64,000 nucleotides of DNA from Lysinibacillus louembei (GTDB lineage: Bacteria > Bacillota > Bacilli > Bacillales_A > Planococcaceae): positions 1,728,001-1,792,000 of the forward strand of contig NZ_CP137624.1 in NCBI RefSeq assembly GCF_033880585.1, written 5' to 3'. The position numbers and the translations under genes are program-made. Every line of letters starts with the position of its first letter. Positions within the stretch are counted from its first letter, which is position 1. Below the pieces are notes generated by a model. That model saw only the letters and a list, made by a program, of their open reading frames with translations. It was not told the origin of the DNA and did not search any database. Positions 1 to 64,000 of the stretch are shown here, one piece after another.

Positions 1-1
1 T

Positions 2-67
2 AAAGAATGTGGCGATAGCTTTGCTCGTTATTTTTTACGAGGCCTTACAAATAAATATCGCGTATAA
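2..67 (+). CDS. C-terminal tail of an upstream gene (partial)
   Basis: The window opens inside a reading frame of 21 codons that ends in TAA three bases before a strong hairpin terminator. That placement suggests the 3' end of a real gene entering from the left. The tail ends in the residues NKYRV. It is too short to recognise a family, and no function is proposed. The gene would be convergent with the XRE regulator to its right. Confidence 0.35.
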   Translation, partial: KECGDSFARYFLRGLTNKYRV

Positions 68-70
68 AAA

Positions 71-107
71 AACAGCTCTGATTCGTTTAATCAGGGCTGT
101 TCTTTTT
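71..107. terminator. Bidirectional intrinsic terminator
   Basis: A 13-bp stem (71-83 pairs with 89-101, one G-T pair) has a short loop. A T-run follows on the plus strand and an A-run precedes it, giving a T-run on the minus strand. It overlaps the stop codon of the convergent XRE gene and serves both sides. Confidence 0.75.
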
Positions 108-470
108 GGCTTGAGAATCCATTGTCTTTAAAAAATCCTTGGTGATACGAACGACGTATTTCACTTCATCTAAGTTGCGTTCTTTTAATAGTGAGTGATG
201 AATGCTCAGCATTAAATTTTTCTCCTCGATATCTGTAACGCTTGAGAGGCTTTGGAAATTAAAAAGCTCTTCAGGTGCAATGTCCAATGCCTGCATTAAG
301 CTTTCAAGCGTTTTTAACGTAATATTGGATTGACCATTTTCAATATTGGAAATGCGCCCTTTACTATAGCCTATTTTCCCCGTTTTTTCTGCAACTTCCT
401 CCTGACTTAATCCCTTTGCAACACGAATTGTTCGAAGCTGTTCTCCTACTAGCTTTAAAAAATCTGACAT
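87..470 (-). CDS. XRE-family HTH transcriptional regulator
   Basis: This 127-residue protein is probably a DNA-binding regulator in the cytoplasm. A Cro/C1-type helix-turn-helix occupies about residues 10-65, with the typical pattern of a GLSQEEVAEKTG helix followed by the recognition-helix segment GRISNIENG and an L-DIAPEELF-type end. The remaining ~60 residues are a helical tail without a recognisable ligand domain. The ATG at 470 is preceded by a GAGGTG ribosome site. It is divergent from the HsdS-like gene, so it could control itself and that operon; this is inference from position only. Confidence 0.85.
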   Translation of the reverse strand: MSDFLKLVGEQLRTIRVAKGLSQEEVAEKTGKIGYSKGRISNIENGQSNITLKTLESLMQALDIAPEELFNFQSLSSVTDIEEKNLMLSIHHSLLKERNLDEVKYVVRITKDFLKTMDSQAKKNSPD

Positions 471-655
471 AGCATTTCACCTCTAAGATAGAGGCTAGTG
501 AAAAACTTTTTAAATGGAGATACCTTTAAAATAGTACATTTTACAAAAGTTATATTATAATGGTACAAATGATATAGTATATATGTTTTATTTCATAGCA
601 AGAAGAAATTATCGGCTTAAAAATATAAGCTGATAAAGTAGGGGGGAATACTTTG

Positions 656-1255
656 ATGAGACAATATAAATTGGGGGATATTGTAACAATTGTAAAAGGT
701 GTTGCTAGACAGCCTACACATTATTTTGTAAGTGAAGGTATACCGTTTGTTAGTTGTGATTATTGGGATTTATTGAAAAATAATCTGCAGCTATTACCTA
801 AAATACCATCCTCGCTACAGCATGAAAGTGATTTAACAAAAGTTCCAACAGGAGCAGTTTTAATCTACCCAAGTAAAAACGCATATTATGTTTGTCAGCA
901 AGAGTATTACATTGGAGAAAATATTATGGCGATGATTCCATGTCAGTCCATTATTTTAAGTAAATATTTATTTTATTATTTACAAGCACAGTCATTGAAA
1001 ATTGAAGAGGCTATAGAGCAAAAAATCTATCTGCCTAGAATTGCCATACAGCAGCAACTAATTGCCCATATGGCACAAGTACATGCTGTGTCAGATCAAG
1101 TGCAAAATATATTAATAGCATTACTACAATTAGAAGCGTATTTACAGACAGAAAATACGGATTTGTTAAAAATTCAAGATGAGTTAATAGAAAAAATGGA
1201 GTGGATGAATAGTCTACACAAGATATTATTACATAATATCAAGCACCTCAAATAA
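656..1255 (+). CDS. Orphan HsdS-like (type I restriction specificity) protein
   Basis: About 200 residues resemble half of a type I restriction-modification specificity subunit. The N-terminus reads LGDIVTIVKG and is followed by a GIPFVSCDYWDL segment, as in target-recognition domains of the Methylase_S family. Residues ~125-145 carry the conserved-type LPRIAIQQQLIAHM linker, which leads into a helical coiled-coil tail. A normal HsdS has two such halves and sits beside hsdM and hsdR; neither is present, so this is a solitary half subunit. A run of six Gs at 641-646 is the likely ribosome site; TTG (653) and ATG (656) are both possible starts. The diguanylate cyclase gene follows after 13 bp, so the two are probably co-transcribed. 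Its role here is unknown. Confidence 0.65.
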   Translation: MRQYKLGDIVTIVKGVARQPTHYFVSEGIPFVSCDYWDLLKNNLQLLPKIPSSLQHESDLTKVPTGAVLIYPSKNAYYVCQQEYYIGENIMAMIPCQSIILSKYLFYYLQAQSLKIEEAIEQKIYLPRIAIQQQLIAHMAQVHAVSDQVQNILIALLQLEAYLQTENTDLLKIQDELIEKMEWMNSLHKILLHNIKHLK

Positions 1256-1268
1256 AAGGAGGGGGATA

Positions 1269-2369
1269 GTGGAATTGGATGCGCAACAAATTGATGTGAA
1301 ATTTACAATGCACAATTTGCAGCGTGCTAAATATTGTGCAGCAACGATTATTATACTTGAAGTGTTATTGGCGATAGTGCATATTGCTCAAACGAAAACA
1401 ATTGGGGATGGTTATTTTTTACTTTATATAATGCTCCTTGTACTTTCGATATTATTTTTAATTTTAGTGAGCGTTATAGAGAAAAGGTTTTTTAACTATC
1501 GCTATATTAAAACAGCCGTATGGGGCTATTATTGGTTTGTTTTAATGTGGGGCGTATCTATTGCATTATTAGATCAACGCTCATATGGACAAGTGACAGC
1601 CTATTTAATTAGTTTATTAGCAGTTACTATGCTATATCATGTACGTCTACGAAAATTCATTTTGCTTCAAAGCATTCCAACTATTTATTTAATGAGTGGT
1701 TTAATGCTTGTGCAGCAAGATAGCGAAATGGTTTTGACATATTTGGTTAATATAGTGCTATTTATTGTAATTAGCGCAATCGGCTCGCGTTTCCTTTATT
1801 ACGGTCAGTATAAGATGCTGGCACAGGAGCAGCTAAATAGTCAATTAGTACAGATGAACGGAGATTTACAGTTGCTAGCTACTTATGATGAATTAACAGA
1901 AATGCCAAATCGCCGAGGCTTATATGACTATGTGCAGGCGAATATGAGAGATACCCCACGCCATGTAACAGCAATGATTTTAGATATTGATGCCTTTAAA
2001 CAATTTAATGATTACTATGGGCATTTAGAGGGAGATAAAGTGCTGAAAGAAATTGCAGTTATTTTGAGGGCACTAGCGAGTAATTGTTGTTTTGTAGGGC
2101 GCTTTGGTGGGGAAGAATTTATTTACCTAATTTTTGATATGGAGCATAGTGAGGCATTGCATTTTGCAAATAATATATGCAAAGCTGTTGAGCAACGACG
2201 CATTCCACATCAAGCCTCTCCTTTTTTACCATACGTGACAGTTAGCATTGGGGTCGCAACAGACCCTTGCTGTACTATACAGGGTTTACAACAATTATTT
2301 CAAAATGCGGATGCAGCATTATACAGTGCTAAACGGGCTGGGCGTAATCGTGCAGAGCTAACGATATAA
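1269..2369 (+). CDS. Membrane-anchored diguanylate cyclase (GGDEF)
   Basis: The 366-residue protein has about six hydrophobic segments (residues ~20-180) followed by a cytoplasmic GGDEF domain (~200-365). The active-site motif is GGEEF at residues 280-284, with LDIDAFKQFND and the YGHLEGD segment for substrate and metal binding, so it should make cyclic di-GMP from two GTP. No RxxD inhibitory site is seen just upstream of the motif. The start is GTG at 1269 behind a strong AAAGGAGGGGG site. It follows the HsdS-like gene by 13 bp and is probably its operon partner. The membrane part has no recognisable named sensor domain. Confidence 0.88.
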   Translation: MELDAQQIDVKFTMHNLQRAKYCAATIIILEVLLAIVHIAQTKTIGDGYFLLYIMLLVLSILFLILVSVIEKRFFNYRYIKTAVWGYYWFVLMWGVSIALLDQRSYGQVTAYLISLLAVTMLYHVRLRKFILLQSIPTIYLMSGLMLVQQDSEMVLTYLVNIVLFIVISAIGSRFLYYGQYKMLAQEQLNSQLVQMNGDLQLLATYDELTEMPNRRGLYDYVQANMRDTPRHVTAMILDIDAFKQFNDYYGHLEGDKVLKEIAVILRALASNCCFVGRFGGEEFIYLIFDMEHSEALHFANNICKAVEQRRIPHQASPFLPYVTVSIGVATDPCCTIQGLQQLFQNADAALYSAKRAGRNRAELTI

Positions 2370-2437
2370 AATAATTGGTATCAACATCAGGCTCCATTCA
2401 TACGATGTACAATAAAGGTTTGAATGGAGGAATTACG

Positions 2438-4333
2438 ATTAGTATTTTAAATAAAATTAAAAATTACAGAGAAGAAGAAAATCGCCTAAAGTGGGAAGGT
2501 AGCTTTGCCGATTATTTAGAAATCGTAAAAGAGCGGCCAGAAGTTGCACAAACAGCTCATTCGCGCGTCTATAACATGCTGAAAAGTGCAGGTGTTGAAG
2601 AGCGAGATGGACAGAAAATGTATCACTTTTTTGGCGAGGAAATTTTCGGCTTAGAAACAGCGCTTGAACGATTAGTTGAGGAATATTTCCATCCAGCAGC
2701 AAAAAGGCTTGATGTGCGCAAGCGAATTTTATTGTTAATGGGGCCTGTCAGTGGTGGGAAGTCAACAATTGTAACGTTGCTAAAGCGCGGCTTAGAGCGC
2801 TATTCGCGCACAGATAGCGGAGCGGTTTATGCCATTAAGGGCTGCCCAATGCATGAGGACCCATTGCATTTAATTCCACATCATTTGCGCGACACCTTTT
2901 ATGAGGAGTATGGCATCCGCATCGAAGGAAGCCTGTCCCCTTTAAATACGATGCGCCTTGAGCAGGAGTATGATGGGCGTATTGAGGATGTGCGAATTGA
3001 GCGTATTTTCTTCTCGGAGGACCGCCGAGTAGGTATTGGGACATTTACTCCTTCTGATCCAAAATCACAGGATATTGCGGATTTAACAGGGAGCATCGAC
3101 TTTTCAACAATTGCGCAGTACGGCTCGGAATCTGACCCGCGCGCATACCGCTTCGATGGCGAGCTAAATAAGGCGAATCGTGGCATGATGGAGTTTCAAG
3201 AAATGCTGAAGCTCGATGAAAAGTTTTTATGGCATTTGCTGTCATTAACACAGGAGGGCAATTTTAAAGCAGGGCGTTTTGCCTTAATTAGTGCAGATGA
3301 ATTGATTGTTGCACATACTAATGAAACAGAATATCGCACATTTATTGCCAATAAAAAGAATGAGGCATTGCATTCGCGTATTATCGTCATGCCAATTCCG
3401 TATAATTTAAAGGTGAGCCAAGAGGAGCGCATTTATGAAAAAATGATTCATGACAGCGATATGGCACATGTACATATCGCACCACATGCGCTCAAAGTGG
3501 CTGCGATTTTCTCGGTTTTAACAAGACTAGAAATCCCGAAAAAGCAAGGGGTTGACGTTGTTAAAAAAATGCGCCTGTACAATGGCGAAAGCATAGAAGG
3601 CTACAATGAGGTTGATATTGAAGAGCTGAAAAAGGAATATCCAAATGAAGGGATGCAGGGCATTGACCCACGTTACGTCATCAATCGCATTTCATCAGCC
3701 ATTATTCGCAAGGAAGTGCCGTCGATTAATGCATTAGATGTGCTGCGTGCCTTAAAGGATGGCTTAGACCAGCATGCCTCGATTTCAGAGGAAGACCGCA
3801 AAAAATTTATGAACTATATTGCGGTTGCTCGCCGCGAATATGATGAAATTGCTAAGAAGGAAGTACAGAAGGCATTTGTATACTCCTACGAGGAATCAGC
3901 GAAAACATTATTGAATAACTATCTTGATAATGTTGAGGCATTTTGCAATAAAAATAAGCTACGCGACCCGCTCACTGGCGAGGAAATGAGTCCGGATGAA
4001 AAGCTAATGCGCTCAATCGAAGAGCAAATTGGTGTATCTGAAAATGCAAAAAAGGCATTTCGTGAGGAAATTTTAATTCGTTTGTCCGCCTTTGCAAGAA
4101 AGGGTAAACGCTTCGATTACCATTCGCATGACCGCCTGCGTGAAGCTATTCAGAAAAAGCTATTTGCTGATTTGAAGGATGTTGTAAAAATTACAACATC
4201 TTCGCAAACACCAGACGAGGCACAACTGAAAAAAATCAACGAGGTTGTTGCAACGTTAGTCGATGAACATGGCTATAACACAACATCAGCAAACGAGCTG
4301 TTGCGCTATGTAGGTAGTTTATTGAATCGATAA
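2438..4333 (+). CDS. prkA: PrkA AAA+/serine kinase-like protein, probable ATT start
   Basis: This member of the PrkA family has an AAA+ N-terminal domain and a kinase-like C-terminal region, and is linked to sporulation and stress in Bacillus. The Walker A motif GPVSGGKST is at residues 102-110. The N-terminus matches the family only from the codon at 2438 (SILNKIKNYREEENRLKWEG), which is ATT. A GGAGG site at 2426-2430 lies 7 nt upstream, whereas TTG (2375), ATG (2405) and TTG (2420) lack both homology and a well-placed ribosome site. Starting at 2438 gives 631 residues, the length I recall for Bacillus PrkA. The downstream yhbH and spoVR are its usual partners (compare E. coli yeaG-yeaH-ycgB). 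Function is sure; the rare start is an inference supported by two signals. Confidence 0.93.
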   Translation: MSILNKIKNYREEENRLKWEGSFADYLEIVKERPEVAQTAHSRVYNMLKSAGVEERDGQKMYHFFGEEIFGLETALERLVEEYFHPAAKRLDVRKRILLLMGPVSGGKSTIVTLLKRGLERYSRTDSGAVYAIKGCPMHEDPLHLIPHHLRDTFYEEYGIRIEGSLSPLNTMRLEQEYDGRIEDVRIERIFFSEDRRVGIGTFTPSDPKSQDIADLTGSIDFSTIAQYGSESDPRAYRFDGELNKANRGMMEFQEMLKLDEKFLWHLLSLTQEGNFKAGRFALISADELIVAHTNETEYRTFIANKKNEALHSRIIVMPIPYNLKVSQEERIYEKMIHDSDMAHVHIAPHALKVAAIFSVLTRLEIPKKQGVDVVKKMRLYNGESIEGYNEVDIEELKKEYPNEGMQGIDPRYVINRISSAIIRKEVPSINALDVLRALKDGLDQHASISEEDRKKFMNYIAVARREYDEIAKKEVQKAFVYSYEESAKTLLNNYLDNVEAFCNKNKLRDPLTGEEMSPDEKLMRSIEEQIGVSENAKKAFREEILIRLSAFARKGKRFDYHSHDRLREAIQKKLFADLKDVVKITTSSQTPDEAQLKKINEVVATLVDEHGYNTTSANELLRYVGSLLNR

Positions 4334-4440
4334 TCAAAAGGAGGTTATGTAAAAAGATATTATCTTTTTACATGGCCTTTTCCTGCTTTTTATATTTTGC
4401 ATGTTATGATGGAAATAGTATCCTATTGGAGGTGGACAAG

Positions 4441-4695
4441 TTGTCGCAGTTGAAACGCTTTGCTTTTTGGCTACCATTATTAGCTTGTCTTAACTATGTT
4501 TTTGAATTAACTGTCAATCCAATCAAAGATATTTTATTGACAGACCCTTTGCTGCAACGCAGTTTGCGAATGATGGGTGATATTGGATATGATAGTGATC
4601 AATACCAACTTTTATTTCCAGGCTTTCTTGTCCACTTTTTCCTATGGTTTGTATATGGACGAATGATTGATTGGTTTGTGAAGCAGCTGATTTAA
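4441..4695 (+). CDS. Small two-TM membrane protein
   Basis: The 84-residue protein starts at TTG 4441, five bases after a GGAGGTGG site. It has a hydrophobic segment at residues ~6-24 and a second at ~60-82, separated by a polar loop of about 35 residues (NPIKDILLTDPLLQRSLRMMG). No family is recognised. It lies 107 bp downstream of prkA and is followed by a terminator, so it may be read through from prkA. A longer open frame to 4372 is less likely because only the TTG has a good ribosome site. Confidence 0.6.
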   Translation: MSQLKRFAFWLPLLACLNYVFELTVNPIKDILLTDPLLQRSLRMMGDIGYDSDQYQLLFPGFLVHFFLWFVYGRMIDWFVKQLI

Positions 4696-4723
4696 CGGAG
4701 AACGGAGAATAAACTTTGTGAAG

Positions 4724-4762
4724 AGCGGTGTGTGGAAGCGAATTTCTGCACACCGCTTTTTT
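4724..4762. terminator. Bidirectional intrinsic terminator
   Basis: AGCGGTGTG (4724-4732) pairs with CACACCGCT (4749-4757) and is followed by a T-run. It lies between the small membrane protein gene and the convergent hydrolase gene. Confidence 0.75.
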
Positions 4763-5597
4763 AATTAAATGTATCAGCTATAAATTGATAAAAAGCCTCT
4801 TCTTCCTCAATGTTAGGGAAATGATTGCTCTCATCAAAAGTTTTCAATGTGGCGTTTGACATAAGCTCAGCTGCTTCAGCAGAAAATTTATGTGGGCATT
4901 GTGCATCATGAAGGCCGCAGTATATATAAGCAGTTGTTGTGACATGAGGCAATTCGGGGCGCAAATCATATGTAGGTAGCTCTTCATAGGAAAAATAATC
5001 AAGCCGTTTTGATACTGTTTTTCCACTATTAGGGCGACTAATCATCTTGTCATAAGATGTTTCATGATATAAGGACATCAGCGACCATTCTTTACTACCA
5101 GCACGTCTTTCTTCAAGAGATGATTGAGGATTACCTAGCATTGTTAAAATTTCTTTAATGCGCCGATTATTCGGGTTATCTATGCAATAAATGCTATCTG
5201 GGTGGTGCATATACTCTGAGGAAGCGCACAACCCTCCAGCAACGATATGTATAAGGCTATGTGGATGCATAATAGCGTATTTTAGTGCCAGCATACCGCC
5301 TGTTGAATGCCCTGCAAATATCCATTTTTCAAAACCAAGCGCTTGGCGAATTGCCTCTAAATCAGCGACCGTATGCGCCATACTGTAATTGAATGTAGAA
5401 AGGTCATCTGTTGAATTGCCACAGCCTCGCAAATTTACTAAATATACAGTTGCATGTGCTGTAAATGTATTTGCAAATAAATTGCCATTCTCATTAAATT
5501 CGCTATATAAATGTGTAATACAGACAGGCTGACCATTTCCTTTTTTAAATACTTCAAAAATCCCGCGTGCTGTTTCAACTAAATGTTGCTCCCACAT
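4761..5597 (-). CDS. Alpha/beta hydrolase
   Basis: The 278-residue alpha/beta-hydrolase-fold protein is cytoplasmic, with no signal peptide. The nucleophile elbow GHSTGG has its serine at residue 98. The oxyanion-type segment NLRGCGNST is at ~55-63, and a C-terminal DESNHFPNIEE supplies the catalytic histidine. The closest general resemblance is to proline iminopeptidase/esterase-like hydrolases; the substrate cannot be told. The ATG at 5597 has an AGAGGG site upstream; an ATG 12 codons earlier is less well placed. The gene is inverted between prkA and yhbH, so it interrupts an otherwise collinear cluster. Confidence 0.85.
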   Translation of the reverse strand: MWEQHLVETARGIFEVFKKGNGQPVCITHLYSEFNENGNLFANTFTAHATVYLVNLRGCGNSTDDLSTFNYSMAHTVADLEAIRQALGFEKWIFAGHSTGGMLALKYAIMHPHSLIHIVAGGLCASSEYMHHPDSIYCIDNPNNRRIKEILTMLGNPQSSLEERRAGSKEWSLMSLYHETSYDKMISRPNSGKTVSKRLDYFSYEELPTYDLRPELPHVTTTAYIYCGLHDAQCPHKFSAEAAELMSNATLKTFDESNHFPNIEEEEAFYQFIADTFN

Positions 5598-5723
5598 CTC
5601 TAAACCCTCTTTCTGAATATTGTTTATTTTCATTATACCGAAATTATTTAGCGAGTGAAGTTCAAGATTTTGCTAGATGTGCATAAGATAAAAAAAGCGA
5701 ATTTGCAGATGGGTGTGGATAAA

Positions 5724-6872
5724 ATGAGTGACAAACAGCAACAGTTCATTATCTCAAAGGAAAATTGGTCCCTCCATCGTAAAGGATATCAGGACCAAGA
5801 GCGCCATCGTCAAAAAATTGATGAGGCGATTAAAAATAATTTACCAGAGTTAATTAGTGAGGAAAGCATTATTTTATCAAATGGTCGAGAGGTTATTAAA
5901 ATCCCGATTCGTTCTTTAGATGAATATAAAATTCGTTACAACACAGATAAGTCAAAGCATGTCGGGCAAGGGCAGGGCGATAGTCAAGTAGGTGATGTTG
6001 TTGCACGAGATGGCAAGCCGCAGCAAGGGCAAGGAAGAGAAGCTGGTAAGGAAGCAGGGAAGGATTATTATGAGGCAGAAGTACGGCTGGAGGATGTGGA
6101 AGAAATCTTGTTCCAACAGCTTGCATTGCCAAACTTACAGCAAAAAGAAGTGGCCAATATTGCAACAAATAAAATTGAATTTAACGATATTCGCAAAAAA
6201 GGTTTAATGGGTAATATCGATAAAAAGCGTACAATTTTAACAGCAATTAAGCGCAATGCCATCAAGGGTGAGGCAACTATTAATCCAATTCATCAGGACG
6301 ATTTGCGCTTTAAAACATGGGATGAGGTTGTAAAGCCTGAATCGCGTGCAGTTGTACTTGCAATGATGGATACGAGTGGCTCAATGGGCATTTTCGAAAA
6401 GACCTGTGCACGTAACTTTTTCTTTTGGATGGCACGTTTTTTACGCACGAAATATAGCGCTGTTGATATTGAATTTATCGCACATCATACAGAAGCAAAG
6501 GTTGTAACAGAGGAGGCGTTTTTTACAAAGGGTGAGAGCGGTGGGACGATTTGCTCCTCTGCTTACGCAAAGGCGTTGCAACTAATAAACGAAAAATATT
6601 CCCCAGCCCGCTACAATATTTATCCTGTCCATTTCTCAGATGGAGAAAATTTGTCATCAGATAATGAGCGTTGCCTCCAATTAATTGAACAATTGATGGA
6701 AGTATCTAGCATGTTCGGCTATGGCGAAGTCAATGCTTATAGTAGAACGTCTGCGCTTATGTCGGCATATAGCAAAATTGACAATCCGAAGTTTCGTCAT
6801 TACATTATTAAGCGCAAAGTAGATGTCTATGATGCGCTAAAAAGCATTTTTAAAAAAGAAGGAGTGCAGTAA
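5724..6872 (+). CDS. yhbH: YhbH/UPF0229 sporulation and stress protein
   Basis: The 382-residue protein belongs to the YhbH/YeaH family, which works with PrkA and SpoVR. The N-terminus [14 protein letters not shown], the segment [14 protein letters not shown] and VGDVVARDG match my memory of Bacillus YhbH. A von Willebrand A-like metal site DTSGS is at residues 216-220. The molecular function of the family is not settled. ATG 5724 is chosen because homology begins there; a GGGTGTGG site is five bases upstream. Its TAA overlaps the ATG of spoVR (TAATG), so the two are translationally coupled. Confidence 0.9.
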
Positions 6873-8224
6873 TGGAAAAAGCGCTGCAAAAAGCAATTGA
6901 TGAAATTACGGAAATTGCTACAGGCTTTGGCTTAGATTTTTTCCCGATGCGCTATGAAATTTGTCCTGCTGAAATTATTTATACATTTGGCGCATATGGG
7001 ATGCCTACACGCTTTGCGCATTGGAGCTTCGGCAAGCAATTTCATCGCATGAAGCTCCAGTACGATTTAGGCTTAAGTCAAATTTATGAGCTTGTTATCA
7101 ATTCAAACCCATGCTATGCATTTTTACTTGATACGAATACGTTAACGCAAAATAAATTAATCATTGCGCATGTCTTAGCGCATTGCGATTTCTTTAAAAA
7201 CAATATCCGCTTCTCCAATACGAGGCGTGATATGGTGGAAAGTATGACAGCAACCGCTGAACGGATCGCAAAATATGAGATATTATATGGCAAGGATGCA
7301 GTCGAGCAATTTTTAGATGCGGTGCTAGCAATTCAAGAGCATATTGACCCTGCTATCATTCGTCCACAAATAGTGGAAGAAGAGGAGCCGTTGGAAGCTC
7401 GTACAACGCCATATGATGATTTATGGCATATCGATGAGCCACGTAAAAAGCTAATAGAGAAAAAGAAAACCTTCCCAGCAGAGCCAGAAAAGGATTTGCT
7501 CATTTTTATTGAGCAGCATAGCCGTGAGCTAGAGGATTGGCAGCGTGATATTTTAACGATGATGCGTGAGGAAATGCTGTATTTTTGGCCGCAGCTTGAA
7601 ACAAAAATTATGAATGAAGGCTGGGCATCCTATTGGCATCAACGTATTATGCGTGAGCTTAATTTAACGACAGCTGAAACGATTGATTATGCCAAATTAA
7701 ATGCAGGCGTTGTTCAGCCTTCTAAAACATCAATCAATCCATATTATCTTGGCTTGAAAATTTTCGAGGATATTGAGCGATGCTATAATGAGCCGACAGA
7801 GGACATGCAAAAGCGTGGCATCAAACCAAACTCAGGAAGAGAAAAAATATTTGAAGTGCGTGAAATTGAATCAGATACATCCTTTATTCGCAATTACTTA
7901 ACAAAGGAGCTCGCCCAGCGAGAGGATTTATATGTATTTGCAAAAACAGGTGATGAATACCGCATTACAGATAAGGAACATGAAGCAATTCGTGATCAAT
8001 TAGTTTCAATGCGTGTCAATGGAGGCTTCCCATATATTGTTGTCGTTGATGGTGATTTTAAACGCAATGGCGAGCTCTATTTAAAGCATTGCTATGAAGG
8101 AATGGAGCTAGATCAGCAATATTTGGAGGCAGTGCTCGGCTATATTTACAAGCTATGGGGACGTCCTGTCCATTTAGAGACACATGTTGATAATGAGGTT
8201 GTTGTATTTTCGTGTAGAAAATAG
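6872..8224 (+). CDS. spoVR: SpoVR family protein (stage V sporulation/spore cortex)
   Basis: The 450-residue protein has the SpoVR signatures: the N-terminal segment [28 protein letters not shown] (residues ~17-44), NEGWASYWH (~249-257) and a [14 protein letters not shown] stretch (~288-301). SpoVR is needed for normal spore cortex in B. subtilis, and its relative YcgB acts with YeaG/YeaH in E. coli. A GAAGGAGTG site precedes an ATG that overlaps the yhbH stop. In B. subtilis spoVR is not next to prkA, so the grouping here resembles the enterobacterial functional trio. Confidence 0.93.
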
Positions 8225-8308
8225 TGCCAGGCACACACACAATTCTCACACAATTTCGAAGGCACATCTTTTCTCTTGTTGCCATATGTATACAACAAGA
8301 GAGGAGAG

Positions 8309-8617
8309 ATGCATATCGTTGCAATAGAAGCTTTGCATATTAAAGGACATTCGTTTACAGCAGTCACGGTGTATTTGCCAAACACAACTTTGTTAACGAT
8401 ATCAAATGATCGCGGTTATATTATGTGTGGTGCTTTGGACATTGCTTTATTAAATGATCGTTTAGCTGAGCGCAAAATTATTGCTGGGCGTGCAGTCGGT
8501 GTCAAAACGATTGATCAATTGTTAAAGGCTCCGCTTGAATCCGTCACATATGAGGCAGGCAGACAAGGGATTTTACCTGGTATGACGGGGGAAGAGGCTT
8601 TATTGAAGATGATTTAA
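8309..8617 (+). CDS. yunC: YunC family (DUF1805) protein
   Basis: The 102-residue cytoplasmic protein matches the Bacillus YunC/DUF1805 family over nearly its full length. The segments GYIMCGALDIALLN, AGRAVGVKTIDQLL and APLESVTYEA are characteristic. The biochemical role of the family is unknown. ATG 8309 follows a GAGGAGAG site, and the ~102-residue product agrees with the family. The gene stands alone, convergent with the RNase J gene, with a short repeat array in the gap. Confidence 0.85.
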   Translation: MHIVAIEALHIKGHSFTAVTVYLPNTTLLTISNDRGYIMCGALDIALLNDRLAERKIIAGRAVGVKTIDQLLKAPLESVTYEAGRQGILPGMTGEEALLKMI

Positions 8618-8638
8618 ATCGTGATGTAACTATAAGCA

Positions 8639-8722
8639 AGCGCCAATAAAATTACTAAAATCGCCAATAAAACACGAAAAAGCGCTAATAGAATCACCAA
8701 AAGCGCCAATAAAACTACAGGG
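8639..8722. repeat. Four-unit 21-bp tandem repeat with core CGCCAATAAAA
   Basis: The core CGC(C/T)AATA(A/G)AA begins at 8641, 8662, 8683 and 8704, an exact 21-bp period. The units differ mainly in the 3' half. The array sits between the convergent yunC and RNase J genes, 22 bp after the yunC stop. A GC-rich hairpin (8719-8753) follows. The core is close to that of the 20-bp arrays at 44.3 and 54.2 kb. Confidence 0.75.
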
Positions 8723-8767
8723 CGAGCCGTCCAAGTCAAGACAAGGTTCGCCCAGCTAATTAAAGTA

Positions 8768-10417
8768 TCACACTGCAATAATAATTGGCAAAATCATCGG
8801 CTTTTTACGTGTGGCTGTGAAAATATATTGCCCAACAGCCTTTTTGATCGCATGCTGCATAGCGCGAATATTTGCATCTTGAAAAGGCTGGATAGAGGAG
8901 ATAACGAGGTCGTTAATTTCGAGCAATAGCCCTTCCGCATTTTTGGCATAGACGAAGCCTCTAGAAATCGTATCTGGTGGAGCGAGAGGTTGTCCGTTTT
9001 CTTGATTAATAGTTAACACAATCACAAGCATGCCATCCTCTGCTAGCTGCTGGCGGTCCCGCAGGACGATGTTTTCTACTTCCCCAGTTCCTACTCTGTC
9101 AACATAGGTTTCGCCCGCCTGTACAGTGCGCGTTTGCTGTGCTACAGAGTGAACAAAATCGACAACCTCACCGTTTTTTAAAATATAAATATTATTACCT
9201 TCAACACCCACAGATTTTGCAAGCTGTCGGTGCTTGTAAAGCATGCGATACTCCCCATGTATTGGAATCAAATACTTTGGCTTCATCAATGTTAGCATTA
9301 GCTTTAAATCCTCCTGATAGCCATGTCCAGAAACGTGCATACCTGCTGAACCATATACAACATTTGCCCCTAAATAAAATAAGTCATCAATTACTTTTGA
9401 AACATTTTTTTCATTTCCTGGGATAGGGGAAGTAGCAAAAATAACTGTATCTTCAGGATAAACCTGCAAATCACGTTGTCGACCGCTCGCCAAACGAGCA
9501 AGTGCAGCAAGCGGCTCCCCTTGGCTACCAGTACATAAAACAACCACTTGCTCAGGTGCAAGCTGCTGCGCTTCACGTGCATCAATTAGTAAGCGATGAG
9601 GAACACGTAAATAACCTCGTTCAATCGCAACAGATACAACATTAACCATGCTGCGACCAAGCAAAACGAGCCTGCGATTTGTTTCAATTGTTGCTTCAAC
9701 AATTTGCTGAATCCGATTCACATTGGAGGCAAATGTTGTAATGAAAATTTTATTTGTTGCTTTCGCAAAGGCACTTTTTAAATTATCACCAACTAGCTGC
9801 TCAGATGGTGTCATACCGGGGCGCTCTGCGTTAGTGCTTTCAGAAATAAGCGCAAGCACACCTTGTTCTCCAAGCGCTGCCATTTTATGAATATCAGAAG
9901 CCTTATCATTGACAGGAGTAAAGTCAAATTTAAAATCACCTGTATGCACGATATTGCCTTGAGCTGTATGAAAAACAATGCCTAAGCAATCAGGTATACT
10001 ATGATTGATTTTGAAAAAGCTGATGGACGTTGTTGCAAATTGTAGGCTAGAATTTTCATCAATTTCAATGAGCTGCGTATCGCGCAATAGCTTATGCTCC
10101 TTCAGCTTCAATTCAATTAATCCGAGTGTAAAATGACTCGCATAAATCGGCATATTCAACCGTTGCAAAACATAGGGAATACCACCAATATGATCCTCGT
10201 GCCCATGTGTCACAATCAGCGCACGAATGCGATCTTGATGCTGTTGTAAATAAGTAATATCAGGTACAATTAAATCAACACCTAATAAATTGTTATTGGC
10301 GAATTTTGCACCGCAATCAATAATAAAAATATCTTCCTCACATTCAATAACGTACATATTTTTCCCAATTTCATTCATACCACCTAAAGCGTAGATAGCG
10401 AGCGTATTTTCAGTCAT
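8768..10417 (-). CDS. Ribonuclease J family endo/5'-exoribonuclease
   Basis: The 549-residue metallo-beta-lactamase/beta-CASP RNase acts in mRNA decay and RNA maturation in the cytoplasm. The zinc motif HGHEDH at residues 71-76 is intact, and NHSIPDCLG, VHTGDFKFD, CTGSQGEPLAAL, HVSGHG, IHGEYRM and the C-terminal KKPMILPIIIAV are all RNase J signatures. The intact motif argues for an active J1-type enzyme, while SGHGYQE and RPGMTPSE look more J2-like, so I do not assign rnjA or rnjB. ATG 10417 is preceded by AGAGGAGGA; a start 12 codons upstream lacks homology. No rpoY gene, the usual rnjA partner, is nearby. Confidence 0.92.
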   Translation of the reverse strand: MTENTLAIYALGGMNEIGKNMYVIECEEDIFIIDCGAKFANNNLLGVDLIVPDITYLQQHQDRIRALIVTHGHEDHIGGIPYVLQRLNMPIYASHFTLGLIELKLKEHKLLRDTQLIEIDENSSLQFATTSISFFKINHSIPDCLGIVFHTAQGNIVHTGDFKFDFTPVNDKASDIHKMAALGEQGVLALISESTNAERPGMTPSEQLVGDNLKSAFAKATNKIFITTFASNVNRIQQIVEATIETNRRLVLLGRSMVNVVSVAIERGYLRVPHRLLIDAREAQQLAPEQVVVLCTGSQGEPLAALARLASGRQRDLQVYPEDTVIFATSPIPGNEKNVSKVIDDLFYLGANVVYGSAGMHVSGHGYQEDLKLMLTLMKPKYLIPIHGEYRMLYKHRQLAKSVGVEGNNIYILKNGEVVDFVHSVAQQTRTVQAGETYVDRVGTGEVENIVLRDRQQLAEDGMLVIVLTINQENGQPLAPPDTISRGFVYAKNAEGLLLEINDLVISSIQPFQDANIRAMQHAIKKAVGQYIFTATRKKPMILPIIIAV

Positions 10418-10553
10418 AATCATCCTCCTCTTACTTTTAAATATGGCTAACATTCGAAGGAATTATGCTACAGAGTAAAGTATTTTACATGCAAAGAAAT
10501 AAAAATTTGATAAGATAGAATATGATGAAAAATTATGGAATGGTGAATGAACT

Positions 10554-11426
10554 GTGAAAACATTTAAAAAGGTATATATCGAAATAACGAGCGTTTGTAA
10601 TTTAGCGTGTAGCTTTTGTCCGCCAACAGCACGTGCAAAAGGTTTAATCAAGGTGGAGCAATTTAATAAAATTTTAGATGAAATTAGACCACATACAAAA
10701 TATATTTATTTGCATGTCAAAGGAGAGCCGTTGCTACACCCACGTATTGATCAATTGCTTGATGCTGCACATGAAAAGGGCTTTAAAGTAAATATTACAA
10801 CGAACGGCACACTCATTAAGAAAAATTTTCATAAGCTATTAGGGAAGCCTGCATTGCGTCAAATAAACTTTTCACTACATAGCTTTGATGGACATGAGGG
10901 CTCTGAAAACCGTGAGAAATACTTAGGAGATATTTTACACTTTGTACGTGAAGTACAGCAGCATAATGTACTTATTTCCTATCGATTATGGAATTTACAA
11001 AAAAATGAAGTATCGGATGTTGTTGCTCGAAGAAATCGTGAGACGCTTGAAATGCTTGAGCAAGAATACAATTTAGATTATTTAATTGAAGAACGTGTAG
11101 AGCCTGGCAAAGGAATAAAAATTGGTCGCAATATTTACTTAAATCAAGACCATGAATTTAGATGGCCAAGCCTTTTAGAGCCAGAGGATAGCAGCAAAGG
11201 CTTTTGTCATGCCTTGCGTAGCCATGCGGCTATTTTAGTTGATGGGACGGTTGTACCTTGCTGCTTAGATGGTGAAGGGGTTATTAATTTAGGAAATGTA
11301 CATGAAACATCATTTAGCGATATTGTAGAAGGTGAGCGGGCAAATCGCCTTGTCGAAGGCTTTTCACGTCGTGAGGCAGTCGAGGAATTATGTAGAAAAT
11401 GCGGTTATCGTCAAAAATTTGGCTGA
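10554..11426 (+). CDS. Radical SAM/SPASM domain protein
   Basis: The 290-residue protein has the radical SAM cluster motif C-x3-C-x2-C at Cys15, Cys19 and Cys22 and a KGEPLLHP segment at ~56-63. The C-terminal part has extra cysteines (FCHALRSHAAILVDGTVVPCC and CRKCG), as in SPASM domains that bind an auxiliary iron-sulfur cluster. Such proteins modify peptides or proteins. No precursor peptide gene is seen next to it, so the substrate is unknown. The GTG at 10554 has only a weak GGTG site. It is divergent from the RNase J gene and closed by a terminator. Confidence 0.85.
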   Translation: MKTFKKVYIEITSVCNLACSFCPPTARAKGLIKVEQFNKILDEIRPHTKYIYLHVKGEPLLHPRIDQLLDAAHEKGFKVNITTNGTLIKKNFHKLLGKPALRQINFSLHSFDGHEGSENREKYLGDILHFVREVQQHNVLISYRLWNLQKNEVSDVVARRNRETLEMLEQEYNLDYLIEERVEPGKGIKIGRNIYLNQDHEFRWPSLLEPEDSSKGFCHALRSHAAILVDGTVVPCCLDGEGVINLGNVHETSFSDIVEGERANRLVEGFSRREAVEELCRKCGYRQKFG

Positions 11427-11480
11427 TTGTGTTATTTAGTTCTTTAATAATGAAAAGAAGAAGTATATAAAATAAAGCGA

Positions 11481-11527
11481 AAAAAAGCCGATTTATACCA
11501 AGGAATTTGGTGTAAATCGGCTTTTTT
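11481..11527. terminator. Intrinsic terminator
   Basis: A 20-base arm at 11481-11500 pairs with 11508-11527 (AGCCGATTTA core, one G-T pair) around a 7-base loop and ends in a T-run. It terminates the radical SAM gene and has A/T tracts on both sides. Confidence 0.85.
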
Positions 11528-11567
11528 AGTACAGAAATATTATTATTTTCTTTGAAATACTATCAAG

Positions 11568-11663
11568 TTAGATAGGTAAAATATTTTCTATAAAATCTTC
11601 ATGAATTCTATATGTTTTAGGGTTTTTACTTATCTTTTCAAAAAGTATTTCTAAAATATTCAT
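11568..11663 (-). CDS. Possible 31-residue ORF or gene remnant
   Basis: An ATG at 11663, with a modest GAAAG-like site, opens a 31-codon frame beginning MNILEILFEKISKNPKTY. It lies downstream of the metallophosphoesterase gene on the same strand. It has no signal peptide or hydrophobic segment. It could be the eroded end of a gene or chance; no function is proposed. Confidence 0.2.
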   Translation of the reverse strand: MNILEILFEKISKNPKTYRIHEDFIENILPI

Positions 11664-11699
11664 TAATTCTTTCTAACTTCATTAAGTTTAGTTCTAATA

Positions 11700-12308
11700 T
11701 TAACTGTCTTTAAAAATCTGATTAGTAGCTTCACTTTCAGCTCGCATAAACATCACTGTCATAGCGTCGCTATCATACAAGCACCAATCTAATGTGTCGA
11801 CTACAGATCCCACATTAATGACATATGGTCTATCTCCAACAAATAGCGGCTCACTATAGGAAATTGCTGTGCGTACCCCATTCACATAAATCGCTGCGCG
11901 GTGGCTATGACCAAAAAAGACTAACGGTGTATGAAAATCAGGGAATGTTGGCTCAAACTGCTCATTCCACTCAAATTGATGTCCATGGATAAGCAGCGCA
12001 TTGTCAATATAAAGCTTCTCTTCATATTGTAAAAAGCGCTCGTCCCCTGTGACAAGTGCAATGCGCTCCTCCTGATTGCCGATAACAGAAGGGAAGGTTA
12101 ACAGTTCCTCAAATTTTTCCTTCGTCTTTACTGCTTGCTCTAACGGAATATTGCGTGCAGTCATCGCCTTGCGCTTGCCAATTTTACACTCATATAAATC
12201 ACCTAAAGCAAATAAGGAGGCATTAGGCGCAACCTCCTGTATATGCGAAAGCACCCGTTTAGTATGCTTTTTATGTGAATGTAAATCTCCAAAAATTACG
12301 TATTGCAT
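11700..12308 (-). CDS. Calcineurin-like metallophosphoesterase
   Basis: The 202-residue phosphoesterase has the full metal-ligand series of the family: GDLHS (residues ~7-11), GDLYE (~36-40), GNQEER (~78-83), HGHQ (~110) and GHSHRA (~133-138). The short form resembles YfcE-type or diadenosine-tetraphosphatase-like enzymes; the substrate is not evident. ATG 12308 follows a GAGGTGA site. It lies 20 bp downstream of the large sensor kinase gene on the same strand, so it may be read from that transcript. Confidence 0.85.
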   Translation of the reverse strand: MQYVIFGDLHSHKKHTKRVLSHIQEVAPNASLFALGDLYECKIGKRKAMTARNIPLEQAVKTKEKFEELLTFPSVIGNQEERIALVTGDERFLQYEEKLYIDNALLIHGHQFEWNEQFEPTFPDFHTPLVFFGHSHRAAIYVNGVRTAISYSEPLFVGDRPYVINVGSVVDTLDWCLYDSDAMTVMFMRAESEATNQIFKDS

Positions 12309-12328
12309 AAAATCACCTCAATATTTCA

Positions 12329-15300
12329 TCAACTGAGTTTGGAAATATGGGATTTCGGAATTGTAAAAGCAATTGTCGTCCCTTCTCCAATGGCACTTTC
12401 TACAGCAAGCTCTGTGCCAAAAAGCTGCTTGAGGCGTTGCTCGGTATTGATGAGTCCAACGCTTGTTTGCTTGCGGGGACGTGTCGTATCAAAACCAATG
12501 CCATTATCGATAATAAGTATCTTATATTCCTCGTTTGATTCTGTGATACGAATCGTAATTGTGCCACCTCCACGCTGTGGTAAAATACCGTGGCGTATGG
12601 CGTTTTCTACTAATGTTTGAATAGATAAGGGTGGTACATTTAATAATAAGCCTTCAGGTATATCCCAAACAATTTGAATTTTATCGCCGAAACGAATCTG
12701 CTCGATATCCAAATAAGAGCGTACGAGCTTTAGCTCATAATCGAGCGGTACGACTAAATCTACATTTTGGAAGTCAAAGCTCATTTGTAAATAGTTTCCA
12801 AATGCGAGTAGCAAATCTTTCATTTTCTCATCATCGACACCGTGCAAGGAAATAATCGCATTTAGTGTGTTAAAGAAGAAGTGTGGCTGGATCTGTGCTT
12901 GTAGCCATGCAGCCTCAAAGCGCAAGCGCTCCTCACTGGATTGCTTCACTTGAATCAATGCATCGACACGTGATTTCAGCTCCATATATTCAATCGGTTT
13001 TCTTACATAATCATTAGCCCCGTTTAAGAAGGCAAGGCGAATATCCTCACTTTGTTGACGTGCTGTTAAAAATAAAATTGGAAGCTCTGAAATAGAATAT
13101 TGCTCTCGAATTTGCTTCGCTAATTCATAGCCTGACATATTTGGTAGCATAATATCAGAGATAACTAAATCATAGCTGTGCTTATAAATTTTCTCAAAAG
13201 CCTCTATCCCATTTAAAGCTGTGTCGATTTTATAAGCTTCTGTTGATAGTACCTTTAATAGCACTTGTAAGCTTAAAGGATCTGAATCAACGATTAAAAT
13301 ACGTGCTACGTTAGCTGAGTCTGTATGCTGATTTACAGATACAGCTAGCTCTTGCTCTATAGCCGATAGATCATCCTGTAAAAGGATATACTTTGATAAC
13401 ATGCTGCTCGTAGGTGGCTCACTTTGTTCAACAATTAAGCCTTTTGCAATTGGTAGTGAAAATGTAAAGGTAGTTCCTTGACCAATCGTTGAGTCTACAG
13501 TAATTGAGCCGTCATGCATCTCAATAATTTCCTTACAAATGCTAAGCCCAAGCCCTAAGCCGATATGGCGAGAGGACTTAATATGAGCATCCACTTGTTC
13601 ATACGGTTCGAAAATAATCTCTTGCTTACTCTTTTCAATGCCCATTCCTGTATCTGTAATTGAAATATAAAGCTGATTGTTTTTTACTTTAGCATGAACT
13701 GTGATAGAGCCTCTATCTGTAAACTTAATGGCATTATGAATTAGATTAATGAAAACTTGAATAAGTCGATTTTCATCAACAAGCACAGGTGGCAAATCTG
13801 CTGGTATATCAACAATTAAATTTATTGGTTTGCCTTTAATTGTGAGCTGAAACATATCACCAACACTTGTGGCAATATGCTGTACATTAATCGGCTTGAT
13901 TTGCAAGTTTATCGTTCTTTCTTTTAGATGAATTAAATCTAACAAGCCATCAAGCATAAAGGACATATGATGGCCGATTGTCACTAACAGTCTTAAATCA
14001 TGCTGTTCTTTTTTCGCTAATAGCGATTGTGCAATGCTTAGCATATGCTGGAGTGGTGTACGTAACTCATAAGATGTGTTGGAAAGAAATTCATCCTTTC
14101 TATACAGTTCCTGTTGTAGCTTAATGGAAAGCTGCTTTGACTTGACGGATATATGAAAATAACGCATAAACCAAAAGCCAGATAAAGCAATAATGGCTAT
14201 AAGTAAGTCAAAAGGATAGTGACTATAAGGTGTTGTTAAAGAGCGATTAATCATTATAAATAATGAATTATTACTAATGGCAGTAGCCATTAAAAGCAGG
14301 ATAACAGCACCTCTCTGTCTAGAGATTGCTACTTTATAAATAACAATGGCTAGAATAATAGGTGAAACAAAAAATAATATATAGAAAACGATTTGTGTAG
14401 AATACACGTAATCAATTGGTGCGATAACAATAAATAATAAATACGTACAACAAAAGGCTATAAGAATGTTAAGCAATTTTGTATTCACATAATTTTTTAT
14501 TAATTCATTTAAAAATAAAATAAACCATAGCATTGTCATAATATATGAAAAGAAAAATAGCTTTGTTGACCATACCCAGTTGATAGGTACATACCATAAA
14601 AGAATTTTATTACTCGACACAATAACTGTAATAAATGTTGAAAAAATGAGTATGGCAAAGTACAATAATGACTTTTCTCTTATGCCAACAATAAAAAGTA
14701 AAATCGTATAAATTAAATAAAAGAGAAAAATGGCACATACAATGATTTGGGTAACAGCAGAAAACCATTTTAAGCCTTCCATCGAATGTAAATCACCAAA
14801 AATGAGTGACTTTGTTAAACCGCCAGCGACATGTTCATTCGTATGAAAGCCAGAAATAATAATTTCATTGTCCCCAGGTTGCAGAGGAAAATAATATGTA
14901 ATAGGTCTAGCATCTACGCTAGGCTTTCTTGGGACAGTTGTATTATTACCATATTCACCAACGTATTCATTATTTACTTTGAGACTATAAGGTGACAGGC
15001 TAGCAGGTATCGTCAAACCGTAAAGCCTATTAGAATCAGGCGCATTAATAATCTTTAAATAGTATGAGCCATGTGGCACTGAGCCAGGTTTGCGTTGTAT
15101 ATACGTGTCCCATGCCTCAGGTAAGTTGGCGTAGATGGGGGTAGTGGTATTTTTATTATTTCTAGAAATAAGTATAGTGTTGGGGAAAAATTCCCACTCC
15201 CCGTCGAGAATTGTTTTAAAGCGGTTGCTATTGTCAATTTGTGCAAAATCCATAATTCCATGCTGGATTTTGACTTCGTTTGAAAAGGACAAATGGTTGA

Positions 15301-15394
15301 CCCAATTATAACGCATGAAAAAAAGTAATAAAAAAAATAATAAAATAATTACAATAACTTTTAATTTATGGTAATGACTATGCTTTTTTATCAT
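12329..15394 (-). CDS. Two-kinase hybrid sensor kinase 1 (7TMR-DISM type), first phospho-acceptor His missing
   Basis: The 1021-residue membrane protein has, in order: TM1 (~12-28); an extracellular 7TMR-DISM-like beta domain (~45-200); seven TM segments (~208-412); a HisKA-like helix pair (~425-495); HATPase_c (~535-648, with HNAIKF, DTGMGI and GLGLGLS intact); a receiver with Asp747 (ISDIMLP); then a LytS-type kinase core with His838 (QIQPHFFFN) and a second HATPase_c (VENAIRHG, DNGIGF). In the first core the usual S-H-E-L-R-T-P reads S-Y-E-L-R-T-P, with Tyr at 442, so that core should not autophosphorylate. The divergent response regulator gene is its likely partner. A close paralogue lies at 16.8-19.9 kb. 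The ligand is unknown. Confidence 0.9.
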   Translation of the reverse strand: MIKKHSHYHKLKVIVIILLFFLLLFFMRYNWVNHLSFSNEVKIQHGIMDFAQIDNSNRFKTILDGEWEFFPNTILISRNNKNTTTPIYANLPEAWDTYIQRKPGSVPHGSYYLKIINAPDSNRLYGLTIPASLSPYSLKVNNEYVGEYGNNTTVPRKPSVDARPITYYFPLQPGDNEIIISGFHTNEHVAGGLTKSLIFGDLHSMEGLKWFSAVTQIIVCAIFLFYLIYTILLFIVGIREKSLLYFAILIFSTFITVIVSSNKILLWYVPINWVWSTKLFFFSYIMTMLWFILFLNELIKNYVNTKLLNILIAFCCTYLLFIVIAPIDYVYSTQIVFYILFFVSPIILAIVIYKVAISRQRGAVILLLMATAISNNSLFIMINRSLTTPYSHYPFDLLIAIIALSGFWFMRYFHISVKSKQLSIKLQQELYRKDEFLSNTSYELRTPLQHMLSIAQSLLAKKEQHDLRLLVTIGHHMSFMLDGLLDLIHLKERTINLQIKPINVQHIATSVGDMFQLTIKGKPINLIVDIPADLPPVLVDENRLIQVFINLIHNAIKFTDRGSITVHAKVKNNQLYISITDTGMGIEKSKQEIIFEPYEQVDAHIKSSRHIGLGLGLSICKEIIEMHDGSITVDSTIGQGTTFTFSLPIAKGLIVEQSEPPTSSMLSKYILLQDDLSAIEQELAVSVNQHTDSANVARILIVDSDPLSLQVLLKVLSTEAYKIDTALNGIEAFEKIYKHSYDLVISDIMLPNMSGYELAKQIREQYSISELPILFLTARQQSEDIRLAFLNGANDYVRKPIEYMELKSRVDALIQVKQSSEERLRFEAAWLQAQIQPHFFFNTLNAIISLHGVDDEKMKDLLLAFGNYLQMSFDFQNVDLVVPLDYELKLVRSYLDIEQIRFGDKIQIVWDIPEGLLLNVPPLSIQTLVENAIRHGILPQRGGGTITIRITESNEEYKILIIDNGIGFDTTRPRKQTSVGLINTEQRLKQLFGTELAVESAIGEGTTIAFTIPKSHISKLS

Positions 15395-15449
15395 AATAAA
15401 TTGAGCCCCATTTTCTTTAGTCGTTCATTAAATGTTTCGCCATTAAGTA

Positions 15450-15490
15450 CGATATATAAGTATGTTACACTAAATGTGTAAGTTAACCAA
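15450..15490. promoter_or_regulatory. Conserved promoter/operator block between sensor 1 and regulator 1
   Basis: Most of this 41-bp block is shared with 19930-19971 in the paralogous intergenic region. Read toward the kinase gene, both contain TTGGTT, a 17-bp spacer and TAACAT, a plausible sigma-A promoter. Here the block also contains a perfect palindrome TTACAC-N5-GTGTAA (15465-15481), a candidate regulator site. No other part of the spacer shows comparable structure. Confidence 0.5.
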
Positions 15491-15606
15491 TAGTTTAAAT
15501 AGTAATAACTTTGTAGAAATTTAAAATTAAATTTATTAATTCAACATAAATGGTAATTTCTACATCACTCTAACTATAGTGAAATTTTTAGAGAGGAGGA
15601 CACTTT

Positions 15607-16749
15607 TTGAGAGTAGTACTTATAGATGATGAGGTATTGCCGATGGCTCGCTTAAAAACCTTGTTATTAGAAAATGAATTACAAAAAATAGAAATTGTCG
15701 GAGAGTATAATGACCCAATAGAGGCATATGAAAATATAAAAAGCCTACGTCCTGATGCCATATTTTCAGATATTGAAATGCCAGAATTGAATGGCTTGGA
15801 GCTTGCAGAGAAAGTACAAGAAATACAACCCTCTGTTGAAGTTGTATTTATTACAGGGTTTGACCGTTATGCAATTGATGCATTTAATATTCATGCAATT
15901 GATTATATGTTAAAGCCTGTTCAAAAAGATCGCTTACATAAAACGCTTACAAGGCTTCAATTAATGCTCAATGATAAACCAGCTCAAAAGTATAATAGTA
16001 CTTGTCTTAAGCTTTTTGGTGAACTTAGAGTAGTAACAGCAGATGGTCAAGTACAGTCTATGAAATGGCGGACGGCAAAAGCAAAGGAAATATTTTCATA
16101 CTTATTATCTCGAAATGAAAAATCCATATCGAAGGATGCGCTACTAGAATTATTTTGGTCTGAAGTAGATATCGAAAAATCAGTTAAGCAACTATATACA
16201 ACAATTTATACAATTAGAAAAACGTTAAAGCAATATAATTTACATGACGTGCAAATTGCTAGTCTACAGCTTGATTCAGGCTATCAATTGCAACTTGGCA
16301 ACGTGCTCGTTGATGTAGATGAATGGACAAAGCAGCTTAACGCGTTACCTAATTTAACAGTTGATACATACGAAGAACATGATCAAGTATTTAATGCGTA
16401 TCAAAATCATTTTCTAAAGGATTGTGATTATATTTGGGCTGAAAGTGAGCGAGAGCGCTTGAAGCGAATGTGGCGTCAGCATGCATTACAGCTTAGTAAA
16501 TTTTATATAAATGAACAAATGTATGAGAAAGCGATACAAGTAGAAAAAAAATTACAATCTTTAGATGCAGATGAAGAGTTGCAATATTTTACACTAATGA
16601 AACTATACGATATATTAGATAATCCTGAAGCAGTTGAAGAGCAATATACCTTGTTAAAGCAAGTATTAGAGGAGCAATTAGCAGTAGACCTTAGCGAGGA
16701 AGTAACGAGCTGGTATAGGCAATGGCGAAGCAAGCAAAAAAGAAAATAG
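15607..16749 (+). CDS. Response regulator 1: REC, winged helix, BTAD
   Basis: The 380-residue regulator has a receiver (residues ~1-120) whose phospho-Asp is in IFSDIEMP and whose conserved Lys is in YMLKPV. A winged-helix region follows (~135-230, KWRTAKAKEIFSYLL to IYTIRKTLK), then a BTAD-type helical repeat domain (~240-375), the layout seen in SARP-like activators. The start is TTG 15607, seven bases after GGAGG. It is divergent from sensor kinase 1, its obvious partner. The second regulator, 382 residues, is a paralogue with the same layout. Confidence 0.9.
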   Translation: MRVVLIDDEVLPMARLKTLLLENELQKIEIVGEYNDPIEAYENIKSLRPDAIFSDIEMPELNGLELAEKVQEIQPSVEVVFITGFDRYAIDAFNIHAIDYMLKPVQKDRLHKTLTRLQLMLNDKPAQKYNSTCLKLFGELRVVTADGQVQSMKWRTAKAKEIFSYLLSRNEKSISKDALLELFWSEVDIEKSVKQLYTTIYTIRKTLKQYNLHDVQIASLQLDSGYQLQLGNVLVDVDEWTKQLNALPNLTVDTYEEHDQVFNAYQNHFLKDCDYIWAESERERLKRMWRQHALQLSKFYINEQMYEKAIQVEKKLQSLDADEELQYFTLMKLYDILDNPEAVEEQYTLLKQVLEEQLAVDLSEEVTSWYRQWRSKQKRK

Positions 16750-16756
16750 TTTAATT

Positions 16757-16799
16757 AAAAAACGCAAGAAGCTCATAAATGGGTTTCTTGCGTTTTTTT
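16757..16799. terminator. Bidirectional intrinsic terminator
   Basis: AAAAAACGCAAGAA (16757-16770) pairs with TTCTTGCGTTTTTT (16785-16798). It lies between the convergent regulator 1 and sensor 2 genes and serves both. Confidence 0.85.
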
Positions 16800-16805
16800 A
16801 TTAAT

Positions 16806-19800
16806 TCAGTAGAAATTCGATTTTTTTGGTATTGAAAAGGAAACGGTAGTTCCTTTACCGATAATGCTATCAATTGTTAGCGTTGTGCCGAATAATTGCT
16901 TTAAACGCTGCTCTGTATTAAAAAGCCCGACGCTTTCTTTTCTATCAAGCAGCTCCGGATTAAAGCCAATGCCATCATCAATAATTTCTACTACATAACA
17001 AGCCTCTCGCTCTGTAATTCGTAATGTCACTGTTCCACCTTCAGGGCGATTTAGTATACCGTGACGCACTGCATTTTCAACAAGTGTTTGCAATGCAAGT
17101 GGAGGGACAGAAAAGGCAATATCATTCGGAATGTCCCATATTATTTGAATGCGCTCCTCAAAGCGAATTTGTTCAATAGCCATATAAGAACGCACAAGCT
17201 GTAGCTCATAATCAAGAGGCACAAGCAAGTCCACATTTTCAAAATTAAAGCTCATTTGTAAATAGTCATTGAAAGCGAATAATAGTTCTTCCATTTTTTC
17301 GTTATCCACACCATACAATGAAATAATGGCGTTTAATGTGTTAAAGAAAAAGTGTGGCTGAATTTGAGCTTGCAGCCATGCAGCCTCAAAGCGCAAGCGC
17401 TCTTCGCTTGATTGCTTTACTTGAATTAATGCATCAACACGAGACTTCAATTCAATATATTCAATTGGCTTTCTCACATAGTCATTAGCACCATTTAAAA
17501 ATGCTAATCGAATATCCTCACTTTGTTGACGCATCGTTAAAAACAAAATAGGTAGCTCAGAAATTGAAAAGCGTTGACGAATTTGCTTTGCTAATTCATA
17601 GCCTGACATTTGTGGCAAGGCCGTATCTGATATAACTAAATCAAAGCTTTTCCTTTGAATTTTAGCAAGTGCATCTACGCCATTTGTAGCTGTTTCAATT
17701 TTATAAAAATCGGTTGTTAATGCCTTTAATAATACTTGTAAGCTTAAAGGATCTGCATCGACAAGCAAAATTTGCGCTTGATGAACAATCGATAGCTGCT
17801 CGCTAGTGGAAACGGCTAGCTCCTTCTCTATTTCAGACAAATCATTTTGTAAAAAGATATATTTCGAGAGTGCCTGACTCTGCTCTATTATTGGCTTATT
17901 TTGTGAAGCTGTTAGTCCTTTAGCAATCGGCAAAGAAAATGTAAATGTAGAGCCTTCACCAACAGTTGATGTAACTTGAATGGCACCACCATGTAATTCA
18001 ATAATTTCTTTACTGATACTTAAGCCAAGCCCAAGACCAAGCTGTGCTTCATTATTAAGTTGCTCATACGGCTCAAAAATGAGAGCTTGTTTATTTTTCT
18101 CAATTCCAATACCTGTATCTGTGATCGATATATATAACTGATTGCCTATTACTTTTGCTTGCAGTGTAATAGAGCCTTCCTCTGTAAATTTAATGGCATT
18201 ATGAATTAAGTTAATAAAAACTTGTATAAGCCGATTCTCATCAACAAGCACAGGTGGTAAATTTTCTGGTAAATCAATCATGAAGTCAATGGGTTTATTG
18301 TTAATGGTATGGTTTAACATATCGCAAACACTTGTAGCGATATAATTTACATTGACAGGCTTAAATTGCAGCTTAATTGATTGCTCTTTTAAATAAATCA
18401 AATCTAGTAAATTATCGAGCATTAGAGACATATGCTGTCCGATTGTTACTAATAATCTCAAGTCCTGCTGTTCTTTTTTTGCCAATAAAGACTGTGTAAT
18501 ACTTAGCATATGCTGTAAAGGTGCGCGTAGCTCATTTGATGTGCTCGCAAGAAAGTCATCCTTACGATACAGTTCTTGTTGAAGCTGCATAGCCAATTGC
18601 TCTGATTTCGATGATTTATAAAAATAATCTATAAATAAAAAGGCTAATAATGCTGTCATGGCAATGAATAAATCGAACGGATAGAAAAAATCAAGCTTCT
18701 TCGTGAAATAATGACTAATGAAAAATACACAATGATTCATTAGAGCTGCAACAGCTAAAAGTAGCATCATATATCCTTTATATTTACGGAAAGCGATTTT
18801 ATAAATCATAATAGCCATTATCATTAAAACAACAATAAAAAATGCAGAGAGCATAACTTTCGTATAATAAATAAAGCTAACAGGTAGCATTGCACATAAT
18901 AATAAATAAGCTAAACAAATAATAGCAATCACGTTTAATATTTTCGAATGAATGTATTTCTTCATTAGCTCATTGAAAAATAAAATAAACCAAAATAGCG
19001 CCATGACATAAGAGAAGTGCAATATTTTCGCCGCTGACAGCCAGTCTATTTTGACATACCAAAGTAATAGCTTATCATTTGAAAGAACAATTGTAATAAA
19101 TATAGATAGGACTGCTAGTAAAAAATAGGCCACTGTACTTCTTTTAATTCCAATAATAATTAGTAAAATCGCACTTGAAAAATAAAAGATAATAAATGCA
19201 CAAATAATTATTTGTGCGATAATAGCATGCCACTTTGCTTTTTCTAATGAATGTGAATCACCAAAAGTAAGCGATGTTGTTAAACCGCCCGGCATGTATT
19301 GGTTCATGTTAAAGCCAGTAATAATAATTTCATTGTCTCCAGGCTGTAATGAAAAATGATAAGTAATAGGCCTAGGGTCATCAGAAGGCGTTCTTGGATT
19401 TAACGTCGGTTTACCATAATGGTTAGTATATTGATTATTAACATAAAGCATATATGGCGAAAGACTAGCAGGAATTGTTAGGCTATAAACAACCTTTACG
19501 TCAGGTACATTAATGATTTTCAAATAGTATGAGCCGTGGGGGGCATAATCTTGTTCAGGCTTTATATATGGGTCCCACGTTTCAGGGATATTGGTATAAA
19601 CAGGTATACTGTGCTCCCTTATGTCCCTTGCAATAAGCAAAGTGTTAGGATACAAAAGCCATTCCCCATCTAAATGCATTTGAAAGCTTTGTACTCTATG
19701 AATTTGTTCAAAATCTAGTACCCCTTTTTTTATGCTGGCTTCTGTGGAAACAGAAAAATAATGTAGCGAGTTGAAGCGTAAGAAAAATAGTAACGAGAAA

Positions 19801-19862
19801 AAAATTAAAATTATTGTCATTAATTGAATAAATTGGTTGATTTTTTGTTTGCTAGTTATCAT
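16806..19862 (-). CDS. Two-kinase hybrid sensor kinase 2, paralogue of sensor 1
   Basis: The 1018-residue protein has the same layout as sensor 1: TM1, extracellular 7TMR-DISM-like domain, seven TMs, HisKA-like, HATPase_c, receiver (Asp in ISDTALP), and a LytS-type core (QIQPHFFFN) with a second HATPase_c. The C-terminal half is nearly identical to sensor 1, whereas the TM part has diverged more, as expected after duplication with a change of input. In the first core the motif reads T-S-N-E-L-R-A-P, with Asn443 in place of His and Ala in place of Thr, so it has also lost its acceptor. Its ATP-binding motifs remain. The divergent regulator 2 is the likely partner. Confidence 0.9.
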   Translation of the reverse strand: MITSKQKINQFIQLMTIILIFFSLLFFLRFNSLHYFSVSTEASIKKGVLDFEQIHRVQSFQMHLDGEWLLYPNTLLIARDIREHSIPVYTNIPETWDPYIKPEQDYAPHGSYYLKIINVPDVKVVYSLTIPASLSPYMLYVNNQYTNHYGKPTLNPRTPSDDPRPITYHFSLQPGDNEIIITGFNMNQYMPGGLTTSLTFGDSHSLEKAKWHAIIAQIIICAFIIFYFSSAILLIIIGIKRSTVAYFLLAVLSIFITIVLSNDKLLLWYVKIDWLSAAKILHFSYVMALFWFILFFNELMKKYIHSKILNVIAIICLAYLLLCAMLPVSFIYYTKVMLSAFFIVVLMIMAIMIYKIAFRKYKGYMMLLLAVAALMNHCVFFISHYFTKKLDFFYPFDLFIAMTALLAFLFIDYFYKSSKSEQLAMQLQQELYRKDDFLASTSNELRAPLQHMLSITQSLLAKKEQQDLRLLVTIGQHMSLMLDNLLDLIYLKEQSIKLQFKPVNVNYIATSVCDMLNHTINNKPIDFMIDLPENLPPVLVDENRLIQVFINLIHNAIKFTEEGSITLQAKVIGNQLYISITDTGIGIEKNKQALIFEPYEQLNNEAQLGLGLGLSISKEIIELHGGAIQVTSTVGEGSTFTFSLPIAKGLTASQNKPIIEQSQALSKYIFLQNDLSEIEKELAVSTSEQLSIVHQAQILLVDADPLSLQVLLKALTTDFYKIETATNGVDALAKIQRKSFDLVISDTALPQMSGYELAKQIRQRFSISELPILFLTMRQQSEDIRLAFLNGANDYVRKPIEYIELKSRVDALIQVKQSSEERLRFEAAWLQAQIQPHFFFNTLNAIISLYGVDNEKMEELLFAFNDYLQMSFNFENVDLLVPLDYELQLVRSYMAIEQIRFEERIQIIWDIPNDIAFSVPPLALQTLVENAVRHGILNRPEGGTVTLRITEREACYVVEIIDDGIGFNPELLDRKESVGLFNTEQRLKQLFGTTLTIDSIIGKGTTVSFSIPKKSNFY

Positions 19863-19929
19863 TAAAAATTAACTCCATTTTTCTTTCTTGAAATACTTCA
19901 ATTTACTAATAAAATAATGACTATACGTT

Positions 19930-19971
19930 CGATATATATAATATGTTACATTAAAAATTAAACTTAACCAA
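19930..19971. promoter_or_regulatory. Conserved promoter block between sensor 2 and regulator 2
   Basis: This block matches 15450-15490. Toward the kinase gene it contains TTGGTT, 17 bp and TAACAT, followed by an AT-rich ATATATATCG stretch. The palindrome seen in the first copy is decayed here (TTACAT with ATTAAA), which may reflect diverged regulator specificity. The rest of the 266-bp spacer shows nothing else I can assign. Confidence 0.45.
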
Positions 19972-20128
19972 GTGAATAATATTTTAAAGAAAATACCTAA
20001 TTATTCCTTTTGGAGTTTGATTATATTTATGTTCTTTTTTGATAGTGTTTTTATCGTGGTATAATTTGTTATTTATTATATTTGTTACATACTGAAATGG
20101 CGGGTTTATTAGAGTAGGAGGGTGTTTC

Positions 20129-21277
20129 TTGAGAGTAATACTTGTAGATGATGAAGCTTTATCTATTAAGCGTTTAAAAAGTTTATTAGTAAAGTGTGAA
20201 ATACAGCCATTATACATTGTTGGTGAATTTACGAATCCGTTAGAAGCGCTAAGCAATATAGCAGAGTTACAGCCAGATATTGTATTTTTAGATATTAAAA
20301 TGCCTGCTTTGAATGGTTTAGAGCTTGCAGAAAAAATACAGGCTATTAAGCCAGAGGTTGAGATTGTTTTTATTACAGCATATGACCGTTATGCAATTGA
20401 TGCCTTTAATGTACATGCGATTGACTATATGCTAAAGCCTATTCGTAAAGAGCGATTACATAAAACAATGGCTAGATTGCAATTAATCTATAGTAATAGA
20501 AGGGTTTCTAAAAACAATAGTACATTGCTACAGCTTTTTGGAGGCTTGAAGGTAGTATTGGCAAACGGGCAAGTGCAGCCTATGAAATGGCGTACAGCGA
20601 AAGCAAAGGAAGTTTTTATTTATATGCTATTAAACCAGCAAAAAACAATTTTGAGAGACACATTGCTTGAAATGTTCTGGGAAGGGATTGATATGAATAA
20701 AGCAGTTAATCAGCTGTATACAACTATATCTACAATTCGTCAAACATTAAAAAAATATAATTTGCTCGATATTTATATTTCCAGCCCAACATTTGATGCA
20801 GGTTATCAATTGCAGCTCGGCAATGTATTCATTGACATCAATGAATGGTTGAAACAGCTTAAAGCACTGCCTATTCTTTCAAGTGACACATGTAATCAGC
20901 ATGAACAAGTAGTAAATGGGTATAAAGAGCATTTATTAAATGATTGTGATTATATTTGGATAGAAAGTGAACGGGAGCACTTAAAACAACTGTGGATTGA
21001 GCACACATTACAGTTAAGTAGGTTTTATACAGATGAGGGGAAGTATGAGTCAGCAATTACTGTTGTTAAAAAACTACAAAATTTGAATCCCGATGACGAA
21101 TCATATTATTTTATGTTAATGAAGCTATATGATGCAATTGATGCTCCAAAATCTGTTGAGCGTCAGTACATGCTGCTAAAGCAAATGCTAGAGGAGCAGC
21201 TCGCAGCAGAGCCAGATAAAGAAATAACAAACTGGTACAAACAATGGGAAGTGAAACAATATGAGCCTAAAAAATAA
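20129..21277 (+). CDS. Response regulator 2: REC, winged helix, BTAD
   Basis: The 382-residue paralogue of regulator 1 has a receiver (phospho-Asp in VFLDIKMP, Lys in YMLKPI), a winged helix (~135-230) and a BTAD-like domain (~240-378). TTG 20129 follows a GGAGGGTG site. It pairs divergently with sensor kinase 2. The BTAD parts of the two regulators differ more than the receivers, so target promoters could be different or oligomers separate; this is inference. Confidence 0.9.
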   Translation: MRVILVDDEALSIKRLKSLLVKCEIQPLYIVGEFTNPLEALSNIAELQPDIVFLDIKMPALNGLELAEKIQAIKPEVEIVFITAYDRYAIDAFNVHAIDYMLKPIRKERLHKTMARLQLIYSNRRVSKNNSTLLQLFGGLKVVLANGQVQPMKWRTAKAKEVFIYMLLNQQKTILRDTLLEMFWEGIDMNKAVNQLYTTISTIRQTLKKYNLLDIYISSPTFDAGYQLQLGNVFIDINEWLKQLKALPILSSDTCNQHEQVVNGYKEHLLNDCDYIWIESEREHLKQLWIEHTLQLSRFYTDEGKYESAITVVKKLQNLNPDDESYYFMLMKLYDAIDAPKSVERQYMLLKQMLEEQLAAEPDKEITNWYKQWEVKQYEPKK

Positions 21278-21313
21278 AAATGAGAGCGTCTGAATTAGAT
21301 GCTCTCATTTTTA
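21276..21313. terminator. Bidirectional intrinsic terminator
   Basis: AAAAATGAGAGC (21276-21287) pairs with GCTCTCATTTTT (21301-21312). It follows regulator 2 immediately and also closes the convergent 114-residue gene. Confidence 0.85.
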
Positions 21314-21322
21314 ACACGCACG

Positions 21323-21667
21323 TTAAAACATTTGTGGTAAAAATTCTTTTCTAAAAAGTGGATTTTTTCGTAGCCATATTTTTAAAATCATGCGATGTGT
21401 GAGTAGCTTATGCTTTTTACGTGGCTTTGATTTTGCCTCCTGCAAGCTTTGCAGTAAAAGAGATGTTTCTATATTGCAGGTTTGTGGCTCTACAAGTACG
21501 TTGAGCTGATAATCAATTAAACCTCCTGCCTGTACTTTGGCAAGCAATTTTGCGAAAGCGGTATTCATCTCAGCATGCTTTTCCTCAATAGCTAGTTGAA
21601 TAAGTAAGTTTAATGTTTGCTTAATTTCTAATTCGAGCGCTTGTAACAGTTCGGTAGATTGTCCCAT
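21323..21667 (-). CDS. Hypothetical 114-residue protein
   Basis: I do not recognise the family. The protein is mostly helical and soluble: residues 1-50 could form an amphipathic helix or coiled coil (LLQALELEIKQTLNLLIQLAIEEK), a middle segment IDYQLNVLVEPQTC follows, and the C-terminus is basic (KSKPRKKHKLLTHR). ATG 21667 has a modest AGGTGAT site. It is convergent with regulator 2 and shares its terminator, which supports a real gene. Confidence 0.6.
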   Translation of the reverse strand: MGQSTELLQALELEIKQTLNLLIQLAIEEKHAEMNTAFAKLLAKVQAGGLIDYQLNVLVEPQTCNIETSLLLQSLQEAKSKPRKKHKLLTHRMILKIWLRKNPLFRKEFLPQMF

Positions 21668-21792
21668 CGTATCACCTAGCTTTTTTTGATATAACTATAA
21701 TAGCTTGTTTTTGTCTATTTGTGCGCAGTTTTTTACATAATGAATCGCTAAAATATGATAAACTAAAGTCCATACTATAAATTTAAAGTGAG

Positions 21793-23025
21793 TTGAAAAA
21801 ATCAATGGAACAACCATTTTTACCAATATTATTAGGATCAGATATGAACGCTTACGGCATGGCCCGTTCTTTTTTTGAGGCATACGGTATTCGTCCACTT
21901 GTTTTAGGACGTTCCCATTTAACAGCTACGCAAGATAGCAATATTTTAACATTTCAAGCAATTGACCGCTTAAACGAAGATGAGGTTTTTTTACCTGCAT
22001 TAGAAAAAGTCGCACAGCAATATGAAGGCAAAAGGCTTTTATTATTGGCATGTGGTGACGACTATGCAAAATTAATTATTAAAAATAAACAAGCCTTACA
22101 ACAATATTTCACAGTGCCATACATTGATGAGGAGCTAATGGATCAAATTTTATTGAAGGAAAACTTCTATAAAATGTGTGATAAATATGGCTTTAAATAC
22201 CCAGGGACAACAACGGTGACAGTAGAAAACTATGAACACTTCGAACCGCCATTCAGCTATCCAATTATCATTAAAGCTTCCAACTCAGTGGCATATTGGG
22301 CATGCTCATTCCCAGGGAAAAAGAAAGTGTTTGTAGCGCATGATGAGGCAGAAAAAACTGCTATTTTAAAGGCGATTTACCAATCGAGCTATCAGGATAC
22401 GTTAATTGTTCAAGAGTTTATTCCAGGCGATGATTCATATATGCGCGTGTTAAATGCATATGTCGGAAAAGACGGCAAAGTAAAGCTAATGTGCTTAGGA
22501 AATCCTATATTAGAAGAGCATTCACCAGAAGGAATTGGCAGCTATGCGGCAATTATTACGACCTTTGATAAAGAGCTGATGGATCAAGTACGCGCCTTTT
22601 TAGAGGACATTGGCTATACAGGCTTTGCCAATTTCGATATGAAGTATGACACACGTGATGGGCAATATAAGCTATTTGAAATCAACTTACGCAACGGACG
22701 CTCAAGCTACTACGTAACAGCAGCAGGCTACAATTTAATGAAATATGTTGCTGATGATCATATGCTAAATATTAAACAACAGCTAACATATGCAGATAAC
22801 GCTCATTTATGGATGATTATTCCCAAAGGTGTCCTATTTAAATATGCTTCAAATGAAAAGATGAAAATGGAAGCAAAAAGCTTAATTCGCCAAGGGAAGT
22901 TCACAAATTCATTATTTTATGATAAAGATATGAATGCCAAGCGTTGGATAAAGCTAACACTTAATAGCTTGAATTATTATCGCAAATATAAGAAATACTT
23001 TAACAATAAAGGTTTGAGTGAGTAA
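21793..23025 (+). CDS. D-aspartate ligase-like ATP-grasp enzyme
   Basis: The 410-residue ATP-grasp protein begins (FLPILLGSDMNAYGMARSF) like the Enterococcus faecium D-aspartate ligase Asl(fm) as I recall it. ATP-grasp features include YPIIIKAS (~154-161), VQEFIPGDDSYM and the metal-binding FEINLRNGRSSYY. Such enzymes add D-Asp to the epsilon-amino group of L-Lys in the peptidoglycan precursor. The racemase gene follows with no gap (TAA then ATG), which supplies the substrate and supports the call. The start may be TTG 21793 or ATG 21805; neither has a strong ribosome site. A D-Glu or other amino-acid ligase cannot be excluded. Confidence 0.8.
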   Translation: MKKSMEQPFLPILLGSDMNAYGMARSFFEAYGIRPLVLGRSHLTATQDSNILTFQAIDRLNEDEVFLPALEKVAQQYEGKRLLLLACGDDYAKLIIKNKQALQQYFTVPYIDEELMDQILLKENFYKMCDKYGFKYPGTTTVTVENYEHFEPPFSYPIIIKASNSVAYWACSFPGKKKVFVAHDEAEKTAILKAIYQSSYQDTLIVQEFIPGDDSYMRVLNAYVGKDGKVKLMCLGNPILEEHSPEGIGSYAAIITTFDKELMDQVRAFLEDIGYTGFANFDMKYDTRDGQYKLFEINLRNGRSSYYVTAAGYNLMKYVADDHMLNIKQQLTYADNAHLWMIIPKGVLFKYASNEKMKMEAKSLIRQGKFTNSLFYDKDMNAKRWIKLTLNSLNYYRKYKKYFNNKGLSE

Positions 23026-23724
23026 ATGAAAAAGACGTTAGGAATTATTGGTGGTGTTGGTCCACTTGCAACGATGTTTATTGGTGAAATGATTGTGCGC
23101 CGTACGAAGGCAAGCAAGGATCAGGAGCATGTCCATATAATCATTGATAATGATACGGCAATACCTGATCGTACTGCCTATATTTTAGATCCAGCAAAGC
23201 CGAACCCAATTCCAGTGTTACAGCATGATGCACAGAAGCTGGCTGCGTATGGGGCGGATATTATTTGTATTCCTTGCAATACAGCACATACATTTTATGA
23301 CAAAATGCAGGAGGCTTGCCCAGTCCCAATCTTGCATATGATTCGAGAAACAGCAAAACATGCACAGGAGCTAGGGGCAAAGCGTGTCGGTATTTTAGCA
23401 ACAGATGGTACACTTGCGGCTGAAGTATATCAGCAAGCATTGCTTGAGGTGGATATTCAGCCAATTTTACCGAACGAGGAAGTTCAACAGCAAGTGATGT
23501 CTGCTATTTATGATTACGTAAAAGCAGGACAACCTGTAAGTAAGGAGCTATGGCAGCCCATTGAAGAGGAGATGTTGCGACAGCAGTGTGATCTCATTGT
23601 TTTAGGCTGTACGGAGCTATCTATCATTAATAAAGAGCTACATTTAGGACAACGTTACATCGACTCATTACTCGTGTTGGCAGATGCAGCAATTATTGCA
23701 TGTGGCTATGAAGTAGTGCTTTAA
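23026..23724 (+). CDS. racD: Aspartate/glutamate racemase family protein (probable aspartate racemase)
   Basis: The 232-residue cofactor-independent racemase has both catalytic cysteines in the expected contexts, IPCNTAH (Cys84) and LGCTEL (near residue 190). The N-terminus GIIGGVGPLATMFIGEMIV is typical of aspartate racemases. It probably converts L-Asp to D-Asp for the ligase encoded just upstream; the two genes abut. Together they predict an interpeptide bridge containing D-Asp (A4alpha), which fits a Lysinibacillus-type cell wall. A hairpin follows the gene. Confidence 0.85.
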   Translation: MKKTLGIIGGVGPLATMFIGEMIVRRTKASKDQEHVHIIIDNDTAIPDRTAYILDPAKPNPIPVLQHDAQKLAAYGADIICIPCNTAHTFYDKMQEACPVPILHMIRETAKHAQELGAKRVGILATDGTLAAEVYQQALLEVDIQPILPNEEVQQQVMSAIYDYVKAGQPVSKELWQPIEEEMLRQQCDLIVLGCTELSIINKELHLGQRYIDSLLVLADAAIIACGYEVVL

Positions 23725-23730
23725 AGAAGG

Positions 23731-23766
23731 GGCTGTTTGAAAGGAACTATCTTTTCAAACAGCCTT
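23731..23766 (+). terminator. Terminator-like hairpin
   Basis: GGCTGTTTGAAA (23731-23742) pairs perfectly with TTTCAAACAGCC (23753-23764). The T-tail is short (TTACTT), so it may be a weak terminator for the ligase-racemase pair. Confidence 0.6.
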
Positions 23767-23862
23767 ACTTCAATATAAAAGGGGCTTTTCACTAAACCCT
23801 TTTTCACAAAGAAATATGATACACTAACTAATACAGTAAGTAGGATAAAGGTGGGTATAATC

Positions 23863-25038
23863 ATGTCGGCAATTCAATTATTGAATGAGGCGTTACAAAA
23901 AAAATGGACATTTTCACATGAAATGAAAATTCAACAGGAAATGATTCCTGCAATGTTAGATGGTAAAGATATTGTAGCAGAATCACCTACTGGCTCTGGG
24001 AAAACATTAGCCTATGTGCTGCCAATCTTAAACAAAGTGAGTGGTAGTAAAAAGCAAACACAAGCATTGATTGTTGCACCGTCACAGGAGTTGGCAATGC
24101 AAATCGTTAATGTAATTCGTGAATGGATCGTAGGAACAGATATTACAGTACAGCAATTAATTGGTGGAGCTAATTCAGCTCGTCAAATCGAAAAGCTGAA
24201 AAAGAAGCCAACAATTGTTGTTGGCACACCAGGTCGTTTAAATGAGCTAGCACGTTCAGGAAAGCTAAAATTAAAGGAAATAGAAACAATCGTACTTGAT
24301 GAATGTGACCAGCTATTAAGCCGTGAATACCGCGTTGTTGTTAAATCGTTTATCGATGGTGCAGCATATGGACGTCAAGTCGTTGTCGTATCAGCGACGA
24401 TTACAGAGGAAATTGAAATTGTAGCGGAGCGATTAATGTTTGAGCCGATACATATTAAAATTAAGCCTGAGGATATGGTAAAGGTAGGTAAAATTGTTCA
24501 CTCTTATGTCAAGGTTGATGAGCGTGATAAAACGGATTTATTGCGTCGTTTAGCGAATATTTCAGGTGTACGAGCATTAGCATTTGTTAATAATATTGAC
24601 CAAGTGTTGATGAAGCAAAATAAATTAGCCTATAAAGATGCACCAATTGTTGCACTGCATTCCGATATGAAGAAGGAAGAGCGCCAAAAAACGCTTGAGG
24701 CATTCCGTAAAGGTGATGCGCGCATTTTAATTGCAACAGATATCGCAGCACGAGGATTGGATATTACAGGTTTAACACATGTTATCCATGTAGATGTGCC
24801 GCGGACAATAGAGCAATATACACATCGCTCAGGGCGTACAGGACGTGCTGGGGCAGATGGGGAAGTGCTAACACTTTTATCCTACCGAGATGAAAAAACG
24901 TATAAAAAATGGCTGCGTGAATTAGACTTGAAGGCCGTGCAAAAAATATGGCATAAAGCAGAGCTTATTGAAGGGAATGCGAAAACAATCGCTACACCTA
25001 CTCCAAGCACTAAAAAAGGAAAAAAATCTAATAAATAA
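23863..25038 (+). CDS. yfmL: DEAD-box RNA helicase, YfmL-like
   Basis: The 391-residue helicase has the helicase motifs in order: SPTGSGKT (residues 41-48), APSQELA (motif Ia), TPGRL, DECD (146-149, a variant of DEAD), SAT, ATDIAARGLDI and HRSGRTGRAG. It resembles B. subtilis YfmL, which takes part in 50S subunit assembly, including the stretch GKDIVAESPTGSGKTLAY and LIGGAN. A basic tail of about 20 residues ends the protein. ATG 23863 is chosen because AAGGTGG lies nine bases upstream; GTG 23851 overlaps that site. The gene stands 12 bp before an M29 aminopeptidase gene. Confidence 0.88.
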   Translation: MSAIQLLNEALQKKWTFSHEMKIQQEMIPAMLDGKDIVAESPTGSGKTLAYVLPILNKVSGSKKQTQALIVAPSQELAMQIVNVIREWIVGTDITVQQLIGGANSARQIEKLKKKPTIVVGTPGRLNELARSGKLKLKEIETIVLDECDQLLSREYRVVVKSFIDGAAYGRQVVVVSATITEEIEIVAERLMFEPIHIKIKPEDMVKVGKIVHSYVKVDERDKTDLLRRLANISGVRALAFVNNIDQVLMKQNKLAYKDAPIVALHSDMKKEERQKTLEAFRKGDARILIATDIAARGLDITGLTHVIHVDVPRTIEQYTHRSGRTGRAGADGEVLTLLSYRDEKTYKKWLRELDLKAVQKIWHKAELIEGNAKTIATPTPSTKKGKKSNK

Positions 25039-25049
25039 AAGGGGTATAT

Positions 25050-26282
25050 ATGATGACATTTGAGGAGAAATTAGCGGAATTCGCAGAGCTTGCTGTGCGT
25101 GTGGGTGTCAACATTCAGCAAAGACAATATTTATTAATTAATACCTCAACAGATACGCTTGATTTTACTCGCTTAGTTGTACAAAAAGCATATGAGGCTG
25201 GTGCAGGGCGTGTGCATGTGAATTTAACAGATGCAACATTTGAGCGCGCATTTTTTGAGCATGCAACAACTGAGGAGATTGAGAAGTTCCCAAAATGGAT
25301 TGTGGCGCAGCGTGAAGAATTGATTGCACGCCAAGGTGCATTATTGTGGATTGATGCAGAGGACCCAGATTTATTAGCAGGTATTGATGTGACAAAGCTA
25401 GCTGCACAGCAAAAAGCATCGGGCACAGCGCTCGTGAATTATCGTAAAGCAGTAATGAACGATGATATCGCATGGTCAATTATTGCGGTGCCATCTGTGA
25501 AATGGGCGGCAAAAGTATTCCCAAGCTTACCAGCAAATGAGCAGGTCAATGCATTATGGGAAGCGATTTTTGCCACAGTGCATATTGGAAAAGGGAATGC
25601 TGTAGATAAATGGCAAAACCATGTAGCAAGCTTGGAAGCAAGAGCGGCACAGTTAAATAATAAAAAATATAAAAAGCTCCACTATAAAGCGCCAGGTACA
25701 GATTTAACAATTGAGCTGCCAGATAAGCATATTTGGCAATGTGGTAGCAGCAAAACGCCACAGGGCACAATTTTTATTGCAAATATGCCAACAGAAGAAG
25801 TATACACTTTGCCAGCGAAATATGGTGTAAACGGTACTGTATCAAACACGAAGCCGCTTGTTTATAAAGGCAATATTATTGATCAATTTATGCTGACATT
25901 TGAAGCGGGAAAAATCATCAAGGCACAGGCAGAAGTAGGCAATGATCTGTTACAGGAGCTAATTAGTGCAGATGAAGGATCAGCCTATTTAGGTGAGGTT
26001 GCTTTAGTGCCACATGAATCACCTATTTCAGCATCTAATATTTTATATTACAACACATTGTTTGATGAAAATGCATCGAACCATTTAGCAATTGGTGAAG
26101 CGTATCCAACGTGCTATGAAGGTGGGCGTGAGCTTGAGGAAGGTCAGCTTGAAGCGTTAGGCATTAATACATCAATTACGCATGAGGATTTTATGATTGG
26201 CAGTGGTGTGATGGATATTGATGGTGAGCTAGCAGATGGCACTGTTGAGCCGATTTTCCGTCAAGGAAGCTGGGCGTTTTAG
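25050..26282 (+). CDS. M29 family aminopeptidase (AmpS/PepS type)
   Basis: The ~410-residue cytoplasmic metallo-aminopeptidase releases N-terminal amino acids from peptides. Likely metal ligands appear in MPTEEVY, YLGEVALVPHESPIS, ENASNHLAIG and THEDFMIG, as in family M29. A paralogue of 411 residues lies at 51.2-52.4 kb. GTATATATG precedes two adjacent ATG codons (25050 and 25053), with AAAAGGGG as the ribosome site. The peptide ABC transporter further on makes a role in use of imported peptides plausible. Confidence 0.92.
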   Translation: MMTFEEKLAEFAELAVRVGVNIQQRQYLLINTSTDTLDFTRLVVQKAYEAGAGRVHVNLTDATFERAFFEHATTEEIEKFPKWIVAQREELIARQGALLWIDAEDPDLLAGIDVTKLAAQQKASGTALVNYRKAVMNDDIAWSIIAVPSVKWAAKVFPSLPANEQVNALWEAIFATVHIGKGNAVDKWQNHVASLEARAAQLNNKKYKKLHYKAPGTDLTIELPDKHIWQCGSSKTPQGTIFIANMPTEEVYTLPAKYGVNGTVSNTKPLVYKGNIIDQFMLTFEAGKIIKAQAEVGNDLLQELISADEGSAYLGEVALVPHESPISASNILYYNTLFDENASNHLAIGEAYPTCYEGGRELEEGQLEALGINTSITHEDFMIGSGVMDIDGELADGTVEPIFRQGSWAF

Positions 26283-26284
26283 CG

Positions 26285-27088
26285 ATGAAAAAATGGCTTG
26301 TGTTACTTTTGCTAATAGTAAGTGCGACAAAGGTAGAGGCACAGGAAATATATATACCGTTAGGGGATTCACTAGCAGCGGGGCAAACACCTTATCGACA
26401 AATTGATACAGGTTATACCGATTTAATTGCACTCCGATTAAGCTATGACAATGATATTCAGTTTTATTCGAAGGAGCTAACATTTCCAGGCTATACAGTG
26501 GCAAATGTTTTACAGCGTATCGAACAGCCTGATGCGAAAAGCTTGTTATCAAAAGCGACATTAATTACGATTTCAGCAGGAGCAAACGATTTATTACAAA
26601 TCGTTCAGCATCGACCACAGGAGGGAACATTAACTTTCTCGCAACTAGCTGCTGATTTTTCATTGAATCAAGTGCGACAAAATATGGGCAAGCTGTTACA
26701 ACAATTAACTGAAGCTGCACCAAATGCTGAAATTTATGTCATGGGCTATTATTTTCCGTACAGCCATGTGCACCCTACGCAAAGGGAAGGGACAGCACAA
26801 CAATTACAATTATTAAATACCATATTACAGCAACAAGCGGAGGAGCATGGTGCCTCTTTTATTGAAGTTGACTCTAATTTCAATAAGTATTTACCAAATG
26901 CGGCAGATGTTCATCCAACAATGGATGGCTATTTAACAATGGCCAATGCATTTTTGCAGCAATATAATGGTACATCTTTAGCAAAAACGATGTTGCCAAA
27001 GCCGAATCCAATAAGCTTTGAACAGCTTATACAAGCGGAGCAAAGTAAAACACAACAAGAAAAAGATTTACGAATGAGCCCTTACTGA
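26285..27088 (+). CDS. Secreted SGNH/GDSL hydrolase
   Basis: The 267-residue protein has a signal peptide (MKKWLVLLLLIVSATKVEA, cleavage after ~19). SGNH blocks follow: LGDSLAAG with the catalytic Ser29, GYTVANVL (block II Gly), AGANDLL (block III Asn) and DVHPTMDGY with the Asp-His pair near residue 215. Such proteins are secreted or surface esterases/lipases. It starts two bases after the aminopeptidase stop with no clear ribosome site, so it is probably translationally coupled. The C-terminal ~30 residues are polar and Gln-rich. Confidence 0.87.
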   Translation: MKKWLVLLLLIVSATKVEAQEIYIPLGDSLAAGQTPYRQIDTGYTDLIALRLSYDNDIQFYSKELTFPGYTVANVLQRIEQPDAKSLLSKATLITISAGANDLLQIVQHRPQEGTLTFSQLAADFSLNQVRQNMGKLLQQLTEAAPNAEIYVMGYYFPYSHVHPTQREGTAQQLQLLNTILQQQAEEHGASFIEVDSNFNKYLPNAADVHPTMDGYLTMANAFLQQYNGTSLAKTMLPKPNPISFEQLIQAEQSKTQQEKDLRMSPY

Positions 27089-27147
27089 GGGGATCAATAG
27101 CCCGCTTTGAAAAGCTATATTGAGATGGGATTTTAATTAAAAAGTAA

Positions 27148-27203
27148 AAGGGTGTCTGAAAAAGCGGCGTATTAGCCTACTTTTCAGACACCCTTATTTT
27201 TTT
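27148..27203. terminator. Bidirectional intrinsic terminator
   Basis: AAGGGTGTCTGAAAA (27148-27162) pairs perfectly with TTTTCAGACACCCTT (27181-27195) and is followed by a T-run. It separates the SGNH hydrolase gene from the convergent binding-protein gene. Confidence 0.85.
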
Positions 27204-27205
27204 AA

Positions 27206-28834
27206 TTAGTTGTTAATTTTAACGTCTTTTAAGTGGTACATGCTATCAGCAGTTACGCGGAAGCCTGTCACTTTATCAGATACACCAGTTAAAACTGATG
27301 GGTGTAAAACGAATGCCATAGGTGCATCTTCTGAGATCATTTGGATTGCATCTTTGTAAATACCTAGACGTGCATCTTGATCTGCTTCACGACGACCAGC
27401 ATCCAATAAAGCATCTACCTCTGAGTTTGTGTAGAATGAACGGTTACCTGGGTCACCATGTTGTGATGAGTGGAATAATGCATATAGACCGTAGTCAGCA
27501 TCACCTGTGCTGTTTGACCATCCTAAGATGAACATTTCATGCTCACCAGCAGCCGTTTTCTCTAAATATGCACCAAATTCCATTACTTCAATGCTTACAT
27601 CAATATTTAACTGCTTTAAAGCATCTTGTAAAACAACTGCAACATTTTGACGAACTGGATTATCATTTGTCCAAAGTGTTGTTTTAAAACCATCAGCATA
27701 GCCAGCTTCAGCAAGTAAAGCTTTCGCTTCTTCAATGTTGAAATCTGTTGGTGTCACATCTTCTGTATAGCCAAAGATTCCTGGTGAAAGTGGGCTAATT
27801 GCAGGAATACCGAAACCTTCGTAAAGACCATCAATGATTGTTTGACGATCAATTGCTTTTGAAATTGCTTGACGTACAAGTGGATTATCGAATGGTGCTT
27901 TAGTTGTATTAAAACCAACATATGTTAAAGAACTTGATGCTGTTTCATCAACTGTTGCAACACCTGAACCATTAACATTTGCTACTTGAGCTGGTTCAAC
28001 AGTACCAATAATATGTGCATTACCTGATTGTAGCTCAGCAACACGTGTAGCCATTTCTGGAATAACTTTAATTGTTACACTATCAATATGTGCTGGTGTA
28101 CCCCAGTAGCTTGGATTTTTTTCAAGTTTAATTTCGTTACCTGGCGCCCAAGATACGAATTTGAATGGACCAGTACCAACTGGTGCTGTAGCGATAACAG
28201 AACCTGCAAGCGTATCGCCTGAAATTGCTGCATAATCCTCATCAATCGATTTTGGAGAAATGATCCCACCACCGTTATGTGTTAAGTGGGCAAGTAACGG
28301 TGAGAATGGATATTCTGTTACAAATTGTACAGTTGTTTCATCAATAACGTTTACTTCTGTTACCATTTCATATAAAAAAGCACGTGGAGAAGCGACAACA
28401 GGGTCTAAAAGACGATCGAAGTTTTTCTTTACTGCTTCCGCATTGAAAGCTTCACCGTCATGGAAAGTTACGCCAGTGCGTAGTTTAAATTCCCAAGTTA
28501 ATTCATCAACTTGTGACCATGACTCTGCTAAGCCAGGAGCTAGGTCGCCGTTTGCATCACGAACAACTAAAGTTTCATAAATTTGACCTTGAACATTTGA
28601 AGATGGAACATCATTTGAACCGTGTGGGTCTAATGATGAAGCATCCGATAACTCAGCAATAATTAAATCGCCACCACTTTCCCCAGATGTATCAGTGCCT
28701 TCTGTTTTTGTGCCTTCATTTGAAGTGCCTTCTTTCTCTGCCTCTTCTTTATCACCGCTACCACATGCTGCTAAAACAAGTGTTAACGTTAAAGTTAAGA
28801 AGAGTAGCCATAATGACTTTTTTGAAAATGTCAT
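27206..28834 (-). CDS. Peptide ABC transporter substrate-binding lipoprotein (family 5)
   Basis: The 542-residue extracytoplasmic binding protein is anchored by a lipobox LAAC (Cys24) after a hydrophobic signal segment. A Glu/Thr/Ser-rich linker (~27-55) leads to an SBP_bac_5 domain with SSLDPHGSND, WEFKLRTGVTFHDGEAFNAEAV and the GTGPFKF segment. It binds oligopeptides, dipeptides or related ligands such as glutathione. ATG 28834 follows AAGGGGGA. It is transcribed away from the permease/ATPase genes that start ~600 bp to the right, an unusual split for this transporter class, yet it is their only candidate binding protein here. Confidence 0.93.
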   Translation of the reverse strand: MTFSKKSLWLLFLTLTLTLVLAACGSGDKEEAEKEGTSNEGTKTEGTDTSGESGGDLIIAELSDASSLDPHGSNDVPSSNVQGQIYETLVVRDANGDLAPGLAESWSQVDELTWEFKLRTGVTFHDGEAFNAEAVKKNFDRLLDPVVASPRAFLYEMVTEVNVIDETTVQFVTEYPFSPLLAHLTHNGGGIISPKSIDEDYAAISGDTLAGSVIATAPVGTGPFKFVSWAPGNEIKLEKNPSYWGTPAHIDSVTIKVIPEMATRVAELQSGNAHIIGTVEPAQVANVNGSGVATVDETASSSLTYVGFNTTKAPFDNPLVRQAISKAIDRQTIIDGLYEGFGIPAISPLSPGIFGYTEDVTPTDFNIEEAKALLAEAGYADGFKTTLWTNDNPVRQNVAVVLQDALKQLNIDVSIEVMEFGAYLEKTAAGEHEMFILGWSNSTGDADYGLYALFHSSQHGDPGNRSFYTNSEVDALLDAGRREADQDARLGIYKDAIQMISEDAPMAFVLHPSVLTGVSDKVTGFRVTADSMYHLKDVKINN

Positions 28835-29439
28835 ACGGAAAATCCCCCTTGGAAAAATTATTCTAGAATATTACAAGGTTGTAACATCTGGTTAGAATAT
28901 ATCATACCTCCCTCTAAACAGGCAATAAATTGTTTAAAAATAGAGATTTTTCTTTTAATTACGTTGTTTATAAAAATTTAATACTATAAAATAGATGAAA
29001 GAGTAAACCTTTTCAAAACATACATTTTTACAGGTTTCGACAACAAAAAACAATAGACTTTAGAAAAGAAATTATTCACCAAAAAGTAATATTATATTTT
29101 AGAACAATCAAAAAACTATTGAAAAAACGCTATATTCATAGCTATACTGTTATTCATACTAATGTAATCTTTATCTTGATTCAGCAATATTCCTTCTTGT
29201 ACGAAAATAGTGTGATTGCCTACATTTTTTGTATTAACTATTTTTTAGTACGAAAGTAGGGCATCATCGACAGCAAATATTTTAAATCATCGGCAATAGA
29301 GGTAGCAGGATGAAGAAAAGATTTTGCCGATGTTACAGATTTTGCATAAATAAATTTGAGGGGTAATTTGCAAAAAGGTTAACAAAGGCACAAGGGTAAA
29401 AATTATCTGAAAAATTCGATTAATGAAAGGATGGTCACA
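28835..29439. other. 605-bp divergent regulatory spacer without a gene
   Basis: No coding frame is convincing here. The spacer separates the binding-protein gene from the permease operon. It holds a promoter candidate (29119-29148), two near-identical 12-mers GTACGAAA(A/G)TAG about 51 bp apart (29198 and 29249 region), and a perfect 9-bp inverted repeat CATCGGCAA/TTGCCGATG (29288-29296 with 29324-29332). The leader of the permease operon would thus be about 280 nt long. Confidence 0.6.
29119..29148 (+). promoter_or_regulatory. Candidate sigma-A promoter of the permease operon
   Basis: TTGAAA (29119-29124), an 18-bp spacer and TATACT (29143-29148) form a fair sigma-A promoter. It lies ~290 bp ahead of the first permease gene. 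Confidence 0.45.
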
Positions 29440-30330
29440 ATGAGCGTGCAAACTGAAAAGGTACAAACGCAAGCAAGAAGTAATCCACGAGTAGAAGCTT
29501 TTAAAACCTTCTCAAAAAGATTGCTGAAAAATAAAGCCGCAGTAGTCGGAGGCTTAATTATTTTGTTCATCATAATAGTTGGCATAATCGGTCCGCTATT
29601 TATGAAAACAGATCCGAATGCACAAGATTTAATAAATAAACTCCAACCACCTTCAAAAGAGCACTGGTTTGGAACAGATAACTTCGGACGAGATATTTTT
29701 ACTCGTATCATTTTCGGTACACAGCTAACATTGAAAGTTGGATTTTTATCCGTATTTATTGGAGGCGTTGCGGGTGTCGTATTAGGAATTGTAGCAGGCT
29801 ACTACGGTGGCATGGTTGATACGATCACAATGCGTATTATGGATGTTTTATTAGCTTTCCCAGGTATTTTATTAGCATTAGCTATCGTATCTGTATTAGG
29901 TGGTAGTTTAACAAATGTAATTATTGCGGTAGGTATTTTCTCTGTACCAGCATTTGCTCGAATTGTTCGAGGGTCTACGCTACAGGTGAAAAAATTGGAA
30001 TATATTGATGCTGTGAAGGCGCTCGGTGCGAGTGATGGACGTATTATTTTCCTACATATTTTACCGAATATTATGTCACCGATTATCGTTCAAGCAACGA
30101 TGCGTATTGCAACAGCTATTTTAACTGCCTCTGGCTTAGCTTTCTTAGGTCTAGGTGCACAACCGCCAGCTCCAGAATGGGGTGCAATGTTAAACGATGG
30201 ACGTACTTATATGCATAATGCAAGCCATATGGTAATGTTCCCAGGAATGATGATTATTATTGTTGTATTAGCATTTAATATATTCGGAGATGGTCTACGT
30301 GATGCACTAGATCCAAAAATGAAGCAATAA
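29440..30330 (+). CDS. Peptide ABC transporter permease, DppC/OppC type
   Basis: The 296-residue inner-membrane permease has an N-terminal OppC_N-like region (FSKRLLKNKAAVVGGLIIL, PFGTDNFGRDIF-type segment EHWFGTDNFGRDIFTRI) and a BPD_transp_1 domain with about five further TMs. The EAA-loop motif is EYIDAVKALGASDGRIIFLHILPN. ATG 29440 is preferred, nine bases after AAAGG; ATG 29431 touches the ribosome site. It forms an operon with the next three genes. In most such operons the B-type permease comes first, so the C-B-D-F order is somewhat unusual. Confidence 0.92.
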   Translation: MSVQTEKVQTQARSNPRVEAFKTFSKRLLKNKAAVVGGLIILFIIIVGIIGPLFMKTDPNAQDLINKLQPPSKEHWFGTDNFGRDIFTRIIFGTQLTLKVGFLSVFIGGVAGVVLGIVAGYYGGMVDTITMRIMDVLLAFPGILLALAIVSVLGGSLTNVIIAVGIFSVPAFARIVRGSTLQVKKLEYIDAVKALGASDGRIIFLHILPNIMSPIIVQATMRIATAILTASGLAFLGLGAQPPAPEWGAMLNDGRTYMHNASHMVMFPGMMIIIVVLAFNIFGDGLRDALDPKMKQ

Positions 30331-30343
30331 AGGAGGGGCAGCT

Positions 30344-31309
30344 ATGACAAAATATATTATTCGTCGTTTGTTACAAACGATTCCAGTATTAATTGGGGTA
30401 TCGATTTTAGTATTTTCATTGATGTTCCTTATTCCTGGAGATCCTGCACGCGTAATGGCTGGTGAAGGTGCTTCAGAGCAAACAATTGAAAACTTACGTG
30501 AAAAATTGGGGTTAAACGACCCTGCATATGTACAGTATGGACGCTTTATTACAAGTGCAGTAAAGGGTGACTTAGGAAATTCTGTGCGTACAGGGCGACC
30601 TGTAATGGATGAAATTTCGGCACGTTTTTGGATTACGGTTGAATTAGCAATATACTCAACAATTGTAGCGGTATTTATCGGCTTAATCGCAGGTATTATT
30701 TCCGCTGTACGTCATTACACTTTAACGGATATTTTCATAATGATTATCGCGTTATTCGGCTTATCGATGCCAAACTTTTGGCTCGGCTTAGTATTAATTC
30801 AATGGTTCGCACTAGGAAACTTACCTTTTGGTACGGACATGCCTGAATGGCTATTTAACATTGTGCAAATGCGGCCATCTGGTTGGGGAGAATCATGGCG
30901 ACAGATGGTGCTACCAGTTATTACATTAGGTACAGGTGGGGCAGCGATTATCGCACGTATGACACGTTCCTCGATGCTTGAAGTTATTGGGCAGGATTAT
31001 ATTCGTACAGCTCGTGCAAAAGGGGTTTCAGAACGTATCGTTATTTACCGTCACGCACTTAAAAACGCTTTAATTCCTGTTGTAACAGTAATTGGTCTTG
31101 AATTTGGTGGTTTCTTAGGTGGAGCAGTATTAACAGAAACGATTTTTGCAATTAACGGTATGGGGCGTTTAACAATTGATGCGATTAGGCAACGGGACTT
31201 CCCAATTGTACAAGGAACGGTACTCGTCATATCAGTAATTTTCGTACTTGTAAACTTACTCGTAGATGTTTCATACAAATTATTAAATAAACGAATTGAC
31301 TTGAATTAG
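30344..31309 (+). CDS. Peptide ABC transporter permease, DppB/OppB type
   Basis: The 321-residue permease has about six TM segments. The N-terminus MTKYIIRRLLQTIPVLIGVSILVFSLMFLIPGDPARV is classical for DppB/OppB/GsiC proteins, and the EAA loop is DYIRTARAKGVSERIVIYRHALKNALIPV. It pairs with the preceding C-type permease to make the membrane channel for the imported peptide. AGGAGGGGC precedes the ATG at 30344, 13 bp after the upstream stop. Confidence 0.93.
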   Translation: MTKYIIRRLLQTIPVLIGVSILVFSLMFLIPGDPARVMAGEGASEQTIENLREKLGLNDPAYVQYGRFITSAVKGDLGNSVRTGRPVMDEISARFWITVELAIYSTIVAVFIGLIAGIISAVRHYTLTDIFIMIIALFGLSMPNFWLGLVLIQWFALGNLPFGTDMPEWLFNIVQMRPSGWGESWRQMVLPVITLGTGGAAIIARMTRSSMLEVIGQDYIRTARAKGVSERIVIYRHALKNALIPVVTVIGLEFGGFLGGAVLTETIFAINGMGRLTIDAIRQRDFPIVQGTVLVISVIFVLVNLLVDVSYKLLNKRIDLN

Positions 31310-31335
31310 TTGAAAGTGAAATGAGGTGAATCATT

Positions 31336-32370
31336 GTGACACAACAATTAGACAATATTTTAGAAGTGAATAACTTGCAAACAGTCTTTAGTACCGATGG
31401 TGGAGAGGTACGTGCAGTTGATGGTGTAAGCTTTGTCGTACCAAAAGGAAAAACGATTGGTATTGTAGGGGAATCGGGGTCAGGTAAAAGTATTACTTCC
31501 TTATCTATCCTTCGTCTTCTTGCCAAAAACGGGAAGGTACGAGAAGGTGAAATTCTTTTCAAAGGAAAGGATTTACTAAAATTAACAGATAAACAGATGC
31601 GCGATATTCGTGGGAATCAAATTTCAATGATTTTCCAGGAGCCGATGACATCGTTAAATCCTGTTTATACAGTAGGTCAGCAAATTAGTGAAACGCTAAT
31701 TATTCATAAAAAGATTTCAAAGCAAGAGGCGCTAAAGCAATCTGTAGAAATGTTAAAGCTAGTAGGTATTCCTTCTCCGGAAAAGCGTGTCAAACAGTAC
31801 CCGCATGAGCTTTCAGGAGGGATGCGTCAACGTGTAATGATCGCAATGGCACTTGCGTGTGATCCAGAAATTTTAATCGCGGACGAGCCAACAACAGCAC
31901 TTGACGTAACAATTCAAGCGCAAATTTTAGAGCTGATTCGTGATTTGCAAGATCGTTTAGGCATGTCTGTTATTATGATTACACATGATTTAGGCGTTGT
32001 TGCAGAAACATGTGATTATGTTGCGGTTATGTATGCAGGTCAAGTAGTAGAGTATTCAGATGTACGTTCACTCTTTAAAAATCCAAAGCATCCATATACA
32101 TTAGGACTATTAAATTCATTGCCTCGTCATGATGTGGACCAAGAACAGCTAATTCCGATTAAAGGGATGGTTCCTAGCCCACATGAAATGCCTGTAGGTT
32201 GTCGTTTTGCACCGCGTTGCCCAGTAGCTACGCAAGGCTGTCATAGTAAGCCACCAACTCTTGAAACTATCGGAGCAAATGAGCAAATTCGTTGCTGGAT
32301 GTATTCAGATGAGTGGGACGGCGATTCGGAGGTGACGCTATATGGCGAAAAAAGAACTGTTAAAGGTTGA
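31336..32370 (+). CDS. Peptide ABC transporter ATP-binding protein, DppD/OppD type
   Basis: The 344-residue ATPase powers uptake through the adjacent permeases. Walker A is GESGSGKS (~46-53), the signature LSGGMRQR, Walker B ILIADEPT and the switch His in ITHDLG. The C-terminal oligopeptide-transporter extension carries cysteines (CRFAPRCPVATQGC) that can hold an iron-sulfur cluster in this family. The start is GTG 31336 after AGGTGA. Its 3' end overlaps the next gene by 29 bp. Confidence 0.93.
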   Translation: MTQQLDNILEVNNLQTVFSTDGGEVRAVDGVSFVVPKGKTIGIVGESGSGKSITSLSILRLLAKNGKVREGEILFKGKDLLKLTDKQMRDIRGNQISMIFQEPMTSLNPVYTVGQQISETLIIHKKISKQEALKQSVEMLKLVGIPSPEKRVKQYPHELSGGMRQRVMIAMALACDPEILIADEPTTALDVTIQAQILELIRDLQDRLGMSVIMITHDLGVVAETCDYVAVMYAGQVVEYSDVRSLFKNPKHPYTLGLLNSLPRHDVDQEQLIPIKGMVPSPHEMPVGCRFAPRCPVATQGCHSKPPTLETIGANEQIRCWMYSDEWDGDSEVTLYGEKRTVKG

Positions 32371-33355
32371 GGGGTTAAAGCAGTATTTCCCGATTAAAGG
32401 TGGATTTCTTGGACGTACAGTAAATCATGTAAAAGCGTTAGATGGCGTGACATTCACGATTTACGAAGGTGAAACTGTAAGTATCGTAGGAGAATCAGGC
32501 TGTGGGAAATCAACAACTGGACGTGCTATTTTACGATTAGAGGAGCCAACGGAGGGCGTTGTAGAGTTCCAAGGTACTGATTTGACTAAAATTTCGAAAA
32601 AAGAAATGCGTAAGTTCCGTAAAGATTTACAAATCATTTTCCAGGACCCTTACGCTTCAATCAATCCGCGCCAAACAGTAGCAGCTGTATTGAATGAGGC
32701 GATGCAAATTCAAAATGTTTTACCGCCGAATCAGCGTCGTGCACGTATTGAGGAGTTATTGGAAACAGTAGGCTTACGTCCATATCAGGCAGACCGTTAT
32801 CCACATGAGTTTTCAGGTGGACAACGTCAACGTATCGGTATTGCACGTGCTCTTTCTGTAAATCCAAAGCTGATTATTTGTGATGAAGCTGTATCTGCAC
32901 TCGACGTATCAATTCAAGCACAAGTATTAAATTTATTAGAGGAATTACAAAATGAATATGGTTTAACATATTTATTTATTTCTCATGATTTAGGTGTAGT
33001 ACGTCATATTTCAGATCGCATTATCGTAATGTATTTAGGGAAAATTGTGGAGATTGCGGATAAGGTTAGCTTATTTGAAAATCCACAGCATCCATATACG
33101 AAAGCATTATTATCGGCGATTCCTGTGCCAGATCCAGATGCGAAAAAAGAGCGTATTATTTTAAAAGGTGATGTCCCTTCACCAATCGATCCACCAAATG
33201 GTTGTCGCTTCCATACACGTTGCCCATTTGCGACAGATAAATGTCGTACTGAGGAGCCACTATTGCGTACATCTAATTTGATGAAAGAAGGACATCAAGC
33301 AGCATGCCATTACATGGAAGATATTACAAATGGTAAAATGCAACCGAATTACTAA
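32342..33355 (+). CDS. Peptide ABC transporter ATP-binding protein, DppF/OppF type
   Basis: The 337-residue second ATPase of the transporter has Walker A GESGCGKST (~50-58), Q-loop IFQDPYASINPRQT, signature FSGGQRQR, Walker B LIICDEAVSALD and ISHDLG. The Cys-rich C-terminal extension reads GCRFHTRCPFATDKC. ATG 32342 follows GGAGGTGA inside the end of the preceding gene, so the two are coupled. The operon ends here and an IS3-family element begins about 10 bp downstream; no terminator is left between them. Confidence 0.93.
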   Translation: MAKKELLKVEGLKQYFPIKGGFLGRTVNHVKALDGVTFTIYEGETVSIVGESGCGKSTTGRAILRLEEPTEGVVEFQGTDLTKISKKEMRKFRKDLQIIFQDPYASINPRQTVAAVLNEAMQIQNVLPPNQRRARIEELLETVGLRPYQADRYPHEFSGGQRQRIGIARALSVNPKLIICDEAVSALDVSIQAQVLNLLEELQNEYGLTYLFISHDLGVVRHISDRIIVMYLGKIVEIADKVSLFENPQHPYTKALLSAIPVPDPDAKKERIILKGDVPSPIDPPNGCRFHTRCPFATDKCRTEEPLLRTSNLMKEGHQAACHYMEDITNGKMQPNY

Positions 33356-33365
33356 AAAGACAAGC

Positions 33366-34858
33366 TGTAGGGAGCTCGATTTAATATGGTCCCTTAGTCA
33401 AGGACAAATGTAAAAAAGGGTTTAGGCTGCCAAGAGATGGTTTCTGTATTGTACAGGAGCCATCTTTTTTAGGTTCCATTGATAGCGATAATTATTGTAG
33501 TAGACCATGTAGTGATCGATTTTAGCACGTACCTCGTCTAACGTTTTGGCCATGCTGAAATCAACCTCGTCTTTTAAGTGTCCGAAGAAGGATTCTTGTG
33601 GGGCATTATCCCAACAGTTACCTCGACGTGACATCGATTGACCAAGTTTGTAGTGCTTTAAAAGCTTTTGGAATTTAGGGCTTGTATAATGAACACCTTG
33701 ATCGGAGTGGATGAAAGCATCTGGCTGGAGCTTTACACGTTTATTACGGAAGAGTTTTTTCACCGTTGTTGTGGCGATACCTAGCGTAATACGGTCTGAT
33801 ACATGATACGCTAAAATTTCATTCGTTGAGCCGTCTTTTATGGTCGATAAATAAGCCATCGTTCCGTTGTATGGAATATAGCTGATGTCTGTTAGTAATA
33901 CTTTACCTGCCACACCTTGTTTGAATTCACGGTTTAATAAATTCGGCACCACGCGATGTTCTTTCGTTGCTTTCGCCATTTGTTTATAGGGATTCGGTTT
34001 ACGATGTGGGCAAACGACGCCATATTTACGCATAATACGCTGGATTTTCTTTCGGTTCATGACGAGATCAAAATCTTGTTCAAGCGTCATTTTAATCGAG
34101 CGTGAACCTTTCTTATAACCACGACGCTTAAAGGCTTTTAAGATCTGGTCGCGTGCTTCTTCATCTCGTTTTTCCTTTACAGCTCGTGCTTCTTCTGTCT
34201 CTAAAAAGCGATAATAGCCTGAACGAGAGACGTTTAAAAGCGTACAAAAATACGTCACCATGCGTTTAAATGGAAACTGCTTAAGCGTATCTGCAATGAG
34301 TTGAAATACTTTACGTGCGCTTTGTTTTTGACTGTCGCTGAGCAGCCTCCTTTCGGTCACTTCGAGCTTTTTTAGTAGCTCGATTTGTCCTTCTAATAAT
34401 TCAATACGAGCCGCTTGTCTTTCTACCATTTCTGTCATGGTTAATTCACGCTGTAACGGTCTGCCTGAGCTCGTTTTTCGCGTATCTGTCAGACCAATTA
34501 ATCCATTTTGATCATACGCTTTTCGCCAACGTGAAGAAGCTTGTTCAACACGCTTCATCCCGAGCACTTCGATATCAAAGCCATATTCGCTAAAGATCTG
34601 TCTTGGTGTTTTACCAGCCAAATACTCATCGATAAATTGGCTTTTAAATGTATCTGCGTACGTAATTGTTCGTTCGGTTACTTTGACTACATGTGGATTC
34701 TGTTGTAGTTGTTCCATCTGTTTTGGTGAAAATAATTGTTTACTCATCGTTGTTGTCCGTCCTTTAGTTGCTTGAGAATCAAGTATATAAAAAATACCTG
34801 TGAAGTGCACACTCTTTTTCAAGTGTCCACTCCACAGGTACCATATTAATTCCTTGCA
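33366..34858 (-). mobile_element. IS3-family insertion sequence
   Basis: A ~1.5-kb element carries a single transposase gene. Related sequences flank it: ATTTAATATGGTCCC in the left end (33379-33393) and, on the opposite strand, AATTAATATGGTACC in the right end (34837-34851), both preceded outward by a TG(T/C)A(G/A)GGA-like terminus. I therefore place the ends near 33366 and 34858. No target-site duplication is evident, so the boundaries are approximate. It sits directly after the peptide transporter operon. Confidence 0.65.
33422..34747 (-). CDS. IS3-family transposase, single-frame OrfAB type
   Basis: The 441-residue transposase carries an N-terminal helix-turn-helix region (TPRQIFSEYGFDIEVLGMKRV), a coiled-coil region (ERQAARIELLEGQIELLKKLE), an HTH_21-like segment (RSGYYRFLE) and an rve integrase core. 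The DDE residues lie in LLTDISYIPYN, FIHSDQGVHYTS and CWDNAPQESFFGHLKDE. Most IS3 members need a -1 frameshift between orfA and orfB; here both parts are in one frame. ATG 34747 follows AAGGAC; the upstream extension of the frame has no homology. All catalytic residues remain, so it may be active. Confidence 0.92.
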   Translation of the reverse strand: MSKQLFSPKQMEQLQQNPHVVKVTERTITYADTFKSQFIDEYLAGKTPRQIFSEYGFDIEVLGMKRVEQASSRWRKAYDQNGLIGLTDTRKTSSGRPLQRELTMTEMVERQAARIELLEGQIELLKKLEVTERRLLSDSQKQSARKVFQLIADTLKQFPFKRMVTYFCTLLNVSRSGYYRFLETEEARAVKEKRDEEARDQILKAFKRRGYKKGSRSIKMTLEQDFDLVMNRKKIQRIMRKYGVVCPHRKPNPYKQMAKATKEHRVVPNLLNREFKQGVAGKVLLTDISYIPYNGTMAYLSTIKDGSTNEILAYHVSDRITLGIATTTVKKLFRNKRVKLQPDAFIHSDQGVHYTSPKFQKLLKHYKLGQSMSRRGNCWDNAPQESFFGHLKDEVDFSMAKTLDEVRAKIDHYMVYYNNYRYQWNLKKMAPVQYRNHLLAA

Positions 34859-34897
34859 GTTTTTCTTTTTATGCAAACTGTATAAATAATCTCCATA

Positions 34898-34940
34898 GAA
34901 AAAGCCACAAACACTGTTAAATCAGGATTCGTGGCTTTTT
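34898..34940. terminator. Bidirectional intrinsic terminator
   Basis: AAAAAGCCAC (34899-34908) pairs with GTGGCTTTTT (34931-34940). On the minus strand it lies 34 bp after the secreted-peptide stop and ends in a T-run. Confidence 0.75.
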
Positions 34941-34973
34941 AATACACTTACTATAAACTTTTATCTTTTAAAA

Positions 34974-35111
34974 TTATGCAAATGGACAAGGACCAGCACT
35001 CTTGCCACAATGTATTGCTCCGTAATAAGGATTAACTTCCCCAGCAAAAGCACCAGTTGATCCTATAAGTAATACAGCGGCACAAAAAACTGAAGCAATA
35101 ATTTTCTTCAT
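34974..35111 (-). CDS. Short secreted peptide (45 residues) of unknown family
   Basis: ATG 35111 follows a textbook GGAGGTGAAATT site. The product has a Sec-type signal (MKKIIASVFCAAVLLIGS, cleavage after AFA at about residue 23) and a ~22-residue mature part beginning GEVNPYYGAIHC, with two cysteines (HCGKS and GPCPFA) that could form a disulfide. The gene is closed by an intrinsic terminator. A small membrane-protein gene lies 63 bp upstream on the same strand. Size and layout recall exported signalling peptides or small bacteriocins, but I recognise no family, so function is open. Confidence 0.6.
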   Translation of the reverse strand: MKKIIASVFCAAVLLIGSTGAFAGEVNPYYGAIHCGKSAGPCPFA

Positions 35112-35174
35112 AATTTCACCTCCAAATAACATAATACCAATATTTTACCATAAAATCCTTAAGATTGCAACTTA

Positions 35175-35393
35175 TTATTTTTTGAAGATGGATACAAAAG
35201 TAATAATCCACATAGCTATAATTACATACATTAAAGCTATAAAAAGAAGTTTATTATCAGCAAAACAAAATGAAATCATAGTATAAATAATAGCCAGTGC
35301 GAATGCTTGTTTAGTTTTACCTTCTTTTCCGAAGTTAAACTGGTAGTGTAAGAAAATCACAGTGAATAGTGTTAATAGCCAAAAAGTAATAAT
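35175..35393 (-). CDS. Small three-TM membrane protein, possible ATT start
   Basis: The frame is open from the codon after a TAA at 35394-35396. Starting at ATT 35393 gives 72 residues with three hydrophobic segments (~1-18, ~30-46, ~48-70) and a basic KEGKTKQ loop. An AGAGGG site (35403-35408) lies nine bases before that ATT, whereas the first canonical start, GTG 35360, has no ribosome site and cuts TM1. No family is recognised. It lies upstream of the secreted-peptide gene in the same direction and probably forms one transcript with it. Confidence 0.45.
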   Translation of the reverse strand: MITFWLLTLFTVIFLHYQFNFGKEGKTKQAFALAIIYTMISFCFADNKLLFIALMYVIIAMWIITFVSIFKK

Positions 35394-35620
35394 TTAAACA
35401 CACCCTCTTAAATAACAAAATATAGAATCTATTACATATAACTATAGCTGAATTAGATTATTTTAACATTACTAAATTTAAAAAGCTTAATGTTAATCAG
35501 CTAGAAACATGTAAATATTCTTTAATGGATGTCATTATACTAAGGTATAATTTGATGGTACTATTACTTTGAGACAGCTAATAATTAAAGCCGAAATTAA
35601 CTATAAAGAAGGTGGTAATA

Positions 35621-36781
35621 GTGAAAATTTTCCATACAGCCGATTGGCATTTAGGAAAGCTTGTTCAAGGCGTTCATATGACAGAGGATCAGCGCTTTAT
35701 ATTGGAGCAGTTTATTGCAGCAATTGACGAAGAACAGCCAGATGTCGTGATTATTGCAGGTGATTTGTATGATCGAGCAATTCCACCAGTAGAGGCGGTC
35801 GATTTATTAGATGATATATTGAATAAAATTACGTTGCAACGAAAAATCCCTGTGCTAGCTATCGCAGGAAATCATGATAGTCCAACGCGTCTAAGATTTG
35901 GGCAGCAATTAATGGAGCAAGCTGGATTACATATTGCTGGCGATTTTAGTGAGCACCAGAGACCTGTCGTATTAAATGATGAGCATGGTGAAGTTCATTT
36001 TCATCTCATTCCGTTTGCTGAGCCTGCAACAGTAAAGGCCGTGTTACAAGATAGCACAATACTTACATACGATGATGCAATGAAAAAAACGATTGAACAA
36101 ATTACACCAACTTTAGATGCTAATGCACGTCATGTGGCGATTGCTCATGCCTTTGTGACACCGAATGGAGAAAAGCAAGAGAATACGAGCGACTCGGAGC
36201 GCCCGCTTGCAATTGGTGGCTCTGAATGTGTTGATGCACATTATTTTGCTCCATTTCACTACACAGCATTAGGGCATTTACATCAGACACACTATGTGTT
36301 GAATGAGACGATTCGTTATGCAGGCTCACCACTTAAATATTCTATATCTGAAGCAGCACATGAAAAAGGCTTTTTGATAATTGATTTAGCTGCTGATGGC
36401 ATAGTAACGGTGACAAAACAGCCGCTTATTCCACGTCGTAATTTACGTATTGTAGAAGGCACATTACAGGAGATTTTGCAGCATAAAGAAAGTGAGGACT
36501 ATGTTTTCATTCGTTTGACAGACATAACTCCTGTTATAGGGGCTATGGAGCAAATTCGTACCGTTTATAAAAATGCATTGCACGTAGAGAGAAAGGCAAT
36601 AGTTGTTGAACGGGAGAAAGAACAGGTGATAATGCGTGATCAATTGGATGAACGCACATTATTTCAAGGCTTTATGAAGGAAATGACAGGAGACGAACCT
36701 TCGCAATATGCGCTTCAATTGTTTGATGAGGCATTGCAGGAGCTGTTACAGGAAGAGCGCGAGGAGGAAACGGTGGAATGA
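35621..36781 (+). CDS. sbcD: SbcD exonuclease subunit (Mre11-like)
   Basis: The 386-residue nuclease of the SbcCD complex processes DNA hairpins and ends. The metallophosphoesterase signatures are FHTADWHLGK (residues ~4-13), GDLYDR (~49), GNHDSP (~83), HAFVTP and LGHLHQTH. GTG 35621 is chosen because the protein then begins MKIFHTADWHLGK like its homologues and AAGGTGG lies five bases upstream. The gene overlaps sbcC by the ATGA quartet, so both subunits are made together. Confidence 0.95.
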   Translation: MKIFHTADWHLGKLVQGVHMTEDQRFILEQFIAAIDEEQPDVVIIAGDLYDRAIPPVEAVDLLDDILNKITLQRKIPVLAIAGNHDSPTRLRFGQQLMEQAGLHIAGDFSEHQRPVVLNDEHGEVHFHLIPFAEPATVKAVLQDSTILTYDDAMKKTIEQITPTLDANARHVAIAHAFVTPNGEKQENTSDSERPLAIGGSECVDAHYFAPFHYTALGHLHQTHYVLNETIRYAGSPLKYSISEAAHEKGFLIIDLAADGIVTVTKQPLIPRRNLRIVEGTLQEILQHKESEDYVFIRLTDITPVIGAMEQIRTVYKNALHVERKAIVVEREKEQVIMRDQLDERTLFQGFMKEMTGDEPSQYALQLFDEALQELLQEEREEETVE

Positions 36782-39700
36782 AACCAATTCGTTTAACATT
36801 GCAAGCATTTGGTCCTTTTAAGAAAAAAGAGGTCATCGATTTTACAGAGCTACAAAAGCATCGCTTATTCGTCATTTCTGGGCAAACAGGCGCAGGGAAG
36901 ACGACAATTTTTGATGGTATTACCTTTGCATTATACGGTGTTGCTAGTGGACAAGATCGTAAAGAAAATAAATCGATACGTAGCGACTTTGCTGAGGACG
37001 ATGTGCATACAGCGGTAGAGTTAGTGTTTGAAGTACGTGGTAACCTATATCGAGTAAAGCGTCAGCTTGCACATATTAAAAAAGGGCGTAAAACAGCAAG
37101 TGGAGAAGCCTATGAATTTATGCGCATACAGGAAAACGGTACAGAAAAGCCTGCTGTCGAGCGACAAAAGGTGACAGAAATTAATAAAAAAATTGAGGAG
37201 CTCATCGGTTTATCCTACGATCAATTTAGCCAAATTATTATGCTGCCACAAGGTGAGTTTCGTAAGCTATTAACATCACAATCGGATAATAAAGAGGCCA
37301 TTTTGCGCAAAATTTTTAAGACGGAGCGCTATGGGGAAATTGCAAAAAAGCTTGAAACAAAAAAACAGGACGCAGAACGTCTGCAAAAAATGGCTGTTGC
37401 TCGCAGTGAAAGCTATGTTGAGCAGCTTGCGGGAGCATTGCCGGAGCGCGATTCACAGCTTTTTGAACGCTTGAATGGAGAGGCTAATTTATATCAAATA
37501 GACGAAGCATTAGAGTCTGAGCTGCAATACTATGAAATGAAGGCAGCTGCTGACGAGCAGCTCTATCAGCAAGCATTTGCCAAGCATGAGCAGCAGCAAA
37601 AAGCGGTGCTAGAATGGCAGCGTCTAAATGAAAGAATTGCGTTTTTTGAAAAAAAACAGCAAGAGCTTATAAATAAAAAAGCAGATGAGGCTATATTTGA
37701 AAGCAAGAAAAAAGAATATGAAGCTGCAATGAAAGCACAGCAGCTATTACCAATTGCTGAGCAGTGTACACAGCTGAAGGACGAAGTAGCAAGGAAATCA
37801 ACACAGTTAACTGTATTATTAGAGAAGCAGCAGCAATTGCAGCAAGCACAGCAGCAAGCATATGAGCTATTGCAAGCAGAAAAAGAGCGTGAAGAGGAAC
37901 GAATTGCTTATCAACAAGAGCTGCTACAGCTAGAGAAAATTAAACCATTATATGAGGAAATCATGCTGTTAACAGCTGAGGTAGAAAAAAAGCAACAAGA
38001 GCTTGAGCGTCAGCAGCAAACGATAGAAAAAAATAATAAGCAAGTGGAGAAGCTAAAGCTGCAACTGAATGAGCAACAATATGTGATTGAACAGCAAGAA
38101 GAGCAGGTCGCTGCTCTACCCAAATTATTAGAGCAACAGCAACGTTTTAAGGAAGTTGTAGCTTTATTCGAAAAGCTTACAGATATGAATAGAACAGAGC
38201 AGCAGCTTACAGAGCAGCTTTCTTATATAGGGCAAAAATATAATGACGCACAAATGCACTATGATGAAAAAATGGAGCGCTGGCTTGCAAACCAAGCGCA
38301 TATACTCGCATTGCAGTTAGTTGCTGGAGAGCCTTGCCCAGTTTGTGGCAGTGTAGAGCATCCAGCGATTAATGACAATGCTAGTGAGCTCATAGAGCAG
38401 CCACAGCTCCAGCAATTAAAGGAGCAGGCGAATAAGCTTCACCAGCAATTTATGCAATTAACATCAGCGTATAACCTCACTGTTCAAGGGCAAGAGCAGC
38501 TATATGAACAGCTTCAGCAGCTAGATGTAGAAAAGAGTGAGGAGCTTTTTTATAAGGAGTGCTATGAGCAAAACAAGGCAGAAGTAGCTCAATTACAGCA
38601 AGTAACGCAAAAATTAACGGTTAACCGTCAACAGTTGAAGGAATGGAAGCTGACGATTAGCATGCTTGAACAAACTCAAAAAGACAGCGAGCAGCAATAT
38701 CAGACGCTGAAAAATGACTTCATTCAACAGCAAACAGTATTACAGCAAAAGCACTTGCATGTACCGTCAGCAATGAAGAGCTTGACACAGTTAGAGGAAA
38801 TAATAGAGCACAAGCAGCAAGCATTGCAGACGCTCAAGCGAGCATTGAATAAAGCACAGCAAAATTATGATGAGCTACAGGCTGAGCATATGAAAATAGC
38901 GGAGAAACATACGTTATCATCAGCACACTATGAAGAATTACAGCAAAAGCTAGCAGCAGTGACGACGCAGTTTAATGAAAAAAGAGAGGCATTGGGCTTT
39001 GCGACAGAGGAAGAATTTATTCAGTGTTGTCGAACACAACAGCAAATTCAATTATTACAGCAGGAATATATGACTTATGCGAAGGAGTTACATGCTTTAA
39101 CTGTTTTTATCGAGCAAGAGACAGCACAATTAGCAGATGCCAAAAAGGCGGATATTACATTAGCTACAGAGCAATTACTCACATATAAAGAGGCGTATGA
39201 AGAAGCTTTAAAAACAGCGAATGCTTCGAAAAATTATCAAAAGCTTTGTTTAGATTATAAAGACAAGCTATTGCAAGTAGCTGATGAGATTTATGCATTA
39301 ACACAAACAACGAATGAGGTTATCATGTTATACAATGTATTGCGTGGGCAAAATGCAAAAAAAATCTCCTTCGAGCGCTATGTGCAAATTGGTTATTTAG
39401 AGCAAATTACGGGCGCAGCAAATCATCGTTTGAAACATTTATCGAATGGACAATATCAGCTAGTATGTTCAAGTCGTCAAGAATCGCATGGTCGACAAAG
39501 TGGATTAAGCTTAGATGTGTATGATAGCTATACAGGGCAAACACGTGATGTAAAATCATTATCAGGTGGGGAAAAGTTCAATGCTTCTCTATGTCTAGCA
39601 TTAGGGATGGCAGATGTTATTCAAAGCTTCCAAGGCAATGTGCAAATCGATACAATGTTTATTGATGAAGGCTTCGGTTCACTCGATGAGGAAGCTTTAA

Positions 39701-39870
39701 TGCGCGCCATTGATACGTTAATTGATTTGCAAAAATCAGGACGGATGGTTGGAGTTATTTCACATGTAGCAGAGCTAAAGGCAGCGATACCAGCAGTTTT
39801 ACAAGTTGAAAAATTAAAAGAAGGCTTTAGCCGTACAACGATTAAAGCGCAAGGGTTACATCCTGTATAA
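36778..39870 (+). CDS. sbcC: SbcC ATPase subunit (Rad50-like SMC)
   Basis: The 1030-residue SMC-type ATPase has an N-terminal Walker A GQTGAGKTTIFD (~33-44), long Gln/Glu-rich coiled coils, and a central zinc-hook CPVC (EPCPVCGSVEHP, near residue 520). The C-terminal half carries LSGGEKFNASLCLALGMAD and Walker B MFIDEGFGSLDEE. It gates the SbcD nuclease in double-strand break and palindrome processing. The ATG lies inside the sbcD stop (ATGA). The length matches Firmicute SbcC. Confidence 0.95.
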   Translation: MKPIRLTLQAFGPFKKKEVIDFTELQKHRLFVISGQTGAGKTTIFDGITFALYGVASGQDRKENKSIRSDFAEDDVHTAVELVFEVRGNLYRVKRQLAHIKKGRKTASGEAYEFMRIQENGTEKPAVERQKVTEINKKIEELIGLSYDQFSQIIMLPQGEFRKLLTSQSDNKEAILRKIFKTERYGEIAKKLETKKQDAERLQKMAVARSESYVEQLAGALPERDSQLFERLNGEANLYQIDEALESELQYYEMKAAADEQLYQQAFAKHEQQQKAVLEWQRLNERIAFFEKKQQELINKKADEAIFESKKKEYEAAMKAQQLLPIAEQCTQLKDEVARKSTQLTVLLEKQQQLQQAQQQAYELLQAEKEREEERIAYQQELLQLEKIKPLYEEIMLLTAEVEKKQQELERQQQTIEKNNKQVEKLKLQLNEQQYVIEQQEEQVAALPKLLEQQQRFKEVVALFEKLTDMNRTEQQLTEQLSYIGQKYNDAQMHYDEKMERWLANQAHILALQLVAGEPCPVCGSVEHPAINDNASELIEQPQLQQLKEQANKLHQQFMQLTSAYNLTVQGQEQLYEQLQQLDVEKSEELFYKECYEQNKAEVAQLQQVTQKLTVNRQQLKEWKLTISMLEQTQKDSEQQYQTLKNDFIQQQTVLQQKHLHVPSAMKSLTQLEEIIEHKQQALQTLKRALNKAQQNYDELQAEHMKIAEKHTLSSAHYEELQQKLAAVTTQFNEKREALGFATEEEFIQCCRTQQQIQLLQQEYMTYAKELHALTVFIEQETAQLADAKKADITLATEQLLTYKEAYEEALKTANASKNYQKLCLDYKDKLLQVADEIYALTQTTNEVIMLYNVLRGQNAKKISFERYVQIGYLEQITGAANHRLKHLSNGQYQLVCSSRQESHGRQSGLSLDVYDSYTGQTRDVKSLSGGEKFNASLCLALGMADVIQSFQGNVQIDTMFIDEGFGSLDEEALMRAIDTLIDLQKSGRMVGVISHVAELKAAIPAVLQVEKLKEGFSRTTIKAQGLHPV

Positions 39871-39903
39871 AGTGAAACTACCATGACCTGTTAATATAAA
39901 ATG

Positions 39904-39952
39904 AAAAGCCAAATGATGACAGAAGTTGCGCTCTGTAGTCATTTGGCTTTTT
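39904..39952. terminator. Intrinsic terminator
   Basis: AAAAGCCAAATGA (39904-39916) pairs with TCATTTGGCTTTT (39939-39951) and is followed by Ts. It ends sbcDC and also faces the small minus-strand gene at 39966-40085. Confidence 0.8.
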
Positions 39953-39965
39953 CATTAATTTTAAA

Positions 39966-40085
39966 CTAACTTTTACGACGAGTTGTTGTTGGTTGCTGTT
40001 TTTTATCATCTAATATTTTTTTTATAATCGGATACGCAACAGGTGCCCATTTAATAGCTGTTTTCACGATTTTACCGAGTTTCAT
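39966..40085 (-). CDS. Small basic protein (39 residues)
   Basis: ATG 40085 follows AAAGGAGCG with eight-base spacing. The peptide begins [20 protein letters not shown] and ends in a Lys/Arg-rich tail ([12 protein letters not shown]). An amphipathic or weakly hydrophobic N-terminal helix is followed by the charged end. It has its own ribosome site and shares the sbcC terminator, so it is probably real, although no family function is known to me. Confidence 0.55.
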
Positions 40086-40151
40086 AATTGATTCGCTCCT
40101 TTGACTTCAGCTTGTACTAGTACTATTAGTATACCCAACTACTCGCTTTTA

Positions 40152-40478
40152 CTAAACATTGCGGAATACGAGTACAGCTTGCACGATATTCCAAATGACA
40201 AAGCCTAAATATACTAGACCGTAGAGTAACATACCGCCAAACCCTGCAAAAAATAGTGTTGCGTCTTCCTGAGCCCCGCCAAAAATTGTTGTAAAGAGGA
40301 AGAAAACCCCTGCTAATAAGCCTAATCCAATTGGAATAATATGTGAAATAAGAGCGCGCTTTGCATGACGGCGAACATCGCTATCTTGGGAAACTAGCCA
40401 AATGATAATTGGTGCTATAAACGGTGCGAAGAAAATGCTTAAATAGCTTAATGCACTTAAAATTCTACGATCTTCCAT
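40152..40478 (-). CDS. DUF4870 family membrane protein
   Basis: The 108-residue membrane protein has three TM segments (~10-30, ~48-70, ~80-102). The segment SYLSIFFAPFIAPIIIWLVSQDSDVRRHAKRALISHI is the DUF4870/Tic20-like signature, in which a first helix, a short hydrophilic loop with S-x-D-x-x-VRxHAK and a second helix alternate. The function is unknown. ATG 40478 follows AAGGGGATG. Confidence 0.82.
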   Translation of the reverse strand: MEDRRILSALSYLSIFFAPFIAPIIIWLVSQDSDVRRHAKRALISHIIPIGLGLLAGVFFLFTTIFGGAQEDATLFFAGFGGMLLYGLVYLGFVIWNIVQAVLVFRNV

Positions 40479-40614
40479 CAAATCATCCCCTTAAAAGTTT
40501 TACTATTTATACGTATGAGCATATGTGGAAGTTTCAACAATTATCGCTTCCATCTCTAAAAAATTGCTTGATGAACAAAAATGAATTTTTTTGAAGGTTT
40601 TTGAAAGAAAGTTG

Positions 40615-40643
40615 TTGATTTATTTTAAAATTCGAACTAATAT
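40615..40643 (+). promoter_or_regulatory. Candidate promoter of the fru operon
   Basis: TTGATT (40615-40620), a 17-bp spacer and TAATAT (40638-40643) lie 30 bp upstream of fruR. A TTTTTTTGAAGG/TTTTTGAAAG near-repeat just before it (40587-40609) could be a FruR operator; that part is inference. Confidence 0.45.
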
Positions 40644-40672
40644 AGAGATAACAACATAGCGGAGGTGGAGAG

Positions 40673-41425
40673 ATGTTAACAGTTGAACGACAACGCTTGA
40701 TTCGAGAGCTACTAAAACAACAAGATATTGTTACGATGCAAGAGCTAATCGAGATAACAAATGCCTCTGAATCGACGATTAGGCGAGATTTAATTCAGCT
40801 AGAGAAGGCAAAAGTATTAAAGCGTATTCATGGCGGTGCAGCAAGGCTGCAAGGTAAGCTAGTTGAGCCGAGCGTTTCTGAAAAATCCTCCAAAAACCTC
40901 AGCTCAAAGAAAGCGCTTGCATCATTTGCTGCAAACTTAATAGAAGATGGAGATTGTATTTATTTAGATGCAGGCACAACGGTTTATGAAATGATTCCAT
41001 ATTTACAAGCGAAGCAAGTAGTTGTCGTAACAAACAGTGCTTACCACCTTGATTTGTTAATAGAGAACAATATTAAAACCTATTTAATTGGTGGGGCAAT
41101 TAAGCATCAAACGAAGGCAATGGTTGGGCAAGGAGCCGTTATTAGCCTAGAGCAATATCGCTTTGATAAATGCTTTATTGGGGCAAATGGTGTCCATCTA
41201 GAATATGGCTACACAACACCAGACCCAGAGGAAGCGATGATTAAAATGACAGCAATTCGATTAGCACAGGAAGCATATGTCTTAGTGGATGATTCAAAAT
41301 TCAACGAAGTATTCTTTGCTAAAATAGCTGATTTGCGGGAAGCTACGATTATTACGAATAACATTAAAGAAAGCCTGCATAAAGCGTTACAGGCAAAAAC
41401 AAATGTAAAGGTGGTTAAAGCATGA
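40673..41425 (+). CDS. fruR: DeoR-family regulator of fructose operon
   Basis: The 250-residue regulator has an N-terminal DeoR helix-turn-helix (residues ~1-57, with ASESTIRRDLIQLEKAKVLKRIHGGA) and a C-terminal DeoRC sugar-phosphate sensor domain (DGDCIYLDAGTTVYEMIPYL, FIGANGV, DDSKFNE). It heads fruR-fruK-fruA and very likely represses the operon until fructose-1-phosphate binds. AGCGGAGGTGG precedes the ATG. Its stop overlaps the fruK start by four bases (ATGA). Confidence 0.93.
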   Translation: MLTVERQRLIRELLKQQDIVTMQELIEITNASESTIRRDLIQLEKAKVLKRIHGGAARLQGKLVEPSVSEKSSKNLSSKKALASFAANLIEDGDCIYLDAGTTVYEMIPYLQAKQVVVVTNSAYHLDLLIENNIKTYLIGGAIKHQTKAMVGQGAVISLEQYRFDKCFIGANGVHLEYGYTTPDPEEAMIKMTAIRLAQEAYVLVDDSKFNEVFFAKIADLREATIITNNIKESLHKALQAKTNVKVVKA

Positions 41426-42333
41426 TTTATACGATGACATTAAATCCATCTATTGATTTTATCGTGGAGGTAGCTGATTTTGAAGTCGGTATATTGAATA
41501 AAATCCAAAAGGAAGCGAAGTTCCCTGGCGGTAAAGGTATTAACGTTTCACAAGTATTGAAGCGACTAGGGACGGATAATAAGGCATTAGGCTTTGTTGG
41601 TGGCTTTACAGGTGATTATATTGTAGATTCCTTAAAACAAAGAGGCATTGTCACAGACTTTGTTGAGGTACAAGAGGATACGCGTATTAATATTAAGCTA
41701 AAGACGGGACAAGAAACAGAAATTAACGGACAAGGTCCAACAATTCAGGAGCCTGAATTAACCGCATTATTAAATAAGATTGATGCATTAACTGCTAATG
41801 ATGTGCTCGTATTAGCCGGGAGCATCCCACAGTCTTTGCCCGTAACAATTTATGAAACATTGGCGTCTATTGCAACCAAAAAGGGGGCAAAGGTTGTCGC
41901 AGATACAACAGGAGAAGTGCTGCTAAATGTTTTACCAAATAAACCTTTTTTAATTAAGCCAAACCATCATGAGCTTGGTGAGTTATTTGATGTAAAAATT
42001 GAAACGGTGGAGGAGGCTGTTCCTTACGGCAAGCGCCTCGTTGAAATGGGCGCACAGCACGTCATCGTGTCGATGGCTGGTGCAGGGGCATTGCTATTCA
42101 GTAAAGATGTTGCGCTCTATGCAAACGTGCCAAAAGGTGTGCTGAAAAATTCAGTAGGTGCAGGTGACTCTGTCGTAGCAGGTTTTTTAAGCAATTATTT
42201 CCGCACGGGTGATGTGCAGCAAGCTTTTAAGTACGGCGTAGCATCAGGAAGTGCGACCGCATTTTCACCAGAATTATGTACACAGCAAGAAGTTGAGGAG
42301 CTACTTCCTCAAATTAAACTAACAACGATGTAA
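41422..42333 (+). CDS. fruK: 1-phosphofructokinase
   Basis: The 303-residue PfkB-family kinase phosphorylates fructose-1-phosphate to fructose-1,6-bisphosphate. The N-terminus MIYTMTLNPSIDFIVEV and FPGGKGINVSQVLKRLG are family features, LAGSIPQSLP follows, and the catalytic Asp lies in the C-terminal motif VGAGDSVVAGF. The ATG overlaps the fruR stop. It stands 13 bp before the fructose PTS gene, so uptake and the next step are co-expressed. Confidence 0.95.
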   Translation: MIYTMTLNPSIDFIVEVADFEVGILNKIQKEAKFPGGKGINVSQVLKRLGTDNKALGFVGGFTGDYIVDSLKQRGIVTDFVEVQEDTRINIKLKTGQETEINGQGPTIQEPELTALLNKIDALTANDVLVLAGSIPQSLPVTIYETLASIATKKGAKVVADTTGEVLLNVLPNKPFLIKPNHHELGELFDVKIETVEEAVPYGKRLVEMGAQHVIVSMAGAGALLFSKDVALYANVPKGVLKNSVGAGDSVVAGFLSNYFRTGDVQQAFKYGVASGSATAFSPELCTQQEVEELLPQIKLTTM

Positions 42334-42346
42334 GGAGGAGAGAACA

Positions 42347-44217
42347 ATGAGAATTACAGAGCTGTTGAAAAAAGAGACAATGATTTTAAATTTATCATCT
42401 ACTTCTAAGGAAGCGGTGATTGATGAGCTAGTAGCGAAATTGGATAGAGCGGGTAGATTAGCAGATGCTAAAGCTTATAAAGAGGCAATTTTAGCACGTG
42501 AGGCACAAAGCACGACAGGTATTGGCGAAGGTGTAGCGATTCCGCATGCAAAAACAAATGCTGTACGCACACCGGCACTTGCTTTTGGGCGCTCACAGGC
42601 AGGTGTTGATTATGATGCACTAGATGGTCAGCCTAGTCATTTATTTTTCATGATTGCAGCGTCAGAAGGTGCAAATAACACGCATTTAGAAACGTTATCA
42701 CGTTTATCGATGTTATTAATGGACCCTGCCTTCCGCGAGCAATTAATGCAGGCACAATCGGAAGATGAGATTTTAGCATTGATTGATAGTCAAGACAAAG
42801 AGGATGAGGAGGAAGAGGTCGCACCAACGCAGACAGCAACTTCATCAAAAGGGCTGATTTTAGCGGTAACAGCTTGTCCAACAGGTATCGCACATACGTA
42901 TATGGCAGCGGATGCATTAAAAAATAAAGCGGCTGAAATGGGCGTTGACATTAAAGTTGAAACGAATGGCTCAACAGGTGTGAAAAACGCTTTAACAGCA
43001 GATGAAATTGCCAATGCAACAGCAATTATTGTTGCGGCAGATAAGCAAGTAGAAATGGCTCGTTTTGCAGGCAAGCATGTAATTCAAGTACCTGTAGCAG
43101 ACGGTATTCGTAAAACACAGAATTGATTGAACGCGCGGTTAAACAAGACGCGCCAGTTTATCAATCATCAGGCAAGCAAGAAGGCGAAGAGAAGCAACAA
43201 CGTACAGGCTTTTATAAGCATTTAATGAATGGTGTATCGAATATGTTACCATTCGTTGTTGGTGGCGGTATTTTAATCGCCATTTCGTTTATGTTTGGGA
43301 TTCATGCATCTGACCCAAATGACCCTTCCTATAGCCCGATTGCAGCAGCATTAAATACAATCGGTGGCGGTAATGCATTTGGCTTAATGATCCCAGTATT
43401 AGCAGCATTTATCGCCATGAGTATTGCAGATCGACCAGGCTTTGCGCCAGGTATGGTTGGTGGTTTAATGGCTGCAACTGGTGGAGCAGGTTTCTTAGGT
43501 GGATTGATTGCAGGTTTCTTAGCAGGTTATTTAGTGCTTGGCTTGAAAAAAGTATTTGATAAATTACCAGCATCATTAGAAGGTGTTAAACCAGTATTGC
43601 TATATCCGTTATTCGGTATTTTATTTACAGGGCTTATTATGACGTATATTGTGATTGAGCCAGTTAAAGGCATTAATGAAGCAATTACAACATTTTTATC
43701 TGGTATGGGAACAGGTAACTTAATATTACTTGGTTTATTACTTGGCGGTATGATGGCGATTGATATGGGTGGTCCGATTAATAAAGCGGCATTTACATTC
43801 GGTATCGCCATGATTGATGCAGGAAATTTCGGACCGCATGCAGCCGTTATGGCTGGTGGTATGGTTCCACCACTAGGCGTTGCATTTGCTACAACGTTCT
43901 TCAAAAATAAATTTACGAAGAGTGAAAAAGATGCAGGGAAAACTTGTTATATTATGGGCGCCTCGTTTATTACAGAAGGGGTAATTCCATTTGCAGCAGC
44001 AGACCCTGTACGTGTGATTACAGCATCTGTTATTGGCTCAGCTATTGCAGGGGCATTAACGATGGTATTCGGTATCGGTCTTCCAGCACCACATGGCGGA
44101 TTATTCGTATTCCCTGTTGTGGAAGGTAATCCATTCTTGTACTTATTAGCTGTATTAATCGGTGCAGCTGTCACAGCAATTATTTTAGGCTTTATTAAAA
44201 AGCCTGTAACAGAATAA
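42347..44217 (+). pseudogene. fruA: Fructose PTS EIIABC (fruA), split by a single-base deletion
   Basis: The transporter takes in fructose with phosphorylation to fructose-1-phosphate. Domains are EIIA (~1-150, His67 in IPHAKT), EIIB (~168-258, Cys177 in TACPTGIAHTYMAADAL) and EIIC (membrane part with ~9 TMs). The EIIAB frame stops at TGA 43124-43126 and the EIIC frame begins at TTG 43123, overlapping it by four bases. The junction protein reads DGIRKTQ then LIERAVKQ, as in intact FruA, if one base is restored near 43122 (AA to AAA). The repaired product is 623 residues, near the family length. It could be a sequencing error, a real mutation, or a natural split with coupled re-initiation; there is no ribosome site for the second part. 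Confidence 0.85.
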
Positions 44218-44246
44218 TAAAAGAATAGCTTTTGCTGCTTAGTCCA

Positions 44247-44294
44247 AAAAACGGGCTGCCTCATTTATTTTGAATGAGGCAGCCTGTTTTGTTT
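44247..44294 (+). terminator. Intrinsic terminator of the fru operon
   Basis: AAAACGGGCTGCCTCATT (44247-44264) pairs with AATGAGGCAGCCTGTTTT (44273-44290), with one mismatched pair, and ends in Ts. It also faces the convergent GGDEF gene. Confidence 0.85.
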
Positions 44295-44316
44295 AGACAA
44301 TTGAAATATGAGAATG

Positions 44317-44376
44317 TTGTAAATAAAGTGAGGGAGTCACAAATAAAATGAGCAACCCGCAAATAAATTAAGGAGC
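44317..44376. repeat. Three-unit 20-bp tandem repeat, same family as the 54.2-kb array
   Basis: Units 44317-44336, 44337-44356 and 44357-44376 share the core (C/T)AAATAAA at a 20-bp period. The middle unit (TCACAAATAAAATGAGCAAC) differs from unit 14 of the 54-kb array at one of 20 bases. The array follows the fru terminator by 23 bp. Confidence 0.75.
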
Positions 44377-44422
44377 TGCATTGTGAAAAATTAAGCGGCT
44401 CCCTTTTCAATGCTTTTTACAA

Positions 44423-45988
44423 TCAAATATTTTTAGATTGCTTCTCTTTCATCATCGTTTTTATTCTTTTTTTATCCGCATACATACTGAAATCGGCAAC
44501 ATGGAATAGCTCCTCAAATGATTTCCCCTCATACGGTGCTAGACTGTAGCCAATGCTTGGAGAAACTTCAAATGATATATTTTCTTCATGTGTAAAGGGC
44601 TGTGCTTTAAAAGCTTGTCGTATCGTATCTACATAATGTAATAGCTCTTCCTCATGATCTAAAGTTTGTAGAAATACTGTAAATTCATCACCGCCAAGGC
44701 GAGCAACTTTATGTGGCGCAGGGATACATAATGTTAAAATGTTGGCTACATGTTGTAAAACGAAGTCACCAATTTGATGTCCATATGTATCATTGATTTG
44801 CTTAAAATAGTTTAAATCTAGCAAAATAAGCGCATTTTGTTGCGTTGGGTTAAGCATTAAGTGCTGTGTAACATATTCAACAAAATAAGCACGGTTATAT
44901 ATGCCTGTTAATGAGTCATGGTAGGCTAAATGCTTAATTAAATTTTCCCGTTCAAATTCCGCCGTAATTTCTCTCCACATAATATAATAATATTTTTCAA
45001 TACCGAGCGTTATAAAAGTAGCGTCAATGGATACTTTCAATATACTTCCGTCACGACTTTTTAAATCAATAATATAATTATGGATGAGCTGCTTTTCTCG
45101 AATGGTGGTAATGAGCATATGGATTTGCTGCTGGTTAAATTCGCTACGAGCGGCAACGAGTAAATTTTCCTCACAAGCTTCTTGAGAGGCTAAAAAACGA
45201 CGAGCACGATCATTAATTTCGATAATATTTAGCTTACAATCAACAACTGTAATAGCAACTGGCATTAGCTCAAAAACAAGACGATAACGTTGACCTATCG
45301 AGGGCATTAAATCGAATTTTCGAATACCAATTGTTAACAGGACAACAGTGAAGAAGTTTAACAATAACATAGGAAGTGGAATCAATTTATTCATGCCTAA
45401 GCTTAAAACAGCAATATAGCCTAAGACAATGCATGTATAACTAGTCGCTAAAAAAAGCAATAGCTGTTTGCTAATTGAAATGGTTGTTTTAAAAAAACCA
45501 TAAATAAACATAAATAACGTGATGCAAATGGTAAATGTAGTTAAGCTATGCGCCCAAATATTATAGCTGTGTGCGATTCGATACGTCCAAATACCAATGC
45601 GTTCATAGCTTTGCTGCACAGGTGCTATTGGTGAAAGACTGATAAATAGTTGAACGAGTAATGGTGTATAGAGCATATAATATAACGCTTTACGAAAATG
45701 AATTTTGGCATTTTTAGCAACAAGAGTATAAATTAAATGTAACGTTCCAACCATTGCTAGCACGATAAAAGGACCAACAATTGCTTTGGAAATCAATGGG
45801 TTATATTTTAGTGCGATAAGCTGACGGGCAAATTCCCCTGAAAAAGCGAAAATTAGTACACCTGTTATAACACATAGTAATCGATTTTCAAGCAATGTCA
45901 TATTTTTCGTAAATAAAATAACAAGGATAATAAATAAAATAAATATAGGTATGCCGTATACAAGCAAATATATATGAAGTGGCTGCAT
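44423..45988 (-). CDS. 7TM-PAS-GGDEF diguanylate cyclase
   Basis: The 521-residue membrane protein has about seven hydrophobic segments (~1-220) of the type found at the N-terminus of some histidine kinases. A PAS-like sensor region follows (~230-345, FELMPVAITVVDCKLNIIEINDRARRFLA) and then a GGDEF domain (~350-515) with the intact motif ARLGGDEFTVFL. It probably makes cyclic di-GMP in response to a membrane or cytoplasmic signal. ATG 45988 has AGGAGTG upstream. A paralogue lies just upstream on the same strand, so this pair arose by tandem duplication. Confidence 0.9.
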   Translation of the reverse strand: MQPLHIYLLVYGIPIFILFIILVILFTKNMTLLENRLLCVITGVLIFAFSGEFARQLIALKYNPLISKAIVGPFIVLAMVGTLHLIYTLVAKNAKIHFRKALYYMLYTPLLVQLFISLSPIAPVQQSYERIGIWTYRIAHSYNIWAHSLTTFTICITLFMFIYGFFKTTISISKQLLLFLATSYTCIVLGYIAVLSLGMNKLIPLPMLLLNFFTVVLLTIGIRKFDLMPSIGQRYRLVFELMPVAITVVDCKLNIIEINDRARRFLASQEACEENLLVAARSEFNQQQIHMLITTIREKQLIHNYIIDLKSRDGSILKVSIDATFITLGIEKYYYIMWREITAEFERENLIKHLAYHDSLTGIYNRAYFVEYVTQHLMLNPTQQNALILLDLNYFKQINDTYGHQIGDFVLQHVANILTLCIPAPHKVARLGGDEFTVFLQTLDHEEELLHYVDTIRQAFKAQPFTHEENISFEVSPSIGYSLAPYEGKSFEELFHVADFSMYADKKRIKTMMKEKQSKNI

Positions 45989-46011
45989 TAAAAACACTCC
46001 TATTACAGTAT

Positions 46012-47566
46012 TTAATTTTTTTCTGTTAATAGAGCCTGTTGTTGCTTAATAGCTGCTTTATTAATATACATATTGACATGGCTCACATGTAATAATTGCT
46101 CTAGTGTATCGCCATCTACTGCATATATGCTATGACCAATACTAGGAGAAATAGTTATTTGGATGTCTTCGAAATGGAAAATATCTGCTTCACAACGCTG
46201 CTGAATCGCCGCTATAGCTAGCTCCAGCTCTTCTATGCTCTGCAAATTTTGCAAAAAGAGTACGTATTCATCTCCGCCAAGCCTAGCAACAATGTGTGGA
46301 TCCTTAAAAAGAAATTGTAAAATAGAAGCCATATGCTGCAGCACTAAATCACCAACGGAATGACCATAGTTATCATTAATTTGTTTAAAGGAATTTAAAT
46401 CTATTAAAATTAATGCATGAAGATCTGTAGATGTCGATTGATTAATAAATGCCTCTACGTGCTGTACAAAATAGGCACGATTATGCAAACCTGTTAAGGC
46501 ATCATGATAAGCTAAATACTGTGCAAGTAATTCCTTTTCAGTATCATTCGTTATATCGCGCCACATAATATAGTAGTATTCATCAGAGCCTACAGAAATG
46601 ATTGTTGCTTCAAATACTAAAATCATCGTTTGCAATGTTGAAGGATTTTCAAAATCTAATATAAAATTACTAAGCCCTTTTGAGTCCTTCAAAGCTTTCA
46701 TTAGCAATATACCTTGTTTTTGATTATGTATTGTATGCAATAAATCAAGTAAGCTTCGACTTGACGTGGCATGAAACGTGTTGCGTGCATGATGATTATA
46801 TTCAAGCACTTCATACTCGTTTGAAAGCAAAATAATAGCAGTTGGTGACACTTCAAACATTGTTTGATAGCGAGATGTCAAGCTTGGGATAAGCTCGAAT
46901 TTCGCAATACCTACAATAAAAATAATGCTAGTCATAACCATAAATAAAAGGATAGAAAGTGCTGGGAAATAATCTTTTAAAAAAAGTGTAAAGATAAATG
47001 CTGTGAAAAATAAGCTATAGGCGATAAGGGAAAATCGAAAGGCATTTTTTTCCGTGTATCGATTGAGCGTGAAAAATACCAAAGGCTGATAAAATAATGG
47101 CAACCATAATATGTACACTAATAATGCCAAAAACCCATATTTTACGAAAAAGAGTATTTGGAATAATCCGAATATTTAGGACGCTAAAATCTTCTATAGA
47201 TGGACTAAAGCCTAAAAAAAGTACGAGCACTTGGCACAATATAGGAATATAAAAAAGCGTAACGATAAACGAATGTGATTGTAAATGACAATACTTTACT
47301 AATAGTACATACATTAAATGTAAAAGTGTAGATAGTGAGATTAATAGACATAACCCCATTAAGATTGAAAAAGAGAAAGGGATATATTTAGAGAGCAATG
47401 TATGTCGTAAAAGCCCTTCTAACAGCACAAAGCAAAAGCTAATTAATGCGATACTTAGCAATCTTGTTTCTACCATTTTGGAATTATTAAGTAATAATTT
47501 AACAATGATAAATGTTAAAATAAAAATAGGGATGATAAATAATAAATAAATAGCTGGATTAGTCAT
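46012..47566 (-). pseudogene. Second 7TM-PAS-GGDEF protein, frameshifted in a 7-A run
   Basis: Two overlapping frames align end to end with the neighbouring 521-residue paralogue. The first (from 47566) supplies the 7TM part up to IHGKK, and the second supplies the last TMs, PAS-like region and GGDEF domain. They join if one A is removed from the run of seven (Ts at 47045-47051 on the plus strand), giving about 517 residues. The active-site motif is GGDEY rather than GGDEF (ARLGGDEYVLFL). The indel may be a sequencing error, a homopolymer slippage mutation or a phase-variable site. If real, only a truncated membrane part would be made from the first start. Confidence 0.8.
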
Positions 47567-47725
47567 TTCATCACCTCTGTATATGTATATAAATGATGCT
47601 TTGATGTAATGGATTGTTAAAATTTTAAGAAAAGTTATAATTTTGTTATTGGAAGTCCATTATACAATTTATTTATACATTTGTGGTATAGTTATTAAAG
47701 ATTTCTTTAAAAGGAAGGACGTTAA

Positions 47726-48481
<756 letters not shown>

Positions 48482-48498
48482 CCCCATTTGAAAAACTA

Positions 48499-48543
48499 AA
48501 AAGCCTGAGAAATTTTATGAGCTGTAAAATTTCTCAGGCTTTA
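48499..48543 (+). terminator. Intrinsic terminator
   Basis: An arm AAAGCCTGAGAAATTTTA pairs with TAAAATTTCTCAGGCTTT (48525-48542). It follows the methionine aminopeptidase gene. Confidence 0.85.
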
Positions 48544-48628
48544 AATATAAATGATTTCCATATCCATATATGATTGTCGTTCTAAATAAGATAAAATAAT
48601 AATAATTTACTAATTAAGGAGTGGGAAA

Positions 48629-49471
48629 ATGAAAAAATTAAGCGACTTAGATTTAACATTAAGCATGGATAAAAAAATGTATAAAAAGAAATTAAAAATG
48701 CTACAGTATGAAATGCTCAATGCACAGCAGTTTTTATTTAATAACAAAATCGGCTTAATTTTTGTATTTGAAGGAATGGACGCAGCTGGTAAAGGTGGCG
48801 CAATTAAGCGATTGACAGAGCGTATAGACCCGCGTGGCCTAGTTGTACATCCAATTTCTGCCCCACAGCCACATGAGCTTCGCTACAATTATTTACATCG
48901 CTTTTGGCGTAAATTACCTCAGCATGGACAAATTGCTATATTTGACCGCTCTTGGTATGGACGAGTGTTAGTAGAGCGTTTAGAGGGTTTTGCAACAAAG
49001 GATGAGTGGAGCCGCGCATATGAAGAAATAAATAATTTTGAAAAGCTGCTAACAGATGGCGATTACATTGTCATTAAGTTTTGGCTACATATTGATGAAG
49101 AAGAGCAGTTAAAGCGCTTTAATGATCGCGCTGCAGATCCTTATAAAGCTTGGAAGCTTACAGATGAGGATTGGCGCAATAGAGAGAAATTTAAAGATTA
49201 TACGTCAGCGGCTAATGAAGCATTTGCCAAAACCGATAGTGAGCATGCGCCATGGATTTTAGTACCTGGCAACGACAAATTATATGCACGCGTGCAAGTT
49301 TTAAAGGAAACGTTAGCCCATATAGAAAAAGAAGCAGAAAGAAGAGGGCTTCATTTAACAAATCAGTTTGTTGCTCCGCAGGATGAAGCTGAAGAAGAAG
49401 TTGAACAAGTGCCATCAGTGGATATGAAGCCGAAAAATGTAGTGAAAAGTAAAAAGAAAAAGCGCAAATAA
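48629..49471 (+). CDS. Polyphosphate kinase 2 family protein
   Basis: The 280-residue PPK2-family phosphotransferase uses polyphosphate to phosphorylate nucleotides (AMP or ADP class not resolvable by eye). Walker A is GMDAAGKGG (residues 49-57), the lid region includes RYNYLHRFWRKLPQHG, and Walker B is IFDRSWYGRVL (~109-119). A charged C-terminal tail rich in Glu and then Lys (~245-280) is extra to the catalytic core. AGGAGTGGG precedes ATG 48629. Confidence 0.9.
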   Translation: MKKLSDLDLTLSMDKKMYKKKLKMLQYEMLNAQQFLFNNKIGLIFVFEGMDAAGKGGAIKRLTERIDPRGLVVHPISAPQPHELRYNYLHRFWRKLPQHGQIAIFDRSWYGRVLVERLEGFATKDEWSRAYEEINNFEKLLTDGDYIVIKFWLHIDEEEQLKRFNDRAADPYKAWKLTDEDWRNREKFKDYTSAANEAFAKTDSEHAPWILVPGNDKLYARVQVLKETLAHIEKEAERRGLHLTNQFVAPQDEAEEEVEQVPSVDMKPKNVVKSKKKKRK

Positions 49472-49512
49472 CTAGCACAGGATAAACTTTAAGGAGAAGA
49501 CGCTTTGGCGTT

Positions 49513-50109
49513 GTGAAAAAAATGCTGAGAGATTTTTTAAGCTTATTTCAAAAGAAGGGTGATGCGGTGATTACAATCGCATGTAATCGATGTGATTTGC
49601 GAACTTTAGTAGAAGCGGATGCACCTAACTTGGCTGTGTTGTTAGCTGAAAATAAATATTTTTGGTCAACATATGAGCCATTACACCATCCTAATTTTTA
49701 TACAGTAGAAACACAGCGTAAAAAAATTATGGAAAGCTTATATTTATTGCAAGAAAAGCGGGAGTTTTCCTTCGGCATATTTGCTAAAGGAACAAATCGC
49801 TTAATAGGACATATTTCCCTTTATGCAGTGAAAAGACTACCATACTCTAGTGCCTTTATTGGCTACTCTATGGACCAGCATTTTGTAGGAAAAGGGATGG
49901 CGACGGAGGCAGCGAGGGCGGTAGTGAAATTTGCCTTTGAACAAGTAGGGGTTCATCGTGTTGAAGCATATGTCGCACCAGCAAATACTGCGTCAATACG
50001 TGTATTAGAGAAGGTAGGCTTTCAAAAAGAAGGGCTCCTACGTAAGCTATTATTTATTAATGGGCAATGGGTTGACCATTATATGTTTGCATTGCTTGCA
50101 GAGGATTGA
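49513..50109 (+). CDS. GNAT acetyltransferase, RimJ/RimL type
   Basis: The ~198-residue N-acetyltransferase has the acetyl-CoA fold features FSFGIFAKGTNRLIGHISLYAV, GYSMDQHFVGKGMATEAARAVVKFAFEQVGVHRVEAYVAPANTASIRVLEKVGFQKEGLLRK, typical of enzymes acting on ribosomal protein or antibiotic amino groups. The GTG at 49513 has an AAGGAGAAG site about 14 nt upstream, a little far, so the exact start is uncertain. It follows the PPK2 gene by 41 bp and shares its direction. Confidence 0.87.
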   Translation: MKKMLRDFLSLFQKKGDAVITIACNRCDLRTLVEADAPNLAVLLAENKYFWSTYEPLHHPNFYTVETQRKKIMESLYLLQEKREFSFGIFAKGTNRLIGHISLYAVKRLPYSSAFIGYSMDQHFVGKGMATEAARAVVKFAFEQVGVHRVEAYVAPANTASIRVLEKVGFQKEGLLRKLLFINGQWVDHYMFALLAED

Positions 50110-50115
50110 TCATGT

Positions 50116-50169
50116 AAAAAAGGGGTGCAAGGAAAGGGGATTATATACCACTTTACCTTACACCCCTTC
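50116..50169. terminator. Bidirectional terminator
   Basis: AAGGGGTGCAAGG (50120-50132) pairs with CCTTACACCCCTT (50156-50168), with one mismatch. An A-run precedes it, which supports termination of the carbonic anhydrase gene from the right; it also follows the GNAT gene. Confidence 0.7.
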
Positions 50170-50175
50170 AATTAT

Positions 50176-50742
50176 TTACAAAAACTCGCTGCCATCCTGT
50201 ATTAAATCAAGACGGCCTGTATTCGGATCGATAACAAGACCGTGAACAGGTATACCTTTTGGCATAAGTGGGTGTTGACGAATCAAGTCCACACTTTTTA
50301 AAACGCTTGTTGTTACATCGCCAAAGCCGCGCAACCATTCTCGTAAATCAACACCTGAATAGTTAATAATATCGAGTGTTTCCTGAGTAATACCGCGCTC
50401 CTTCATACTAGTAAGTATTTGATCAGGGTCAACGGCGCTCATTCCACAATCGTAGTGACCAATTACATAAACTTCATCGGCTTGTAGGGCATGAACACCT
50501 ACTAATAAGCTACGCATAATCCCACCAAAAGGATGGTTGACGATAGCGCCAGCACTTTTTACGATTTTGACATCTCCGTTGCGAAAGTTCATCGCTTTCG
50601 GTAATAGCTCGACTAAACGCGTATCCATGCAAGTAAGGATAACGATTCTTTTATCAGGATATTTTGTCGTAATGTAAGGTTCATATTGCTTATGTGCGAC
50701 GAAAAATTCATTAAAATTTAAAATCTCTTGTAATGAAGTCAT
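50176..50742 (-). CDS. Beta-class carbonic anhydrase
   Basis: The 188-residue zinc enzyme interconverts CO2 and bicarbonate. The zinc and dyad residues are in CMDTR (Cys38, Asp40, Arg42) and GHYDCGM (His96, Cys99). The length and motifs resemble Bacillus YtiB-type enzymes. ATG 50742 follows AAAGGGG with ten-base spacing; an earlier start 14 codons upstream has no homology. It stands alone, closed by a shared terminator. Confidence 0.93.
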   Translation of the reverse strand: MTSLQEILNFNEFFVAHKQYEPYITTKYPDKRIVILTCMDTRLVELLPKAMNFRNGDVKIVKSAGAIVNHPFGGIMRSLLVGVHALQADEVYVIGHYDCGMSAVDPDQILTSMKERGITQETLDIINYSGVDLREWLRGFGDVTTSVLKSVDLIRQHPLMPKGIPVHGLVIDPNTGRLDLIQDGSEFL

Positions 50743-50845
50743 ATAGTTGTTGCCCCTTTCTGTTACATCTAAATTGTAAAGCAAAATAGAAAGAATGCCA
50801 AATAGTAAATTGTCAGTTTTTCCTTGAAAAATAGCAATATTATAT

Positions 50846-50890
50846 AAAAAAGACTATGCAATAAGCATGAGCTTATAACATAGTCTTTTA
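50846..50890. terminator. Bidirectional terminator
   Basis: AAAGACTATG (50849-50858) pairs with CATAGTCTTT (50879-50888), with A- and T-runs on the flanks. It follows the 52-residue minus-strand gene and lies upstream of the carbonic anhydrase gene. Confidence 0.75.
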
Positions 50891-50899
50891 GGCATTGTA

Positions 50900-51058
50900 T
50901 TATTTTTTAGCATCGACACGACTAGCGTCTGATGAATTTAAACCTACACGCAAGTAATGAATAAAGAACCATACAGAAAGTAAAATAACTACTGTAAAGC
51001 CTAATACTGTTGTATAGAATTCAGGCGCAAGTGGGTGATGATGATTAAATTCAAACAT
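50900..51058 (-). CDS. Small single-TM membrane protein (52 residues)
   Basis: ATG 51058 follows GGGAGATAG. The product begins MFEFNHHHPLAPEF, has one TM segment (~residues 17-38, TVLGFTVVILLSVWFFI) and a polar C-terminal tail (GLNSSDASRVDAKK). It is flanked by its own terminator. I do not recognise the family; the His-rich N-terminus is notable but its meaning is unknown. Confidence 0.6.
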   Translation of the reverse strand: MFEFNHHHPLAPEFYTTVLGFTVVILLSVWFFIHYLRVGLNSSDASRVDAKK

Positions 51059-51187
51059 TGTGTCTATCTCCCTTCATACAATCATTATTTACTATTATAC
51101 ATGAAAGATGGCTAGCAAAGTAGAGCTATTTCATATTATTTAAATTTAATAGTTGAACTTATGACAACATTTTGAAGGGAATTTCGA

Positions 51188-52423
51188 CTAAAAAGCCCAA
51201 TTGCCATTGCGGAAGACAGGCTCTGTTTGTCCATCCGCTGTAATGCCATCAATATTCATTTCACCTGAACCAACCATGAAATCAACGTGTGTGATACTTT
51301 GGTTTAAGCCATTTGCTAATAAATCTTCCTGTGACATTGTTTTGCCACCTTCTAAGCAAAAGGCATAGGCACTACCGATAGCAAAGTGATTTGATGCATT
51401 TTCATCAAATAATGTATTAAAGAATAGTAGACCAGATGCCGAAATTGGCGATTCGTGTGGTACAAGTGCCACTTCTCCTAGATAATGTGCGCCCTCATCT
51501 GTTTCCACTAATTGCTTTAAAATTTCTTCGCCTTGCTCTGCCTCCACTTTGACAATACGACCATTTTCGAAAGTTAATTTAAAATTATCAATAATATTAC
51601 CGCCATAGCTTAATGGCTTCGTGCTAGAAACATAGCCATTGACACCTGTCTTGTGGGGAACTGTGAATACTTCCTCTGTCGGCATATTTGCCATAAATTC
51701 ATGGCCACGCTCATTGATGCTACCAGCACCACACCATAAATGTCCTTTTGGCAAGTCGATTGTTAAGTCTGTACCAGGTGCTGTATAGTGGAGCTGTGCA
51801 TATTTTTTATCGTTTAAGTAATCCACTTTTGTATGAAGTGTATCGTCATGATTTTTCCATGCCTCTACAGGGTTTTCTAAATTAGCACGTGTTGCTTTAA
51901 AAATAGCATCCCATAATGCCTGAACTTGCTCGTCTGCTGCTAGCTCAGGGAACACTTTAGCAGCCCAGTCCTTAGAAGCAGCAGCAATAACTGTCCAGCT
52001 AATTTTGTCTGATTGTACATATTGGCGATATTTATTTAAAGCTGTACCCGCTGCCTTTTGAGTTGCAGCAATACGTTTCGTATCAACGCCTTTTAATAAA
52101 TCTGGGCTTTGAGAAACGATGGACATAAATGCTGCGCCTTGCTCAGCTAACCATTCACGCTCAAGCTTTTTCCATTCAGGGAAGAATTCGAATGAATCTT
52201 CAGGAGCTAGCTCGTAGCGTAGACGTCCAATCTCATCATCTAAAAAATCAACAAATACTTGGCGTGCACCGCTTTCATAAGCGACCTTTGTAACTAAACG
52301 AACGAATGGTGCGACTTCTGTCGAAGCTTGAATGAAAAGGTACTGGTCCTTTTGGATATTTACTCCTATTTTTACAGCAAGTTCAGCATATTTTAATAAA
52401 TTCCCCTCAAAAACTGTGCTCAT
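51188..52423 (-). CDS. M29 family aminopeptidase (second copy)
   Basis: The 411-residue metallo-aminopeptidase is a paralogue of the one at 25.0-26.3 kb, with the same ligand contexts: MPTEEVF, YLGEVALVPHESPIS, ENASNHFAIG and THVDFMVG. The third context differs from the first copy (THED), but the His and Asp remain. GGAGGATATAAGAAA precedes ATG 52423. It stands alone between the small membrane-protein gene and motA, and would act on intracellular peptides. Confidence 0.92.
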   Translation of the reverse strand: MSTVFEGNLLKYAELAVKIGVNIQKDQYLFIQASTEVAPFVRLVTKVAYESGARQVFVDFLDDEIGRLRYELAPEDSFEFFPEWKKLEREWLAEQGAAFMSIVSQSPDLLKGVDTKRIAATQKAAGTALNKYRQYVQSDKISWTVIAAASKDWAAKVFPELAADEQVQALWDAIFKATRANLENPVEAWKNHDDTLHTKVDYLNDKKYAQLHYTAPGTDLTIDLPKGHLWCGAGSINERGHEFMANMPTEEVFTVPHKTGVNGYVSSTKPLSYGGNIIDNFKLTFENGRIVKVEAEQGEEILKQLVETDEGAHYLGEVALVPHESPISASGLLFFNTLFDENASNHFAIGSAYAFCLEGGKTMSQEDLLANGLNQSITHVDFMVGSGEMNIDGITADGQTEPVFRNGNWAF

Positions 52424-52597
52424 TTTCTTATATCCTCCAATGTTTATATGATAAAAATCGATTGTAATGATACCATCTAATCAAATATACCGAAATTTAT
52501 AGAAAAATGCATTAATACATCGAAAAAAAATGAAAATAAGCTTATACTAAATGGTAGAATATAAATAAAAAGAATTAGGTTAATGGGGGTATACATA

Positions 52598-53398
52598 ATG
52601 GATCTTTCCTCGGTGGTAGGTATAGTTCTAGCATTCGTTTCATTATTGACAGGTATGGTACTAAAAGGGGTAGGATTAGGTGCATTGGCGAATCCAGCTG
52701 CCATTTTAATCATTATTTTTGGTACTATTTCTGCAGTAGTAATCGCCTTTCCTATGAAGGAATTAAAGCGAGTGCCAAAATTATTTAAAGTATTGTTTAA
52801 AGAAACAAAACTAGCTAATGATATTGACATTATTAAAATGTTTTCACAATGGGCAGATTTAGCACGTCGTGAAGGCTTGTTAGCACTTGAAAGCAAGGCT
52901 GCAGAAATTGAAGATCCATTTTTAAAAAATGGCTTAACACTTGCGATAGATGGTCAAAATGCAGACTATATTCGCGATGTATTATCTGAAGAGGTTGAAG
53001 CAATGGAAGATCGTCATACGAGCGGAGCTTTAATTTTTACACAAGCTGGTACATATGCACCTACGCTAGGGGTATTAGGAGCCGTTATTGGTTTAATTGC
53101 CGCTTTAACTGATTTAAGTGATATTGATAAATTAGGACATGCCATTTCTGCTGCCTTCGTTGCAACATTACTAGGTATTTTCACAGGGTATGTATTATGG
53201 CATCCATTTGCTAATAAGCTGAAGCGAAAATCAGCAGTAGAAGCTAAGCAAAAGCGCATGATGATTGAAGGGATTCTATCTGTTCTTGAAGGGGAAGCAC
53301 CACGTGTCATTGAGCAAAAACTTGCTTCTTACTTATCTTTAGAAGAACGCAAGCAAATCATGGAAAGCGGGGCGGGTGGCCTTGGCAAAGAAGCATAA
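52598..53398 (+). CDS. motA: Flagellar motor stator protein MotA
   Basis: The ~266-residue stator subunit has four TM segments; with MotB it forms the proton channel that drives flagellar rotation. It closely matches B. subtilis MotA as I recall it: ALANPAAILIIIFGTISAVVIAFP, the cytoplasmic loop LARREGLLALE, EVEAMEDRH, and the channel region AGTYAPTLGVLGAVIGLIAAL and LLGIFTGYVLWHPFANKLKRKS. ATG 52598 starts MDLSSVVGIV, as homologues do, with ATGGGGG upstream. It overlaps motB by 17 bp. Confidence 0.95.
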   Translation: MDLSSVVGIVLAFVSLLTGMVLKGVGLGALANPAAILIIIFGTISAVVIAFPMKELKRVPKLFKVLFKETKLANDIDIIKMFSQWADLARREGLLALESKAAEIEDPFLKNGLTLAIDGQNADYIRDVLSEEVEAMEDRHTSGALIFTQAGTYAPTLGVLGAVIGLIAALTDLSDIDKLGHAISAAFVATLLGIFTGYVLWHPFANKLKRKSAVEAKQKRMMIEGILSVLEGEAPRVIEQKLASYLSLEERKQIMESGAGGLGKEA

Positions 53399-54152
53399 AA
53401 AACATAAAAAGCATGAAGAGCATGTTGATGAATCATGGTTAGTTCCATATGCAGACATATTGACATTGTTATTAGCTCTGTTTATCGTACTGTTTGCTTC
53501 TAGTTCAGTAGATCAAGAGAAGCTAAACAAAATGTCTGATGTATTCAGTCAAATATTCGATGGTGGCGTTGGGGTTATGGAAAATCCATCAGCAGTACCA
53601 GACCCAAATGCAACAAGTGATGAAATTACAGACCAAACTATGAAGTATATAAGAGACCAAGAAGAGCTACAAGAAACAGTAAAACGAATTGAGGAATTTA
53701 TCGCAGTTAATGAGCTAGAGGAGCAGTTTGAAGTTGTTAAAATAGATGACGGCGGCGTCTTAATCATTATTCGCGATAGTATTTTATTTGATCCAGGGCG
53801 CGCAGATATTAAGCCAGAGTACGAAACAATTGCACTGGAATTATCAAATATATTGCAATCTGATATACCTCGTAGAATACTGATTCGAGGACATACAGAT
53901 AATGTGCCAATGAACAATGCACAATTCCATTCAAACTGGGATTTATCGGCAATGCGAGCATCTAGATTTTTAGATAGCATTCTTGAAAATAATCCTAGTT
54001 TAGACCCCGGCTATTTCAGCGCAATAGGTGAAGGTGAGTACAAGCCAATTGCTGATAATGGAACAGCAGAAGGACGCGCCCAAAACCGCCGTGTTGAAGT
54101 ATTAATTCAGCCATTAGTAGCCGAAGATGGCAGCGAAATTGAAGAACCATAA
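53382..54152 (+). CDS. motB: Flagellar motor stator protein MotB
   Basis: The ~256-residue stator subunit has a Lys/His-rich N-terminus (MAKKHKKHKKHEEHVDESW), one TM with the proton-carrying Asp25 in VPYADILTLLLALF, and an OmpA-like peptidoglycan-binding domain (~135-250, RGHTDN, NRRVEV). TTG 53382 is preferred because homologues begin with MA followed by a basic stretch; GTG 53376 is possible. It overlaps motA, so the two are coupled. Asp25 with the VPYADILT context fits an H+-type MotB; I cannot exclude a Na+-type MotS by eye. Confidence 0.94.
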   Translation: MAKKHKKHKKHEEHVDESWLVPYADILTLLLALFIVLFASSSVDQEKLNKMSDVFSQIFDGGVGVMENPSAVPDPNATSDEITDQTMKYIRDQEELQETVKRIEEFIAVNELEEQFEVVKIDDGGVLIIIRDSILFDPGRADIKPEYETIALELSNILQSDIPRRILIRGHTDNVPMNNAQFHSNWDLSAMRASRFLDSILENNPSLDPGYFSAIGEGEYKPIADNGTAEGRAQNRRVEVLIQPLVAEDGSEIEEP

Positions 54153-54158
54153 AATAAG

Positions 54159-54192
54159 AACCGCTTAAAGGGTACACTTTAAGCGGTTTTTT
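54159..54192 (+). terminator. Intrinsic terminator of motAB
   Basis: AACCGCTTAAAG (54159-54170) pairs perfectly with CTTTAAGCGGTT (54177-54188) around a 6-base loop, followed by TTTT. The tandem array begins 16 bp further on. Confidence 0.88.
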
Positions 54193-54207
54193 GCTGTAAA
54201 GAGAGAA

Positions 54208-54507
54208 TCGCAAATATATTTGGGAAGTCGCAAATAAAACGGGAAAGTCGCAAATATATCAGAGAAGTCGCAAATAAAATGGGAAACTCGCAAATATATC
54301 GGAGAAGTCGCAAATAAAAGAGGAAACTCGCAAATATATCGGAGAAGTCGCAAATAAAAGAGGAAATTCGCAAATATATCGGAGAAGTCGCAAATAAAAC
54401 GGGAAATTCGCAAATATATCAGAGAAGCCGCAAATAAAATGGGAAACTCGCAAATATATCAGAGAAGTCACAAATAAACTGAGCAACCAGCAAATAAAAC
54501 GAAGGCT
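54208..54507. repeat. Fifteen-unit, 300-bp tandem array of 20-bp repeats, two alternating subtypes
   Basis: Fifteen consecutive units of exactly 20 bp (54208-54507, no indel) share CGCAAATA. Odd units 1-13 read CGCAAATATAT followed mostly by C(A/G)GAGAAG; even units 2-14 read CGCAAATAAAA or similar followed by (G/A)GGAAA-type ends, and unit 15 also carries the AAAA subtype. The higher-order unit is therefore a 40-bp dimer. Units 1, 14 and 15 are the most diverged, as is usual at the edges of an array. There are no spacers, so it is not a CRISPR. It fills the gap between the motB terminator and the psuK promoter; 54508-54557 holds nothing else I can assign. Confidence 0.9.
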
Positions 54508-54557
54508 CTATTTTTATCTTGCGCTGTAACTTTCTTTAAATATAAGAATTTTTCAAT

Positions 54558-54599
54558 TTGACTTCTTTAGAACAAAAGTTTATAATTTAAACAAAAGTT
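54558..54599 (+). promoter_or_regulatory. psuK promoter with flanking direct repeats
   Basis: TTGACT (54558-54563), a 17-bp spacer and TATAAT (54581-54586) form a near-consensus sigma-A promoter. Identical 10-mers AACAAAAGTT lie on each side of the -10 box (54571-54580 and 54590-54599), 19 bp apart, a candidate operator for the HTH of the encoded kinase. Confidence 0.65.
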
Positions 54600-54616
54600 C
54601 AGATAGGGGGATTGCG

Positions 54617-55702
54617 ATGAACGACAAGGAGCAACTTGTCCTACAATCGATTCGAGAAAACCCATATTTATCACAGCAAGACATGGCGGAAAAATTAAAT
54701 ATGTCACGACCCGCACTCGCTAATATTATTTCAGGCTTAATTAAAAAAGGCGAAATTATTGGGCGGGCATATGTTCTACCAGAGAAGCAGGCTATTCTTA
54801 CGATTGGTGGGGCTAATGTTGATAGAAAGCTTCATATTACAAATAAAGTTCAGCTAGCAACATCCAATCCTGTAACGGCAAGTGAAAGTGTCGGTGGCGT
54901 TGCACGCAATATTGCAGAAAATCTCGGACGTTTAGGGAATCAAGTGAAGCTGTTGACAACACTTGGGCAAGATGCTGATGCACAAATGATTGAGCAAGCT
55001 AGCCGTGCTTTTATTGAGCTAGATGTAATAGAAAAATTAGAAGCAGAGCAAACGGGCTCTTATACAGCAGTATTAGACAAGGATGGTGAGCTCGTTATTG
55101 CATTAGCTAATATGGCTATTTACGATGCTTTAACACCAAAATTATTGGAGAAGCATACGGCAACTTTAGTAAATGCTGCAGCTATTGTCATTGATTTAAA
55201 CTGTCCAAAGGAGACTGTTGTGTATGTACAGCAGGTTGCAAAGGAGCGCAATATTCCGTTAGTAATCGTCCCAGTTTCTTCACCTAAAATGAACCGAATG
55301 CCCGATGATTTGCAGGGGGTTAGCTATTTTATCTGCAATCGAGATGAGGCAGAAACATACTTGAATATGACTTTAGATGGTGAGGCAAGCTATAAAGAAG
55401 CTGTAAGGGCGTTGCTACAAAAAGGAGTGGCACATGTAGTGTTAACTTTAGGTGAGCAAGGCGTAATAGTTGGAGATAACGAAGGATTACAAAATTACGC
55501 TGCCTACGCCATAGAAGATGTGAAGGATGTAACGGGGGCAGGAGACGCCTTTGTTAGTGCGACTTTACATGGTGTGATGCAAGGCGATACTTTACATGAG
55601 GCAGTGCAATTTGCACTATATCATGCGGCAAAAACATTGCAGGCAAACACGACAGTACGACCAGTAACACAAAACGAATATAATAATTGGAGGAATTCAT
55701 AA
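54617..55702 (+). CDS. psuK: Pseudouridine kinase, HTH-PfkB fusion
   Basis: The 361-residue protein has an N-terminal winged-helix/HTH of ~60 residues ([30 protein letters not shown]), then a PfkB-family kinase domain (~64-355) with [28 protein letters not shown] and the catalytic [15 protein letters not shown]. It phosphorylates pseudouridine to pseudouridine-5'-phosphate for the next enzyme, psuG. AGGGGGATTGCG precedes ATG 54617. Its stop overlaps the psuG ATG by one base (TAATG). The fused HTH suggests autoregulation. Confidence 0.9.
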
Positions 55703-56625
55703 TGAAACAATATTTATCTTACTCACAAGAGGTTTTAGAAGCAAAGGAAAAAGGATTACCAATCGTTGCATTAGAATCAACAATCATTTCACATGGTATG
55801 CCGTATCCACAAAATGTGCAAACAGCGCGTGAGGTAGAGCAAATTATTCGTGATAACGGTGCAGTGCCAGCAACAATCGCATTAATTGATGGCCAAATTA
55901 AAATTGGTTTATCAGACGATGAGCTAGAAATGTTCGGGAATGCGCAAGGTGTAGCAAAAGCTTCACGTCGTGATTTAGGCTATTTACTAGCAACGAAAAA
56001 AGTAGGTGCGACAACGGTTGCAGCAACAATGATTTGTGCAGAGCTTGCAGGCATCGAGCTATTTGTAACAGGCGGTATCGGTGGCGTACACCGTGGTGCA
56101 GAGACAACAATGGATATTTCAGCAGACTTAGAAGAGCTATCAATGACAAACGTAGCAGTTGTCTGTGCAGGTGCAAAATCCATTTTAGATATCGGTTTAA
56201 CATTGGAATATTTAGAAACAAAGGGTGTACCTGTTATCGGTTATGAAACAGATGTATTACCAGCATTCTTTACGAGAGAAAGCGAATTTGCTGTAAACTT
56301 CCGTGCGGACTCAGCTGAAGAAGTAGCCGCAATGATGCGTGCGAAGTGGGATTTAGGTTTACGTGGCGGTGCAATCATTGCAAACCCAATTCCTGTCGAG
56401 CATTCAATGGAGGCAAGCTTTATTAATGGAATTATTGCATCGGCTTTAGAGGAAGCTGTACAGCAAGGTATTGCAGGGAAAGATGTAACGCCATTTTTAT
56501 TAGGTAAAGTGAAGGAATTAACAGAAGGTAAATCACTTGATGCCAACATTGCATTAGTTAAACATAATGCGAAAATTGGTGCGGGTATTGCCGTATCTTT
56601 AAAAGCAAATGAACACAGTGCTTAA
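55702..56625 (+). CDS. psuG: Pseudouridine-5'-phosphate glycosidase
   Basis: The ~307-residue enzyme splits pseudouridine-5'-phosphate into uracil and ribose-5-phosphate. It matches the PsuG/YeiN family through the stretches [23 protein letters not shown]-type [55 protein letters not shown] and [13 protein letters not shown] 55702 overlaps the psuK stop and follows GGAGG. A pseudouridine transporter is not seen beside it. Confidence 0.94.
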
Positions 56626-56654
56626 AGTTCAACTGTAAATAGTGGTTTTTTGAT

Positions 56655-57652
56655 AGAGGCTGGGACAAAACCCACCTCTAAATTAAAAAGCCGGTGAAAT
56701 TTTACCATCAGTAAAATTTCACCGGCTTTCAATTTTTTCATAAAAAATAAGGATCACTTCTGATAAAATTAAGTCACCATAACCAAATTATACAGAAAGA
56801 AGGATCCTTATGTTTAAAGATTATAACATGAATCAACTTGTTTTACCGTTGGATATCGAAATAAAATTACAAGAAAATGATATCGCCTTCTCTATTCATC
56901 AATTAGTGGAAAGTATCCCCTCAGAAGCTTTCGCTCCTTTTCTGCAACAAACCGGCTGTCCAGCCTATCACCCACGTATGATGCTCAAGCTCATTTTATG
57001 TGGCTATACCCAATCAGCCTTCTCGGGTCGCCGAATTGAAGACCTGACGAAAGATAGCCTACGTATGATGTGGCTGGCACAAGGCTATCAACCAAGTTAC
57101 CGTACCATCAATCGTTTCCGTGTTCACCCATTGACAAAGGAATTGCTTCGTCAATGTTTCGTGCAATTCCGTTGTCAACTAGTGAAGGAAGACCTGATTG
57201 CGCAAGAAGCCATTTTTATTGACGGCACGAAAATCGAAGCAAATGCGAACAAATTCACCTTTGTGTGGAAACGTTCGATTGAAAAATATGAAGCGAGTTT
57301 GGTGGAAAAATCAAACCAGCTGTATGAAGAATTACTGCACCAACAAATTATACCAGCTATCGAACGAGAAGTGGAAACGCAGCTGTCCATCACTGAATTA
57401 AAGCAGGTGGCAGAAAAATTAGAAGAAGTCGTAGCCGACTATACAGAAAGAATCGAGCAATCCGAAAAGGCACAAGAGCGAAAGCAGCTACGAAGTGAAC
57501 GAAAAACACCGAAACAACAATGGAAGCAAGTAAACGAGTGGATCACCCGCAAACAGAAATATGAACGAGATTTTGCGATTTTCGGCAAACGGAATAGCTA
57601 TGCCAAAACAGACCCTGATGCAACTTTTATGCGCATGAAGGATGACTACATG
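56655..57652 (+). mobile_element. IS1182-family element, right part deleted
   Basis: The left end AGAGGCTGGGACAAAACCCA is of the form seen at the ends of IS1182/IS1272-type elements. A long hairpin and the transposase gene follow. At about 57652 the sequence leaves the transposase and joins a hairpin that serves the adjacent response regulator, so the right ~40% of the element and its right end are missing. Confidence 0.7.
56687..56729. terminator. Long hairpin in the left end of the IS1182 remnant
   Basis: A 19-bp perfect stem (AAAGCCGGTGAAATTTTAC at 56687-56705 pairs with 56711-56729) and a 5-base loop are followed by CAATTTTTTC. It can terminate psuKG and also block outside transcription into the transposase. 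Confidence 0.75.
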
Positions 57653-57673
57653 GGGCTATCCGATTCCGGATAG
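56810..57673 (+). pseudogene. IS1182-family transposase, truncated
   Basis: The N-terminal 280 residues match IS1182/IS1272 transposases: NMNQLVLPLDIEI, YHPRMMLKLILCGYTQSAFSGRRIEDL, LRMMWLAQGYQPSYRTINRFRV and AIFIDGTKIEANANKFTFVWK, ending at KTDPDATFMRMKDDYM. The usual continuation, with the rest of the catalytic domain and its Glu, is lost; the last six residues (GLSDSG) come from unrelated DNA. Full members have about 450-550 residues, so this copy should be inactive. Confidence 0.85.
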
Positions 57674-57676
57674 CCC
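57653..57676 (-). terminator. Short hairpin after the third response regulator
   Basis: GGGCTATCC (57653-57661) pairs with GGATAGCCC (57668-57676). It lies 8 bp beyond the stop of the minus-strand regulator, at the point where the IS remnant begins. No T-run follows on the minus strand, so it may be a weak terminator. Confidence 0.45.
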
Positions 57677-57684
57677 TTAATTGA

Positions 57685-58392
57685 TTAGACGACTGTATTT
57701 TCAAAAATTAAGCGGTAACCTTGTCCTCGCACCATGACAATTTTAGTACTATGATTAGGAATGGCTTCAAGCTTCTTTCTTAAATTGCTAATGTGTACCC
57801 TTAAAGATTGTGTTTGTCCGATGCTATCCTCCTCCCAAATAAGCTGATAAAGCTCAGATGCTGGAAAGATTTGTCCAGCATGCTGCGCTAAAAAGAATAA
57901 AATTTGAAACTCCTTTGTTGAGAGTGATAACGTGATATTGTTAATCGACACTTTGCCTGAATGTATATGAAATTGAAGAGATTGAATGATTGTAGGCTCC
58001 ATAGAATGCTCTACTATGGCATTATTTCCTTTTCTGCGTTGCTGAATTCTATCAATCGTTTTTAATAGCCTAGCTTTATCAATTGGCTTTAAAATATAAT
58101 CTGTTGCCTGCACATTAAATGCCTCAAGCGCATAATGCTCATAGGCTGTTACGAAAACAATATCAACTGGGTGTACCGTTTGCTCAAGTGTACGAGCAAG
58201 CTCAATTCCAGTCATTTCTGCCATATCAATATCTAAAAAAAGAATATCAGGCTGTAAAATCGGGATATTTTCTAATGCTTCTAAAGGGTTTAAAAATTTC
58301 CCAGTAATATGAACTAGGTGGCTTTCATGTAATAATGCCTCCAATAAATTTATCGCTAATATTTCGTCATCTACTATAAAAGCATTTAACAA
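57685..58392 (-). CDS. OmpR-type response regulator 3
   Basis: The 235-residue regulator has a receiver (~1-120, phospho-Asp in LFLDIDMAEM, Lys in YILKPI) and an OmpR-type winged helix (~135-232, STKEFQILFFLAQHAGQIFPASELYQLIW, RVHISNLRKKLE, RGQGYRLIFE). It lacks the BTAD part of regulators 1 and 2. It lies directly downstream of sensor kinase 3 on the same strand, 6 bp away, in contrast to the divergent arrangement of the other two pairs. Confidence 0.92.
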   Translation of the reverse strand: MLNAFIVDDEILAINLLEALLHESHLVHITGKFLNPLEALENIPILQPDILFLDIDMAEMTGIELARTLEQTVHPVDIVFVTAYEHYALEAFNVQATDYILKPIDKARLLKTIDRIQQRRKGNNAIVEHSMEPTIIQSLQFHIHSGKVSINNITLSLSTKEFQILFFLAQHAGQIFPASELYQLIWEEDSIGQTQSLRVHISNLRKKLEAIPNHSTKIVMVRGQGYRLIFENTVV

Positions 58393-58398
58393 GGGATA

Positions 58399-61300
58399 TC
58401 ACTCCTTTCGATTAAAGTGAAAAGGAAATTGAATTTCGACAGTGGTGCCTTGATTTACTATGCTATTAATTGTCATAGAGGCACGCTCATACTTCTTTAA
58501 ACGCTTAGCAATATTGCGGAGACCCACACTTTGGCTATGCTTCATATCGTCTGCAAGAATTTGCTGTAATTGCTTTTGCTCAATACCAATGCCATTATCA
58601 CTAATTTTAAAAATAATTAGTTGCTGTTGTTTTTCAATTGAGATAGAGAGTTTAGCGTCTTCCTTCTTTGTTTTAAGCCCATGGATTAATGCATTTTCAA
58701 CTAAAGGCTGTAGCAAAAGTGGAGGAATCACACAATTTGCTGCTGTTTCATTCATTTGTATATCAAATTGCAGCTGTGATGGGAACCTTGTTTGATGAAT
58801 ATTTACATATGCTTGAACAAGGTCTAATTCTTTAGTGAGTGGCACAAGACTATTTGTATTCTCAAAAGAAAAGCTACTGCGTAAAAATATTGCAAAATTT
58901 GTAATCATCGCTCGTGCCTGCTCCAAATCTAAATAGCTCAGCGATAAAATCGAATTGAGCACATTATAAACAAAATGCGGTTTAATTTGTGCTTGTAAAA
59001 ATGCTGTTTCCATTGTAACTGCTGCTTCCGCAGAATCCTTTAATAAAATTAAATTGCGTACACGTGTTTTGAGCTCGATGATATCAAGTGGCTTATGCAA
59101 GAAATCGTTTGCTCCTGACTGAAGGCTGCCACCATATCCTCTGGACGAATAGCAGCTGTTAACATTAAAATAGGTAATTCTGCAGCAGTGTAACTTTGAC
59201 GTACTTGCTGGCAAATCTCATAGCCTGAAATATTTGGCATCATAATATCTAAAATTAATAAATCAATATTAGGATGCTGCTCTAATTGCTCAAAAACTTG
59301 TAGACCGCTATTAATTGCGATGATAGAATAGTTTTCTGGTTCTAAAATATCAATTAACACCTTCAAATTCACTGCATCATCATCTACAATCATAATTTTT
59401 TTAGCATTAGCCTTTTCTACGATATATGGGAAAGATAAAAAAGGCTTTTGGTGAGCTGATTTCAACATAATTGATGGTGCTTCACTAATTGCCTGTGCCT
59501 TTAAAAGTTTTACAGAGAAAGTCGTTCCTTGCTTAAGAACAGAAGTAACAGCAATTTGCCCTCCTTGTCGCTCCACAAGCTCCTTTGTAATATATAAACC
59601 TAAGCCTGTCCCACCAATTGAATGCTCGGACTGCTGAAAGGCATTGAAAACATTTTTTAACTCCTCCTGTGGCATACCACAGCCTGTATCTTGAATGCCT
59701 ATTACTAAAAAGGCATCATCCTCATAGCAAGTAATCTCGATTTGCCCTTCATCCGTATACTTTATTGCATTATGAATTAAGTTATATAAAATTTGGCGAA
59801 GTCTATCCTCGTCTGCTTGAACAAAGGTGCCCCTTGTAATATGATTGTTGATTTTAATATTTTTCGTGACCGTATAAGAGAGTACTTCAACTGTCATATG
59901 CGTCACCGCAAATAAATCAACAGAGGTGATGCGTAAAGCTAATTCATTGTCCTTAAGCTTTGAAAAATCAAGGATATCGTTGACTAAATAGGAAAGGCGA
60001 TTCGCAATATTAAAAATAAGCGTTATTTTTTCTTCTTGCTCAGGTGCATTTGGCGCAGTTAACATCGATTGTGAAATCCCCATAATACCATGCAAAGGTG
60101 TTCGAAACTCATGCGATGTTTTTGCTAAAAATTCATCCTTCAATTGATCAACCTGAAGCAGTGCCTCAGTCAGCTTGCCTTTTTCTAAATAAGAATCCGC
60201 AAAGCGATGTGAAATATATAAGGAAAGCATTGTTAAACAAATAAATGGTAGCAATGGTGGTAAGGCACTCAGCTCAAGATTAATGTTTGTGTTTAAAGTA
60301 GCCACGATAAAGTAAAGTAAAATGGCTAGCGAGCTTAGTAATAAGTACATAATGCCTGTAGCCCGACGATATATTGCGATAATTTGTACATAGAAAATAT
60401 AAACGATATTGGCAAATACATAAATGGAATTGATATTTTGCAATTGTGAATTAATAGCTGTAGGTAACATCCCTATAAAAATGAAAAGAATACCTATGAT
60501 GCATAAGCCCTTCACAATTTGGCGATTCATATATGGCAGTAACGCACGATAGAAATATAACAATATAAAGAGACCTACAGAGACGCTTGAAATCATCTGT
60601 ATTTTCTGAAATGGCGCATAGGGCATATCAATAAATGCCAGTAAAAGCTTCTCACCATGTGTAAGCGTATAAAGTGCACTAGAAAAACAAAATAGTGCAA
60701 AGTAAAGCTGCTCAATCCCTAATTTCGAATAAAGATAAGAGCCAAAAAAGTAGATAAACATCGTTAAAAATGCTGCCAGTGTAATTAAATCATAAAAAAT
60801 TGCTCCTTCACGCAGCTTAGTAATACTAGACTGATCTCCAAGGAAAATCGAACTAATAATACCGCCACCTGGAGCATAATCAAAATTCGCCACATGAACA
60901 ATTAAATCAAGCTCCTGTGTATCAGGCGAAAAATAAGCAACGTAGGGCGTATTATGCGGTACATAGCTACGCCCATCCACGGGCTCACCGCTATTGCCAA
61001 TACGTTTACCATTGATATACAAGGCGTTTGACATGCGAATTGTATTCGTTTTAATGCCTAAAATTTCTTCATAGTCATCTATTAAAATTTTCAATCGATA
61101 TGTACCACTTGCAAAGGCAGGTAACGGCTTTTCATCTACAGTATATTTCACCCAAGGAGCAGGAACGTCCACTATATAGCTTTGATATGTATCAAATGAC
61201 GAACTATCAACTAATTGATTTGGGATGAATGCCCATTCTCCGTCTAATTGCACAGGAGCATTATTCGAAAATGTATAGTGCCGTAAATCCATCACCCCAT

Positions 61301-61406
61301 TAACTGCTTGAAGCGCAGATGAGCGAGGCTGTGTTAAGAAATAAGTAGCACCTGCTATTAGTAATGTACTAATTAAAATAGTGAGTAATAGTAATAATTT
61401 TTTGAT
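58399..61406 (-). pseudogene. Two-kinase hybrid sensor kinase 3, frameshifted and with ATC at the start position
   Basis: The layout matches sensors 1 and 2: TM1, extracellular 7TMR-DISM-like domain, seven TMs, HisKA, HATPase_c, receiver, LytS-type core and HATPase_c. Here the first core keeps its His (TSHEFRTPL, residue ~432), so it looks functional. Two lesions are seen. One base is missing near 59121 inside the receiver (MVAAF and QSGANDFLHKP are in different frames). At the 5' end the frame opens with ATC at 61404-61406 after an AAGGTGA site; the first canonical start (GTG 61298) would remove the membrane anchor. Repaired, the protein has ~1002 residues. Sequencing error, true decay and a non-canonical start remain possible. 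Confidence 0.85.
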
Positions 61407-61484
61407 TTTGAGTCACCTTCACTTCACCCTATTTTAGTTGGATTATACAAGATATTTTACTAGATGAATAGATGGAGTTTAAAC

Positions 61485-61500
61485 GTTAAGAAATCTTAAC
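61485..61500. promoter_or_regulatory. Palindrome between sensor 3 and the surface protein gene
   Basis: GTTAAGA-AA-TCTTAAC is a perfect inverted repeat with 7-bp arms. It lies ~80 bp upstream of the sensor 3 start position and ~63 bp upstream of the divergent surface protein gene, so it could be an operator for either. Confidence 0.4.
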
Positions 61501-61562
61501 ACCATGATATAGCATGATTCTTTTATACTATAGAAAATATGTCGAAAAGAGGCGAATGTTAG

Positions 61563-64000
61563 ATGATAAAGAAATGGGGTAGCATGTTCATCATTGCAAT
61601 GTTAATTTGGTCGCAATTGGAATTGATATCTACTAAAGCTGCTAGTGATGGATTCACAACAATACTGAATGCAGATGATACATTAACGATAACGGGCTGG
61701 GAGGGCGTCTTTCCAACTGAGGGGTTAGAAATCCCTAGTACATTAACCTATGGCGGTGTTGAAAAAACAGTAACGATAATTGGAGAGCAAGCATTTTTGC
61801 TAAAAGAAGTGAAAAGTGTAACAATTCCATCCACTGTTAAAAAGATAGGGAAGCATGCTTTTTCTAGTAGCAAATTAACGGAATTAAATTTTGAGCAAAA
61901 TTCGGAGTTAGAAGAAATAGCGAATACAGCCTTTATGAACAATGAGCTAGTCACTTTAACAATTCCATCTTCTGTTCAAAAGATAGGTAATCATGCTTTT
62001 GCAAATAATAAAGTAACATCGGTTAATTTTGAAGCATCGTCTAATTTATTGGAAATAGGAAATGAAGCTTTCGTAAATTATTTAATGGAAAATGGAAATC
62101 AAATAACGAATATTACGATTCCTAAAAGTGTAAAAAATATAGGTAACTTCGCTTTTTCCGGAAATAAACTAATGACATTGATGTTTGAACAAGGTAGCCA
62201 GCTTGAAAATATAGGAAGTGGTGCATTTGGACATAATCAGTTAGAAAGTATTTCGCTTCCATCTAGTCTAGAAGCAATAAGTAATAACGCATTTCAATTT
62301 AATATATTAAAGAAGATTGAATTTGCAGAGCCAGCAACTCCACCTATAACAGTTGGTCCTGCCGCCTTTAAATTCCAAAGCGGTATTGTAGAAACACTTT
62401 GGTATTTAAATGGTAATGAATCAACTCCATGGGACCAAGAAATAGTAACAACGGCCTTTACAGCTTACGCTGAGCCGCAAGCACTTCCACCTGCCCCAAC
62501 AAGTATAATGGCAGTTGCTGGGGATAGTATGGCAACAGTAAGCTTCACGTCAACTACCGATAGTGCAAGTGTGGTTACAGGAGATAGTGCAAGCGTGATT
62601 ACAGGCTATAAAGTAAAGGTTTATGTAAATGGACAGGAACAATCTACCTTGCGAGCGACAGGTACACAAAGTCCAATTATAGTGACAGGTTTGACGAATG
62701 GTACAACTTATACTTTTAAAGTAGTAGCGACGAGTGGTCTAATAGATAGCTTGGACTCAGAGATATCAAATGCAGTTACACCAACAGCGCCAGCAACGGT
62801 ACCATCCGCACCAACTATCCACAGTGTATCACCATTATTTGGGTCTGCGATAGTAAACTTCTATCCTGCGACAAGTAATGGAGGAAGTGTCATTACAGGT
62901 TACAAGGTTAAGGTTTATGAAGCTGGTGTAGAGAAGCCAGCATTAGAAACACCAACAACGGAAACTATACCAAATATAGTAAACCTATTAACGGTGGTCG
63001 TGCCAAATTTAACAATTGGACAATCCTATACTTTTAAGGTGGTAGCAACAAATGACGTAGGTGATAGCGAGGAGTCAGCAGAATCGAATCCTCCTATTAT
63101 TCCAACGGCGCCAATCATTATACCGACAATACCATCTGCCCCAACAAATATAACAGCGTTGGCAGGGAATGGACAAGCAAGCGTAAGCTTTGTGGCACCT
63201 ATAAGCATAGGAAGTCCGATTTTAGGTTATAAAGTGAAAGTTCTTGAGGCAGGTGTAGAGAATCCTGCTTTACAAACAATCGGGACAATGAGCCCAATTA
63301 TAGTAACAGGTTTAACAAATGGCATAACTTATACATTTAAAGTCGTAGCATCGAACAGTGTAGGTGATAGTGTAGATTCATTAGAATCTAATGCGGTGAC
63401 ACCTGGTGTAGATACTTATATGGTTACATTCCAAACAAATGGTGGTAGTTATATAGCGCCAGAATTCATAGCACACGGCGAAGGCATTACAGCTCCACCA
63501 GCTCCAACAAGATCAGGCTACACATTTGCAGGCTGGTATAAGGATAGCACATTACAAACAGCTTGGAATTTTGCAACAGATAAAGTAACGGAAAATACAA
63601 CACTTTATGCGAAATGGACTGCGATGCCAACGACAAACCCACCAGTGGTCACATCGCCATCCGGGTCAAATTCAACACCATCTACAACAACTGAAATTAG
63701 AGTGGATGTCGTAGATGCAAGCAATCCCGATGCAGTGCTTGTCCAAACAGTCATTACACGTGAAACGAGCAATGGTATCGTCAAAGATACAGTTAACTTT
63801 ACTTCTGCAAATGCAAGAGAAGCAATTGAAAAACTAGCAAATCAACAAAACAAGCAATCACGTATGGTTATTCCAGACGAGCAACAACAGGTAAGTGAAA
63901 CAAATATTAGTATTGGCAGAGGAGCGGCTGAATTACTAACAACAGCTGGAACAGGCTTAGGCATTGATATGGAGACAGTGAAGTTTGATATTCCGGCAAC
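61563..64000 (+). CDS. Large multidomain surface protein: BspA-type LRRs, fibronectin III, InlB B-repeat (partial)
   Basis: The frame is open from ATG 61563 to the end of the window (over 810 residues, C-terminus not seen). A signal peptide (residues ~1-26) is followed by BspA-type leucine-rich repeats (~30-255; five or six units with IPSSVxKIGNHAFxxNKLxxL spacing), then three fibronectin-III-like domains (~300-620, recurring TGYKVKVYE and GLTNGTTYTFKVVATN), and a Listeria-Bacteroides (InlB B) repeat (~620-690, VTFQTNGGSY, FAGWYKDSTLQTAWNF). The tail is Thr/Ser/Pro-rich. Such proteins mediate adhesion or cell-surface contacts. An AGAGG site precedes the ATG. It is divergent from sensor kinase 3. 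Confidence 0.85.
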   Translation, partial: MIKKWGSMFIIAMLIWSQLELISTKAASDGFTTILNADDTLTITGWEGVFPTEGLEIPSTLTYGGVEKTVTIIGEQAFLLKEVKSVTIPSTVKKIGKHAFSSSKLTELNFEQNSELEEIANTAFMNNELVTLTIPSSVQKIGNHAFANNKVTSVNFEASSNLLEIGNEAFVNYLMENGNQITNITIPKSVKNIGNFAFSGNKLMTLMFEQGSQLENIGSGAFGHNQLESISLPSSLEAISNNAFQFNILKKIEFAEPATPPITVGPAAFKFQSGIVETLWYLNGNESTPWDQEIVTTAFTAYAEPQALPPAPTSIMAVAGDSMATVSFTSTTDSASVVTGDSASVITGYKVKVYVNGQEQSTLRATGTQSPIIVTGLTNGTTYTFKVVATSGLIDSLDSEISNAVTPTAPATVPSAPTIHSVSPLFGSAIVNFYPATSNGGSVITGYKVKVYEAGVEKPALETPTTETIPNIVNLLTVVVPNLTIGQSYTFKVVATNDVGDSEESAESNPPIIPTAPIIIPTIPSAPTNITALAGNGQASVSFVAPISIGSPILGYKVKVLEAGVENPALQTIGTMSPIIVTGLTNGITYTFKVVASNSVGDSVDSLESNAVTPGVDTYMVTFQTNGGSYIAPEFIAHGEGITAPPAPTRSGYTFAGWYKDSTLQTAWNFATDKVTENTTLYAKWTAMPTTNPPVVTSPSGSNSTPSTTTEIRVDVVDASNPDAVLVQTVITRETSNGIVKDTVNFTSANAREAIEKLANQQNKQSRMVIPDEQQQVSETNISIGRGAAELLTTAGTGLGIDMETVKFDIPA

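Follow-up and report, generated by a model that had tools for sequence, protein, structure and literature searches.

Several described systems of short bacterial repeats share properties with the arrays analyzed here. Plasmid iterons are direct repeats of approximately 20 bp whose spacing is near two helical turns; a protein protomer binds each repeat, and the initiator gene lies nearby in the origin. The BIME/REP elements of enterobacteria are intergenic, occur in convergent gaps and at the 3' ends of genes, and sometimes form series with alternating subtypes; the REP units themselves are palindromic and alternate in orientation. The polar motifs KOPS and SRS are over-represented towards dif and are oriented by replichore. 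Minisatellites (VNTR loci) are tandem repeats whose copy number differs between near relatives, and in CRISPR loci, repeats of approximately 23-50 bp are separated by unique spacers that are similarly long. The STAR elements of Staphylococcus have a 14-bp GC-rich motif, T(G/A/T)TGTTG(G/T)GGCCC(C/A), successive motifs being 40 bp or more apart (PMC3532100).

The array described here is located at positions 54208-54507 of a 64,000-nucleotide stretch, herein referred to as the window, which represents positions 1728001-1792000 of the source genome (G000, a Metasolibacillus genome; 3,960,254 bp, one contig). Together with its dispersed relatives, it resembles the STAR elements in being an interspersed intergenic direct repeat of Firmicutes with a constant short motif, intervening sequence, and strain-variable copy number (PMC3532100). 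It differs from them in its core of approximately 10 bp (CGCNAATANA), its spacer of 10-11 bp, its pitch of 20 or 21 bp, and its consensus, as well as in its mostly unrelated spacers and, in Metasolibacillus, its leading-strand polarity.

The arrays share with BIME/REP an intergenic location, in convergent gaps and at the 3' ends of genes, and in some cases the alternation of subtypes. In contrast to BIME/REP, the units are direct; no dyad symmetry is visible by eye in the 20-bp unit, in agreement with the sequence-only reading of the window made earlier, and the RNA of the 54208-54507 array folds no better than shuffled sequences (z = 0.48). The direct repeats at a pitch of about two turns are shared with iterons, but the arrays occupy 22 dispersed chromosomal loci, the 54208-54507 array is flanked by a motB-like gene and a PfkB gene rather than by an initiator gene, and searches of plasmid and phage collections returned no match. 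As with KOPS and SRS, the orientation follows the leading strand and switches at ori and dif (22 of 22 arrays in G000, with a weaker pattern in other genera), but these arrays are tandem, pitch-locked, limited to few loci, and not enriched towards the terminus. They are tandem and copy-number-variable between near relatives like minisatellites, but the same core and pitch recur at many loci in several species with unrelated spacers. CRISPR had been dismissed from the outset, and 20-bp units with spacers of 10-11 bp do not have CRISPR repeat and spacer dimensions. Among the paper titles listed in literature searches, none describes these repeats. Dispersed short repeats in bacteria are often filed as "function unknown."

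The 54208-54507 array and its neighbors

The array (+ strand) consists of 15 units of 20 bp in which the subtypes CGCAAATATAT and CGCAAATAAAA alternate, forming a 40-bp dimer. This organization, with alternation over 14 units, had been proposed from the letters and was confirmed both on the sequence and by Tandem Repeats Finder, which reported positions 54208-54496 with a period of 40, 7.2 copies, 91% matches, 0% indels, and a score of 424. The ATAT-type and AAA-type units take turns across units 1-14, and the last two units share the AAA type. The core is exactly CGCAAATA in 13 of the 15 units, the variants being CACAAATA in unit 14 and AGCAAATA in unit 15. The description of the edge units as decayed holds only in part: in the near relative L031, the ACTGAGCAAC variant seen in unit 14 occurs as an ordinary unit inside the array, so part of the apparent decay is standing unit variation. 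Allowing one mismatch, CGCAAATAWAW matched the window 30 times, versus a mean of 16.7 and a maximum of 27 over 100 shuffles; 13 of the 16 exact matches fall inside the array.

Both neighboring genes have the same direction as the array. Upstream is the motB-like gene, encoding MotB_plug and OmpA domains (53376-54152, + strand). On its 3' side, an intrinsic-terminator-like hairpin, ACCGCTTAAAG...CTTTAAGCGGTTTTTT, was read from the sequence at 54160-54195 (+ strand), and approximately 15 nt separate its T-run from the array start. Downstream is the gene for a PfkB-family kinase with an N-terminal winged helix-turn-helix (54617-55702, + strand). An antisense ORF of 82 aa without a family match (54165-54413, - strand) runs through the array; it is a by-product of the unit having a stop codon in the sense direction only.

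Two other arrays were found in the window, both on the same strand as the first. An array of four 21-bp units (CGCYAATARAA) lies between convergent genes at 8638-8714 (+ strand), and a short array with two clear units at a 20-bp pitch follows an intrinsic-terminator-like hairpin at 44338-44368 (+ strand).

Several other features of the window were observed. A hybrid histidine-kinase-like sequence at 58399-61295 and a GGDEF-type gene at 46012-47566 each extend over two overlapping ORFs, possibly due to frameshifts (by eye), and an unbroken ORF similar to the split GGDEF-type gene adjoins it at 44423-45997. An apparently shortened transposase-like ORF, which we take to be IS1182-like, is located at 56810-57673. 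A 24-bp tandem repeat in two copies was found at 62559-62605.

Distribution, core, and pitch of the dispersed arrays

In total, 22 arrays were found in G000, three of them within the window and the other 19 spread over 18 further stretches, a count in which arrays beyond 2.8 Mb made of other unit types alone could be missed. These arrays are of two kinds, with 20-bp CGCAAATAWA units and 21-bp CGCYAATARA units. The loose pattern AATANA-N9-14-GCNAATANA had 76 forward and 173 reverse matches in G000 versus 21 and 10 for the reversed-pattern control, and three tighter patterns had 7/22, 17/11, and 19/82 forward/reverse matches versus none for their controls. Scattered single matches of the loose pattern among those listed (to 2.80 Mb) were set aside as chance, including five on the + strand at 0.08, 0.67, 0.68, 0.77, and 0.78 Mb, where the - strand is leading, and four at 2.26-2.80 Mb. 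The counts also leave out a two-core match within a gene at window position 29847, the in-gene matches L060, L070, and L100:1696, and pattern matches in L095 and L105-L108 that were unconfirmed by the stricter detector.

The nearest named relative, a Metasolibacillus MAG (L031) whose kinase is 99% identical, has an array at the same place as 54208-54507; no array was found at this locus in L032 and L033. Absence elsewhere, or a single occurrence, had been named beforehand as counting against the sequence-only reading; neither applies, given the corresponding array of L031 and the dispersed family. Of the 121 genomes of the bacterial family, 24 contain one or more exact pairs of GCAAATAWA cores, some of these pairs being located within genes. 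A pattern search at the order level, covering periods of 18-20 only and thus leaving out 21-bp arrays, found matches in 21 of 261 genomes. The other genera of the family with arrays are g8, g14, and g18. In a species group of g8 (L112-L116, L132, L133, L135, and L136), a common 5' leader, approximately GTCGAAnwwTGnTGAA, precedes the first unit and often lies directly behind a terminator T-run.

The core of approximately 10 bp is repeated directly, as CGC[A/C]AATAAA in Metasolibacillus and mostly as CGCAAA[T/C]AAA in other genera, and a weaker conserved patch is located a few bases ahead of the next core. Several known motifs (the NusG pause motif TTNTTT, the elemental pause motif, the DnaA box, Chi, and SRS) were compared with the core by eye, and none fits all of its variants. 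Interpreting the antisense strand as Rho/rut sequence appeared, also by eye, to fit the Metasolibacillus arrays and not those of the G046 type.

The pitch is nearly constant. A CCAATA-led pattern with periods of 18-23 allowed gave 29 pairs in G000, all at 20 or 21 bp. Successive relaxed-core gaps in Metasolibacillus arrays with at least three units (gaps of 10-30 bp considered) measure 20 or 21 bp in 331 of 340 cases. In 58 arrays from other genera, the same is true of 211 of the 220 intervals accepted (18-23 and 40-42 bp), and six of the remaining nine are double steps. The spacing of direct repeats at a helical pitch, characteristic of iterons, was thus found in both groups. The first 13 loci, 12 from other genera and one from Metasolibacillus G004, had gaps of 20 bp (25 times), 21 bp (24), 42 bp (2), and longer or odd lengths (4). 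With 19-21 bp allowed, single pitches were observed in G046 (23 of 23 matches at 21 bp) and G111 (10 of 10 at 20 bp); the two pitches are mixed in G159, G164, G169, and G170, and three arrays of G001 alternate between them.

B-DNA has 10.5 bp per turn, so a 20-bp pitch rotates by about 34 degrees per unit. The proposal that all cores face one side of the DNA is therefore only nearly true for 20-bp arrays, and 21-bp and mixed 20/21-bp arrays fit it better. Strict alternation of subtypes did not extend to the family as a whole: the T/C alternation across 27 arrays had p = 0.24, and the 20/21 alternation across 19 arrays had p = 0.03 with loci that are not independent. The alternation in the 54208-54507 array may mirror a dimeric step of 40 or 41 bp.

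Spacers in the arrays of other genera are mostly unrelated to one another. For the 21-bp kind in Metasolibacillus (25 units), CGCYAATARA and the flanking A's are constant, and none of positions 12-15 (counting from 0) exceeds 0.20 bit. Comparison of flanks revealed arrays at orthologous places in different species. In 25 orthologous array pairs, identity was 0.913 for cores (2182 positions), 0.556 for spacers (1843), and 0.666 for flanks (8213), with the register set from one side and with pairs that share loci and are thus non-independent. By unit position (from 0), identity in these pairs was 0.94-0.98 at positions 1-5 and 7-8, 0.39-0.49 at positions 11-15, and 0.69-0.79 at positions 16-18. 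Differences in the close pair L133/L136 affect 0 of 50 core positions versus 7 of 41 spacer positions (p = 0.003), and those in L139/L140 affect 1 of 60 versus 26 of 50, both counted where cores were recognized on both sides. Alignment gap runs in the array parts (2195 columns) comprised 12 of 1-2 bases and none of 3-7 bases, versus 29 and 14, respectively, in the flanks (3924 columns).

These comparisons suggest that the core and the pitch are under selection and that the intervening letters drift like unconstrained sequence. The pattern expected of a phased binding array, with the core kept, the spacer free, and the spacing fixed, was thus observed, but in loci found by a core search: the loci of other genera were detected via core pairs at fixed short spacings, so ascertainment accounts for part of what is seen in their core and pitch. 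The comparison of orthologous loci lessens this bias and does not remove it, since both members of a pair had to hold an array; shared loci and core-based searches both inflate confidence in the footprint.

In the 20-bp arrays, the copy number varies as well. The locus of 54208-54507 has 15 units in the window and 28 in L031, and four further loci compared between G000 and G002, classed as the same species, have 5 versus 16, 19 versus 15, 22 versus 23, and 23 versus 14 cores. The difference between strains that defines VNTR loci was thus found at 54208-54507 and at all four further loci. Whole units including spacers are mutual copies in the 20-bp arrays of G000, and such copies were not seen in the 21-bp arrays or in most arrays of other genera. 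The differing copy numbers at the same loci in near relatives show that expansion, which had been suggested for the 54208-54507 array, is real in the 20-bp Metasolibacillus arrays. The long arrays look like an expansion on top of an older short form, and the copy number itself looks unconstrained. In L077:11035-11364, two adjacent arrays each lie behind a similar terminator-like hairpin, as if a segment had been duplicated.

Strand polarity and gene context

The dnaA gene of G000 is located at 1.0097 Mb, and dif, which we take to be the site at 2.9221 Mb, has two mismatches from the Bacillus consensus. All 8 arrays between them are on the + strand and all 14 outside are on the - strand, so the motif is on the leading strand in 22 of 22 cases; the same is true for all 157 listed of the 158 tighter-pattern matches in this genome. 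In G001 and G003, 20 regions were examined, five of which held no array by the stricter detector. At all confirmed loci (15 of 15 and 2 of 2, respectively), the motif lies on the strand whose GC skew is positive, the skew being only 0.014 for L092. Thus, the motif is on the leading strand at 39 of 39 loci in three Metasolibacillus genomes, the arrays of G002 and G004 being left out of the polarity counts. Genes of at least 150 aa are leading in 134 of 182 cases in the sampled stretches of G000 and in 91 of 114 cases in G001; the polarity exceeds this bias (p = 4e-5 at 0.76; p = 0.001 for G000 alone), with orthologous loci included. In convergent gaps, where the direction of the genes favors neither strand, 15 of 15 Metasolibacillus arrays, several of them classed by eye, have the motif on the leading strand.

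Seven genomes of other genera in which dnaA was located have 25 of 29 loci leading, with the terminus taken as the antipode of dnaA, some loci orthologous, and contig C3 of G164, of unassigned replichore, left out: G159 5/5, G151 2/2, G170 7/8, G113 3/3, G164 2/3, G038 3/3, and G046 3/5. Against an assumed gene bias of 70%, this excess is weak (p = 0.04). In draft genomes of g8 (L084-L086 and L131-L150), the GC skew of 8-20 kb stretches places 15 of 23 loci on the leading strand, the lagging ones being L085, L086, L131, L135, L137, L143, L145, and L150. The polarity is therefore exceptionless in the examined Metasolibacillus arrays and at most a tendency elsewhere.

Arrays are preferentially located in convergent gaps and avoid divergent ones. 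In g8, convergent gaps account for 23 of 46 gaps with an array versus 51 of 235 others (p = 0.0002), and divergent gaps for 3 of 46 versus 67 of 235 (p = 0.001). The corresponding numbers for Metasolibacillus are 10 of 30 versus 29 of 175 (p = 0.04) and 1 of 30 versus 44 of 175 (p = 0.007). These gap classes rest on crude gene calls; L129 and L130 are outside the set, and the long G000 arrays under antisense ORFs fell outside the classes and were classed by eye.

A terminator-like site was found at most 150 nt upstream of 35 of the 53 g8 arrays, as a raw count, and in 26 of the 53 the T-run ends at most 20 nt from the first detected core. In Metasolibacillus, such a site was found within 150 nt upstream of 13 of the 44 detected arrays, within 20 nt in five of these 13, and the other 31 arrays have none within 150 nt. 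Some 21-bp arrays begin directly behind a stop codon. With these starts and the 31 arrays, a post-terminator role cannot be universal. In L052:5080-5160, array sequence itself makes up an intrinsic-terminator-like hairpin, which consists of the final 21-bp unit and an inverted copy behind it (GCGCCAATAG...TTATTGGCGCTTTTTT). The array in L040:4888-4959 overlaps the end of the upstream ORF, and the TAG of a core is the stop codon of this ORF.

Proposed role and alternative explanations

From these sequence patterns, we favor, with slightly better than even confidence, the explanation that the arrays are phased docking sites for a putative oligomeric DNA-binding protein, acting as a boundary beyond gene 3' ends and forming a dispersed family partly inherited at fixed places. 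One protomer of a putative sequence-specific protein would bind each core, and the protomers would touch their neighbors at a fixed step of two turns, so that a polar nucleoprotein patch would form just past gene 3' ends. The most likely job of such a patch would be that of a boundary or roadblock against run-on transcription, especially head-on, and of a separator of convergent units. The 20-bp arrays of Metasolibacillus would have been further lengthened by slippage, often of the 40-bp dimer, to tens of units. The 20-bp pitch, being not exactly helical, is a point against the arrays binding protein in this manner, as are the copy numbers that differ between near relatives, the empty locus in L032 and L033, and, outside Metasolibacillus, a polarity that does not clearly exceed gene bias. 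A broader version, that of a lineage-specific chromosome-architecture system, is judged rather unlikely. Here the putative protein would polymerize on 20/21-bp arrays at dozens of gene 3' ends, oriented with replication in Metasolibacillus. The resulting polar boundaries would stand between the replication fork and convergent transcription units, and the core and pitch would have co-evolved with the protein between lineages.

Phased binding and a neutral minisatellite had both been left open before this analysis. In the latter case, slippage and unequal exchange would make and homogenize functionless arrays that persist where they are harmless, behind terminators and in convergent gaps. The unit counts that differ at shared loci (15 versus 28 between the window and L031, and the four G000/G002 loci), the whole dimers shared within 20-bp arrays, and the empty locus in L032 and L033 are consistent with this explanation, and promoter avoidance and convergent preference are also expected of tolerated neutral repeats. 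Expansion is indeed real. However, recent slippage cannot have produced the short arrays whose spacers are mostly unrelated, and yet these have the same cores and a pitch of 20 or 21 bp over many loci; homogenization would copy the spacers as well, and the orientation follows the leading strand at all 39 Metasolibacillus loci. The retention of core and pitch, and not of spacers, across species and genera strengthens phased binding, and a purely neutral origin appears rather unlikely. A polar motif of replication or segregation, guiding a translocase, a repair nuclease, or a fork-associated factor like KOPS/SRS or Chi, would account for the 22 of 22 leading arrays in G000 with the switch between dnaA and dif. 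It would also account for arrays that are directed against both flanking genes and still lead: L050, L082, and L130 as judged from the position of dnaA, with a disagreeing local skew for L130 (+0.019), L084 as judged from local skew, and, less surely because the flanking ORFs are doubtful, L116 and L124. On the other hand, part of the bias is expected from the 134 of 182 leading genes, and no dif enrichment was found: 18 of the 22 G000 arrays are 0.45-1.14 Mb from dnaA, and the tighter patterns list none at 2.14-2.92 Mb in this genome. In addition, KOPS, SRS, and Chi are single short motifs rather than phased arrays, and the loci of other genera are lagging in 4 of 29 cases by dnaA and 8 of 23 by local skew. 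We regard such a function as improbable.

A role at the RNA level, in which the transcribed array would bind an RNA-binding protein or tune termination in the 3' untranslated region, agrees with the same-strand gaps, where the array follows the direction of both neighbors in 17 of 19 cases in Metasolibacillus (of the two exceptions, L044 is only apparent and stems from an antisense ORF) and in 16 of 20 in g8. The arrays that begin right behind a stop codon and the terminator hairpin in L052 point in the same direction. Nevertheless, many arrays start past a terminator, where little RNA is expected, and some are antisense to both neighbors; array RNA folds at the level of shuffles, and the nine Rfam matches, at E-values up to 1 in 50-58 kb, include none at the gathering score. 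A fixed pitch of 20/21 nt also has no evident reason in single-stranded RNA, and this role is judged highly improbable. Repetitive proteins encoded on the antisense strand, which is open over arrays for up to 222 aa (L044 and L046), are scarcely credible: the openness is due to TAA in the sense core only, the spacers drift freely, and the arrays of other genera are mostly 50-130 bp long. For the three antisense ORFs searched against Pfam and NCBIfam, no family passed the cut-off, the sole weak Pfam match being PAH (18 bits, below the cut-off of 21.3).

Evolution can be read here as a mutagenesis experiment, in which the core and the 20/21-bp step survive at the same loci while the letters between them are replaced, and this pattern makes the putative protein-DNA system directly testable. 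If the docking-site explanation is true, a class of direction-bearing chromosome elements located at 3' ends would be added to the promoter-centered picture. The long copy-number-variable arrays could double as typing markers.

Six stretches of viral contigs matched the core pairs, which are located inside predicted ORFs in L155, L157, and L158 and outside them in L156, L159, and L160. These matches are probably unrelated to the family, no host link being seen. In the metagenomic viral contig L156, three CGCAAA-type units at 21 bp are located in a short gap (2649-2700).
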